Shown one piece after another: positions 1-40,991 of a stretch of DNA of 40,991 nt. This stretch comes from Bacteroidota bacterium (GTDB taxonomy: Bacteria; Verrucomicrobiota; Verrucomicrobiia; Methylacidiphilales; UBA1321). The stretch's first letter is position 1. Each line of letters starts with the position of its first letter. The stretch lies in assembly GCA_903970335.1 (NCBI GenBank), contig CAJCII010000184.1:1-40991 (forward strand). Direction: 5' to 3'. The notes below the pieces were generated by a model that saw only the letters and a program-made list of their open reading frames with translations, was not told where the DNA came from and did not search any database. The position numbers and the translations under genes were made by a program.

Positions 1-747
1 CCCAACAGCCGCGAAACCATCCGCCGTCAGACGATCCACCAGTTCGAGCAAGCTCGGGTGGTCGATCGTAATCCCGACGAGCCGGACCGGCCGACGAATA
101 GCGGTAAGAACGCCTATCGGCTGACCGAGGAAGCGGCAGAGGTTCTTAAGGCGTTCGGGACGTCCGACTTCGACAAGGCGGTTGCCACGTTCATCGAGCA
201 ATTCGGGACGCTGAAGGCGGCCTACGAGCGGGCGCGAGCGACCCATCAAATACCGCTCCGCCTGGCCGACGGGACGATCATCTACCTCTCGCCCGGCGAG
301 CACAACACGCTCCAGGTCGCCATCATCGAAGACTTCGGACCACGCTTCGCACCGGGAGCGATGGTTCTCTATGTGGGCGATACGGCCAAGAAGCATGTGA
401 TCTACGACCGGGACCAGCTCGACCGGATCGGCGTGCCGATCACGGAGCACGACAAGCTGCCGGACGTCGTACTGTTCGACCCGGCGAAGAACTGGCTCTT
501 CCTCATCGAGGCCGTCACCTCGCACGGACCGGTTTCGCCGAAGCGACACCGGGAGATCGAGGCATTCCTGAAAGGGTGCAAGGCGGAGAGGGTCTACGTC
601 ACGGCGTTCCTGGCGATCGGCGACTTCAGGAAATACGCCGCCGATATCGCGTGGGAGACGGAGGTCTGGATCGCCGCGACGCCCGATCACATGATCCATT
701 TCAATGGACCTAAGTTTTTGGGTCCTTATAAACCGAACCCTGTCTGA
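1..747 (+). CDS. BsuBI/PstI-type restriction endonuclease (3' part, open at left edge)
   Basis: The reading frame is open from base 1 with no stop, so the gene starts outside the window; the GTG at 58 is probably internal because the residues before it (NSRETIRRQTIHQFEQA) look like the helical N-terminal domain of this family. About residues 70-190 after that GTG resemble the catalytic domain of the BsuBI/PstI family, type II enzymes that cut CTGCAG. The stretch includes LSPGEHNTLQ, a VLYVGDT segment and a late PDVVLFD...LFLIEAV block, which I take as the metal-binding PD-(D/E)xK-like core (inference). The cognate adenine methylase would be expected upstream, outside the window. It is convergent with the PP-loop gene at 796-1638. 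Family call is fairly secure; whether the enzyme is active cannot be judged without the N-terminus. Confidence 0.85.
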   Translation, partial: PNSRETIRRQTIHQFEQARVVDRNPDEPDRPTNSGKNAYRLTEEAAEVLKAFGTSDFDKAVATFIEQFGTLKAAYERARATHQIPLRLADGTIIYLSPGEHNTLQVAIIEDFGPRFAPGAMVLYVGDTAKKHVIYDRDQLDRIGVPITEHDKLPDVVLFDPAKNWLFLIEAVTSHGPVSPKRHREIEAFLKGCKAERVYVTAFLAIGDFRKYAADIAWETEVWIAATPDHMIHFNGPKFLGPYKPNPV

Positions 748-795
748 GCCAAGATACTGCCGAGCCGCCGAGTCGCGATGGAACGGGGGTGCTGC

Positions 796-1638
796 TTAAT
801 CGTGGCAATGGCATTCGGCGAGGGCGTCCCGCTCGCCGAAATCCATGTCTCGCTGTTCGATCGCCGCTTGTCGCATCCGACGATAGCCGGGACGGTCCTT
901 GCGGAAGACTGCTCCGAGCGGCTTCGTGGGTCGGGCCTCATCTTCCATCCTGATCCACCAATCGGCCAGCGACGGGTCGGAACGGATCAGTGACGCGATC
1001 GTCTTGGCGGACTTGAGGAAGCAGAGGTCGCAATTCCCGGCCGGTGTCTTGCCGTCGATATTCGCCAATCGGAGGTCGAAGGGCTGGGCGGCCCAGAAGT
1101 TTGCCACGTCCTCCTTGGTGACTCCGGCGGGGTGGAGGGGGGCGATGGTCTCCCAGCGTTCCCGCTGGTCCTTGATCTTGGCCACTCGGCGGGCTTCATC
1201 GGCCCGCAAGCCGATGGCGTTGGTCCAGTGCTCCCAGCCGATGGATCGTGCGTAGTCGCGCATGACGCGGATCTTCAGCGTCGTCGTGCAGAACCGGGTC
1301 ACCGGATTGGGGAGATATCGGCGCTCCTTGACCAGGGCCTCGAAGGGCTCACCGTTCCGGCTGGCGGTCGCCCGATCGACGATCCTGAACTTCCTCTGCT
1401 TCTCGCCGTCCGGGTCGTATTCGAGCCAGGTGATCGGGACATCCCATCGGACGCCGCACTCGTGGACGAAGTCGAGCGTCTGCGGCATCTCCTTGCCGGT
1501 GTTCGCGAAGCAGGCGATGACCAGGGGCGGCAGCGAACCGCCATAGGTGTCGAGGATCTGCCTGAGCATGTAGGCACTGGTGCGACCGCCGCTGAACGAG
1601 ATGAGGGCCGGGCCTTCGATCAAATAGGGATTCGTCAT
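796..1638 (-). CDS. PAPS reductase / DndC-like PP-loop ATP pyrophosphatase family protein
   Basis: This 280-residue protein has a PP-loop near its start (SFSGGRTSA, about residues 14-22), the nucleotide-binding motif of adenine nucleotide alpha-hydrolases such as CysH and DndC. A single Cys in RFCTTTLKIR, a CDLC pair near residue 203 and a terminal CHCHD could ligate an Fe-S cluster; that is inference. It is longer than assimilatory CysH (about 240) and much shorter than DndC (about 500). Stand-alone proteins of this kind occur in phages and plasmids. There are no sulfate-assimilation genes around it. It lies tail-to-tail with a restriction endonuclease and divergent from the relaxase, so a role in DNA or RNA modification or defence is more plausible than sulfur assimilation. 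ATG at 1638 is the only good start. Confidence 0.7.
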   Translation of the reverse strand: MTNPYLIEGPALISFSGGRTSAYMLRQILDTYGGSLPPLVIACFANTGKEMPQTLDFVHECGVRWDVPITWLEYDPDGEKQRKFRIVDRATASRNGEPFEALVKERRYLPNPVTRFCTTTLKIRVMRDYARSIGWEHWTNAIGLRADEARRVAKIKDQRERWETIAPLHPAGVTKEDVANFWAAQPFDLRLANIDGKTPAGNCDLCFLKSAKTIASLIRSDPSLADWWIRMEDEARPTKPLGAVFRKDRPGYRRMRQAAIEQRDMDFGERDALAECHCHD

Positions 1639-1971
1639 GCGGACTCCATGTTGCCATGCGTCCTTCTTTAGAGCCGATCTCCCGGCCTGTCAATCTTCCG
1701 CGCCGCCACGCCGTCGATCATCGACCGCTGCCCAGGTGGTTGCCCTCGATCGAAGTCAGTTGCCCGACTGAGTGGCGGGATCTCGTCGGATCGATTCGGC
1801 GCGTTGGCCGGCTTTTTCCCGTGAAAACGACACCTGTAAAAATCTTAGGCAGAGCTAAGGGGACAAGCCTGTCAAAATTGCTTCCTGATTTTTTATGCGA
1901 ATACCACTTGCCAAAGTGGTCGGCTCTCATATGATTCCCCGCATCTGGTCACACCAAGTAAGGGTCATGTG
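1639..1971. promoter_or_regulatory. Candidate oriT and divergent promoter region upstream of the relaxase
   Basis: The gap between the divergent PP-loop and relaxase genes is more AT-rich than its surroundings. It holds three successive inverted repeats: CTTAG/CTAAG (1844-1859, 6-nt spacer), GACA/TGTC (1862-1873) and the perfect 7-bp ACCACTT-gcca-AAGTGGT (1903-1920). MobF relaxases usually nick next to an inverted repeat just upstream of their own gene, so this is the best oriT candidate in the window. The nic position cannot be assigned by eye. The repeats could also be operators autoregulating the relaxase. Confidence 0.45.
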
Positions 1972-4755
1972 ATGCTTCTCAGCTACGAGGTCACTTCGGC
2001 CTCGCGTGCCAAGGACTATTTCGCCACCAGCGTCTCGCCCGAGGCGATCGCCTCCCGCCAGGACTATTATTCCGAGGGACAGGAATCGCCCGGCAAATAT
2101 GGCGGCAAGCTGGCCGATGTGCTGGGCCTGGCCGGCAAGCCGGTCGATGAAGCGACCTTCCACCGGCTCTGCGACAACCGGCACCCGACCCAGGACAAGC
2201 CGCTCACCCCCCGGACCAACGACCATCGCCGGGTCTGCTACGACTTCACCATCTCCGGGCCGAAGTCGTTCTCCATCATCGAGGCGTTCGCCGAGCCGGA
2301 AGAACGGGGCCGGTTGCGGCGAGCCTTCGACGAAGCGGTCGCGGAGATGGTAGCCGAGGACATGGAACCGGACATGCAGACGCGGGAGCGGGCGAAGGGG
2401 GCCGATCACAACATCACCACCGGCAACATCCTGACGGTCAGCTTCGATCACGCGACCGCCCGTCCGGAGAATGACGACACCCTGCCCGATCCCCACTGGC
2501 ACAAGCACCTGCTCGTCTGGAACGCCACCCGACGGCCCGACGACGGCAAGATCAAGGCCGGCCAGTTTGGCGACATCGTCCGCGACAAGCCCTACTACCG
2601 GGCCGCGTTCTACTCGCGACTGGCGGATAACCTCGAAGACCTGGGCTACACCATCGACCGGCGGGGCGGCACCGAATGGGAGATCGCCGGGGTCCCGCAG
2701 ACGGTCATCGACAAATTCAGCAAGCGGACGATGCAGATCGAGGCCGAGGCCGAAAAGCGCGGCATCACCGATGCCGCCGAGAAGGCCGAGCTGGGGGCCA
2801 AGATCCGGTCGAACAAGCAGAAGAATCAGACGCTGAGCGAACTGCGGACGGCCTGGGATGCCCAGCTCGACCAGGGGGAGCGAGACGCTCTGGCCAAGGT
2901 GTACGCCGGGGAAATCCCGCCGGGCCAGGAAGTGACCGCTTCCGAGGCGGTGGCGTGGGCCATCGCCCACGTCAGCGAAAAGCTCTCGGTGTTCCCCGAG
3001 CGGGAAATCAAGCGGGTCGCCTTGCTCCACGGGCTGGGGTCGGTCACGCCGGACCAGGTCGCGGCCGAGTTGCCGCGACAGGGCGTGATCACCTCGGAGA
3101 TCGACGGCCGGTGGATGGCGACCACCGAAGGGCTGCAACGCGAGGAGGATTACCTCGTCGGCCAGGCGGCGGGCGGTCGCGGCAGCGTGGCGGCCGTCGG
3201 CGTGCCCGAGGGCCTGACCCGCATCATGAAGGACGGCAAGTCGCTCAACGACGGCCAGTGGGACGCGGTCACCGGGCTCCTGACTTCGGAGAACCGGATC
3301 AACCTGGTCGAAGGCCCGGCCGGGGCGGGCAAGTCCTCCTTGCTCGGCAAGTACCAGGAGGGGATGCGGTTGGCCGGGAAAGACATCCATTTCTTCGCGA
3401 CGACGGCGGCAGCCGTCGAGGTGCTGCACAAGGACGGCTTCACGGGCACGAAGACCGTCGCCCACCTGTTGCTGGACGAAAAGCTCCAGGCGTCGATCCG
3501 GGGGAGCCGCGTCGTCATCGACGAGACGTCGCTGCTCGGCCACAAGGACGCGGTCGCCTTGTTCCAGCTCGCCGAGAAGCTCGACCTGAAACTGACCTTC
3601 GTCGGCGACCCGATGCAGCATGGTTCCATCGCCCGTGGTGCCCTGATGCGAATCCTCAAGGACTACGGCGGCATCAAGCCGTTCCAACTCACGGAGATCC
3701 TCCGTCAGGAAAACCCGGTCTACCGCGAGGCGGCTAAGCTGCTGTCCGAGGGCAAGACGCTGGAGGGCTTCAACGCCATCGACGCGATGGGCCGGGTCTT
3801 GGAGATCGCCGAGCCGGAGGATCGTTACCGGCACATCGCCGTCGATTACTGGCAGGCCCTCGACGACAAGAAATCGGTCCTGGTGGTCTCGCCGACGCAC
3901 GCCGAAGCCGGGCAGATCACGACGGCGATCCGCTCGGTCTTGCGGGATGCCGGGAAGCTCGGAACGGAGGACCGCCAGTTCACCCGCCTGGTCGCGGTCG
4001 ATACCAGCGAGGCCGAACGCGGTCTGGCCACCACCTACCGACCGGGCGACGTCATCCAGTTCCACCAGAACGCCAAGGGGGGATTCCAGAAGGGAGATCG
4101 GCTGACTGTCACGGACGCCTCGGCCCTGCCGCTCTCCCAGGCGGCCCATTTCTCCGTCTACCGGACGGAGGCCATCTCGCTGGCCGAACGCGACCGAATC
4201 CGCTTCACCGGCAACGTGAAGACGCTCGACGGCAAGCACACGCTCAAGAACGGCATGGCCCGGACGGTCGCCGGGTTCACGCCCAAGGGGATCAAGCTGG
4301 ACAACGGCTGGGTCGTCCCGGCCGATGCCGGACATTTCCGCCACGGGTTCGTGGAAACCTCGTTCGGGTCGCAGGGCCGGACGGTCCAGCGGGTCATCCT
4401 CGGCATGGCGGCTTCCTCGGCCCCGGCCATGAACATGGAGCAGCTCTACGTGTCGGCGAGCCGGGCCAAGCAGTCGGTCCGGGTCTATACCGATTCCAAG
4501 GAGGAGATCCGCGACGCGGTGAAACGCTCGTCGAAGAAGCTCGCGGCGCTGGACCTCCGCCCCAAGCCACCGGCCGCCCCGCCGAAATCACGCGGGATGC
4601 ACGATCACACGGCCAGGCGTCGTCGCCTCTCCGTGATCGAGTGGATGCGGGCGGCCTGGAACCGGCAACCGTCACACGACTCGCGGCCGGTCATGAAGCA
4701 AACGCACGACGACCGGCTTGCCGGTCGGGAACGGGTCGGTGGCCATGAGAGATAA
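1972..4755 (+). CDS. MobF-family conjugative relaxase/helicase (TrwC/TraI-like)
   Basis: This 927-residue protein would nick oriT and unwind the transferred strand. The N-terminal relaxase domain (about 1-300) carries candidate catalytic tyrosines near the start (Tyr16; Tyr32-Tyr33) and the metal-binding His triad PHWHKH (His175, His177, His179). The second half is an SF1 helicase: Walker A GPAGAGKSS with Lys454, Walker B VVIDE with Asp517-Glu518, and a late motif VI (YVSASRAK). Length matches TrwC of R388 (966), so it lacks the extra C-terminal region of F TraI. I chose ATG 1972 rather than the adjacent GTG 1969 because it sits 7 nt after AGGG (1961-1964) and gives the usual MLLSYEVTSA start. 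A small partner gene follows at once. The high GC content leaves long spurious antisense frames. Confidence 0.93.
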   Translation: MLLSYEVTSASRAKDYFATSVSPEAIASRQDYYSEGQESPGKYGGKLADVLGLAGKPVDEATFHRLCDNRHPTQDKPLTPRTNDHRRVCYDFTISGPKSFSIIEAFAEPEERGRLRRAFDEAVAEMVAEDMEPDMQTRERAKGADHNITTGNILTVSFDHATARPENDDTLPDPHWHKHLLVWNATRRPDDGKIKAGQFGDIVRDKPYYRAAFYSRLADNLEDLGYTIDRRGGTEWEIAGVPQTVIDKFSKRTMQIEAEAEKRGITDAAEKAELGAKIRSNKQKNQTLSELRTAWDAQLDQGERDALAKVYAGEIPPGQEVTASEAVAWAIAHVSEKLSVFPEREIKRVALLHGLGSVTPDQVAAELPRQGVITSEIDGRWMATTEGLQREEDYLVGQAAGGRGSVAAVGVPEGLTRIMKDGKSLNDGQWDAVTGLLTSENRINLVEGPAGAGKSSLLGKYQEGMRLAGKDIHFFATTAAAVEVLHKDGFTGTKTVAHLLLDEKLQASIRGSRVVIDETSLLGHKDAVALFQLAEKLDLKLTFVGDPMQHGSIARGALMRILKDYGGIKPFQLTEILRQENPVYREAAKLLSEGKTLEGFNAIDAMGRVLEIAEPEDRYRHIAVDYWQALDDKKSVLVVSPTHAEAGQITTAIRSVLRDAGKLGTEDRQFTRLVAVDTSEAERGLATTYRPGDVIQFHQNAKGGFQKGDRLTVTDASALPLSQAAHFSVYRTEAISLAERDRIRFTGNVKTLDGKHTLKNGMARTVAGFTPKGIKLDNGWVVPADAGHFRHGFVETSFGSQGRTVQRVILGMAASSAPAMNMEQLYVSASRAKQSVRVYTDSKEEIRDAVKRSSKKLAALDLRPKPPAAPPKSRGMHDHTARRRRLSVIEWMRAAWNRQPSHDSRPVMKQTHDDRLAGRERVGGHER

Positions 4756-4768
4756 TCCCGAGGGCACC

Positions 4769-5269
4769 ATGATGGAAAGGGTCCGACCGAGATCGAGCCT
4801 CCTGGAAATGCTCAAGCCGGCGGAAGCCCCGCCCACGCCCACGCCAGAACCGGAGCCGGTGGCCAACGTCGAGGGAGAGCCGGCCTCGGGGGAAGCGATC
4901 ATCCCCCTGCCCCAGCCCGGCGATCCTTATGACACCGCCCACGCCCGGTCGAGCAACAAGCCGCTGCCGACGCTGCGTTTCATCAAGGGGGATGGCATCA
5001 AGGGGCTGCCCTATGCCAATCTCGACAGCATCGACTGGGAGCCCGCAGAGAAGCCGGGGCACGGGCCGACGATCGTTGTGCGGTTCGCCGGAATCGTCGC
5101 GAGGGAAGCTCGGATCAGCGGCCGGAACCTGCTCCAACTCTTCGACCTGCTCTCCTACCATCGGGTCGCGTGGGTCCGGGAGTTACCGCCGGGCCGAGAC
5201 TTCAAGGATGGCAAGGCCACGGTCATCACCGACATCACCGTCGGCCTGATCACGGAGGTCCCGGCCTGA
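4769..5269 (+). CDS. Small conserved-looking protein downstream of the relaxase
   Basis: This 166-residue protein has a Pro/Glu-rich low-complexity stretch (PTPTPEPEPV) after a short basic N-terminus, then a compact alpha/beta-looking domain (about residues 60-166) with LPYANLDSIDW and TIVVRFAGIVARE. I do not recognise the domain. It begins 13 nt after the relaxase stop; ATG 4769 follows CCCGAGGG, while an earlier in-frame ATG (4745) would overlap the relaxase end. Co-transcription with the relaxase suggests an accessory role in relaxosome assembly or regulation, which is inference. Its 3' end overlaps the convergent gene at 5250 by 20 nt. Confidence 0.65.
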   Translation: MMERVRPRSSLLEMLKPAEAPPTPTPEPEPVANVEGEPASGEAIIPLPQPGDPYDTAHARSSNKPLPTLRFIKGDGIKGLPYANLDSIDWEPAEKPGHGPTIVVRFAGIVAREARISGRNLLQLFDLLSYHRVAWVRELPPGRDFKDGKATVITDITVGLITEVPA

Positions 5270-5450
5270 TCGCGGCGGATTTCCGGCGATGTTTCTCGGC
5301 CAGGGCGTCCTCGTAATAGCGATACGCTCTCTGCTGCACCGCCACGCTGTCGGGCCAGCCTTGCCGCTCGGCGGCCTCGTCGAGGAAAGCGGCCAGGGCA
5401 CAGCCATGAAACAGGCTGTCGAGAATCTCGTCGTCGAGTTCGGCGGTCAT
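5250..5450 (-). CDS. Small hypothetical protein, last gene of the minus-strand plasmid operon
   Basis: A 66-residue, mostly helical acidic protein (MTAELDDEILDSLFHG at the start, RAYRYYEDALAEK near the end). ATG 5450 overlaps the stop of the upstream gene (5447-5449) in an ATGA arrangement, which argues for translational coupling and for this start. It is not recognised as a named family. The size, acidity and position beside a methylase and antirestriction-like small genes fit plasmid accessory proteins. Confidence 0.6.
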   Translation of the reverse strand: MTAELDDEILDSLFHGCALAAFLDEAAERQGWPDSVAVQQRAYRYYEDALAEKHRRKSAAIRPGPP

Positions 5451-5800
5451 GGCTCCATCTTCCATTCGTCGGCTTCGGCATCGTCCTCACTTTCCATCGG
5501 GATGTGAACCTCGATCTCGGTCCCTTCCGAAACCGCAACCGTGCTAATCAGGTAGCCGATCCGATTGACGAAGTGATAGCCGCTCACCAGATACAGGTCG
5601 CCGTCATCGCCGTCAAGCAGCGTCCAGATGGTGCGCGGGGCCTGTCGCCGCACGAACTCCAGTTCGTCGCCGTAGGTCTCGAACAGGCAGCCGGGTCCCT
5701 CGCCCGTGGCCCAGCTCGCGTTGGGATTGAGGTGGTTCGGGACGAGCGGATAGCGTGCGTCGAAGTCGTCTTCGGAGAGTTCGATGAATGTCTCGGTCAT
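5447..5800 (-). CDS. Hypothetical acidic 117-residue plasmid protein
   Basis: The protein starts MTETFIELSEDDFD and ends in an acidic tail (SEDDAEADEWKMEP). The centre (TIWTLLDGDDGDLYLVSGYHFVNRIGYLIS) has the beta-rich pattern of small plasmid proteins often found beside DNA methylases in alphaproteobacterial and planctomycete plasmids. I do not recognise a named domain. AAAGGA lies 7 nt upstream of ATG 5800. It follows the methyltransferase by 26 nt and overlaps the next gene by 4 nt, so the three are probably one transcript. Confidence 0.65.
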   Translation of the reverse strand: MTETFIELSEDDFDARYPLVPNHLNPNASWATGEGPGCLFETYGDELEFVRRQAPRTIWTLLDGDDGDLYLVSGYHFVNRIGYLISTVAVSEGTEIEVHIPMESEDDAEADEWKMEP

Positions 5801-5826
5801 GGGGAATTCCTTTCCTGATTCGTTGG

Positions 5827-6585
5827 TTAATCGCGTTCAAAGATCATGCAGACGTCGTGCAAGCCCGGGATGAAGCTGCTGCGATAGATCTTCTTGCTGC
5901 TGCTGTTGCCGTGCGAGAACCGGATGATGTCCGTGCAATGCTGGGTCAGCCCGGCGGCGAACGCCAATCGCTTGGTGTGGTAGACCAGCGGGACGTACCC
6001 GGCCTCGCGGTCGGAGTAATCGCCCATGAGGATGGCGAACTTGCCCCCGGGCTTGAGGGCGGCCTTGCAGTTGCGGATGAACTGGCCGTACCTCCGCAGG
6101 AAATGTTCGAGCGTCGGGGATCGCGACAGGTCACGGGGATCTTCGGAGTACAGCTTTTGTCGCCAGTAAGGCGGGTGGACCCAGATGAAATCGAACGTCT
6201 CCGCCGCCGGGAAGTCGTTCGGATTGCAGGCGTCCTGCCCCTGGTGCATGTCCCAGGCGATGCAGGAGAGGCCAAGCTCCTGGCAGACGTCGCGGCATGT
6301 CCCGCTCCCCGACATGGGGTCGAAGACCAGTCCCTGCGGTTTGAAGTAGGTCAGCAGATCCTTGATCAGGTTGCCGCCGCAGTTGCCGGGCCATTTGCGG
6401 TCGCCATACTCGCCCGCCCGATCGAAGTGATAGAGGCTGGTGAGGTGCGGCACCGGGCTGCCGGTGATCGGTGCCCTGGGCAGGCGAACGTAAGTGGGTC
6501 GGTCCGGCTCCGGTGGCCGGACATGGGAGGCACGGCGGAGCCGGGAGGCGTAAAACGGATTGATTGGTACGGTTGAGTAAGTCAT
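5827..6585 (-). CDS. Plasmid-type DNA methyltransferase (N4/N6 amino-methylase fold)
   Basis: This 252-residue protein has the SAM-binding motif I VFDPMSGSGTC (about residues 86-96) and a catalytic motif IV that reads HPPYW instead of the canonical DPPY. The order (I before IV) and the DPPY-like motif fit the amino-methyltransferase superfamily acting on N4-cytosine or N6-adenine. No restriction partner is adjacent, and the BsuBI/PstI endonuclease 5 kb away would use an NPPY enzyme, so this is probably an orphan plasmid methylase. The HPPYW substitution occurs in a plasmid-associated subgroup that I recall but cannot verify here. AAAGGA precedes ATG 6585. It sits between two small plasmid genes in a minus-strand operon. 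Confidence 0.8.
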   Translation of the reverse strand: MTYSTVPINPFYASRLRRASHVRPPEPDRPTYVRLPRAPITGSPVPHLTSLYHFDRAGEYGDRKWPGNCGGNLIKDLLTYFKPQGLVFDPMSGSGTCRDVCQELGLSCIAWDMHQGQDACNPNDFPAAETFDFIWVHPPYWRQKLYSEDPRDLSRSPTLEHFLRRYGQFIRNCKAALKPGGKFAILMGDYSDREAGYVPLVYHTKRLAFAAGLTQHCTDIIRFSHGNSSSKKIYRSSFIPGLHDVCMIFERD

Positions 6586-6606
6586 GGTTTGGTCCTTTCC
6601 GGTGGA

Positions 6607-6629
6607 GGGGCGGGCTTGACGCCCGCCCC
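6607..6629. terminator. GC-rich intergenic hairpin between the 72-residue gene and the methylase
   Basis: A perfect 9-bp stem GGGGCGGGC / GCCCGCCCC with a 5-nt loop lies in the 57-nt gap between the genes ending at 6643 and starting at 6585. There is no T tract on the minus strand, so it may be an attenuating or mRNA-protecting hairpin rather than a full terminator. Confidence 0.5.
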
Positions 6630-6642
6630 CGGGTGATGGCGA

Positions 6643-6861
6643 TTAGCCGTTGTTCTTGGGCTTGGTCAGCACGATCCGGCCGTCGAGCGGGATCGAATGA
6701 AGCTGGACGGTGAAGCCGCCGTCGCGGTTGCTCCAGGCAATGCCGATGCGGTCCCAGTAGCTTTGCTCGTCCTTCCCCTCGCGGACCTGGTAGGCGACCA
6801 GGCTCGGCTTGCGGTTCTTGACTCCGGTATCGAGGGCGGCTTCGGTTTCTGTGTTTGACAT
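6643..6861 (-). CDS. Small conserved plasmid protein (72 residues)
   Basis: The short protein has a disordered N-terminus and a beta-rich body with the motifs KPSLVAYQVREGKD, SYWDRIGIAW and LDGRIVL. I recognise this pattern from small proteins beside relaxase and antirestriction genes on alphaproteobacterial and planctomycete plasmids, but know no assigned function. AGAAGG lies about 8 nt before ATG 6861. It is preceded by the three-hairpin element at 6887-7092, the same arrangement as the helicase gene, so the two may be co-regulated. Confidence 0.75.
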   Translation of the reverse strand: MSNTETEAALDTGVKNRKPSLVAYQVREGKDEQSYWDRIGIAWSNRDGGFTVQLHSIPLDGRIVLTKPKNNG

Positions 6862-6886
6862 GGTGGTTTCCTTCTCTTTGAGTTGC

Positions 6887-7092
6887 GGCCCCGGACCATC
6901 CGTGGCCTTACGAGAGCAACCAATCAGACGCCTAGCCGGGCTCTACGCCCACCGACCGCATCGTGCGGTTGGTGCCCGCCGCAACAAGAGAAACGGAAGG
7001 TTTATTCTTTGGAAAAACAAATTCTTATGAAATCCGTTTCTCTTGTTGCGGCGGGCGGCGGCGGCTGTAGGTTCGCGGTAGTTAGGCCCACC
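6887..7092 (-). ncRNA. Three-hairpin structured element, copy A (candidate 5' leader)
   Basis: Three hairpins precede the 72-residue gene. (1) A perfect 24-bp inverted repeat, 6974-6997 with 7033-7056, spans 35 nt; inside it TTTAT (7001-7005) can pair with ATGAA (7027-7031). (2) CACCGACCGCA (6950-6960) faces TGCGGTTGGTG (6964-6974) across a TCG loop. (3) GGCCcCGG-accat-CCGtGGCC spans 6887-6907. Copy B at 12515-12716 has the same order, loop sizes and flanks but different stem sequences, many of them compensatory. Strand is uncertain: position and shared orientation favour a minus-strand leader, yet two changed pairs in copy A are G-T on the plus strand and would be C-A on the minus. Confidence 0.6.
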
Positions 7093-7362
7093 GATGGTCC
7101 GGAGTTGGATCGAACTTGGGAGGGAACCGGCCCTGACAGACCGGAAATGAGCGGCGTGAGTACCTGGGACCGGACGGGTAGGATCGGCTGCCGGGAAAGG
7201 TGGGAATGGAGGAAAAGCGGCGGGATCTCCGGCGGAGCCGGGCGGCCCTCTGGCTCTTCACAATCCGGGGTCAGTTCCGAGCCATCGGGCCGGAAAGGAC
7301 CGAGCGACGGCGATTCCATCGCCGGTAAGGTCGTCGAGCGACCGACGATCAGGACGATGGGA
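7093..7362. other. Non-coding stretch between the helicase and element A
   Basis: No convincing gene, terminator or repeat is seen in these 270 nt. The only open frames are GC-rich, proline/arginine/serine-rich shadows. Confidence 0.5.
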
Positions 7363-10300
7363 TCAGAACAAACTCAGTTGGCGACCGACCTGGCGTCGTC
7401 CACGGTAGATCTGCTGCCGGTAGGCCGGTCCCTGCCGGGCGTCGACCGGCATCTCGGCATCGGTCGGGGTCACGGGCTGGGATGGGGGCTCGGTGGGAGT
7501 CGCGGGTGCGATGGCTTCGATCGAGGCGATTTCCGGTTCTGGAGAAACCGGCTCGGCCGGTGGCGGCGGCTCCGCTTTTGGTCCATTCCGACGACGGATG
7601 CGGGCCGTCACCGGCTCCTCGGCGATGATCCGGCGGGTCGAGGTTCTCGCGGGCGCGGCGTCGATGGTGTGGGCGGCTTTCAGGGACTTGATCCGTTCCG
7701 CCAATTCGACGACCGTTTCCACGCCCGGCTCCGGCGTCGTCCGGGAGAGGCCCAACTTCAGACGGTCGCGTAAATCAGTCAGCTCCCTCAGATAATCGTC
7801 GTGCGGGAAGGCACGGCCGATCCGGGCTTCGTGGTCGCGTAATTGGCCCCGGGCGATCGTCAGTTCCGAGCGGGTGCCCTCGCATTGGCCTTCGTAGCCG
7901 GCGGCCAGGCGGTCCAGGGCATTGAGCACCGCACGCGGCCCGCGATGGTCCCGCGAAAGCTGACCATGACGATTGGCGGCCCCTTCGAGATAGATGTCGG
8001 CGGCATCGCCAGGATAGAGCACGACCCCGAAGGCCAGGCCGCGATAGCGTCCGATTGGGAATCGCTTGGTCTCCCGGACCTTTTCCGGGAGGGTGTCGAG
8101 GCGATCGCTTAAGCTCGCCATCGCGTCGCCGGACCTGCCGGTGATGGTCAGGGGATCGCGGCCGTGGGTTAGGGTGGTTGCCTGATCGGCCGACAGGGCG
8201 GCCAGGCGGCCCTCCAGTCGATCGATCGTGTCGGGTAGCTCCCGAATGGCCCGGCGGGCGAGGAATTGCTCGTCGGCGTGGTTCTTTTTCAGGATCGCCA
8301 GCCGCTGCAATTCGGCGTCGGCCTCGGCCAGCGTCAGTACGGCCGGGTTGCCCGAGGCGATCGCCTTCACCTCGGCGTAGGACAGCTCCTGGCCGCCGAT
8401 ATCCTCGGCGCGTCGGGCGGCGTTGTCGCCGGTCATCACCTGGCCGATGAACCGGGCCTTGGTCTCCAGGGCCTGCCACATGTACGAATCAAAAGATCCG
8501 GTTGTGACGTAACGATAGATCGCCACCTCCTCGTTGCCGTTGCCCTGACGGAGAATCCGGCCTTCCCGCTGCTCGACCTCGGCTGGTTTCCACGGGGCGT
8601 CGAGATGATGCAGGGCCACCAGGCGTTTCTGGACGTTGGTGCCGGTGCCCATCTTGGCCGTGCTGCCGAGCAGCACGCGTACCGAGCCGGCCCGGACCCG
8701 GTCGAACAGGGCCTGCTTCCTGGCATCCGAATCGGCGTCGCCGACGCTGGCGATCTCGCCCCTGGGGATACCTCTGGCGACCAGCTTTGCGATCACTTCG
8801 TCATAGACGCAAAATCCCCATTGGGTCGGGTTCACGCCCATATCGCAGAAAATCATCTGCGTGCCACGCGAAGTGGCGGTATCCCGCCAAATCCGCTCGA
8901 CGTTAGCGGCCAGGGCGTTGATCTTTGAGTCTGAAACATCGGCGGCGGTCGCGGAAAGCATCCGGGCATCGAGGGCGAGCTTGCGGCCATCGGTGGTGAT
9001 CGCCAGGGCATTATCCTCCCTCGGATCGACCTTTTCTTTCCTTAAGCGTTCGTAGCGGGCAATCAATGCTTGCTGGAGGGCGGCTTGTTCCTCGGACATT
9101 GGGCAGGCCACGACGTGCGGCTTGCCGCCTTCCAGGCTGGGGCGGGGTAAATCGAGCATGTCCGGCGTTTGCACGTCGGAAAACGCCCGGAACATCTGCT
9201 GAAGCTCGGGCAGGTTGGTAAATTTCGCGAAGCGGCTCCGGGGCCTGAGGCTCGCCCCGTCTGGCGAGATTTCCATCGTATCGACGACTTCCCCGAACGT
9301 GGCGGCCCAGCCGTCGAAATGCTCGATGCCGCGAGCCTGGAGGCCCTCCGGGTCGAGAAACCGCTGCATCGTGTACATCTCGACCATCGTGTTGGAAATC
9401 GGCGTGCCGGTGGCGAACGTCACGCCGTGGCCGGGGTGTTGCTCGCCCAGATAGCGGGCTTTCATGTAAAGGTCGAAAGCCCGTTCCGAACCTCCGGTCT
9501 GGATACCGGCGACCCGCTCCATCTTGGTCGGGCATTCCAGATTCTTGAAATAATGGGCCTCGTCGATAAAGACGTGATCGACGCCCAGTTCGTCGAACAC
9601 CAGCCCGTCATCCTTTTTGTCCTCGGCGGCCAGTTGCTTTAGCCGCTCCTCGCGGCGGGCCTTCTGTTTCTCGATGGTTTTGATGATGTTACGCGGCGTG
9701 CCGCTCCCGGCATGGTCGCGGAGCAGTTCATCGTATTCCCGGATTTGTTCGCGAAGAAACTGCTGCTGGTAGTCGGCCGACATGCCGATCCGCTCGAAGC
9801 TCGAATGCGTGACGATGATGCCGTCCCATTCGCCGCTGGCGATTTTGGCGGTCAGCAGCTTGCGGCGGTCGCGGGCCAGATCCTCCTTGGCGGCGACCAG
9901 GAGCTTGGCATTGGGGTAAAGCTGCATGAATTCGCGGGCAAATTGCTCCAGCATGTGGTTGGGCACCACGTACATTGGCTTCTTCGCCAGGCCGGTTTCT
10001 TTCAGCTTCATGCCGGTCGCGGTCATCGTGAAGGTCTTACCGGCCCCGACCGCGTGGGCCAGCAGCGTGTTGCCGCTGCTCATCCCCCGCCAGATCGCGT
10101 CCTTCTGGTGCTGACGGAGCTGGATGCCCTGGCTCATGCCGGGGAAATCGAGATGCGAGCCGTCGAACAGCCGGGGCCGAAGGTTGTTGTAGGTATCGTT
10201 ATACAAGCGTACCAACCGTTCGGTCCGCTCCGGCCCCTCAAACACCCACGACCGGAATTTTTCCTTGATGAGTTTCTGCTTCTCGCGGGCGGCAAGCGTC

Positions 10301-12483
10301 GCCTCTTGGTTGACAATACGTTCCTCGCCGTTGACTCCCTGGACGGTGTCGTAGATCACCGGGGTTTTCATGTTGAGGGCCAGCTCGAATAGCCAGGTGC
10401 CGTTGGCCCTGGTGGTGCCGTATTCGGCGGTGGCCGCGACCGACGCCTCGGTGGCGTGCCCGGCTTCGACGCTCCACACGGCGTCTTTCTTCAGGTGGCC
10501 GATCGGGATGGAAGAGGGCGTGACGCCGAACAATTCGGCGGCAAATGCCTGGATGTCGCTGGCCGGTATCCACGGGGCACCGAGATTGGCGTCGATATCG
10601 CCGGGCAGCACGTCTTCGGGCTGCACTGAACGCAACGCCACGGCATTGCGGGCATAGTCCGGTCCCGCTTTCTCGGCGATCGCCAGCTTGGAGCGGACAT
10701 TGCCCGACAGATAATCGTCGGCGGTCTGCCAGGCCGTGGATTCCGGGTCGCGGTAGATCAGATCGCCGAGTTCGGCGATGATCGTGTCTTCCGGCTTGCC
10801 GTAAAGCTGGCTGATATAGGCCAGGTCGATGCCGCCGGTCCTATCGAGGCTCACCAGCAAGCCTTCCTCGGCGGAAGAAACGCGGGTGATGGGGGGGCTT
10901 TTGCCCACCACGTCGCGGAGCAAAATCGGGGCTTTGACTGCTTTGCCGGTCACTTCATCATATTCTTCGAGTGCCATGACCAGCATGGCATCCGGGTCCT
11001 CCCGGAATTTCGCCAGGTTGGGCATGCGGCGGGTCATAGTCCCGTCGGCCGTTTCGCTGAAGGTGGTTTTGTTGATCGGCCCATAATGCATGGCAAACAG
11101 GTCATAGGCATGATTCAAGGCCCGGCGGGCGGTGGTCCGGTTGGCTTCCGGCCAACCGTCGTTCTGCGACTGAAGCACCCGGCGGGCAAGGTCGCGTAGG
11201 CCGACCAGGGCGGCCAGCCGCTTGCCGGTCATGGTGCCATCGGCCTTGAGCAGCGTGCCGCCATACGTGACGGGCTGCGACTGCCCGCCTTCCACCTGGT
11301 GGATAACCCGGTCATCGCCTACGAAGAAACTGCCTTCGGTGATGTGACGCTCGGGCGGCGGAGGTGTGAAGGCCGGGACGGGTTCGGATAATGCGGCGGG
11401 CAACACGGCATGCTCTGGCAGTCGCTTAATGGCGGCGTCGAGCTGCGTGGCGAGATCGCCCTGGCCTTTGACGCTGTAACCGGCCTCACCGCCATAGAGC
11501 CGGTCCTGGCGGCTCCAGGTGCCCAGCACCTGCTCGGGATGATCCAGGAAATAGCGATTGACCGTGACGTCGGCCCCTTCGATCGGAATCGTCCCGGTGT
11601 CAAGCCAATCAGGGTCAACGTGTTTGGGCGTTTGCTCGTTGGCGCGTTTGCGGAGGAACAGGATATCGGTCACGACCGAGGTGCCTTCGCGTTTGAAGGC
11701 ATCCGACGGCAGGCGGATGGCTCCTAAGAAATCCGCCCGGTCGGCCATGTATTCACGGGTGGAGGCATTCTGCTTATCCATCGTGAAATGGCTGGTGACC
11801 AAAGCCAGGACACCGCCCGGTTTCAGGGCATCGAGCGACTTGGCGATGAAGAAATCGTGGAGTGGTAGCTTCCTTCCCCGATAATCGAGCCGGACGTCGG
11901 CAAAGGGCGGGTTGCCGATCACCGCGTCGAGGCGGCCATCGGGCAATTTGGTGTCGCGGAAGCTTTCAATCCGGATATCGTGGCCGGGATGCAGGGCGCG
12001 GGCGATCCGGCCCGAGACCGAATCCAGCTCGACCCCGATGAATTTCATCCCCTCGGTGGCGGCTCCTAAGAAATTGCCGGTGCCGCAACCGGGTTCCAAC
12101 ACCGTGGCGTTGCCGGGGACGCCCAGGCGGGCCAATGCCTGGTGCATGGCGGCGATCACCGTGGGCGAGGTATAGAAAGCGTTGAACACCGTCCGTTTGG
12201 CGGAATCGTATTCCTCGGGCGTGAGCAGCGATTGCAGCTCATCGCCCAGGCCCTGCCACCCGGCGTCCTTGTAACGCCCGCTCACCGGATCGGGAAACAG
12301 CGACAGAGCCACGGCCCCGAACCCGCCGAAGCGGGCGAGCGTTTGCCGCTCGGCTTCAGTGGCGGGACGCTGTTCCCGCTCGACCTGTTGAAGCGTGCGG
12401 ATGGCGGCGATGATGTCGCGGGCCTTGGTCTTCTCGCCACTGGCGATGAATGGCGGTGGCCTGGTCGTGTCGGTGGCGTCCAT
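7363..12483 (-). CDS. Giant N6-methylase plus SNF2/DEAH helicase fusion (plasmid type)
   Basis: About 1706 residues from ATG 12483, chosen because AGGAGG stands 8 nt upstream; the frame continues open to 13251, but that stretch is low-complexity and contains the duplicated hairpin element. The N-terminal part is a gamma-class adenine methylase: motif I EPGCGTGNFLG (about 127-138) and NPPF (Asn191-Phe194). The C-terminal half is a superfamily 2 SNF2-like helicase: Walker A HAVGAGKT (Lys816), DEAH box (Asp974-His977) and a motif VI-like ILRQGN near 1305. Relatives are large plasmid, conjugative-element and phage proteins, with a similar domain combination in phage P1 DarB and Bacteroides BmhA. 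An antirestriction or incoming-DNA protection role is plausible but inferred. A coiled, charged tail ends the protein. Confidence 0.9.
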   Translation of the reverse strand: MDATDTTRPPPFIASGEKTKARDIIAAIRTLQQVEREQRPATEAERQTLARFGGFGAVALSLFPDPVSGRYKDAGWQGLGDELQSLLTPEEYDSAKRTVFNAFYTSPTVIAAMHQALARLGVPGNATVLEPGCGTGNFLGAATEGMKFIGVELDSVSGRIARALHPGHDIRIESFRDTKLPDGRLDAVIGNPPFADVRLDYRGRKLPLHDFFIAKSLDALKPGGVLALVTSHFTMDKQNASTREYMADRADFLGAIRLPSDAFKREGTSVVTDILFLRKRANEQTPKHVDPDWLDTGTIPIEGADVTVNRYFLDHPEQVLGTWSRQDRLYGGEAGYSVKGQGDLATQLDAAIKRLPEHAVLPAALSEPVPAFTPPPPERHITEGSFFVGDDRVIHQVEGGQSQPVTYGGTLLKADGTMTGKRLAALVGLRDLARRVLQSQNDGWPEANRTTARRALNHAYDLFAMHYGPINKTTFSETADGTMTRRMPNLAKFREDPDAMLVMALEEYDEVTGKAVKAPILLRDVVGKSPPITRVSSAEEGLLVSLDRTGGIDLAYISQLYGKPEDTIIAELGDLIYRDPESTAWQTADDYLSGNVRSKLAIAEKAGPDYARNAVALRSVQPEDVLPGDIDANLGAPWIPASDIQAFAAELFGVTPSSIPIGHLKKDAVWSVEAGHATEASVAATAEYGTTRANGTWLFELALNMKTPVIYDTVQGVNGEERIVNQEATLAAREKQKLIKEKFRSWVFEGPERTERLVRLYNDTYNNLRPRLFDGSHLDFPGMSQGIQLRQHQKDAIWRGMSSGNTLLAHAVGAGKTFTMTATGMKLKETGLAKKPMYVVPNHMLEQFAREFMQLYPNAKLLVAAKEDLARDRRKLLTAKIASGEWDGIIVTHSSFERIGMSADYQQQFLREQIREYDELLRDHAGSGTPRNIIKTIEKQKARREERLKQLAAEDKKDDGLVFDELGVDHVFIDEAHYFKNLECPTKMERVAGIQTGGSERAFDLYMKARYLGEQHPGHGVTFATGTPISNTMVEMYTMQRFLDPEGLQARGIEHFDGWAATFGEVVDTMEISPDGASLRPRSRFAKFTNLPELQQMFRAFSDVQTPDMLDLPRPSLEGGKPHVVACPMSEEQAALQQALIARYERLRKEKVDPREDNALAITTDGRKLALDARMLSATAADVSDSKINALAANVERIWRDTATSRGTQMIFCDMGVNPTQWGFCVYDEVIAKLVARGIPRGEIASVGDADSDARKQALFDRVRAGSVRVLLGSTAKMGTGTNVQKRLVALHHLDAPWKPAEVEQREGRILRQGNGNEEVAIYRYVTTGSFDSYMWQALETKARFIGQVMTGDNAARRAEDIGGQELSYAEVKAIASGNPAVLTLAEADAELQRLAILKKNHADEQFLARRAIRELPDTIDRLEGRLAALSADQATTLTHGRDPLTITGRSGDAMASLSDRLDTLPEKVRETKRFPIGRYRGLAFGVVLYPGDAADIYLEGAANRHGQLSRDHRGPRAVLNALDRLAAGYEGQCEGTRSELTIARGQLRDHEARIGRAFPHDDYLRELTDLRDRLKLGLSRTTPEPGVETVVELAERIKSLKAAHTIDAAPARTSTRRIIAEEPVTARIRRRNGPKAEPPPPAEPVSPEPEIASIEAIAPATPTEPPSQPVTPTDAEMPVDARQGPAYRQQIYRGRRQVGRQLSLF

Positions 12484-12514
12484 GCGGTGATCTCCTCCTG
12501 CCGGCTCCGTATCA

Positions 12515-12716
12515 GGCCCCGACGATCGGGGCCTTTCGGAGCGATCAGACAGACGCGAGACGGGCTCCCGCCCACCGGCGGCATCGTGCCGTCCGGTGCT
12601 CGACGCCACGGCAGAAGCCGAAGGTTCACCCTTTGGGAATTCATCCTTTGTGAAAGCGGCTTGTGCCGTTGCGGCGGGCGGTTCCGGCTGTAGATTCGCC
12701 AGAGAAAGGCCCACGG
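12515..12716 (-). ncRNA. Three-hairpin structured element, copy B (candidate 5' leader)
   Basis: This is the second copy, 32 nt upstream of the helicase ATG at 12483. (1) Long stem: 12599-12620 with 12657-12678, 18 of 22 positions paired by hand count, spanning 36 nt, with TTCAC (12625-12629) facing GTGAA (12650-12654) inside. (2) CACCGG-CGGCA (12573-12583) with TGCCG-t-CCGGTG (12587-12598), loop TCG, one bulged T. (3) GGCCCCG-acgat-CGGGGCC (12515-12533). Primary sequence conserved with copy A includes GTTGCGGCGGGCGG (12668-12681 and 7045-7058), then GGCTGTAG and TTCGC, then AGGCCCAC. Stem positions differ between copies mostly in ways that keep pairing. Confidence 0.6.
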
Positions 12717-12818
12717 AGGAGGCCGAGGAGGAAGCAGGTAGAGAATCGCTGGAAGAAATCGGGCGGGCAGGACGCGATGGTTGGCCGAAGGGAAGAAGCG
12801 GTTGGCCGCGCGACGGCC

Positions 12819-13136
12819 TTACTCGGGTTGCGAATGTCGGCGGAGAAACGTCATCGCCGCGTCGAGGGATGGGCCTTCCGCCTCGTCCGTCGTCGATGCG
12901 GAGGGTAAAAGGTCGCGAATCTCCTCGATCGCCAGTTCCAGGGCTTCGGCTGTGATCTGGCTCGGGGCGCTGTCCGGTTTTGACTGGCTCAGGTGGGCTA
13001 TCCTCGCCTCGTGGATGGTCTTCAATTCCGTCGCGTAGGTTTCCACGGTCGCCAACATCTGCCTGCTGCCGCGTAGCCGGACGGCCAATTCCGGTTGATC
13101 GTCGATCAGTTCCATTATGATCGTCTTGTAATGCAT
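12819..13136 (-). CDS. Conserved-looking 105-residue helical plasmid protein
   Basis: ATG 13136 follows AAGGAG at about 9 nt. The product starts MHYKTIIMELIDDQPELA and is almost wholly helical and charged, with a TYATELKTIHEARI segment and an ALELAIEEIRDLL segment. Small proteins of this pattern recur next to large plasmid helicase-methylases; I know no function. It is the first gene of the minus-strand block that continues into the helicase after a 335-nt gap holding element B. A longer upstream frame exists but lacks a ribosome site. Confidence 0.7.
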   Translation of the reverse strand: MHYKTIIMELIDDQPELAVRLRGSRQMLATVETYATELKTIHEARIAHLSQSKPDSAPSQITAEALELAIEEIRDLLPSASTTDEAEGPSLDAAMTFLRRHSQPE

Positions 13137-13456
13137 GGTGGCGTTCTCCTTCAACGGACGTCGCGGCATCATCTCGCGAGGTAGGCTGAGCGGCATATTC
13201 TTGCGGATGCTCAATAGAGGGGAAGAAAGATGGTGTACTTCGCCTGGACATCCCGTGCTGCGTGACCCGATCGATGTTTCACCCATTCGTAGCGCGGAAC
13301 TGGTCCGGGCACAAGCGATTTTCCAACGGAGGGAGACAGGCCGAGCTTGAGCAAAAATGGTCACGTCCAACCCGGTGACGAGGCGAGAGATCCGTTACAA
13401 TAAGTCGATCCGCGAGGATTTTCCGAGATATTGGCCGTTAAAGCAGACCATTAAAT
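13137..13456. other. Divergent intergenic region between small helical gene and kinase
   Basis: 320 nt separate the minus-strand gene start at 13136 from the kinase start at 13457 and should hold promoters for both. I see no strong consensus promoter or inverted repeat. The last 90 nt before the kinase are relatively AT-rich. Confidence 0.4.
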
Positions 13457-14956
13457 ATGAGCAACGAACAAAATCCGAACGATCGATTCGAGGTCGTGCG
13501 GAAGTTGGGGATGGGGGGCATGGGCATGGTGATGCTCGCCCGAGATCGAGAGCGGGGCGGCCTGGTTGCCTTGAAGTCCCTGGGAGCCTGCGACGACCTG
13601 GCCGTGTCGGAAGGTCGGCTCCATCGCGAAAGCCGGACCTTGGAACAACTAGATCATCCGGGGATCGTCAAGAGCCTGGGCACTCTGAAGATCAATGGCC
13701 AGTTCGTCCTGGTGCAGGAGTATGTCGAGGGTATCACGCTGAAGCAATGGTTCAATCGGTTGCTCGAATTGGATGGGGACGCCCCCGATTTCGCATCGAT
13801 CCTCCGGGACATTCCCGAGGCGGGATCGGAAGATCGGTGGGACTGGCTCGAAGGCGAATCCCTCCCGGGTGAGGGATCGGGACCCGATGATGAGCCGATC
13901 CCCCAGTCACCAGCGACTCTCCGCCATCTCAAGTCGAGCGAACATGTCCGACGCTGCTGCGAGATCGCCAAGCAAGCCGCCGAAGCCTTGGGTCATGCCC
14001 ACGACAACGGGGTGATCCACCGGGATATCAAGCCGGAGAATCTCATGATCGACCGCGACGGCAAGGTCCGCATCATCGATTTCGGGCTGGCCCGTTCCGA
14101 TCGAGCCAAGACATGGTCGATGACGGGAGCCATCATCGGCTCGACGTACTACATGAGCCCGGAACACATCACTGGCCGCGTCAATGTTGATCAGCGATCC
14201 GACGTCTTCTCCCTGGGGATCGTCCTCTACGAGGCGCTGACCCTCCGGAGCCCTTACAACGCACGCATCCCCTATGCCATCCTCCGCGAGATCGTCACCC
14301 TGCCGATCCTGCCGCTGAGCTGGAAAAATCCCGGGGTGCCGCCGGCCCTGGAGGCGATCGTTCACAAGGCCACCGCCAAAAACCCGCAGGATCGTTATCC
14401 CGACGCGAACGGGTTCAAGGACGACCTGGCAAACTTCCTGGACGGGAGGCCGGTCACGGCCCTCCCCTATCGCCACAAGCCGGATTACGGCGACATCGCC
14501 CTCTATCGTCCCACGACGATCACCGTGTTCGTCGTGATCTCTTTCGTCCTTTGCTTCTTTTTCTGGCTGTCGAGTGTCGCGGGCCTGTCGCTCATCTCCG
14601 CAGACCCGATGGCCCGCGCCGACGTCATGAATTACGTGACATACGTCCTCTTCATCGGCCTGGGAGGCGTCGCTTTCGCGATCGGGATGGGATTGCGTCA
14701 CGCCAACAGGGTGGCCCTGTGGGCGGTCCCGCTGGCGGGGTTGGCCGTCGCCGCGTCTTCGACGTATATGGTTATCTTAGAGTTAAAATCACCGACGCGA
14801 AATCTGTTCGATCTGATCGTCTTTTCCTCGCTCGCCTGTATCGGCTTCTACATGGTCGTGAGTTTCGCCTTCAGTATCGGGCGGATTGGTCAATGGGTCG
14901 CCGATGCGCGGCAGATCCGGTCTCAACAGCGTCGTCCCCGCGAACCGAAAGCTTGA
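13457..14956 (+). CDS. Hanks-type Ser/Thr protein kinase with four C-terminal membrane helices
   Basis: This 499-residue kinase has the glycine loop KLGMGGMGMV (16-25), VALK lysine at Lys40, catalytic HRD at His188-Asp190 (IHRDIKPEN), DFG at Asp208-Gly210 and a YYMSPEH activation-segment end in place of APE. Between the N-lobe and the HRD loop is an acidic insertion (roughly residues 100-155), which is unusual. After residue about 340 the typical PASTA or WD40 sensor is replaced by four predicted membrane helices (TITVFVVISFVLCFFFW; a VLFIGLGGVAFAIG segment; LWAVPLAGLAVAAS; IVFSSLACIGFYMVVSF) with little outside the membrane. The ribosome site is weak. Planctomycetes commonly pair such kinases with ECF-type sigma factors, and a sigma-like gene lies 0.7 kb downstream on the other strand. 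Confidence 0.92.
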   Translation: MSNEQNPNDRFEVVRKLGMGGMGMVMLARDRERGGLVALKSLGACDDLAVSEGRLHRESRTLEQLDHPGIVKSLGTLKINGQFVLVQEYVEGITLKQWFNRLLELDGDAPDFASILRDIPEAGSEDRWDWLEGESLPGEGSGPDDEPIPQSPATLRHLKSSEHVRRCCEIAKQAAEALGHAHDNGVIHRDIKPENLMIDRDGKVRIIDFGLARSDRAKTWSMTGAIIGSTYYMSPEHITGRVNVDQRSDVFSLGIVLYEALTLRSPYNARIPYAILREIVTLPILPLSWKNPGVPPALEAIVHKATAKNPQDRYPDANGFKDDLANFLDGRPVTALPYRHKPDYGDIALYRPTTITVFVVISFVLCFFFWLSSVAGLSLISADPMARADVMNYVTYVLFIGLGGVAFAIGMGLRHANRVALWAVPLAGLAVAASSTYMVILELKSPTRNLFDLIVFSSLACIGFYMVVSFAFSIGRIGQWVADARQIRSQQRRPREPKA

Positions 14957-14969
14957 CGCCCAACGGCCG

Positions 14970-15593
14970 TCATTTGCCGAGGCCGCCGCGACCGAGATTC
15001 GCGATCTCATCGGCGAGGTCGGGGCGAACTTCGAGTAGTTTCCGCCGGATCACCTGGGCGGCACCGTAGAGCACCGCCTTATCCGTATTCAGGTCGATCT
15101 CGAAACGCTGGACACCATGCTCGGCGAATAGAGCCGCCGCCGGATCGGTGGCACCATAAGCATGTTCGTCACTGATGAGCCCTTTGCGGCCCATGTCATC
15201 GAGGTAGATCATCAAGTCGCGGTATTGTCTCAAGGCAACGCCCGGCACCTCGTATTCGGGGGGCAATGGCGGGAGGGGATATCTCGTCTCGGAAATCCAT
15301 TGGTTCAATTCATCTACTAAGTCTGGATGTAACTCGCCAATCTTCTTCCTCATCAGATGGTTAATTTGCTTCGCGACCGCTATGAACTCATCGCCGTCCG
15401 CCGCGTTGTACTTGCCCTGCTTGTCGGTGTACCCTACCTCGTGATTGATCCTCGCCTCTTCCCCTTTGACGACACTCCAGTCACTGTCGGTCAACACCCC
15501 GGCCTTCATCCTGGAAGTCAAGAAGTCGATGATCCTGCTGTATTCTTCCAGTACGAGAACTGTTTCGTCCGCTTCCAATGTCTTGCCATTCAA
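14970..15593 (-). CDS. Hypothetical protein, 207 residues
   Basis: It starts at TTG 15593 with AGGA 7 nt upstream; the frame is open back to a stop near 15618 with no better start. The protein is soluble and mostly helical, with a Pro-rich linker (RYPLPPLPPEYEVPG) at about the midpoint that separates two similar-looking helical halves. Each half ends in a comparable phrase (KKIGELHPDLVDEL and RKLLEVRPDLADEI), suggesting an internal duplication. No family is recognised. It follows the sigma-like gene by 28 nt and is convergent with the kinase gene, 13 nt away. Confidence 0.6.
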   Translation of the reverse strand: MNGKTLEADETVLVLEEYSRIIDFLTSRMKAGVLTDSDWSVVKGEEARINHEVGYTDKQGKYNAADGDEFIAVAKQINHLMRKKIGELHPDLVDELNQWISETRYPLPPLPPEYEVPGVALRQYRDLMIYLDDMGRKGLISDEHAYGATDPAAALFAEHGVQRFEIDLNTDKAVLYGAAQVIRRKLLEVRPDLADEIANLGRGGLGK

Positions 15594-15621
15594 TCGTTTA
15601 TCCTGATTTCTATTAGATTAT

Positions 15622-16401
15622 TTATTTGTATGCGTCAACCTGAGAAATCTCCCGGCAATACTCCGAGCGTTCGACGTAATCCATCAGGTCCAACTCCTCG
15701 AACGCCTGGCGGTAATCGGCGGCCGTGATGGTCGCGTCGCCGTCGAGGTAGTCTCCCTTCACCGCCTCGGCGAGATACCTGCCGAAGAGGTCCCACGCCC
15801 GCCCCAGCGTCTTGCGGAAATTCTCCGGGGTCAGCCGACGGCCGTTCAACCTCGTCGCCAGCCGATCGTTCCTCGCCTCATGGGACAGGGTATGATCCTC
15901 GTCCCAGACGCAGAAGATCGTGAAGTAGATATTCTTCGCTTCGTTCTCTCGTTGGTGGTGTTTGAGACGCTCCATCGCCTTCCGCAGGAGATGGGACCGC
16001 CAGCCCCGGTACCAGGCTTCATCTTGGGCGATCCGCTCACTCACGGCCTTTTCGGATCGACCGGGACGGCTCCAGGAAAAATGGGCTTCGTGGACCGCTT
16101 CCCGGAGGATGTCGCGAAATCTCACGCCGCCCTCGCCCCACTCCGAGGCCAACTTGGCGGGCAACGCCTCGATCAATTCCTCCCAGATTTCCCGCGAAGC
16201 CGTCGAGCGTGCCTCGGCATCAGCCACCTCTTTGTGGTCGATCAGGAGACATCCCACGTACTCGATCACCAAACGCTCGTAATTTTTCATGAAATAGCGA
16301 AGCGACTGCGTCCCGCCAATGACTTTCATCAATGACTCGCGGCGAGTCTGGCGGCCGGCGAGCCTCTTCTCCCATTCCGAATTCCGTAGGTAGCGGTTCA
16401 T
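15622..16401 (-). CDS. Putative ECF-sigma-like protein of planctomycete type
   Basis: This 259-residue protein starts at ATG 16401 after GGGAGG. The N-terminal part (SLRYFMKNYERLVIEYVG, then FRDILREAVHEAH) has the spacing of sigma-70 region 2-like segments in divergent planctomycete ECF factors. The C-terminal part (LATRLNGRRLTPENFRKTLG, then RAWDLFGRYLAEAV) resembles their region 4 helix-turn-helix. This is pattern recognition from memory, not a clear domain hit, and the protein may instead be a novel regulator. Its location opposite a Hanks kinase supports a signalling role. An AT-rich 28-nt gap separates it from the next gene in the operon. Confidence 0.4.
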   Translation of the reverse strand: MNRYLRNSEWEKRLAGRQTRRESLMKVIGGTQSLRYFMKNYERLVIEYVGCLLIDHKEVADAEARSTASREIWEELIEALPAKLASEWGEGGVRFRDILREAVHEAHFSWSRPGRSEKAVSERIAQDEAWYRGWRSHLLRKAMERLKHHQRENEAKNIYFTIFCVWDEDHTLSHEARNDRLATRLNGRRLTPENFRKTLGRAWDLFGRYLAEAVKGDYLDGDATITAADYRQAFEELDLMDYVERSEYCREISQVDAYK

Positions 16402-16684
16402 CGCTGGCCTCCCCTCGCCTTCGTTCTTCCGACCGTCCGGGCCGCATTATAACCCCTTCCCCAATCACGCCCCGATTTGTGACTCGGGTTTCCGGAAAAT
16501 CATCGGCGTCGCCCTCGCCCGCGTCACATTTCACGAGCGGCCCGATTTCACGCTTATCATCCATCCCGACGATCCGGATCGGCCCAGCGACGTGACGCCC
16601 CCCCATTTCCGCCGGCCTTCCGATCAGCCCTCCCCCCGCTTTCCCGCAGATTCCACGTTTCCCACCATCTCGGAGGATTGGACG
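16402..16684. other. Divergent intergenic region before the ParB-like gene
   Basis: 283 nt between divergent genes. GGAGG at about 16672 is the ribosome site for the ParB-like gene. No clear terminator or parS-like palindrome was recognised. Confidence 0.4.
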
Positions 16685-17527
16685 ATGAGCCCTGCCACGC
16701 TCGACGCGATCCAGCGTCCGCCGGCACCGGCGGAGCTGGTGCCACGGTATTTCGACACCGACCTGGTCGTCACGCCCGAGGACAACCCGGTCTATCCCCC
16801 CGCGACGCTGGCGGACCTCCTGGAGAGCGTCCGCGAGCATGGCCAGTTGGTCCCGGGCTGGGTCTGCCCCTCGCCCGATCTGCAGCCCGACAAGCGGCTC
16901 TGCATCGAAGGGAACCGACGACTGGCGGTCCGTCGCCAACTCGGCCAGCCCTTCTGGGCCTTCGACCTGGGTCGGCCGGTCCCGGAAGAAGAACGCATCA
17001 AGCTGACGTTCCAGCACAACCACTCCCGCCGCGTCATGAGCCGCGACGAGATCGCCGAGAAGGCCGCCCGCTACATCGAGCTGACCGGCTGCTCGCACGG
17101 CGAGGCCGCCCTGCACCTCAAAGTGTCCCACCCGACGCTGAGTCGGGCCTTCGGCGAGCGGCGCATCCCCCCAGAGCTGAAGCCGAGGGCCGACCGCCTC
17201 GGCCTCTCCGTCCGGTCGCTCGTCGCGGCCGTGCCGGTGCCCCTCATGGAACGGGTGATCGCCCATGCCGAATCGCCGGGGCCGGATGGCCGCAAGCCCA
17301 CCCGTGACCAACTCTCGACGTTCATCGGCCAGCTCAAGAAAGGAGGCCAGACCAAGGCCAACCGACCCAAGGTGATCACCCTCCGCCTCAACGCCCGGAC
17401 GGTGACGCTCGCCGTGTCCGAGCGGGATACCGTCGCCGACGTGACCAAAGACCTCAATGCCCTCGTCGCCAGGCTCGCCAAGCATGCCGACGTCCCGCCC
17501 GATGGCTGGCCCTTCCTGTTCCAGTAA
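16685..17527 (+). CDS. ParB-like DNA-binding/partition protein
   Basis: ATG 16685 has GGAGG about 8 nt upstream, so a longer upstream reading from 16592 is unlikely. The 280-residue protein has a ParB/Srx-like N-terminal domain (GQLVPGWVCPSPD, then CIEGNRRLAVRRQLG, matching the family's G.RR signature) and a central helix-turn-helix (EKAARYIELTGCSHGEAA, then SHPTLSRAF). The C-terminus is basic. No ParA is adjacent; the ParA at 22536-23279 has its own ribbon-helix-helix partner. It precedes the two membrane proteins and the coupling protein in the same direction, so it may be a transfer-region regulator or relaxosome DNA-binding factor rather than the segregation protein. Fold is fairly sure; role is not. 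Confidence 0.75.
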   Translation: MSPATLDAIQRPPAPAELVPRYFDTDLVVTPEDNPVYPPATLADLLESVREHGQLVPGWVCPSPDLQPDKRLCIEGNRRLAVRRQLGQPFWAFDLGRPVPEEERIKLTFQHNHSRRVMSRDEIAEKAARYIELTGCSHGEAALHLKVSHPTLSRAFGERRIPPELKPRADRLGLSVRSLVAAVPVPLMERVIAHAESPGPDGRKPTRDQLSTFIGQLKKGGQTKANRPKVITLRLNARTVTLAVSERDTVADVTKDLNALVARLAKHADVPPDGWPFLFQ

Positions 17528-17546
17528 CCCCCCTGCCCCGTCGCCC

Positions 17547-17567
17547 CGGGAGGCGGGCAACCTCCCG
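17547..17567 (+). terminator. Hairpin after the ParB-like gene
   Basis: CGGGAGG / CCTCCCG form a 7-bp stem with a 7-nt loop, 20 nt after the ParB-like stop. No T run follows, so it is probably a weak or attenuating terminator. Confidence 0.4.
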
Positions 17568-17628
17568 ACCAGCATCATCAACCACGCGACATGACCCCTT
17601 ACTTCGCACCCACAAAGGACAGATTCCC

Positions 17629-18726
17629 ATGAGCACCGCAAGCACTGGTCCCAAGCGTCGGAGATGGTTCTCGTCCCTGTTGCGGACCCTCGGCGTCCTC
17701 TGCGGCCTCGCCGCCGTGGCGATCGGCTACCAGTTCCTCCCGCATTACGACCCGGTCCGGCTCGAAGCCTGGAACAAGGTCGAACCCCGGATCGAACAGA
17801 CTAACGTGGAGACCCAGAACGAGGCCGAAAGATCGGTGGCCAAGATCAAGGAATTCTTCGCCGCCCGCAAGCAGAATGCCCGCGCCTTCGCCACCGAACT
17901 CCTTTCGCTCCAGGGCAAGTGGGCCTTCGTCAAAGGCTACTTCCAGGAGGGCAGCCACGAGCGGTACATCGAGGAGTGCTTCGAGCGGAACGTCTTCAGC
18001 GCCGACGAATTGAAGTCGCTGATCGAGTCGTCCGTCTCCGGCTACGTCAGCGAGATCCAGGGCCGCGAGAATCAATTGCTCGTGGCCATCCGCGCCGACC
18101 TCGAAGGGAGCGAACTCGCCGCCCCCCAGTATCTGCCGGCATTGGGCAGCGAAGCCCAATTCCGCCGCGAGTACGAGGCGATGCTGGAGCGTGTCTTGCC
18201 CTTGCTCAGCAAGGATATGGGCATCACGGTGACGCGAGAGATCGTCTCCTTCGTCGGTTCGGAGATCGCGGCGACCTTGCTCCTGGAGATCGGCACCTCC
18301 CTGGCGACGGAACTCGGCATCTCCGGCGGGATTCTCGGGGCGGGTGCGTCCTCCGGCGCGGTCACCTTCGGGGTCGGCCTCATTGCCGGCATCCTGGTCG
18401 ACATGGCGCTGGACTGGGTCATCCGCCAGGCGGGCTACGACCCCGAAGGCGAGATCGCCGCGAAGGTCCAGGAATCCCTCAATCAGCTCGAACGCACCAT
18501 CCTCGAAGGCGACAAGAAGACGCGGGAGCGATACGACAGCGCGAACTGGGATTCGACCTGGTCCTGGTCCTCCTCGGACCGGGAAACGGCCTCGGCCCAA
18601 GCCAAGGCGATCGAGGCGAGTGGCGGCCTCGGGCTGGAGCACCAGCTTCGCCACATCAACGAGATTCGCTCGCGGCTCCGCCACGAGGCGCTCAAGGGGC
18701 TGATCCTGACGGGAGGTGTCCAATGA
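17629..18726 (+). CDS. Membrane protein of the transfer region, 365 residues
   Basis: AAGGACAG precedes ATG 17629. The protein has a basic start, one N-terminal membrane helix (LGVLCGLAAVAIGYQF, about 20-36), a long helical and probably coiled periplasmic part, and a hydrophobic glycine-rich stretch about residues 205-265 (IAATLLLEIGTS; GILGAGASSG; FGVGLIAGILVDMALDWV) that could form two membrane helices. No named family is recognised. It overlaps the next gene by 4 nt (ATGA) and lies in the ParB-like to coupling-protein run, which suggests an inner-membrane part of a DNA-transfer or mating-related complex. That role is inference. Confidence 0.7.
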   Translation: MSTASTGPKRRRWFSSLLRTLGVLCGLAAVAIGYQFLPHYDPVRLEAWNKVEPRIEQTNVETQNEAERSVAKIKEFFAARKQNARAFATELLSLQGKWAFVKGYFQEGSHERYIEECFERNVFSADELKSLIESSVSGYVSEIQGRENQLLVAIRADLEGSELAAPQYLPALGSEAQFRREYEAMLERVLPLLSKDMGITVTREIVSFVGSEIAATLLLEIGTSLATELGISGGILGAGASSGAVTFGVGLIAGILVDMALDWVIRQAGYDPEGEIAAKVQESLNQLERTILEGDKKTRERYDSANWDSTWSWSSSDRETASAQAKAIEASGGLGLEHQLRHINEIRSRLRHEALKGLILTGGVQ

Positions 18727-19601
18727 CCATCCGCATCGCGAAGCTCCTGATCTTGGCTGCGATCGGCGGCGTGATCACCCAATCCCAGGCCCGTGCCGAC
18801 CTGGCCTCGAAAGCCGCCCAGGAGACCGCCGAATTCGTCCTCAAGAAGTTCGGCAAGAAAGTCCTGACCGAGGGCACCGAATCGTTCGCCGAGAAGATCA
18901 GCGCCTCGGCCTTGCGTCATGGCGATGACGTGTTGAGCGCCGTCAGACGGGTCGGCCCAAGCGCCCTCTCCCTGGCCGACGACGCGGGGGAGCAGGCACC
19001 GAAGCTCCTGCGTCTCCTCTCCAAACATGGCGACGACGCGGCGGTCTGGGTCGCCAAGCGTCCCGCCGCCATGAAGTTGATGTCGCAATACGGCGACGAC
19101 GCGGCCGAGGTCCTGATCAAGCACAAGGGGTTGGCCGAGCCCGTCCTCGAAAAGCTCGGTGCCCCCGCCGTGAACGCCCTGGGGGCCATCGGCCCCCGGG
19201 GAGGCCGGCGGCTGGCCATGATGGCCGAAGGGGGCGAGCTGGCCGCGCTCGGCAAGACGCCCGAGTTGATGCAGGTCATCACCCGGCACGGTGACGCCGC
19301 GATGGATTTCATCTGGAGGAACAAGGGACCCTTGGCGGTGGGGACCACGCTCACCGCCTTCCTCGCCCAGCCCGAAGCCTTCATCAATGGCACCAACCAG
19401 CTCGTCGGCACCATCGGCGACGCGGCCGTCAAGCCGCTCGTCCAGGAGACAGGGCGGGCGATCTCGGGCCTCATCTGGGCCGCCCTGGTCCTCATCGTGG
19501 GCTTACCAGCCGCCGGAATCTATCTCGCCTCGAAGAACCCGAAACTGACGGCGGAGCTGGCCAAGTCCCTACTTGTGATCGGGGCGAAGGGTCGCCACTG
19601 A
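18723..19601 (+). CDS. Exported repeat protein with C-terminal membrane anchor
   Basis: This 292-residue protein starts by ATGA overlap with the previous stop. It has a signal peptide (AKLLILAAIGGVITQSQARA) and at least four degenerate repeats built around [KRQ][HY]GD[DA]A: LRHGDDVLSAV, SKHGDDAAVWVAK, SQYGDDAAEVLIK and TRHGDAAMDFIW. A membrane helix (LIWAALVLIVGLPAAGIYLAS) lies near the C-terminus, followed by a short basic tail. The layout predicts a periplasmic helical-repeat domain tethered to the inner membrane. No family is recognised. Coupled translation with the upstream membrane protein implies the two work together. Confidence 0.7.
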   Translation: MTIRIAKLLILAAIGGVITQSQARADLASKAAQETAEFVLKKFGKKVLTEGTESFAEKISASALRHGDDVLSAVRRVGPSALSLADDAGEQAPKLLRLLSKHGDDAAVWVAKRPAAMKLMSQYGDDAAEVLIKHKGLAEPVLEKLGAPAVNALGAIGPRGGRRLAMMAEGGELAALGKTPELMQVITRHGDAAMDFIWRNKGPLAVGTTLTAFLAQPEAFINGTNQLVGTIGDAAVKPLVQETGRAISGLIWAALVLIVGLPAAGIYLASKNPKLTAELAKSLLVIGAKGRH

Positions 19602-19708
19602 GGCCGTCAAACCAGTCTCTCGCACCCAACGATGGAACCCCCGCATCGGATTCCCCCGGGCCGACCTGGCACGGAGGAATCCGAGCGGTCTTTCCCGAGG
19701 AGTTTTCC

Positions 19709-21487
19709 ATGAACAAGATCCTGCGTTTTGTCCTGGCGGTCACCATGCTGCTGGCGGCCTATGTCACGGCCGCCTCGGCTTACCTGTTCCCCTTGCTCGG
19801 GGTGCCATTGGCGGTCGTCGCGATGGTTGGCCTGGCTCGCAAGGGGCGGCAACTCTACGCCCACGGCACGGCCCGCTGGGGCCAAGCGGCCGACATCCCC
19901 CACCTGACCGGGGGCGGCAACGGCCTCATCGTCGGCCATATCGAGGGCAAGCCCGCGAAGATCGACGGCGTCAAGGCGCTGTTCGACCGGAGCCTACCGG
20001 CGCGGCTGGCGGTCCGACGCTTCCTGGAGTCCTGCCAGCCCAGGACCCGGCGGAATCTCGTCAGACTCAATACTTCCGTTCATACGTGCGTGTTCGCGCC
20101 GACCGGAGTCGGCAAGGGCGTCTCGTGCGTGATTCCGCATTTACTCACGAACACTGATTCATGCGTAGTCGTCGATTTCAAGGGAGAACTGGCCAAGATC
20201 ACCGCCGACGCCCGTCGCAGGATGGGCCACAAAGTCGTGCTACTCGATCCCTACAGGCGGGTCACCGAGGACCCGGACACGTTCAATCCGTTCGATTTCA
20301 TCGACCCCGAGTCGGAACTGGCGATCGACGATTGCCGCGACATCGCCGAGGCGCTCGTGGTCCGCACCGGCCAGGAGAAGGACCCATTCTGGAACGACGC
20401 GGCCGAGACCTGGCTCACCGCCATGTCGGCCCTCCTGGTGAACCTCAAGCCGGAGATCGCCGCCAACCTGGCCGAGCTGAAGACGCTGGTGAGCGACACC
20501 AAGCTCATGCGTCAGGCGATCGTCAAGATGATCGAATCGGACGCCTGGGACGGGGTCCTGTCCCGCCTCGGCCATACGCTCACCCATTCCCAGGACAAGG
20601 AACTCAACTCGACGCTCACCTCGACCAACCGGCACCTGCGCTTCGTCGATTCGCCCGCGATCGCCGCTTCCACGGCCGCGAGCAGCTTCGACCCGGCCGG
20701 CCTCCTGACCGGCAAGATGACCATCTATCTCATCCTGCCCCCGGATCGGATGAGGGCACAGGCCGGCCTCCTCCGCCTCTGGGTCGGCTCGATGTTCCGG
20801 GCAGTGATCCGGGGCGGTCTCCAGGAGGACCGTAGGGTGAACTTCGTGCTGGACGAGGCGGCCAGCCTCGGCCGCATGGAGGCCATCGACGACGCGATCG
20901 ACAAATATCGCGGATACGGAATCCGTTTGTTTCTCTATTATCAATCACTGGGACAACTCAAGAAATGCTACCCCGACGATCAGGGCCAGACCCTCCTGAG
21001 CAACACCACGCAGGTCTTCTTCGGCGTCAACGACCAGCAGACCGCCGAGTACGTCAGCAACCGACTGGGCGAGCAAACCATCGTCGTGACGAGCGGGGGC
21101 ACTTCCAGCGGCGGCTCGAATTCGAGCGACTCCAAGTCGGGTTCGAGCAGTTCCGGCACGTCGTGGAACCGCAGCGAGAACTGGCAGCAGCACGCACGCA
21201 AGCTCCTCAAGCCCGAGGAGGTCACCGCTACCTCGAAGCAGGTCGCGATCACTTTCAGCCCCGACGCCCCCCCCCTGTGGACTCGGCTCATTCGTTACTA
21301 CGAATGGGATTTCAAGGAATCACGCGGCATCGGACCCGTGAAGGCGGTCGTCGACACGACCTGCCTGTTCCTGTTGGCAGTGATGGCGACCGCCTTCGTC
21401 ACGGCGGCGCTGATCTTCGGCTTCTCGGAGGAACCCAATGTCCAAGCGAACCAGGGATTTGATCGAGCAGGTGAAGTCGGGCGATAG
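19709..21487 (+). CDS. Type IV coupling protein (VirD4/TraG/TraD family)
   Basis: This 592-residue ATPase would bring the relaxase-DNA complex to the transfer channel. It has two N-terminal membrane segments (LRFVLAVTMLLAAYVTAASA; LLGVPLAVVAMVGLA), Walker A APTGVGKG with Lys136, Walker B FVLDEAASLG with Asp382-Glu383, and the conserved LFLYYQSLGQL segment that follows. A Ser/Gly-rich linker around residues 460-485 and an extra hydrophobic helix near the C-terminus (CLFLLAVMATAFVTAALIF) are unusual for the family. GAGGAG-type sequence precedes ATG 19709. No VirB-type channel genes are present in the window, so transfer would need a channel encoded elsewhere. Confidence 0.92.
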   Translation: MNKILRFVLAVTMLLAAYVTAASAYLFPLLGVPLAVVAMVGLARKGRQLYAHGTARWGQAADIPHLTGGGNGLIVGHIEGKPAKIDGVKALFDRSLPARLAVRRFLESCQPRTRRNLVRLNTSVHTCVFAPTGVGKGVSCVIPHLLTNTDSCVVVDFKGELAKITADARRRMGHKVVLLDPYRRVTEDPDTFNPFDFIDPESELAIDDCRDIAEALVVRTGQEKDPFWNDAAETWLTAMSALLVNLKPEIAANLAELKTLVSDTKLMRQAIVKMIESDAWDGVLSRLGHTLTHSQDKELNSTLTSTNRHLRFVDSPAIAASTAASSFDPAGLLTGKMTIYLILPPDRMRAQAGLLRLWVGSMFRAVIRGGLQEDRRVNFVLDEAASLGRMEAIDDAIDKYRGYGIRLFLYYQSLGQLKKCYPDDQGQTLLSNTTQVFFGVNDQQTAEYVSNRLGEQTIVVTSGGTSSGGSNSSDSKSGSSSSGTSWNRSENWQQHARKLLKPEEVTATSKQVAITFSPDAPPLWTRLIRYYEWDFKESRGIGPVKAVVDTTCLFLLAVMATAFVTAALIFGFSEEPNVQANQGFDRAGEVGR

Positions 21488-21707
21488 TCCCGGCCTGGCG
21501 GAGACCTTGAAGGAGGCCGGCGGCCAGTTGTGGGACGCGGCCAAGCCCATGTTCGACCACGGCCGGACGGAATTGGCCGCCGCGTTGTTCGCCGGACACG
21601 GGCATGTGATGTACATGCACAACGAGTCGGGCGTCGAACAGTCCCAACCTCAACAACAGGCCCCCGAACCCCCGGAAGTCCAGCAGGACATGGGGCGTGA
21701 CCTCTGA
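21438..21707 (+). CDS. Small protein overlapping the coupling-protein gene
   Basis: 89 residues from ATG 21438, which has GGAGG 7 nt upstream inside the end of the coupling-protein gene (50-nt overlap). The N-terminal half is helical and charged (LIEQVKSGDSPGLAETLKEA); the C-terminus is Gln/Pro-rich (SQPQQQAPEPPEVQQ). No family is recognised. Strong ribosome site and overlap suggest a coupled accessory protein of the transfer operon. Confidence 0.65.
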   Translation: MSKRTRDLIEQVKSGDSPGLAETLKEAGGQLWDAAKPMFDHGRTELAAALFAGHGHVMYMHNESGVEQSQPQQQAPEPPEVQQDMGRDL

Positions 21708-21715
21708 GCAGAGCC

Positions 21716-21740
21716 GGGCGGGCCGGCGAACGGCCCGCCC
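21716..21740 (+). terminator. Hairpin terminator of the transfer operon
   Basis: A perfect 10-bp stem GGGCGGGCCG / CGGCCCGCCC with a 5-nt loop, 8 nt after the stop at 21707. The following T content is low, so termination may be incomplete. Confidence 0.6.
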
Positions 21741-21843
21741 CTTACCCCATTCATGGACCACGACAATGGCCCCGGCACGACGATCCGGGGCAGCGATCCT
21801 TAACCCGATGGGCCGACCATCCTCAACTCCGGGACGACATACC

Positions 21844-22059
21844 ATGTCTGACGATCATCGTGGGGACTACGAGACGAGCGGAAATGGCCCCCGTTACGAC
21901 TATTCCGCCGCCGCTGCGGCGGAGATCCTCAACCTCCATTTCGACCCATCTCAGCCAAAGGCGGTTATGTTCGGGCGTATCCTGTTCACCATCCTTAACG
22001 CCATGAACCTGGCCGAAGCGGAATTGCGTGGATCACGTTGGGAGCCAGGGGAAAATTGA
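21844..22059 (+). CDS. Small hypothetical protein, 71 residues
   Basis: ATG 21844 gives a product whose second half (AVMFGRILFTILNAMNLAEAEL) is a helical block resembling short conserved proteins on related plasmids. The upstream frame continues without a good ribosome site, so this start is a judgement. It is followed by a strong terminator hairpin. Confidence 0.55.
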   Translation: MSDDHRGDYETSGNGPRYDYSAAAAAEILNLHFDPSQPKAVMFGRILFTILNAMNLAEAELRGSRWEPGEN

Positions 22060-22101
22060 TGCCGCGTACTCTGCAAGCGTACCCACAGGAAAAAGCGGGT
22101 G

Positions 22102-22141
22102 ATACCGAAAGCCAGCATTATGGGATTCTGGCTTTCGGTAT
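22102..22141. terminator. Bidirectional terminator, also carrying the partition-region repeat
   Basis: A perfect 14-bp stem ATACCGAAAGCCAG / CTGGCTTTCGGTAT with a 12-nt loop, followed by TTTATT on the plus strand, lies between convergent genes ending at 22059 and 22142. The stem contains AAAGCCAGCATTAT and TTCTGGCTTTCGG, motifs that recur around parA. Confidence 0.8.
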
Positions 22142-22546
22142 TTATTCGCGTTTCGCATGGTGTTTGATGTAATACCGTAATGCCCGCTCAACAAACTCGC
22201 CGGGCTGCATCATCTCGCCGTGGGCCAAACGATAGAACTGATCCCGAAGCACTTCATCGATGGAGAGAGTGACCTTGGTCTTCTCTCCCCTTGGAACCGC
22301 GATGTCCTCGCGTCTGGCCCGGGGCCGGCCTTTAATTCCTGCCGCCTTCCTTTGCGAGGAGTGTGTGTCAGGCGGTCCTACCCTGCCCCCTTCCTGAGCG
22401 TCCTGCGTTGACTCCACCGGATGTCCCGGTGACTGTATCGATTCCACGAATTCTTCCGTTTGGGCGGTTCGCTCTTTCCGTTCCATGTCTTTGGATACGA
22501 GATCGCCAAGGACACCGCGAACCCCGTCACCTTTCTTAGTCGCCAT
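22142..22546 (-). CDS. Ribbon-helix-helix partner of ParA (candidate centromere-binding protein)
   Basis: 134 residues with GGAGG before ATG 22546. The first 80 residues are disordered and charged; the C-terminal 45 form a ribbon-helix-helix domain (TKVTLSIDEVLRDQFYRLA, then PGEFVERALRYYI). The start overlaps the parA stop by 11 nt, so the pair is one operon, as in ParA-ParG type segregation systems. The likely targets are the AAAGCTGGCATTA repeats nearby. A long disordered N-terminal arm would fit stimulation of the ParA ATPase (inference). Confidence 0.75.
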   Translation of the reverse strand: MATKKGDGVRGVLGDLVSKDMERKERTAQTEEFVESIQSPGHPVESTQDAQEGGRVGPPDTHSSQRKAAGIKGRPRARREDIAVPRGEKTKVTLSIDEVLRDQFYRLAHGEMMQPGEFVERALRYYIKHHAKRE

Positions 22547-23279
22547 GCAGCACCTCCTCCAGCTTCGTGATCACGCCCCGATAATCATCCAAGGCGTTCG
22601 ACTTCTTCAGGCTGAGCATGGTGCCATCGGTCGTCGCATACATGAGATCCGCTTCGGCCCGAATTCGGCCCAGGACGGGGTAGATGCGACTTACCTCCTG
22701 GGCCACCTGGTCGTTGATCCTGCGTCGGTGCTGGCAATTGGTCAGGATAACGCCGGCAACGGCAAGGGTCGGATTGACGCCGAGATCCTTGAGTTCATCC
22801 ATCACTTCGATGAATCGGGCAAGTGCCCGCATCTCATAACCGCCCGGCTGAAGCACGATGACGACAGCAGTGGCTGCCGCGAGGGTATTGGTGGAGAGCA
22901 CCCCTAGCGATGGCGGGCTGTCGATGATGACCGTCGTCCCCGCAGGCAGCGACGTTTTCTGAAGGCAGGTCCGCAAAAGATATTCCCGGCCCGCCTGGGC
23001 GACGAAGCGCATTTCCCCACTCGCGAGATCAATGCTCGACGGCGTGAGCGTAAGACGGTCGGCAATCTCGACGACCGGGAGCGGACCTCGGGACGCTAAT
23101 GCCTGGTAGAGCAATCCGTCCGCATCATTCTTCCCGAAGGTACTCGTCAGGCTCGCCTGGGGGTCCATGTCAATCAGATGCACCCCCCTGCCCTGCTGGC
23201 TGAGCACGGTCCCGAGGGCGGCTGCCGTCGTGGTCTTGCCGACACCCCCTTTTTGATTCGCTATCGCAATAATTTTCAT
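22536..23279 (-). CDS. parA: ParA-type partition ATPase
   Basis: This 247-residue P-loop ATPase has the deviant Walker A KGGVGKTT (Lys10-Thr17), a DMDPQASLT motif (Walker A' region) and VIIDSPPSLG (Walker B). The short length without an N-terminal HTH marks the type Ib class, in which the small partner, not ParA, autoregulates the operon. AAAGGAG lies about 10 nt before ATG 23279. It segregates the plasmid together with the overlapping ribbon-helix-helix gene. The upstream 240 nt contain repeat cluster II. Confidence 0.95.
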   Translation of the reverse strand: MKIIAIANQKGGVGKTTTAAALGTVLSQQGRGVHLIDMDPQASLTSTFGKNDADGLLYQALASRGPLPVVEIADRLTLTPSSIDLASGEMRFVAQAGREYLLRTCLQKTSLPAGTTVIIDSPPSLGVLSTNTLAAATAVVIVLQPGGYEMRALARFIEVMDELKDLGVNPTLAVAGVILTNCQHRRRINDQVAQEVSRIYPVLGRIRAEADLMYATTDGTMLSLKKSNALDDYRGVITKLEEVLHGD

Positions 23280-23336
23280 GTTGACTGAACTCCTTTCAAT
23301 GACAGGATTTGCAATACCATCTTACTGGTCTTCTGT

Positions 23337-23375
23337 AAAGCTGGCATTATTCCTTTACTGCTTTCTGGCTTTCGG
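23337..23375. repeat. Partition repeat cluster II in the parA promoter region
   Basis: AAAGCTGGCATTAT (23337-23350) is followed by TTCTGGCTTTCGG (23363-23375). Both halves also occur at 22108-22121 and 22126-22138, and partly at 23755-23779 and 23858-23886. The location upstream of parA and between divergent DNA-binding genes suits an operator and centromere. Confidence 0.6.
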
Positions 23376-23522
23376 GTTTTACACCATACCATAAAGCTTC
23401 CATTTTGGCAGGGTTAAAGTCGGACAGCCATATGGCCCGACTTAAGCTGATGTGTCTTGGACGATCGGAAGCCAAGGCGCCTTAGCGTCTTGGCGGCACT
23501 TCCTCTCAATGGAAAGACGAAC

Positions 23523-23795
23523 ATGCGTAGCGAGGCAGGAGATGGCTCTGCGGCCAAAACGCCCAGACGTTTAGCCGCCAAAACATCTCAGCCACCTGGC
23601 GGTAAGCGGGTGAAATGCACTATCTCTCTATCCGCCCAGGCGTCTCAACGTCTCGGAGTTCACGCCTCGATGATGGGCCAGGACCGTTCCGAATTGGTGG
23701 AGAAACTCATCAACGAACATCTTCGCCGCTTCGTCGTGAGTGACCGTGGCGGGCCAGAAAGCCATAAAGCTGGCATTACAGAAACCCAGGATTAA
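23523..23795 (+). CDS. Second ribbon-helix-helix protein, divergent from parA
   Basis: 90 residues from ATG 23523; the frame extends to a TTG at 23457 but GGAAAG precedes 23523. A basic disordered start is followed by a ribbon-helix-helix domain (VKCTISLSAQASQRL, then DRSELVEKLINEHLRRF). It resembles CopG/ParG-like regulators. Divergence from parA with shared repeats between and behind the genes suggests it regulates partition or copy number. The stop lies just after repeat cluster III. Confidence 0.65.
   Translation: MRSEAGDGSAAKTPRRLAAKTSQPPGGKRVKCTISLSAQASQRLGVHASMMGQDRSELVEKLINEHLRRFVVSDRGGPESHKAGITETQD
23755..23779. repeat. Partition repeat cluster III
   Basis: CCAGAAAGCC (23755-23764) is followed by AAAGCTGGCATTAC (23766-23779) inside the 3' end of the second ribbon-helix-helix gene. 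It is the same two-part motif as cluster II with the first part inverted. Confidence 0.55.
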
Positions 23796-23857
23796 TCATG
23801 GTTTGCTCGACGGCGGACAAGCTAGGGAAGGGGAGAGGCTGAATATCCCATATTGGC

Positions 23858-23886
23858 ATAATGCCAGAAAGCCAGCTTTCTGGCTT
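23858..23886. repeat. Partition repeat cluster IV with 10-bp inverted repeat
   Basis: CATAATGCCAGAAA (inverse of TTTCTGGCATTATG) runs into a perfect inverted repeat GCCAGAAAGC-ca-GCTTTCTGGC (23863-23884). It could act as an operator, a centromere half-site or a terminator for the preceding gene. Confidence 0.6.
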
Positions 23887-24083
23887 AAACAGTTGGAGCC
23901 TTAACGCTCTGGACGGATCAACCCGCCAGCGGCGTAGGGCAGGGGCTGAGGGTCGCCTTCGAGCGACCAACGGGAGCGACCCTTAACCCCGCGATACCCT
24001 TCTTTCCTTTTTCCCCCGTACCCCCACCGGGGGCGGAGGGGGGAAACAATAAACGCGGCGAAGCCGCATCCGCTCAAAGCAAA

Positions 24084-24132
24084 CCGGCCATTTTCGCCCC
24101 CCACAGTATTTCTGGGGGCGAAAATGAGCCGG
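24084..24132. repeat. Long inverted repeat (13 bp plus 5 bp stem)
   Basis: CATTTTCGCCCCC pairs with GGGGGCGAAAATG across a loop of about 11 nt; the stem is extended by CCGGC/GCCGG with a single bulged A. It is strong but not followed by a T run on either strand. Confidence 0.65.
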
Positions 24133-24168
24133 AACAAACAGCGGCGGGAGCGGAGCGACCCACCACTA

Positions 24169-24228
24169 GGCGACGGATCGGCTATCGGCATGCCAGCATG
24201 GATGCTGGCGGGCCGATAGCCCGTCGCC
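24169..24228. repeat. Nested 60-nt cruciform
   Basis: GGCGACGG (24169-24176) pairs with CCGTCGCC (24221-24228), GGCTATCGGC (24180-24189) with GCCGATAGCC (24212-24221), and the apex GCCAGCAT-gg-ATGCTGGC (24192-24209). The outer two stems share base 24221. The apex GCCAGCAT is also the core of partition repeat I. Confidence 0.65.
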
Positions 24229-24460
24229 GTTTCTTGCACCAGCGGGCCGAAGGGGCGGCTCCGCCGGTCCCGAAGGGACGGGCGGAGCTGACCCCCGGAG
24301 GCACGCGGTGCCGCGTAGCGGTAGGTGCCAGAAGGATCATTCAGGATAGGCCAAAAACCGCCCTGGATGGCCCTGGGAACGTCGAAACGTGGTTCAGACG
24401 GAGGAATCTACCGGCGAGAGCGAAAATGTCTGGAAGGGGCATTTACGGGGCAGGACGGGC

Positions 24461-25954
24461 CTATGCCTCGTCGAGCGGCAGTTTGCCTTGCGACTGAAGG
24501 AGCTTGCGGGCATAGCTGTGGCGGATGATCGTCAGGCCATATTTTTTCATGGGCCCGGCTTCGATCAGCTTTAATGCCTCGGTGTCGGCTTGGGCGATGG
24601 CGGCGGCCTCATGCTCGGCGTGCTGCTCCTTGCTTAAACCATCCCAGAAGCCGATAACCAATTCCTTTTCCCGGCGTTCCTTGGCGTCGGCGTCCTGCTT
24701 GCGGCGGCGATCTGCGGCAGCCTGCTGCTCCTTTGCCTGCTTGGCTTCCTCACGTCGCTGCCGCTCGGCCCGCGAGACGAAGCCCCTGGGGGCGGCATGA
24801 CTGGTCCTGATGGCCGATACGAGCCAGGCCGCCGGATCGGCTATCTTGCCCGGTTTCTTCTCGATTTGCCATTCTAGGTGCTCTACCTGGATCGAGACGG
24901 CCGCCTCGCCGTATTGCCGCACCAGCTCGGCGGCGATGGACGCAGTGACCCCGTGGCCGATCAGCATCGCTTCCAGGGGCGTCGGTGGCTCGACGGGGGC
25001 GAGGAGGGGAAGGGGGTCGGCGTTGAACGCCTCCACCTCAAGCATCACCGGACCACCGCGTTTGGCGAATGCCCGGTATTCGGCCCTGGCCTTGGCTCCG
25101 GGTTGATACAGGAGTTCCCAATCGGGATTACCCTCGCCGTCGGCGGTTTCGTTGAAATCAATCTTGGCGATGTAGCCGGATTCCTTGTGAGGTGCGTGAA
25201 TCCTCGCCAGTTGCGGCCGGATGACGTTCCACTCGGTTTGCCGCATCAGCGGAGCGTAGATGCAAAGCTCGGAATACAGGAGCTTGGCCCGTGGCCGGTC
25301 GTTCTTGATGGCGGCGTACATCTGGTAGCTGAGCAGTTCGTAGAACCGTTGCGAGGCGGGGGGGAGGCTCTTGAGGTATTCGTAGTCGAGGGGACGTGTC
25401 ATCGCCCCATTGATCACTTGCATGAAAACGTCATTCAAAACGATAAAAACCGCGTCCGCCTTACGACCGTTGGGAAGCTTCTCCCCGGTGAAGACGATGC
25501 TGTAGCGGTTGAAGTCCGCTTCCAACAGGCGTTCACTGCCGTCGCTGAGCCGGTAGCGGATTTTCGCGATGATGGCGGCGAAAGCGTTTTGTCGGAGGGC
25601 GTTCTTGATGTGATTCGTGTTTTTGCCGCTATCGGCTTGTCCCAACTCGCGGCATATCTCGTTGAGGCTCCCCAATCGGATGATCCTGGAGATCGGCCTG
25701 GACGCTTCTTCGATCCGCCGGTTGATGATGAGCGTGTCGAGCTTGTAGGCCAGAGGGCCAGGCTGTCCGAACTTGCTGACGTGGTTCACCTCCCACTTGA
25801 TGGAAACTTCGCCGTTCTCGTTCTTCTCCCGGATGTCGATGGCGATGTCACCGTGCTTCGCCAGCCTATGCACGGGATACCGCGAGAGGGCGGTTTCCAC
25901 CCGGATGGGGTTGAGGGGAGCGAGCACGTCGTTGGTGTCTGGTAATTTATTCAT
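24461..25954 (-). CDS. Plasmid replication initiator protein (iteron-type, RepA/TrfA-like)
   Basis: This 497-residue protein has a winged-helix-type initiator region over roughly residues 35-300 (NHVSKFGQPGPLAYKLDTL; LPPASQRFYELLSYQMYAA; LLYSELCIYAPL), the arrangement seen in replication initiators of GC-rich broad-host plasmids. A charged coiled-coil (RAERQRREEAKQAKEQQAAA and on) precedes a C-terminal helical tail, which is longer than typical RepA proteins. ATG 25954 faces the iteron array at 26094-26286, about 140 nt upstream, as expected for a Rep that binds its own origin. No strong ribosome site is visible. The family assignment is based on local motifs plus iterons rather than one diagnostic motif. 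Confidence 0.8.
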   Translation of the reverse strand: MNKLPDTNDVLAPLNPIRVETALSRYPVHRLAKHGDIAIDIREKNENGEVSIKWEVNHVSKFGQPGPLAYKLDTLIINRRIEEASRPISRIIRLGSLNEICRELGQADSGKNTNHIKNALRQNAFAAIIAKIRYRLSDGSERLLEADFNRYSIVFTGEKLPNGRKADAVFIVLNDVFMQVINGAMTRPLDYEYLKSLPPASQRFYELLSYQMYAAIKNDRPRAKLLYSELCIYAPLMRQTEWNVIRPQLARIHAPHKESGYIAKIDFNETADGEGNPDWELLYQPGAKARAEYRAFAKRGGPVMLEVEAFNADPLPLLAPVEPPTPLEAMLIGHGVTASIAAELVRQYGEAAVSIQVEHLEWQIEKKPGKIADPAAWLVSAIRTSHAAPRGFVSRAERQRREEAKQAKEQQAAADRRRKQDADAKERREKELVIGFWDGLSKEQHAEHEAAAIAQADTEALKLIEAGPMKKYGLTIIRHSYARKLLQSQGKLPLDEA

Positions 25955-26093
25955 TGTTGTTCATTCGTAAAAACACCACCACCGCCTTGTTGATGTTGTT
26001 TAGGTTAAACATAGTCTATAAGTCTAGGGAAAACCAACGATTCTGTAAAGCACTTAATATCAGATACTTGCATCGATTCCCAGAGGAAAATCC

Positions 26094-26286
26094 GTAACCC
26101 AAAGTGCGTGAAAGCGTAACCGAAAGTGCGTGCTGCCGTAACCGAAAGTGCCCGATTCCGTAACCCAAAGTGCGTGAAAGCGTAACCGAAAGTGCGTAGG
26201 GCGTAACCCAAAGTGCGTCCTCTCCTTGAGAGGTCGTCAATTCGAGCCTCAGCGTCGAGTGGGACCGCCTGTAACCGAAAGTGCGT
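26094..26286. repeat. Iterons of the plasmid origin of replication (oriV)
   Basis: Seven direct repeats of GTAACCSAAAGTGCGTG occur at 26094, 26116, 26138, 26160, 26182, 26203 and 26271; the third and the last copies are less complete at the 3' end. Spacing of the first six is 22, 22, 22, 22 and 21 bp, two helical turns, so bound Rep monomers would line up on one face. A degenerate eighth copy (GTAACGCAAAATGC) sits at 26370-26383. The stretch 25975-26085 next to it is AT-rich and could be the melting region. No convincing DnaA box was spotted. Confidence 0.93.
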
Positions 26287-26322
26287 ACCTCAAAGGCTCG
26301 GACGGACATGGATGAGGCCCGA

Positions 26323-26433
26323 TTTCACGGTGAAAACCCGGCTCATCGTCTCTAATAGTGGACGTGCGTGTAACGCAAAATGCCCGGTGCGTCGCCCCAA
26401 ATAGGGCAGGAGAATAGAGTTTTCACGGTGAAA
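26323..26433. repeat. Two copies of palindrome TTTCACGGTGAAA flanking the degenerate iteron
   Basis: The 13-mer is centred on a single G at 26323-26335 and 26421-26433, 98 bp apart, and each copy is followed by A-rich and CCGG sequence. Paired identical palindromes beside an origin suggest binding sites for a dimeric regulator or a looping copy-control element. Confidence 0.55.
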
Positions 26434-26507
26434 CCGGAAGTGCATCGCCTGTAAAGTGTTTGCAAGGTTAACTTTAGGGTATCATGACCTAGCTTGACAG
26501 CCAAAAA

Positions 26508-26536
26508 TTGACCTGATAGGAATTTTCCTATATCAT
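26508..26536 (+). promoter_or_regulatory. HigBA promoter with embedded operator palindrome
   Basis: TTGACC (26508-26513), a 17-nt spacer and TATCAT (26531-26536) form a good sigma-70 style promoter. The spacer contains the perfect palindrome ATAGGAA-tt-TTCCTAT (26516-26531), the expected place for autorepression by the antitoxin. A second -35-like TTGACA stands at 26494-26499. Confidence 0.55.
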
Positions 26537-26551
26537 TAGGGGTGACGAACA

Positions 26552-26938
26552 TTGGCCAACGCGGGGGATGATGACGAACTAGAAACGCCGGTACTGCGAC
26601 CGTTGGTGTGGATAGGTAACGCCAGGCGGAACATCCAAGCGTTTCCCGAAGGGGCACAGAAGATCATCGGCGACGAGCTTCAACTGATCCAGTTCGGCGG
26701 GATGCCCAAGGATGCTAAGCCCTTCAAGGGGGTGGGCAGCGGCGTTTTCGAGATCGCCTTGCGGTATGACGCCGAAGCCTACCGTACGGTGCTGGCCGTC
26801 CAGCTTGGCGAGAAAATCTATGTCCTGCATGCCTTTCAGAATAAATCGAAGAAAGGAATTAAGACAACCAAACATGATATTGAATTGATTAAAAAGCGAT
26901 ACGCGGAAGCAAAGGAGCGGGCCGAATATGAAGAATGA
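26552..26938 (+). CDS. higB: HigB/Gp49-like toxin of a type II toxin-antitoxin pair
   Basis: 128 residues in the RelE/HigB superfamily of phage-derived Gp49-like proteins, which cleave mRNA on the ribosome. Diagnostic segments are LVWIGNARRNIQAFPEGAQ, DAKPFKGVGSGVFEIALRYD and YVLHAFQNKSKKGIKT. The start is TTG 26552 with AGGGG about 10 nt upstream; it adds a 15-residue acidic extension before the usual start of the family. The gene order toxin then antitoxin and the 11-nt overlap are typical of HigBA. It neighbours the iterons and probably stabilises the plasmid. Confidence 0.88.
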   Translation: MANAGDDDELETPVLRPLVWIGNARRNIQAFPEGAQKIIGDELQLIQFGGMPKDAKPFKGVGSGVFEIALRYDAEAYRTVLAVQLGEKIYVLHAFQNKSKKGIKTTKHDIELIKKRYAEAKERAEYEE

Positions 26939-27266
26939 TGACCAGACGGAAACCGAATTCGAGGAAGGCAGCGGCAACGTTTTCGCCGACCTTGCGCTTG
27001 CGGAAGCCGACGAGCTATTCGCACGCGCCAAGGTTGGATTTTATGTATATAAAATCATAGAAGAAAAAAAGCTCAAGCAGAAGGAAATTGCTTCGCTGCT
27101 GGCGATCAAGCAACCGGAAGTTTCCCACTTGATGAACGGGCATTTCAATCGCTTCACCACCGACAAGCTTCTCGAATTTCTCAAGCGGCTGGATCGGAAA
27201 GTCACGATCCATATCAGCCCACACAAGCCCGGAGAGCCGTACCAAGAGGTTGGATTCAGGCATTGA
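26928..27266 (+). CDS. higA: HigA-like XRE-family antitoxin
   Basis: 112 residues. An acidic N-terminal arm (TETEFEEGSGNVFADLALAEAD) precedes an XRE helix-turn-helix of the HTH_37 type (KLKQKEIASLLAIKQPEVSH, then LLEFLKRLDRKVTIHI). It would neutralise the toxin and bind the palindrome in the promoter. It overlaps the toxin stop by 11 nt. Confidence 0.88.
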   Translation: MKNDDQTETEFEEGSGNVFADLALAEADELFARAKVGFYVYKIIEEKKLKQKEIASLLAIKQPEVSHLMNGHFNRFTTDKLLEFLKRLDRKVTIHISPHKPGEPYQEVGFRH

Positions 27267-27384
27267 ACTCATGTTAATGCTGCCTTAACGGCCGTGCCAA
27301 AACTATTACAAAATCCCGCGATAATTGTAACTTAAATATCCATTAAGTATAAAAAATAAATAAATATAAATTTTTAATAATTTA
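27267..27384. other. AT-rich boundary block with inverted repeat
   Basis: This is strikingly AT-rich compared with its GC-rich flanks. AAATATCCATTAA (27334-27346) and TTAATGGATATTT (27382-27394) form a perfect 13-bp inverted repeat around 35 nt of nearly pure A/T; the right arm includes the ATG at 27385. It marks the left border of the first DUF1573/DUF1559 cassette and probably holds its promoter. Confidence 0.55.
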
Positions 27385-28008
27385 ATGGATATTTCACGGG
27401 ATCAAATTATCGAATCCGAGAAAATTCCTCTAAATTTAGCTTGCGTCGCGTTACACCACCGGATAGAAAGCTGGACGGCCAAAGTTGGCATTGCACCTCG
27501 ACGCGAGAGGGTAGAAAAGTTGATAGAACCACCTTGCCGTGCGTTCGTCGCACGGTTTCTGGTCGCCTCGACCTCGTTGACATCGTTGGTTTCCTGCTCG
27601 CCCAAACCGTCCTATACCCATCCCGTCCATTTGTCCGCGATCGAGCTTAACCCTGCGAGGCTCGACTTGGGCAAAGTTCGGCCGGGCGGCATGTGCTCAG
27701 GTAAAGTGCTTGTCAGCAATCGTGGAACGGAGACGATCCTAGCCGCTCAATTTGAGACAAGCTGTCCCTGTGTGCGTGCGACGCTGGATCGCGAAAAAAT
27801 CGGACCCGGCGAAATTGGTACCCTAACTGTCAATTTTAACTCCAGTGAAGAGCCGGATTTTCGAGGTTGTTTGTCGGTTGAATATATCGGCAGATCTTCT
27901 GCCGGTGACGCTTTGCTAACCGGACTCGTGGATGTGGTTGTCGAGGTCGGTCCGTCAAGCGTTGCGATCACGGAACACATCCGAGGTGAACAACCCCAGG
28001 AGCCATAG
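27385..28008 (+). CDS. DUF1573-like secreted (lipo)protein, cassette 1
   Basis: 207 residues from ATG 27385, although the true start could be an internal TTG about 45 codons later, just before the hydrophobic stretch. A signal segment ends in a lipobox-like LTSLVSC. The mature part has the immunoglobulin-like DUF1573/ASH layout: LDLGKVRPGGMCSGKVLVSN, the TSCPCVRA cysteine pair, and IGPGEIGTLTVNF. Proteins of this fold are abundant and envelope-located in planctomycetes with unknown role. It is followed after 2 nt by a second DUF1573 gene. Confidence 0.75.
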   Translation: MDISRDQIIESEKIPLNLACVALHHRIESWTAKVGIAPRRERVEKLIEPPCRAFVARFLVASTSLTSLVSCSPKPSYTHPVHLSAIELNPARLDLGKVRPGGMCSGKVLVSNRGTETILAAQFETSCPCVRATLDREKIGPGEIGTLTVNFNSSEEPDFRGCLSVEYIGRSSAGDALLTGLVDVVVEVGPSSVAITEHIRGEQPQEP

Positions 28009-28010
28009 AG

Positions 28011-28505
28011 ATGACCAAGACGGAAGCCAATGAGCCCATTCCGACCGTCAAGACATATTCCCGCTCCCGGTTGAGAAATCTAGCAATCTCATCTTCGTTG
28101 ACTCTAATAATACTGGCCGCTCTTGCCGGATACGGGCGGTTTAGATTCGGTTCGTTTTCTGCTGCGCTTGATTTCGCCCGCGGGGAAGCGATTCTGGTGG
28201 ACGAGCGAGCCAAGATGATCAGCGGAGTTCATCCCGGAAACCAGATCGTCGCAACCTATTCGCTGACCAATAATTCGGGTCGCCCCCTCAAACTCATCGG
28301 CGTTGTCCCGTCCTGCACTTGCACAACTGTCGAGAGTTTGCCGTTGACGCTCGCGCCATCGGAGACCAAGACCATCACTGCTCGGATCAAGTTTTCCGAA
28401 GCCGCACCAAATTTCTCGGGCAGTATGCGGCTCTTCACCGATGAGCCAAGTTCACCCGAGATCGTGCTCAGCTATACCCTGCACGCCGCCCAAGACATGG
28501 ATTAA
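28011..28505 (+). CDS. Second DUF1573-like membrane-anchored protein, cassette 1
   Basis: 164 residues; AGGAG lies 8 nt before ATG 28011. One membrane helix (LAISSSLTLIILAALAGYG, about 24-42) is followed by the DUF1573 domain with GNQIVATYSLTNNSGRPLKL, the VPSCTCTTVES cysteine pair and LAPSETKTITARIKF. The anchor and the spacing of the Cys pair match the gene at 37219-38331 in cassette 2. It is 2 nt from the gene upstream, so co-translated. Confidence 0.8.
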   Translation: MTKTEANEPIPTVKTYSRSRLRNLAISSSLTLIILAALAGYGRFRFGSFSAALDFARGEAILVDERAKMISGVHPGNQIVATYSLTNNSGRPLKLIGVVPSCTCTTVESLPLTLAPSETKTITARIKFSEAAPNFSGSMRLFTDEPSSPEIVLSYTLHAAQDMD

Positions 28506-28580
28506 AGGCGTCCAGGTTCGTGAAACACGGCCGCGTGGCCGTAGTTCGGTTGTTGGATTACCTTCTCAAGGAGCTGCACC

Positions 28581-28850
28581 ATGCATCTTAGCAAGGGGAT
28601 CGTCGCGTCCGTTCTCTTCTCGCTCGCTTTGATTCTTGCTACAAGCGACTTTGTGGCTGGACAGGCCCATGCCCAGGGGGCAGTGGCGGCGGCGGCGTGC
28701 CCGGTGGCGGTTGGCCGTTACACCGGACGATTGATCTGCCCGGCTGCTCCTTGCGGGGCCAAGGCAGGGGCCACGTGCGGGAAGGTTGACGTCCTGAGGT
28801 GGAATGGAACGAAGTGGGTCAAGACCGGGCGAAAAACTTGCGGCTGCTGA
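28581..28850 (+). CDS. Small secreted cysteine-rich peptide, cassette 1
   Basis: 89 residues from ATG 28581 with a strong AAGGAG 8 nt upstream. A classical signal peptide (IVASVLFSLALILATSDFVA) probably ends near residue 32 (AHAQ), leaving a mature peptide of about 57 residues with six cysteines, a KVDVLRWNGTKWVKTG hairpin-like segment and a CGC end. Six cysteines could form three disulfides. No family is recognised. A hairpin terminator follows it before the fusion gene, as after its counterpart in cassette 2, which suggests that it is the abundant product of the operon. Confidence 0.7.
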   Translation: MHLSKGIVASVLFSLALILATSDFVAGQAHAQGAVAAAACPVAVGRYTGRLICPAAPCGAKAGATCGKVDVLRWNGTKWVKTGRKTCGC

Positions 28851-28939
28851 TCGATTCGTGGGTCGTCCCGCGAACCGAATCTGTATGAGAGTAGGTCGCA
28901 ATTTTCCAACCCGATCCGCGTTTCGATCGATTTCTCAGT

Positions 28940-28982
28940 AAACCCTACCGGTAAGCGGCACGATACCGCGCCGGTAGGGTTT
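28940..28982 (+). terminator. Hairpin terminator after the cysteine-rich peptide gene
   Basis: A perfect 12-bp stem AAACCCTACCGG / CCGGTAGGGTTT with an inner GCGG/CCGC stem sits between 28850 and the next start at 29024. The run of T at its end is short, so partial readthrough is likely. Confidence 0.7.
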
Positions 28983-29023
28983 GGACATGAAGTCAGAGCG
29001 ACCACGATCCAGAGGGTTAAATT

Positions 29024-31006
29024 ATGTACATGCGAATGGTGGTCGTCTTGAGTGTTCTTCTCTGGGATGTGTCCGCTGCGTGCGGTGACGATGAACTGAA
29101 AGTTCGTTGGGAACGCGAATATCCTGTAGCGGCTCAACAGCTCAAGGAGCGATTTTCGTCGTGCCGTGGCAAGTGCCGGCTCTCGATCACTTCCGCTGAC
29201 AATCCCAAACCTTCACCGCCCTCGGATGCCGAGTTTGCTTGGGATCATGGCCGCCAGAAGGTCCACATGCGGACGAAGATCCTGGGCGGTGCCGGTAACT
29301 TGGCGTTCGAGGAGGTATACTCGATCACCGAGGGGGAGAACGCCCGCAACTTTCTCTTGCAAAAGGGGGCAGATGATTCGCAATTCACGGTGTCGGGAGT
29401 GGACCATAACAAAGAGTACCCTGAAGTATATGCGAAATATTCATCAAAATTTGCCGATTTTGTAATGCCGAATCTCGCCCTTGGGGGCGTGCCGTTGACC
29501 GAACTCATCGCCGATCCTGACTATCACCTAATTCACGTCAAGGGGGTGACGCGGGACAGCCGCTTTCTGGTCAACGTCGCGTTCGAGATCACGGATAAGG
29601 AGGACGGCAATAACCGGCGCATCAGTGTCTACCTCGACCCGGAGGCCAACTGGGTGATCCGATCGTCAGAGGAGAGCTTTGCCAAAGTCGAGCCAGCCGA
29701 GACCGAAACGACAAACGTAGAATATGGTCCGATTCAGAGCGGTTTCCTCCTTCCCCGGCGCGTCACTGTCTCGAATTCCAGTGACCAATCGGCTTGCGAT
29801 TTCGTTGACTGGTCGTTCGCACCGACCCCGCTCAATGAATTTGAGATGCCGTATTTCGGGTTGCCCGACTTGACGGCGCAAGCCCCACCCAAGTCGAACA
29901 ACTTACCGTACTGGATCATTGGAGGAGCCATTCTCGCCTTAGCGATCTGGTGGATCGTGCAAGCGGGAACGCGGTCCAACCGTTCCAAGTCGGCGAGAGC
30001 GAGCGGATTCACGCTGATCGAGCTACTGGTAGTCCTCGCCATCATCGGACTGCTGATTGGCCTTCTCATCCCGGCGGTTCAAGGTGCACGCGAATCGGCC
30101 CGGCGTTCACTTTGTCAGAACAACCTTATGCAGATCGGCTTAGCTATGCACGGCTACCATGACTCAACTGGTTGCCTGCCAAGAGGCCGATTCCTGTTCC
30201 ATGACCCACGCTTCTCGACCCGGGGAATTGCCTGCTCAGGCGTCATCGATCGGAGCTTCCTCGTGGGGATTCTACCATTCGCTGAGCAAGGTCCGCTCTT
30301 CAACTCAATCAACCAATCTACAGCGATCGTATCGCATGAGAATGTAACGATACACCACGTCACAATTGGCATATTCACCTGCCCGAGCGATCCGGACGCC
30401 GGACGATCAGTAGCTGGAACGTTGCCTGAGTTGAAGGGCGATCCGGCCGATGTCGCGGCGGTAACCTGCGCGAGCTACGCGGGGTTGATGGGCATCCAAT
30501 ATTCGTTCGCTCTGCCCAGGCCGTTGGACCGATGCCTCGTCGATCCGAATGCAGTTACCGAGCAAGATGGTTCCATCAACGATCTCTCGCCTCTAAATTT
30601 CGCCGCGATAACCGATGGTCTGAGTCAGACCATGATCGTGGCCGAGAGTTCAGCGACAGTACGACGCCGCTTCGACGACCCGACCGTCTTCGGTTCGAAT
30701 GAGCAGGTTGGTTGGTGGTTCTGGGGTCAGATCGGCCACACGCTGGTGACTGCCGACTTTCCTCCGAATTCTTACAAAAAGTTCGCCTCGACCAACAATA
30801 CGGCCTGGACGAATATCCCCTCTAGCCTCCATCCTGGTGGGCTGAACGTCCTGCTCGCCGATGGGTCGGTCCGCTTCATCAAGGAGACGATCGATTCGAC
30901 GCCGATCGATCCCAAACTCGGTCTGCCGATGCTGTCACCTATGGGCGTGTGGCAGAAGCTAGCGACCAGGAACGGCGGTGAAATAGCTAATTTAGAATCA
31001 TATTAA
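29024..31006 (+). CDS. Fusion of LolA/MucB-like membrane protein and DUF1559 pseudopilin-like protein
   Basis: 660 residues; AGAGGG precedes ATG 29024. After a signal peptide, residues about 20-285 form a beta-rich domain resembling the protein at 34646-35869 (compare FLLPRRVTVSN...MPYFGLPD with WVPTSYRIEDH...VYFTVEGLE). A membrane helix (WIIGGAILALAIWWIV, about 292-307) and a basic linker (TRSNRSKSARAS) lead into an internal prepilin motif, Gly328 | FTLIELL with Glu333. A second hydrophobic helix and a DUF1559 domain follow, ending HPGGLNVLLADGSVRFI. In cassette 2 the two halves are separate adjacent genes. The predicted topology puts the Gly328 site on the cytoplasmic face, where prepilin peptidase acts, so the chain may be cleaved into two proteins. 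Confidence 0.8.
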   Translation: MYMRMVVVLSVLLWDVSAACGDDELKVRWEREYPVAAQQLKERFSSCRGKCRLSITSADNPKPSPPSDAEFAWDHGRQKVHMRTKILGGAGNLAFEEVYSITEGENARNFLLQKGADDSQFTVSGVDHNKEYPEVYAKYSSKFADFVMPNLALGGVPLTELIADPDYHLIHVKGVTRDSRFLVNVAFEITDKEDGNNRRISVYLDPEANWVIRSSEESFAKVEPAETETTNVEYGPIQSGFLLPRRVTVSNSSDQSACDFVDWSFAPTPLNEFEMPYFGLPDLTAQAPPKSNNLPYWIIGGAILALAIWWIVQAGTRSNRSKSARASGFTLIELLVVLAIIGLLIGLLIPAVQGARESARRSLCQNNLMQIGLAMHGYHDSTGCLPRGRFLFHDPRFSTRGIACSGVIDRSFLVGILPFAEQGPLFNSINQSTAIVSHENVTIHHVTIGIFTCPSDPDAGRSVAGTLPELKGDPADVAAVTCASYAGLMGIQYSFALPRPLDRCLVDPNAVTEQDGSINDLSPLNFAAITDGLSQTMIVAESSATVRRRFDDPTVFGSNEQVGWWFWGQIGHTLVTADFPPNSYKKFASTNNTAWTNIPSSLHPGGLNVLLADGSVRFIKETIDSTPIDPKLGLPMLSPMGVWQKLATRNGGEIANLESY

Positions 31007-31858
31007 AAATATATTAATATTTCCAGCACGTATCCCGGGCTTTTGCTGAGTCGGTCGCGGGTGCGGATGTAGGTGAGCGTGGTTCGCGGGTCGGCATGCC
31101 CGGCGAAATCCTGCAAGTCGATGATGTCGCTGCCGCGTTCGCGGGCGGTGGTGAGCGCCGTAACGCGGAGCGAATGCACCGTGACGTTGGGATCAAGCCC
31201 CAACGCCTTCACGTAGCGTCCAATCAGCTTCTCCACCGCCCTGGTGGTCATGGCTTTGTCTGCAAATTTATCCCGCCCCATGCCGCGCGGTGATTTGGCG
31301 GGAGGAAACAACGTTCCCCCCGGATCGCTGACGCCCGGCACCGCCAGCCATTGGGCCAGCCGTTCCACCGCTTCCAGGTGTAGCGGCGTGGTGCGTTCCT
31401 TCCCCCCTTGCCGGTGATGTTCAAAATCCTGTGTTCGCCGCTCTGCTTGTAATCGCGGACGCGGAGCCGCACCAGCTCGCCGACGCGGCACCCGGAATGC
31501 GCCAAGACCGCCAGCATGGCCCGGTCACGAAGATCGACCGGCGTGGCCTTGCCTGCCTCGCCCTCAGCGGCATCGAGCAGGCGTCGGCAATCGTGGGGCG
31601 ATAGACCCACCGTCTTGCCATCCCTGGCGACGGCGGGTGCGGCGACGAACTTGCCGTGCGCCGGGTTGGCCCCACTATAGCTGTAGATTTGCAGGTAAGA
31701 AAACAAAGAACGCAAGGCGGTGAGCTTCCGCCGGATGGAGCTATTGGTCATGCCAGCGGAGGCTAGCCTATCCCGCCAGGCGGCGACGTGCTCGGGCCGG
31801 ACGTTGGGCAGGTGCTCGAAGGCACCGGCTTCGATGGGGGTGATTTGGAGCCTCGCTC
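31003..31858 (-). pseudogene. Tyrosine recombinase (XerC/D-like), truncated and frameshifted
   Basis: Two overlapping frames together give an almost full phage-integrase catalytic domain. The upstream frame has the N-terminal core-binding helices (VAAWRDRLASAG; TALRSLFSYLQ) and Arg I in HSGCRVGELVRLR. The downstream frame has HSLR, GHADPRTT and the catalytic Tyr in TLTYIR. The shift falls in a run of six C at 31402-31407; seven would restore TGKGGKERT in frame. There is no start codon before the in-frame stop near 31860, and some 30-40 N-terminal residues are missing. Both ends meet AT-rich cassette borders. It could be a decayed integrase, or the shift could be a sequencing error, but the missing start argues for decay. 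Confidence 0.85.
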
Positions 31859-31873
31859 AGAAATTCGATACCC

Positions 31874-33640
31874 TTAATTAATTTTATAGATATAAATAGA
31901 GTATCCGGCGCGGGCGATGGGCCGATACCGCAGAAAATAAGCGAACGTCTCGCGGTTGGGCGTCCAATAGGATCCGCCCTTGCCATCGGGGATAGGGGCG
32001 ATAACGCCTCGGAGCAAGTTCACGCTCACGGCGTAATAGCCAGGCGTCAGCGTAATACGGCTGCCAACTTGCGGTGTTTGGGAACGATCGACCGGGGCGG
32101 GCGGGGGTAGATCGAACTCGATGCCGAACTTGACGGGATCGAGGTCGTGAAAGACGGCCATGTGGAGGGGGCGAGCCTCGGGGTGGGCGTCGAGCCATCG
32201 TTTGAGGTTGAGGATATCCTGTCCCCAATCAATATTGCTGTCAATCAGATGATCGTGGCCATGCATCGGCCCGCCGATCGCCTCGTTGAAATACGAGATC
32301 CAATGCGGGGCGACGCTGAGCACGCTCGCGATATCACATGCAAGCAGTAGGGCCGTCACCCCAATGAACGTTCGCCAGCGAAGTTGGAGCAAGACCGCTA
32401 ATTTGGAGGTGCTGACCAGGAGAAAAGGCAGGCTCGGCAAGACGTATCGAAAGTGAAGGGTCATGCCGACCTGCGAGCTGATTAGGGCGAAGGGGACCGC
32501 GAAGGCCAGCCAGAGCAAGCCTTCCTCCCGCATTGAAAGGCGAGGCAGGCGGCCGGAGAGGGTGAGGCCGACATTGAGGAGGACCAGCCCCCAAAGTCCG
32601 AGAGGCCATTTCACGGCCAGCGCGTACAGGTAAAAATCTGACCATCCCGATGACCGCCAGACGCCCCCGAGGTATGAGGCGAATCTTCCCTCGAAATCCC
32701 GGGCCTGTTCATCCATCCCGCCGAGATAATCCGCAGGAAGCGGGACGGGGATCGAGCCGAGCCAGGTGTCGGCGAATCGGTTGCCGACGGTTCGAGTCGA
32801 ACCCCAATCGGCTCCGGTATCGCTCATCCGGTGACTGACGAATGCGAACGATCCCAGCCTCTGACCAGTTCCCGAGAAGCCGTAGCCGGCGTTGAGGACC
32901 AGTAAGCTTATACCGATGACTGTCGCGGCCTGCGCCAAGGTCACACGCCAGGTCAACCGCCGGGCGGTCGGCGATGACCCCCAAGTTTGGATCAGCCAGA
33001 ACAGCGGCCAGAGGCCGTAGAGAAAGAGCATCGAGTGCTTGGTCAGTTGGGCTAGGCCCAGTAGCAAGCCGCAGATCGAGGCGCCTCGCCAGGATGGACT
33101 CTGGAGGTATCGCCAGAAGGCATAGGTCGCGACGAGGCCAGAGACGGCCGCCGGCAGGTCGGTCGTGATCAAGCCGGCATGCGCCAGGATCGTCGGTTCG
33201 AAGCACCAGAGGATCAATCCAAGGCAACCCGCCGAAGCACCGTAAAGGTCGCGAGACCATCGGTAAACGGCCCAAGCGCCGAGGATCGACCAGAAAACGC
33301 CAGCCAAGCGTCCCAGACGTACCAAGGTCATATAATTCGCGCGATTCACTTCGGCGAAATCCTCGCCGACCAACCACTCGGGTCGATCGCCCGGAGCCTC
33401 GGTGAAACGTCGATTATCGGTCGCCGGTCGCATCGCCATGACCGGTAATGTCGCGATCATCCTCGGTAGCGGGGGATTGACTCGATAGATCCGAAACCGG
33501 CCGGTTCGCCAGTACGACACCCCAGCGGAGATGTGCCCAACCTCGTCGATGGTCACGAAGTTCGTCCACGCCGCCCAGAGCAGCAAGCTAACGTGAATAA
33601 TAATACATATAAATATTATTAATTTTCTGTATATGGCCAT
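31874..33640 (-). CDS. GT-C type membrane glycosyltransferase (ArnT/PMT-like), cassette 2
   Basis: 588 residues from ATG 33640, with GAGAGG 7 nt upstream; longer upstream frames overlap the DUF1559 gene and are unlikely. After the first helix (LIIFICIIIHVSLLLWAAW) comes the acidic loop VTIDEVGHISAG, the position of the catalytic DE/DD motif in polyprenyl-phosphate-sugar dependent glycosyltransferases. About ten further membrane helices follow, then a periplasmic C-terminal domain of about 130 residues. It would transfer a sugar from a lipid carrier to lipid or protein outside the membrane. It follows the DUF1559 gene by 11 nt, so the pseudopilin or the cysteine-rich protein is a candidate substrate (inference). 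Confidence 0.85.
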   Translation of the reverse strand: MAIYRKLIIFICIIIHVSLLLWAAWTNFVTIDEVGHISAGVSYWRTGRFRIYRVNPPLPRMIATLPVMAMRPATDNRRFTEAPGDRPEWLVGEDFAEVNRANYMTLVRLGRLAGVFWSILGAWAVYRWSRDLYGASAGCLGLILWCFEPTILAHAGLITTDLPAAVSGLVATYAFWRYLQSPSWRGASICGLLLGLAQLTKHSMLFLYGLWPLFWLIQTWGSSPTARRLTWRVTLAQAATVIGISLLVLNAGYGFSGTGQRLGSFAFVSHRMSDTGADWGSTRTVGNRFADTWLGSIPVPLPADYLGGMDEQARDFEGRFASYLGGVWRSSGWSDFYLYALAVKWPLGLWGLVLLNVGLTLSGRLPRLSMREEGLLWLAFAVPFALISSQVGMTLHFRYVLPSLPFLLVSTSKLAVLLQLRWRTFIGVTALLLACDIASVLSVAPHWISYFNEAIGGPMHGHDHLIDSNIDWGQDILNLKRWLDAHPEARPLHMAVFHDLDPVKFGIEFDLPPPAPVDRSQTPQVGSRITLTPGYYAVSVNLLRGVIAPIPDGKGGSYWTPNRETFAYFLRYRPIARAGYSIYIYKIN

Positions 33641-33651
33641 CCCGAAGCCTC

Positions 33652-34629
33652 TCAATAATCCGATCCCCCCACCACTTCGCTCCCGTTGATTGTTCCCAAA
33701 GCCGACCAGATAGCGCCATTGACCGACCGCTTGATGAAGCGTGCCGATCCGTCGCCCATCAATAGATTGACGCCGCCGGGATGGCGGCTGGTCGCGGTGA
33801 CGATCATCTGGGTCTGGTCGTCCTTTTCTCCGAACATGCAGCTCGGGCCGAGGGGGGGAAGGATGTGGTTGTATCGTGTATAGAACAAATCGCCGTCGGA
33901 CCATCGTTGGCCCGACCACTCCACCCTGATCGTAAACCGAGGCGTGATGCCGGGGGTCGCCAGCAGGCAAGAGTCGACGAGTGGGGCGGTTCGGTAATAA
34001 TCGGCGAGCAGGTCGGGCGCATTGGGAGTGCCCAGGCACCGCTCGCTGAAAAAGGCCGTCGTGCTCGACCCGTCGGCGACATCGCTTGGTTTAATGGCGC
34101 TTTGATACCAGAACGCGCCGTTGTTGCGACCCAGGGCCTCGCCCGAATCGTTTTCCAGGTTGTACGGAAACGTCCCGGCGTTCCCTCGGTAACTGTTGTG
34201 CCCAATACGCTCGATCTCATCGCCAATTGTGTCCGAATCCGACGGACACAACAGGACGGCAAGCGATGTCGTCAGCGCCGTGCTGTTGGGCGGGCCCAGC
34301 ACCGGGTCATGGGGCCAGGGCAAGCAAGAAAAGTTGAGCGCGTGGTAGAGGTTCGCCTGTTCCAGGTGGAGTAAGAGTTGGGACGCGGCTGACCACCGCG
34401 GCCCATGAGGAGGCGCGGCACCGCCGCCGACGCCGAAGGGATAGACCCCCGTCGCGGCCTGATAGCTGGCCAGAGCCAGACCGATCTGCTTGAGATTCGC
34501 CTGGCAACGCGCCCGTCGCGACGCCTCGCGGGCCGACTGCACCGCCGGCAGCAGCAAGGCGATCAATGCCGCGATCACCGAGACGACCACGATCAATTCG
34601 ATCAAAGTCAGGCCGCGTCGAGGATGCAT
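33652..34629 (-). CDS. DUF1559 pseudopilin-like protein, cassette 2
   Basis: 325 residues. The protein opens with a prepilin-type leader and helix (RRG | [16 protein letters not shown]) with Glu at +5, then the DUF1559 body: [35 protein letters not shown] and the closing [19 protein letters not shown]. Hundreds of such paralogs occur in planctomycete chromosomes; they are probably processed by prepilin peptidase and stay at the outer face of the inner membrane or assemble into pseudopili. It is 16 nt after the LolA-like gene and 11 nt before the glycosyltransferase, so the three are one operon. It corresponds to the C-terminal half of the fusion at 29024-31006. Confidence 0.92.
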
Positions 34630-34645
34630 AAGTTATCACCGATTA

Positions 34646-35869
34646 TTAAAGAGTCTTCACCGTTTGTTCCGATTTGGCCGCGCCGCGCCGTCTCCTCAGT
34701 TGAGCCCAGATTCCAAGAAAACAGGCGAGAGCCAGCGCGAGGCCGACGGCGATCAAGGGCCACGCGGCCTGACGGCTCGGCGACTGAAGCTCGGGCAGCT
34801 TGGGCGGCTCGCCAAGCTTGCTCAGCATGATAGGCTTGCCCAACCGGGTATCAGTCACGAACGTCCCCTTGGGAGCCTCCAACCCCTCCACGGTGAAATA
34901 GACGGGCGGGACGGGCTGGTTCACCGATTCCCACCGCAAGGTGAACTCATAGCTCAGCTTGTCCTCGGTGGTATGGTCTTCAATCCGGTACGATGTCGGC
35001 ACCCAAGCTCCGGAGATTTGTTCGTAACCAACCTCGCTGGTCGTGATTAGATCGTCAGGACGTCCCGCAGTTCCGGCAACTCTTGGGTCGCGGAGTTCGA
35101 GCCGGGTCGGGGCAAACCCCTTTGTCTCGTCGAACCAGGATGTAGAAGTGATGGACATCGGACCGTCGGGACCGTTCGTCTGCCGCGACCGAATTCGATA
35201 GAGACCTTTCGATTCGGCAACCGAATCTACATATGATCTGGCCTGCAAGAAGCCGAGCATCGCTTCGAAGGATCGTCCCACGGTGAGATCGTGCCAGTAG
35301 AGCAAACCCAACGTCCGCACGTCGAAGGGAGAGGCTTCCCGGATGGGTGTCTCGTCGGGTGCAAGGATGCCGACCCCGGACGCTGATCTCATATCGCCGA
35401 ATTTCCAGGGCGGAACCCAGCGAATGGACTGCGATGGCGTCCGAATCCATTTGCCGATCTGTTTGGTCTCGTAGAGTTGACTCTTGATGCTCGGGTCGAG
35501 AATTGATTTGGTAGGAGCTTGCCTTTTACTGGTTGGATCTGACGGGGGTAGGTGTTTGATGCCAGGAATATTCAGGATGACCGGTTCGGTCCGATCGAAT
35601 CGAAACAGACCCTTCTCATAGTCAAAGGCGGCGAAGATTTCGACGTCGCCCTCGATTCCCTGACCTTGTTTAGGTTGCTTAACGACCCGGCCCTCGGCCC
35701 GGAAGACACCCGAGCGGAGTCGATCGCGGCCATCCTTGTATCCCGAGAGGACAAACTGGGCCAACTTTTGTGGATCGCCATCAGCGGCGAGAAGTCTCGG
35801 GGCTGTCCTCGCGAAGAAGATCAGCCCGAAGACCACTAGAACCAATCTGGCGTGACGCGACATCCGCAT
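34646..35869 (-). CDS. LolA/MucB-like membrane-anchored protein, cassette 2
   Basis: 407 residues from ATG 35869, chosen because AAGGGG stands about 9 nt upstream; the frame is open to 35989. A signal peptide (LVLVVFGLIFFARTAPRLLA) is followed by a large beta-rich domain reminiscent of outer-membrane lipoprotein-sorting and DUF-type proteins (SGVFRAEGRVV; RFDRTEPVILN; TSEVGYEQISGAWVPTSYRI; YFTVEGLEAPKG), then a C-terminal membrane helix (WPLIAVGLALALACFLGIW) and a basic cytoplasmic tail. Topology and the late segments match the N-terminal half of the cassette 1 fusion. LolA-like is a fold-level guess; the function may be to bind or chaperone the exported polypeptide. Confidence 0.65.
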   Translation of the reverse strand: MRMSRHARLVLVVFGLIFFARTAPRLLAADGDPQKLAQFVLSGYKDGRDRLRSGVFRAEGRVVKQPKQGQGIEGDVEIFAAFDYEKGLFRFDRTEPVILNIPGIKHLPPSDPTSKRQAPTKSILDPSIKSQLYETKQIGKWIRTPSQSIRWVPPWKFGDMRSASGVGILAPDETPIREASPFDVRTLGLLYWHDLTVGRSFEAMLGFLQARSYVDSVAESKGLYRIRSRQTNGPDGPMSITSTSWFDETKGFAPTRLELRDPRVAGTAGRPDDLITTSEVGYEQISGAWVPTSYRIEDHTTEDKLSYEFTLRWESVNQPVPPVYFTVEGLEAPKGTFVTDTRLGKPIMLSKLGEPPKLPELQSPSRQAAWPLIAVGLALALACFLGIWAQLRRRRGAAKSEQTVKTL

Positions 35870-35944
35870 GGAATACATCCCCTTGATGGTGGATCGATCG
35901 GGCCATCGCGAAGACCGCTCCGGAGCTAGCGATTTCACGAAAAT

Positions 35945-35976
35945 CCCTGGCGGGTGGATGGGACCACCCGCCAGGG
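35945..35976 (-). terminator. Rho-independent terminator after the cysteine-rich gene, cassette 2
   Basis: A perfect 13-bp stem CCCTGGCGGGTGG / CCACCCGCCAGGG with a 6-nt loop lies 10 nt beyond the stop of the minus-strand gene at 35986 and is followed on that strand by ATTTTC. It separates the cysteine-rich gene from the LolA-like gene. Confidence 0.8.
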
Positions 35977-35985
35977 CTCGATGAT

Positions 35986-36552
35986 TCATCGGAATGGGTT
36001 ATAATCGTAGCCGTTGAGGGAAGCGACGAGCCGAAGCGCCTCCGGGACACTCGTCGGCTCGGCTTGGGTGAGGGCGAGGTTGCTGATCGGCACGGCGATG
36101 GGGCAAGAAATCCCGTTGGACTGGTTGCCTTGGTAGAAGAAAGCGGGAGTCTGGACCTGGGCCGGCCCCTGGCAGTAATTGAATCCATCGGAGGCGAGGA
36201 AGCAATACACGCCGCAGGGGAGCGTGTAGCCGCAGGCGTAGCTATAGCCCGTGCCACACGCAGTGTCGCCGTCCGGTCCGGTGTCCATGCATTGCGGAAT
36301 GAGGGTCGATGAGGAGGAGTGCCCTTCGGTCGATGCCGGGCATGAGTAACCAATCAACCAGTTCCCGGTACAGGTCGTCGCCGCGCAGGATGTGTTGATG
36401 CTCGGACAGGAGGCGGCGGGGTATGTACTGAAGCACTTCCCGCTGATGCGGCTCATCGCGGTGGGGTCGAGCGGGCGAATGCCCTCCCGAGTCCCAATGC
36501 CGGCGATGATGGCGAACCCAATCAGGACCGAGGAGACGAGCGTAAGCTTCAT
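35986..36552 (-). CDS. Secreted cysteine-rich protein, cassette 2
   Basis: 188 residues from ATG 36552 with GGAGG 6 nt upstream (a GTG two codons earlier is possible). A short signal or anchor helix (LTLVSSVLIGFAIIAGIG) precedes a Ser/Thr/Gly/Cys-rich body with 12 cysteines, concentrated in residues about 40-150 (for example SCPSINTSCAATTC and PCGVYCFLASDGFNYC), and a cysteine-free C-terminal tail of about 35 residues. No family is recognised. It sits between the C39-like gene and a strong terminator, the position of a precursor peptide gene in bacteriocin operons. It could be a structural surface protein instead. Confidence 0.65.
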   Translation of the reverse strand: MKLTLVSSVLIGFAIIAGIGTREGIRPLDPTAMSRISGKCFSTYPAASCPSINTSCAATTCTGNWLIGYSCPASTEGHSSSSTLIPQCMDTGPDGDTACGTGYSYACGYTLPCGVYCFLASDGFNYCQGPAQVQTPAFFYQGNQSNGISCPIAVPISNLALTQAEPTSVPEALRLVASLNGYDYNPFR

Positions 36553-36583
36553 GGACACCCTCCGCTGCGAAGAAGTAGGAAAG

Positions 36584-37222
36584 TCAACCCGGGGGAATTA
36601 GACGACGGCCCTGGCGGTAACGACCGCCCCCCCAGAAGGCCACCGACGTGAACAGCACTCCCGCGACGGCCCAGGCGTATCGATGCCAAAGCCAGTCGCG
36701 ATGATACGAGACGGCGGAGCCGAGTTCCTCGATCGGGACCGGCGCGGTAAGAAGAACCGCTCCCGATCGCCGCTTCGCCATCTTCGCTGGCGGCCCGGAG
36801 CGAACTCCGACCAGACCGGTCCAGACCTGCTCACGCGATTCCGATGAGGAGGGCAACCAGACGACAAAATGCCCTTCGTCCTCGTCCTCCCCGTTGAGGT
36901 GCAAAAGCACCGGATAAGGCCAAGAAAGTCGCGAATCGGGGCCAATTTCCAGGGCTCGCGTGAACACGCCACGCTTGCGCAACGCTTCGTCAAGGGCCTT
37001 GAGCGTCGAGCCAGCCTCGATGTCGGGCCACTGGACCTCGCGGACGAGTTCGATCAGGCCGGGGTCCTTCTTTCCGTAACATTGGAGGAGGTACTGGAGA
37101 CAACGTGGACCGCAAACGATGTCGCCATTCTGGGCCGGTTTGGGCTCGTCGCCGGATGCCGGTTGAATCCCCAAGGCACTTAGGCCAATCATCGTCGCGA
37201 GGATCGTGCGTATTATCATCAT
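36584..37222 (-). CDS. C39 peptidase-like protein with signal peptide and C-terminal membrane helix
   Basis: 212 residues; ATG 37222 overlaps the upstream stop by 4 nt. The segment DIVCGPRCLQYLL places a candidate catalytic Cys37 in the C39 pattern, and EGHFVVW gives His118. The usual acidic third residue, normally in a (N/D)P motif after the His, is not obvious, so activity is uncertain. A signal peptide and a final membrane helix (YAWAVAGVLFTSVAFWGG) put the papain-like domain outside the cytoplasm, unlike C39 domains of bacteriocin ABC exporters, which are cytoplasmic. The downstream cysteine-rich protein is the obvious candidate partner. Confidence 0.7.
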   Translation of the reverse strand: MMIIRTILATMIGLSALGIQPASGDEPKPAQNGDIVCGPRCLQYLLQCYGKKDPGLIELVREVQWPDIEAGSTLKALDEALRKRGVFTRALEIGPDSRLSWPYPVLLHLNGEDEDEGHFVVWLPSSSESREQVWTGLVGVRSGPPAKMAKRRSGAVLLTAPVPIEELGSAVSYHRDWLWHRYAWAVAGVLFTSVAFWGGGRYRQGRRLIPPG

Positions 37223-38331
37223 CGCCTCGTGGAGAGGGCCCGCATGGGGACGATCAGAGTCGGCAATGAGTCGTCAGCGAAGCTGATCTCGACCCGTCCT
37301 TCTATCAATGCATCAATGTTAGTGGGCGTAAATGACGCAGATAGTACCCAGAAACGATCGGAGGACCGCGATAGCTCAAGCTTCACTCGGTCGCCAAGGT
37401 CATGCTTGACCCGGATGGCGTCGCGGCCCGAGACGACGCGATCGGGCGCGAATCGAAGGAGGACTTTGCTCCGAGCGGTCTCCCCGAAGGCGACACTCCC
37501 GAAGAACATCTGGGGTGGGATCACGGCGACGGGAGACATGATTCCGATCGACAGGTCCACGACCTGATGGAGCGCCGTATCGACCGCCTCAAGGGTAATC
37601 TGGCCGCGATGAGAGCCTGGTTCTAGGCCATCTGTCCGCACATGAACTGCCATCCGCCACGCTTGCCGAGGCTCGTCGGGGCCGGCTTTAACTCGGATCG
37701 GCTCCAACGAGGCATCGAGCCAAGCCGAGAGCGAACTCACCTTCGGTGGCGTCAGATCCTCTTTCGTGAAGTTCTCGACTTCCACGAATTCTTCAACCGA
37801 CTTGCCCCGGCCGACTTGTAAGAATTCGATGACCTTCTTGGACACATTCAAGGATTCGCGGACCTTGGCGACGACCGTAAGCGAGATGACCGGTGCCTCT
37901 GGCTGTGCGAACCTGACCACGACAATTTTCCGATCATCCAACGCAACTGCGGGGGCTTTATAAGTCAACTCGACTACGCCAGTTGCGCCAGGTTCGATTG
38001 TCGGGGACGAGACCTTGGATGCCGTGCAGGTGCAACTCGTTGTGATCCCGGCGAATTTCCAGAGGGACGTCCCCGTGTTGACGATTTTGAATTGATGTCG
38101 GACCGTCTCGCCTATGTGGACGACTCCGAATTGGTGCTCCTGATTCCCCGCAGCCGTAGCAACGACTTCTGGCGTAACGATCGTGTCAGTGTTTCCTTCA
38201 AGCCCTTGGGAGAAAGAATCTGAAATTCCGGGTTTGTTTGATACAAGAATATAAAAGAATGTAAATGTTGTAGAAGTAAATAAAATCACGAAAATCGTGA
38301 TTTTATTGGTCATTAATTTCCGGAATTTCAT
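37219..38331 (-). CDS. DUF1573-like membrane-anchored protein, cassette 2
   Basis: 370 residues from ATG 38331 (an ATG six codons on is equally possible). One N-terminal membrane helix (ITIFVILFTSTTFTFFYILV) anchors two or more immunoglobulin-like domains; the first is a clear DUF1573 domain (QFGVVHIGETVRHQFKIVN, the TTSCTCTAS cysteine pair, IEPGATGVVELTY). The C-terminal part has a second, cysteine-free ASH-like repeat. It is the first gene of the cassette 2 operon and is translationally coupled to the C39-like gene. It is longer than its two cassette 1 counterparts, as though both were combined. Confidence 0.8.
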   Translation of the reverse strand: MKFRKLMTNKITIFVILFTSTTFTFFYILVSNKPGISDSFSQGLEGNTDTIVTPEVVATAAGNQEHQFGVVHIGETVRHQFKIVNTGTSLWKFAGITTSCTCTASKVSSPTIEPGATGVVELTYKAPAVALDDRKIVVVRFAQPEAPVISLTVVAKVRESLNVSKKVIEFLQVGRGKSVEEFVEVENFTKEDLTPPKVSSLSAWLDASLEPIRVKAGPDEPRQAWRMAVHVRTDGLEPGSHRGQITLEAVDTALHQVVDLSIGIMSPVAVIPPQMFFGSVAFGETARSKVLLRFAPDRVVSGRDAIRVKHDLGDRVKLELSRSSDRFWVLSASFTPTNIDALIEGRVEISFADDSLPTLIVPMRALSTRR

Positions 38332-38530
38332 GGAAATGGTTTCTCAAGATGAGGATCGAGCGAAAGATCACTTCGAGCGCATAGATGAAACGCTAGTCTC
38401 GCTACAAGAGACTTCCTCAATTTGCCAAACTTTTTAGCAGAATTACAATTTAACATAAAACCGATCAGATAACCAATAAAATTATTTATAAATTTCTAGA
38501 ATGTCCAAGTGGTCGGAACCGTGTGAAGAA
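38332..38530. other. AT-rich boundary block upstream of cassette 2
   Basis: A 200-nt region whose 38420-38505 part is very AT-rich; it also holds AGTCTC-gctacaa-GAGACT (38395-38413). It probably carries the cassette 2 promoter and marks its right border against the resolvase module. Confidence 0.45.
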
Positions 38531-38654
38531 TTGTCACTCAATCAACCAACATAGCGGTTTACAATACGAAGATAATGTGACAGGATAAGTGACGGGATTG
38601 GGGCGGCAAGGTGGCTCGAAGCCGGTTGTCACTAAACCGACCGTTTAAGTGACA
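38531..38654. repeat. Cluster of five GTCAC repeats upstream of the resolvase
   Basis: GTCAC occurs at 38533 and 38628 and its inverse GTGAC at 38577, 38589 and 38649. Aligned in one orientation they read TTGTCACTCAATC, TTGTCACTAAACC, CTGTCACATTATC, CCGTCACTTATCC and ATGTCACTTAAAC. This is a candidate res site for the resolvase or a transposon end with several transposase-binding repeats. Confidence 0.6.
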
Positions 38655-38693
38655 TGCGAAATAGATTAATGCGTTAATGATTGAGGTGGGTGG

Positions 38694-39332
38694 ATGCTGG
38701 TCGGTTACATGCGGGTGAGCAAGACGGACGGCAGCCAGGTCAACGACCTCCAGCGTGATGCCCTGCTCGCCGCCAGCGTCGATGGCCGGCATCTCTATGA
38801 AGACGCCGCCTCCGGCAAGCGGGATGACCGGCCCGGACTCGCTGCCTGCCTGAAAGCCCTGCGCGAGGGCGACACGCTCATCGTGTGGAAGCTCGACCGC
38901 CTGGGCCGCGATCTGCGGCACTTGGTCAACACGGTGCATGACCTGACCGCCCGTGGCATCGGCTTCAAGGTACTGAGCGGCCACGGGGCCAGCATCGATA
39001 CCACGTCCCCCAGCGGCAAGCTGGTCTTTGGCATCTTCGCCGCCCTGGCCGAGTTCGAGCGGGAATTGATCATCGAGAGAACCAAAGCGGGCATGGCCGC
39101 CGCCCGGGCGCGTGGCCGCAACGGCGGCAGGCCCTACAAAATGACCGCCGCCAAGCTCCGGTTGGCAATGGCCTCGATGGGCCAGAAGGAAACCAGGGTC
39201 GGCGATCTGTGCGCCGAGCTGGGCATCACCCGTCAGACGCTCTACCGGCATGTCGGCCCGGATGGATCGCTCCGGCCGGACGGAAGGAAACTATTGGGCA
39301 GTGGCAAGCCGGCCACTGCGAAATCATCGTAA
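38694..39332 (+). CDS. Serine recombinase of the resolvase/invertase family
   Basis: 212 residues from ATG 38694 after GAGGTGGG. The catalytic Ser9 lies in YMRVSK; the family blocks DGRHLYEDAASGKRDDRPGL, LDRLGRDLRHLV and the long E helix (GIFAALAEFERELIIERT) are intact, and a C-terminal Hin-like helix-turn-helix (VGDLCAELGITRQTLYRHV) binds DNA. It is full length. It may resolve plasmid dimers or be the resolvase of a Tn3- or Tn5053-like element. A WGR gene follows after 11 nt. Confidence 0.95.
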   Translation: MLVGYMRVSKTDGSQVNDLQRDALLAASVDGRHLYEDAASGKRDDRPGLAACLKALREGDTLIVWKLDRLGRDLRHLVNTVHDLTARGIGFKVLSGHGASIDTTSPSGKLVFGIFAALAEFERELIIERTKAGMAAARARGRNGGRPYKMTAAKLRLAMASMGQKETRVGDLCAELGITRQTLYRHVGPDGSLRPDGRKLLGSGKPATAKSS

Positions 39333-39343
39333 AGGGATCGCCT

Positions 39344-39685
39344 ATGGATAATCTGCTGACCGTCGCCTTCGAGGCACACAACGCCGAGAAGAACCATCAC
39401 CGCCGTTACCAGATCACCGTCGGCCGCGATTTGCTCGATGACTGGACGGTCTCGATCCGCTACGGGCGCATCGGTCAGGACGGGCAACAGAAGCGTTTTG
39501 CCAGTCCAAAGGCCGAAGAGATGAGACAGGTCATCAGCGAGCGGCTACGCCGCCGACTCTCGGCAACCACGCGGATCGGCTGCGCCTACCGGATGACTCG
39601 CCTTGATATGGCACCTGGGTTTGATTCGGGAGCCTGGTTACCGGGGGAGGTCATGGCCAAATTCTTCGGGCAGGGTGACCAATAG
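39344..39685 (+). CDS. Stand-alone WGR-domain protein
   Basis: 113 residues from ATG 39344 with AAAGGGA upstream. The N-terminal 80 residues are a WGR domain (YQITVGRDLLDDWTVSIRYG, then RIGQDGQQKRFASPKAEE), a putative nucleic-acid-binding module known from PARPs and from MolR-like proteins; the eponymous motif reads YGR here. The C-terminal remainder is short and basic. It is co-transcribed with the resolvase; small WGR genes of this kind recur on mobile elements, with function unknown. Confidence 0.85.
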   Translation: MDNLLTVAFEAHNAEKNHHRRYQITVGRDLLDDWTVSIRYGRIGQDGQQKRFASPKAEEMRQVISERLRRRLSATTRIGCAYRMTRLDMAPGFDSGAWLPGEVMAKFFGQGDQ

Positions 39686-39956
39686 CAGGCTCGAAGTTCG
39701 CCTGCGTAATCAGGACAACTATCAATTTTGAACATAAAATGACATAAGCTTGATTATCGGACGGAGCGGACAGCCCGTAAAACCAGACCGATTCGCTCTC
39801 CTGGGCCTCGCATTTCGGCCCATTGGCCGGTCGATGTGATTGCATGCAGGGTGACAAATAGCGGGAGAAAAATGGTGACATTTACCGGGGGAATTAACAG
39901 ACGAGTATTTGTTAAGTGATTCTCGATTTGTCACCCCGCGCGACGACCTGTCACTC
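39673..39956. repeat. GTGACA/TGTCAC repeats downstream of the WGR gene
   Basis: GCAGGGTGACMAATAGCRGG occurs at about 39671-39690 and again at about 39844-39863. The second copy begins a tandem pair of 24-bp repeats (39847-39870 and 39871-39894), each starting with a GGTGACA-type core followed by a CGGG block. TGTCACC and TGTCACTCGCC follow at about 39930 and 39951. With the 38531-38654 cluster they bracket the resolvase and WGR genes. Confidence 0.55.
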
Positions 39957-40333
39957 GCCATACCCCTTCGACGACCCTTAGCGTGCCATTTTGTCCGTTC
40001 CGAGGCGTGACCCCCATGGGGAAAGCATGGAATCAGGTGCAGGTAGGCAGGGTTCTGGGATCGCAAGATCGCATTTTTCGATTCGTGAAACCCGCTGTCG
40101 AAAGATAGGTAGTGAGGTAGGCAAATGCTCTGGATGGGAAGAGAACGAGCAGATAACCGACAGCGAATGCCTTTAAGATCGTGAGCGTGGACACAGAGGC
40201 GTTCCAACAGGTCATCGAAGGTTCTCTTGGCACCTTTGCGAAGAATTATTTAAATCATTGCATAAAATAAAAATTTATATTATAATAAATTCAAATAAAT
40301 AATTATTTAAAAATATATTTAATATTATTGATT
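39957..40333. other. Non-coding stretch ending in a very AT-rich block
   Basis: No supported gene is seen. The first 280 nt are of mixed composition. From 40240 to 40333 the sequence is almost pure A/T up to the next ATG, like the borders of the cassettes. Confidence 0.5.
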
Positions 40334-40537
40334 ATGGATGATAATGGTTTCGATAAAAGAATTGACGCGTTGCTTTCGGAGCACGCTGCTTTGATGAATA
40401 GCGGATTTCCTGCCGAAAAGACTAAAGAATTTCAGGAGAAGGTCGGCGAATTACCAGAGGCCCAACAGGCAGAATTGCAAAATTTAATAGATGTGTCAAA
40501 GGCGTTGAAAAGCCACATCGTACCACGTTCTCGTTGA
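40334..40537 (+). CDS. Small hypothetical helical protein, 67 residues
   Basis: ATG 40334 (TTG 40328 possible). The product is charged and helical (FDKRIDALLSEHAALMNSG; ELPEAQQAELQNLIDVSKAL) and its codon use is more AT-rich than the backbone. No family is recognised. It is convergent with the membrane protein at the right edge. Confidence 0.5.
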   Translation: MDDNGFDKRIDALLSEHAALMNSGFPAEKTKEFQEKVGELPEAQQAELQNLIDVSKALKSHIVPRSR

Positions 40538-40574
40538 CAAGCATCGCAAGCTATCGAACCGTGTCTTCGCTAAT

Positions 40575-40991
40575 CTAACGCTTGACTGACGCCTTCGAAC
40601 CGATGGAAGTAATGATTTGCTTGCCTCGCTTATTCAATTTCTTAAGTGCCGATTTGAATGCCTCCTCCATTTCCTCTTTCGGGATCTTTAACAACAGAGC
40701 GGCTCTGTCCGCGCTGACTCCATAACGTAGGATGAGGAGTACAGCCTCGACTTCCAAGTCAGTCAAACCCTTTTCCAAATCCCTGATGAACGATGGCTTG
40801 CTCCATCGCTCGATGAGCAGGAGGCCAATGCCAAATCCTAAAATATAACAAAGAATAGATACTCCGTCGGCCTCAACAATGCCAAGAGCTTTTCCCAAAT
40901 TGGTAGCCCGGAGTAGACCGAGCATAACCGCGCCACCCCCGACGAACCAAGTCAAAACGATGAGGATATTTGCGAGTAATGCTTTTGTGGG
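40575..40991 (-). CDS. Membrane protein with sigma-region-4-like cytoplasmic tail (partial, runs off right edge)
   Basis: The frame is open from the window end; a TTG at 40955 is in frame but lies inside the first hydrophobic segment (ANILIVLTWFVGGGAVMLGL), so the true start is probably outside. A second helix (GVSILCYILGFGIGLLLIE) is followed by a basic tail of about 75 residues with the layout of a region 4/LuxR-type helix-turn-helix (LTDLEVEAVLLILRYGVSA, then IPKEEMEEAFKSALKKL). A membrane-bound transcription regulator is a guess; confidence in the gene is higher than in its role. Confidence 0.6.
   Translation of the reverse strand, partial: PTKALLANILIVLTWFVGGGAVMLGLLRATNLGKALGIVEADGVSILCYILGFGIGLLLIERWSKPSFIRDLEKGLTDLEVEAVLLILRYGVSADRAALLLKIPKEEMEEAFKSALKKLNKRGKQIITSIGSKASVKR

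Follow-up and report, generated by a model that had tools for sequence, protein, structure and literature searches.

Probable single-stranded DNA promoters folded on the template strand of leading-region genes in conjugative plasmids of Planctomycetota

Two related, branched DNA elements in the putative leading region of a MOBF conjugative plasmid probably each serve as a single-stranded DNA (ssDNA) promoter, similar in working to Frpo and ssi but situated in Planctomycetota. Single-strand promoters are known from few sequence families, mostly on enterobacterial plasmids. The DNA analyzed here, hereafter the window, is a stretch of 40,991 nt (contig CAJCII010000184.1); coordinates given without a locus name are window positions. 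Computation shows how and on which strand the elements fold, that their stems covary, where their promoter-like boxes lie and which way these face, and that the genes around them are of leading type. A first-pass annotation of the window had reported copies A (6887-7092) and B (12515-12716), and blastn indeed joined the two at 73% identity over ~205 nt (E 5e-22). The copies are separated by 5.6 kb.

On either strand, both copies fold more strongly than 200 of 200 dinucleotide shuffles. The corresponding z-scores, again from 200 dinucleotide shuffles, were -8.7 (plus) and -9.4 (minus) for copy A and -5.0 (plus) and -4.0 (minus) for copy B. Read 5' to 3' along the template strand, the plan common to the element family consists of a GGCC-type hairpin, outer stems P1, P2, and P3, one or two small hairpins, a long hairpin (P4), and the returning arms of P3, P2, and P1, with folds of ~120-185 nt. 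In copy A, the folded element occupies 6904-7088 on the plus strand, which is the template strand of the gene at 6643-6861, and is homologous to pSINAC03 positions 2649-2832 and to the other copies; its P4 hairpin (6974-7056) bears an inner stem at the tip. The element of copy B folds at 12530-12711, likewise on plus (the template strand of the gene at 7363-12483), with P4 at 12598-12679. GGCC-bounded hairpins are evident in the plus-strand sequence at 6887-6907 and 12515-12533, and most copies have a similar hairpin in this place. The three-hairpin architecture first described for these copies stands as to its parts, namely the GGCC hairpin, an 11-bp stem with loop TCG, a small GGGC/GCCC stem, and a long stem with an inner stem. 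The GGCC hairpin and the larger fold are, however, alternatives, given that the 3' GGCC is shared with outer stem P1, as in copy A.

Fifteen additional copies were found on plasmids and in chromosomal insertions of Isosphaerales, for a total of 17 with a median pairwise identity of 52%. The copy on pSINAC03 of Singulisphaera acidiphila was retrieved by blastn (80% identity to A, 75% to B), and on PALBO2 of Paludisphaera borealis a divergent copy occupies the corresponding position, ahead of an orthologue (73% identical at the protein level) of the gene behind the pSINAC03 copy. Divergent copies were located by synteny. The product of this gene, a 90-amino-acid leading-region protein, was searched against 45 genomes from the order to which S. 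acidiphila belongs, yielding matches in 12 genomes and an element in 12 upstream regions: L060 (the pSINAC03 copy, Sing), L061 (the PALBO2 copy, Pal), L062 to L066, L070, L072, L073, L077, and L078. The remaining, mostly weaker homologues from the same search had no element upstream. Three copies precede other genes: L092, which shares a contig with L064 at a distance of ~6.2 kb; L103, before an orthologue of the copy A gene; and one in L118, before a methyltransferase-helicase homologue. A hairpin-pattern scan over 45 genomes returned mostly chance matches, but two were real new copies. Sequence patterns and a first covariance model (R1) gave no further matches in 384 genomes of the bin's class or in the viral contigs scanned; a Stieleria match inside a flavohemoprotein-like gene (L016) and a match at L010 were rejected as chance. 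In every copy measured, 38-49 nt separate P1 from a start codon. Copies A and B do lie just before start codons, as originally described, but the strand required correction: ATG 6861 and ATG 12483 are both on minus.

Alignment of eight copies provided a statistical check on covariation, which the first-pass annotation had called for. Among 39 pairs, 87.8% of pairings were standard, and 15 pairs had changes on both sides. These compensatory changes amounted to 31 cells against 12.1 in shuffled alignments, a count reached by 0 of 500 shuffles; the covariation score of 0.309 (0.149 shuffled) was also reached by 0 of 500. When partners were slid by one column, pairing fell to 50%, although part of the excess over slid versions is expected, as the structure was predicted from the same alignment. 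The 17 copies are related and are therefore not independent tests, and the folds of L070 and L077 are only weakly better than shuffles. The earlier proposals of a selected structure, in which stem changes keep pairing, and of a shared cis-regulatory role upstream of genes both gain support from the 15 further copies, the strong covariation, and the constant start-codon distance. In the Rfam search proposed at the same time, no Rfam 15 family reached the gathering score in the window, and the matches below it were only weak chance hairpins.

The strand that folds best is the template strand. With DNA energies, it was more stable than its complement in 14 of 14 copies, also after shuffle correction, and with RNA energies in 13 of 14. 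Eight control regions, taken upstream of weaker homologues of the 90-amino-acid protein that lack the element, gave no consistent sign. Folded on plus, alignment A4 contains 8 G-T and 1 A-C cells, whereas its complement, folded on its own terms, contains 3 G-T and 6 A-C cells, which marks plus as the better-folding strand. An mRNA leader should show G-U pairs on minus; the wobble pairs are instead G-T on plus, which argues against a leader. The first-pass annotation had remarked that two altered pairs of copy A are G-T only on plus. The direction was right, but the observation holds for variant pairs generally rather than for two, and the attached caveat of a DNA-level structure was the right lead. 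Its favored RNA leader, by contrast, is contradicted by the poorer folding of the mRNA strand (minus) in all copies tested with DNA energies. On the strand test and the absence of an Rfam match, a riboswitch or mRNA leader was rejected. In Frpo1 and Frpo2 of the F plasmid, the transferred strand (T-strand), which is the template, likewise folds better than its complement.

Promoter-like boxes of the form TTGNNN, 16-17 nt, yA occupy one fixed structural place in the 3' arm of 14 of the 17 copies. The -35-like box lies on the plus strand in the 3' arm at the base of P4. It reads TTGCGG in copies A (7046-7051) and B (12669-12674), Sing, and L103; TTGACT in Pal; TTGACC in L062, L072, L073, L078, and L092; TTGACG in L118; TTGATC in L065; TTGCAA in L066; and TTGCCT in L077. 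TTGAC thus recurs in seven copies, including the very divergent ones from Paludisphaera (TTGACT) and L072 (TTGACC). The -10-like box follows 16-17 nt later at P3/P2 and reads TAGGTT in copy A (7068-7073, partly paired) and TAGATT in copy B (12691-12696), both 16 nt past the -35, with TACTGG, CAGCTT, and similar sequences elsewhere. Many -10-like boxes begin with C, but the second-position A is kept in every one assigned, an alignment point that was partly chosen by eye. Wherever boxes were assigned (15 copies), four to six of the six -35 positions pair with the 5' side (six in copy A, four in copy B), and the -10 is located 12-18 nt ahead of the duplex end. In double-stranded DNA, the boxes would direct transcription away from the gene; once the single strand is folded, its 5' half is the template, and the boxes would be directed at the gene. 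Transcription would be predicted to start a few bases before the duplex end. In a scan with a generic sigma70 matrix, most single -35/-10 matches did not outscore shuffled sequence (p 0.05 to 0.99), and clear boxes are missing from L064 and L070. The mobF promoter of the same plasmids, by comparison, has the form TTGCCA- or TTGATT-16-TATGAT. The argument is carried not by the single matches, with their weak -10 boxes, but by the structural position that they share.

The gene behind copy A (6643-6861, minus, ATG at 6861) encodes a 72-amino-acid protein assigned to no family; its orthologue in L119 is 74% identical and also has an element, L103, in front. Next in the same block is an N6/N4 DNA methylase (PF01555; 5827-6585, minus) with homologues at 77% and 67% identity. 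Behind copy B lies a 1,706-amino-acid DNA methyltransferase-SNF2 helicase (7363-12483, minus), whose L118 homologue is 72% identical and has an element at the equivalent place. Copy B is 5' of ATG 12483 but inside a longer open frame listed to 13251; a ribosome-binding site (GGAGGAG) precedes this ATG, downstream of which fall all of the N6-methylase and helicase matches. The window also encodes a MOBF (TrwC/TraI-like) relaxase (1969-4755, plus; PF08751, E 7e-68; NF041492 MobF, E 5e-58), a coupling protein (19709-21487), ParA, and a Rep-like gene. The relaxase marks the transfer region beside the putative leading region. By relaxase, the closest named relatives are PALBO2 (56% identity) and pSINAC03 (46%). 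In all three plasmids, the relaxase gene and the gene following it face a block whose genes run the opposite way; the element sits inside that block, before its genes. Separately, an RpoB fragment of the bin containing the window is 49% identical to that of S. acidiphila, with Stieleria at 71%, yet the plasmid has its closest relatives among Isosphaeraceae plasmids, which points to either a mis-binned contig or transfer to a distant host. Copies of the element also occur within long, multi-megabase contigs of two other assemblies (L116, L117, and L121; G648 and G676), one with a MobF homologue (L116), which suggests integrated conjugative elements.

The genes behind the copies lie among homologues of F leading-region genes (YfjB/ParB, YgeB/DUF932, ArdC, and methylases), and every one of these leading-type genes faces the relaxase block. 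In leading regions, the genes for anti-defence proteins, methylases, and SSBs have a single orientation relative to the T-strand, and Frpo-type promoters let leading-region genes be expressed early (PMC11541004). In F, Frpo1 and Frpo2 lie ~5 kb apart, and the block behind Frpo2 comprises ssb, yfjA, yfjB, psiB, and psiA (PMC9849209). The pSINAC03 operon encodes a ParB-like protein with homology to F protein YfjB over 580 amino acids (E 3e-41); the yfjB gene (L031, 19539-21497) comes after ssb. Homologues of the DUF932 gene that follows the other F copy, Frpo1, are found in the same blocks and orientation as ArdC (PF08401) and methylase genes. No such folds are present in front of the genes beyond mobF, mobF itself, or rep. 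Gene orientation and the folding strand suggest plus as the transferred strand. If oriT were upstream of mobF, the relaxase gene would be the first to enter on plus, which would be unusual and would count against this assignment. A hairpin before mobF was rejected as oriT, as it holds the mobF promoter (TTGCCA-16-TATGAT in the window and in Paludisphaera). A conserved block, AAGGGNATCAGACTG, is found upstream of mobF. It belongs to a region (1780-1968) conserved in several plasmids, with an inverted repeat (GTCAGT..ACTGA), AAGGGNATCAGACTG itself, and the promoter TTGCCA-16-TATGAT with an overlapping palindrome, and this region is a candidate for oriT plus an autoregulated promoter.

We envisage the following mechanism, in which recognition by RNA polymerase, the start site, and the identity of the transferred strand are the parts we infer. 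The plus strand would enter the recipient as ssDNA and fold into the branched stem, the 3' half of which would supply the non-template strand with the -35 (TTGNNN) and -10 (yANNNT), and the 5' half the template. RNA polymerase would load on the folded duplex, start within P1/P2, and run off into the 5' single strand. The minus-strand genes, encoding methylases, the methyltransferase-helicase, and small proteins, could thereby be transcribed before the second strand is made, and the RNA may, as at Frpo, double as a primer for the synthesis of that strand.

Other roles for the folds were weighed against this mechanism. Each copy could be a priming or single-strand initiation site (ssi/sso/primosome type) for the second strand, with gene expression secondary or absent. 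The same folding strand and plasmid setting would be expected of such a site, and Frpo itself also primes DNA synthesis, judging from the title of Masai and Arai 1997 as cited in PMC11541004. A pure priming site, however, has no need of gene linkage or gene-facing boxes. The copies keep a constant distance of 38-49 nt to start codons, although the genes concerned differ, and a plasmid can carry more than one of them, each heading its own block of genes; we regard this explanation as unlikely. A cis-regulatory mRNA leader transcribed from minus (riboswitch, attenuator, or protein-binding leader) is very improbable. It would account for the position before start codons, and minus also folds strongly, but each G-T tolerated on plus becomes an A-C mismatch on the mRNA strand, which is the less stable strand in 14 of 14 copies with DNA energies. 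Nor does a leader agree with the lack of an Rfam family at gathering score or explain the conserved TTG-16-yA on the opposite strand.

Plus-strand folding would also fit a plus-sense antisense or other small RNA running across the element. The sole conserved promoter-like pair is nonetheless at the 3' side, such that the RNA would start beyond the element, no terminator-like end was noticed on reading the sequence, and the constant spacing to a start codon on the opposite strand is left unexplained, giving this idea minimal probability. We grant just as little to a mobile or recombination element (IS end, MITE, retron msr-msd, or integron attC-like site) or to oriT itself, even if the copies are palindromic, repeated, and plasmid-borne. 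No target duplications and no reverse transcriptase gene were noticed beside the copies, which track particular genes and their start codons, and oriT is hard to reconcile with replicons that carry at least two copies ahead of different genes.

As single-strand promoters, the present elements have their nearest counterparts in Frpo1 and Frpo2 of F. In both systems, it is the template strand of leading-region genes that folds as ssDNA, and it does so better than its complement. Both have two copies ~5 kb apart on a MOBF plasmid, located before early blocks with a ParB-like gene (YfjB), and F has a DUF932 gene near Frpo1. The elements described here differ in size and branching, have high G+C and a weaker -10, and come from a different phylum. 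Similarity to Frpo1 and Frpo2 was not significant by blastn-short (matches of 9-13 nt, best E 0.009, most of the best oppositely oriented), indicating that the family does not belong to the Frpo sequence family. Frpo elements are single-strand promoters of the ssi type, according to Masai and Arai 1997 as cited (PMC9849209, PMC11541004). For ColIb-P9, the titles of Bates 1999 and Nasim 2004 as cited in PMC7736820 refer to single-strand promoters with secondary structure-dependent, single-strand transcription of the leading region; host and genes differ from those here. Samuel et al. 2024 (PMC11541004) likewise predicted candidates, named Frpo' and Frpo*, by fold and boxes before leading-region genes, but these were found through similarity to known Frpo or consensus boxes and in elements of other groups; the main text of that paper does not mention Planctomycetota. 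Similarity searches with Frpo would miss the present family. With somewhat less confidence than in the promoter assignment, we propose that conjugative elements of Planctomycetota carry their own, independently evolved ssDNA promoter system, in which a family of no fewer than 17 branched folds of the template strand, perhaps joined by another kind of fold before ardC and DUF932 genes, drives anti-restriction and establishment genes from the entering ssDNA. This would extend transcription from the transferred strand beyond enterobacterial Frpo. The lack of Frpo similarity, the compensatory evolution on the template strand, the distant phylum, and the shared MOBF setting together suggest that conjugation in general needs genes to be transcribed early, from the incoming ssDNA. 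Asking which strand carries the wobble pairs is a test that requires only sequence and may find ssDNA promoters, along with establishment and anti-defence genes, in any phylum.

Other structured DNA was noticed in the same plasmids. A second, different element precedes ardC and DUF932 genes in the same blocks (L115 6020-6200, L114 6560-6841, L017 40463-40700, L120 14010-14289, L119 6201-6420, and L117 5705-5920). It comprises a GGTTGAATGC/GCATTCAACC hairpin, a GTCAAGG/CCTTGAC stem, CTGCACAAGC and GCGGAAG motifs, and mostly TTGAC at the 3' side, and is possibly a second family of single-strand promoters. Near the Rep-like gene, a conserved noncoding region at 23987-24300 (L009 14162-14399, L017 16483-16574) contains covarying hairpins (GCGGCGAAGCCGC; CCGGC...TTTTCGCCCCCC/GGGGGCGAAAA...GCCGG) that form the strongest fold of the entire window; oriV, oriT, or an ssDNA initiation site are possible assignments. 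Beside the Rep-like gene, at 26091-26286, four to five 22-bp repeats (CGTAACCGAAAGTGCGTG) are likely iterons.
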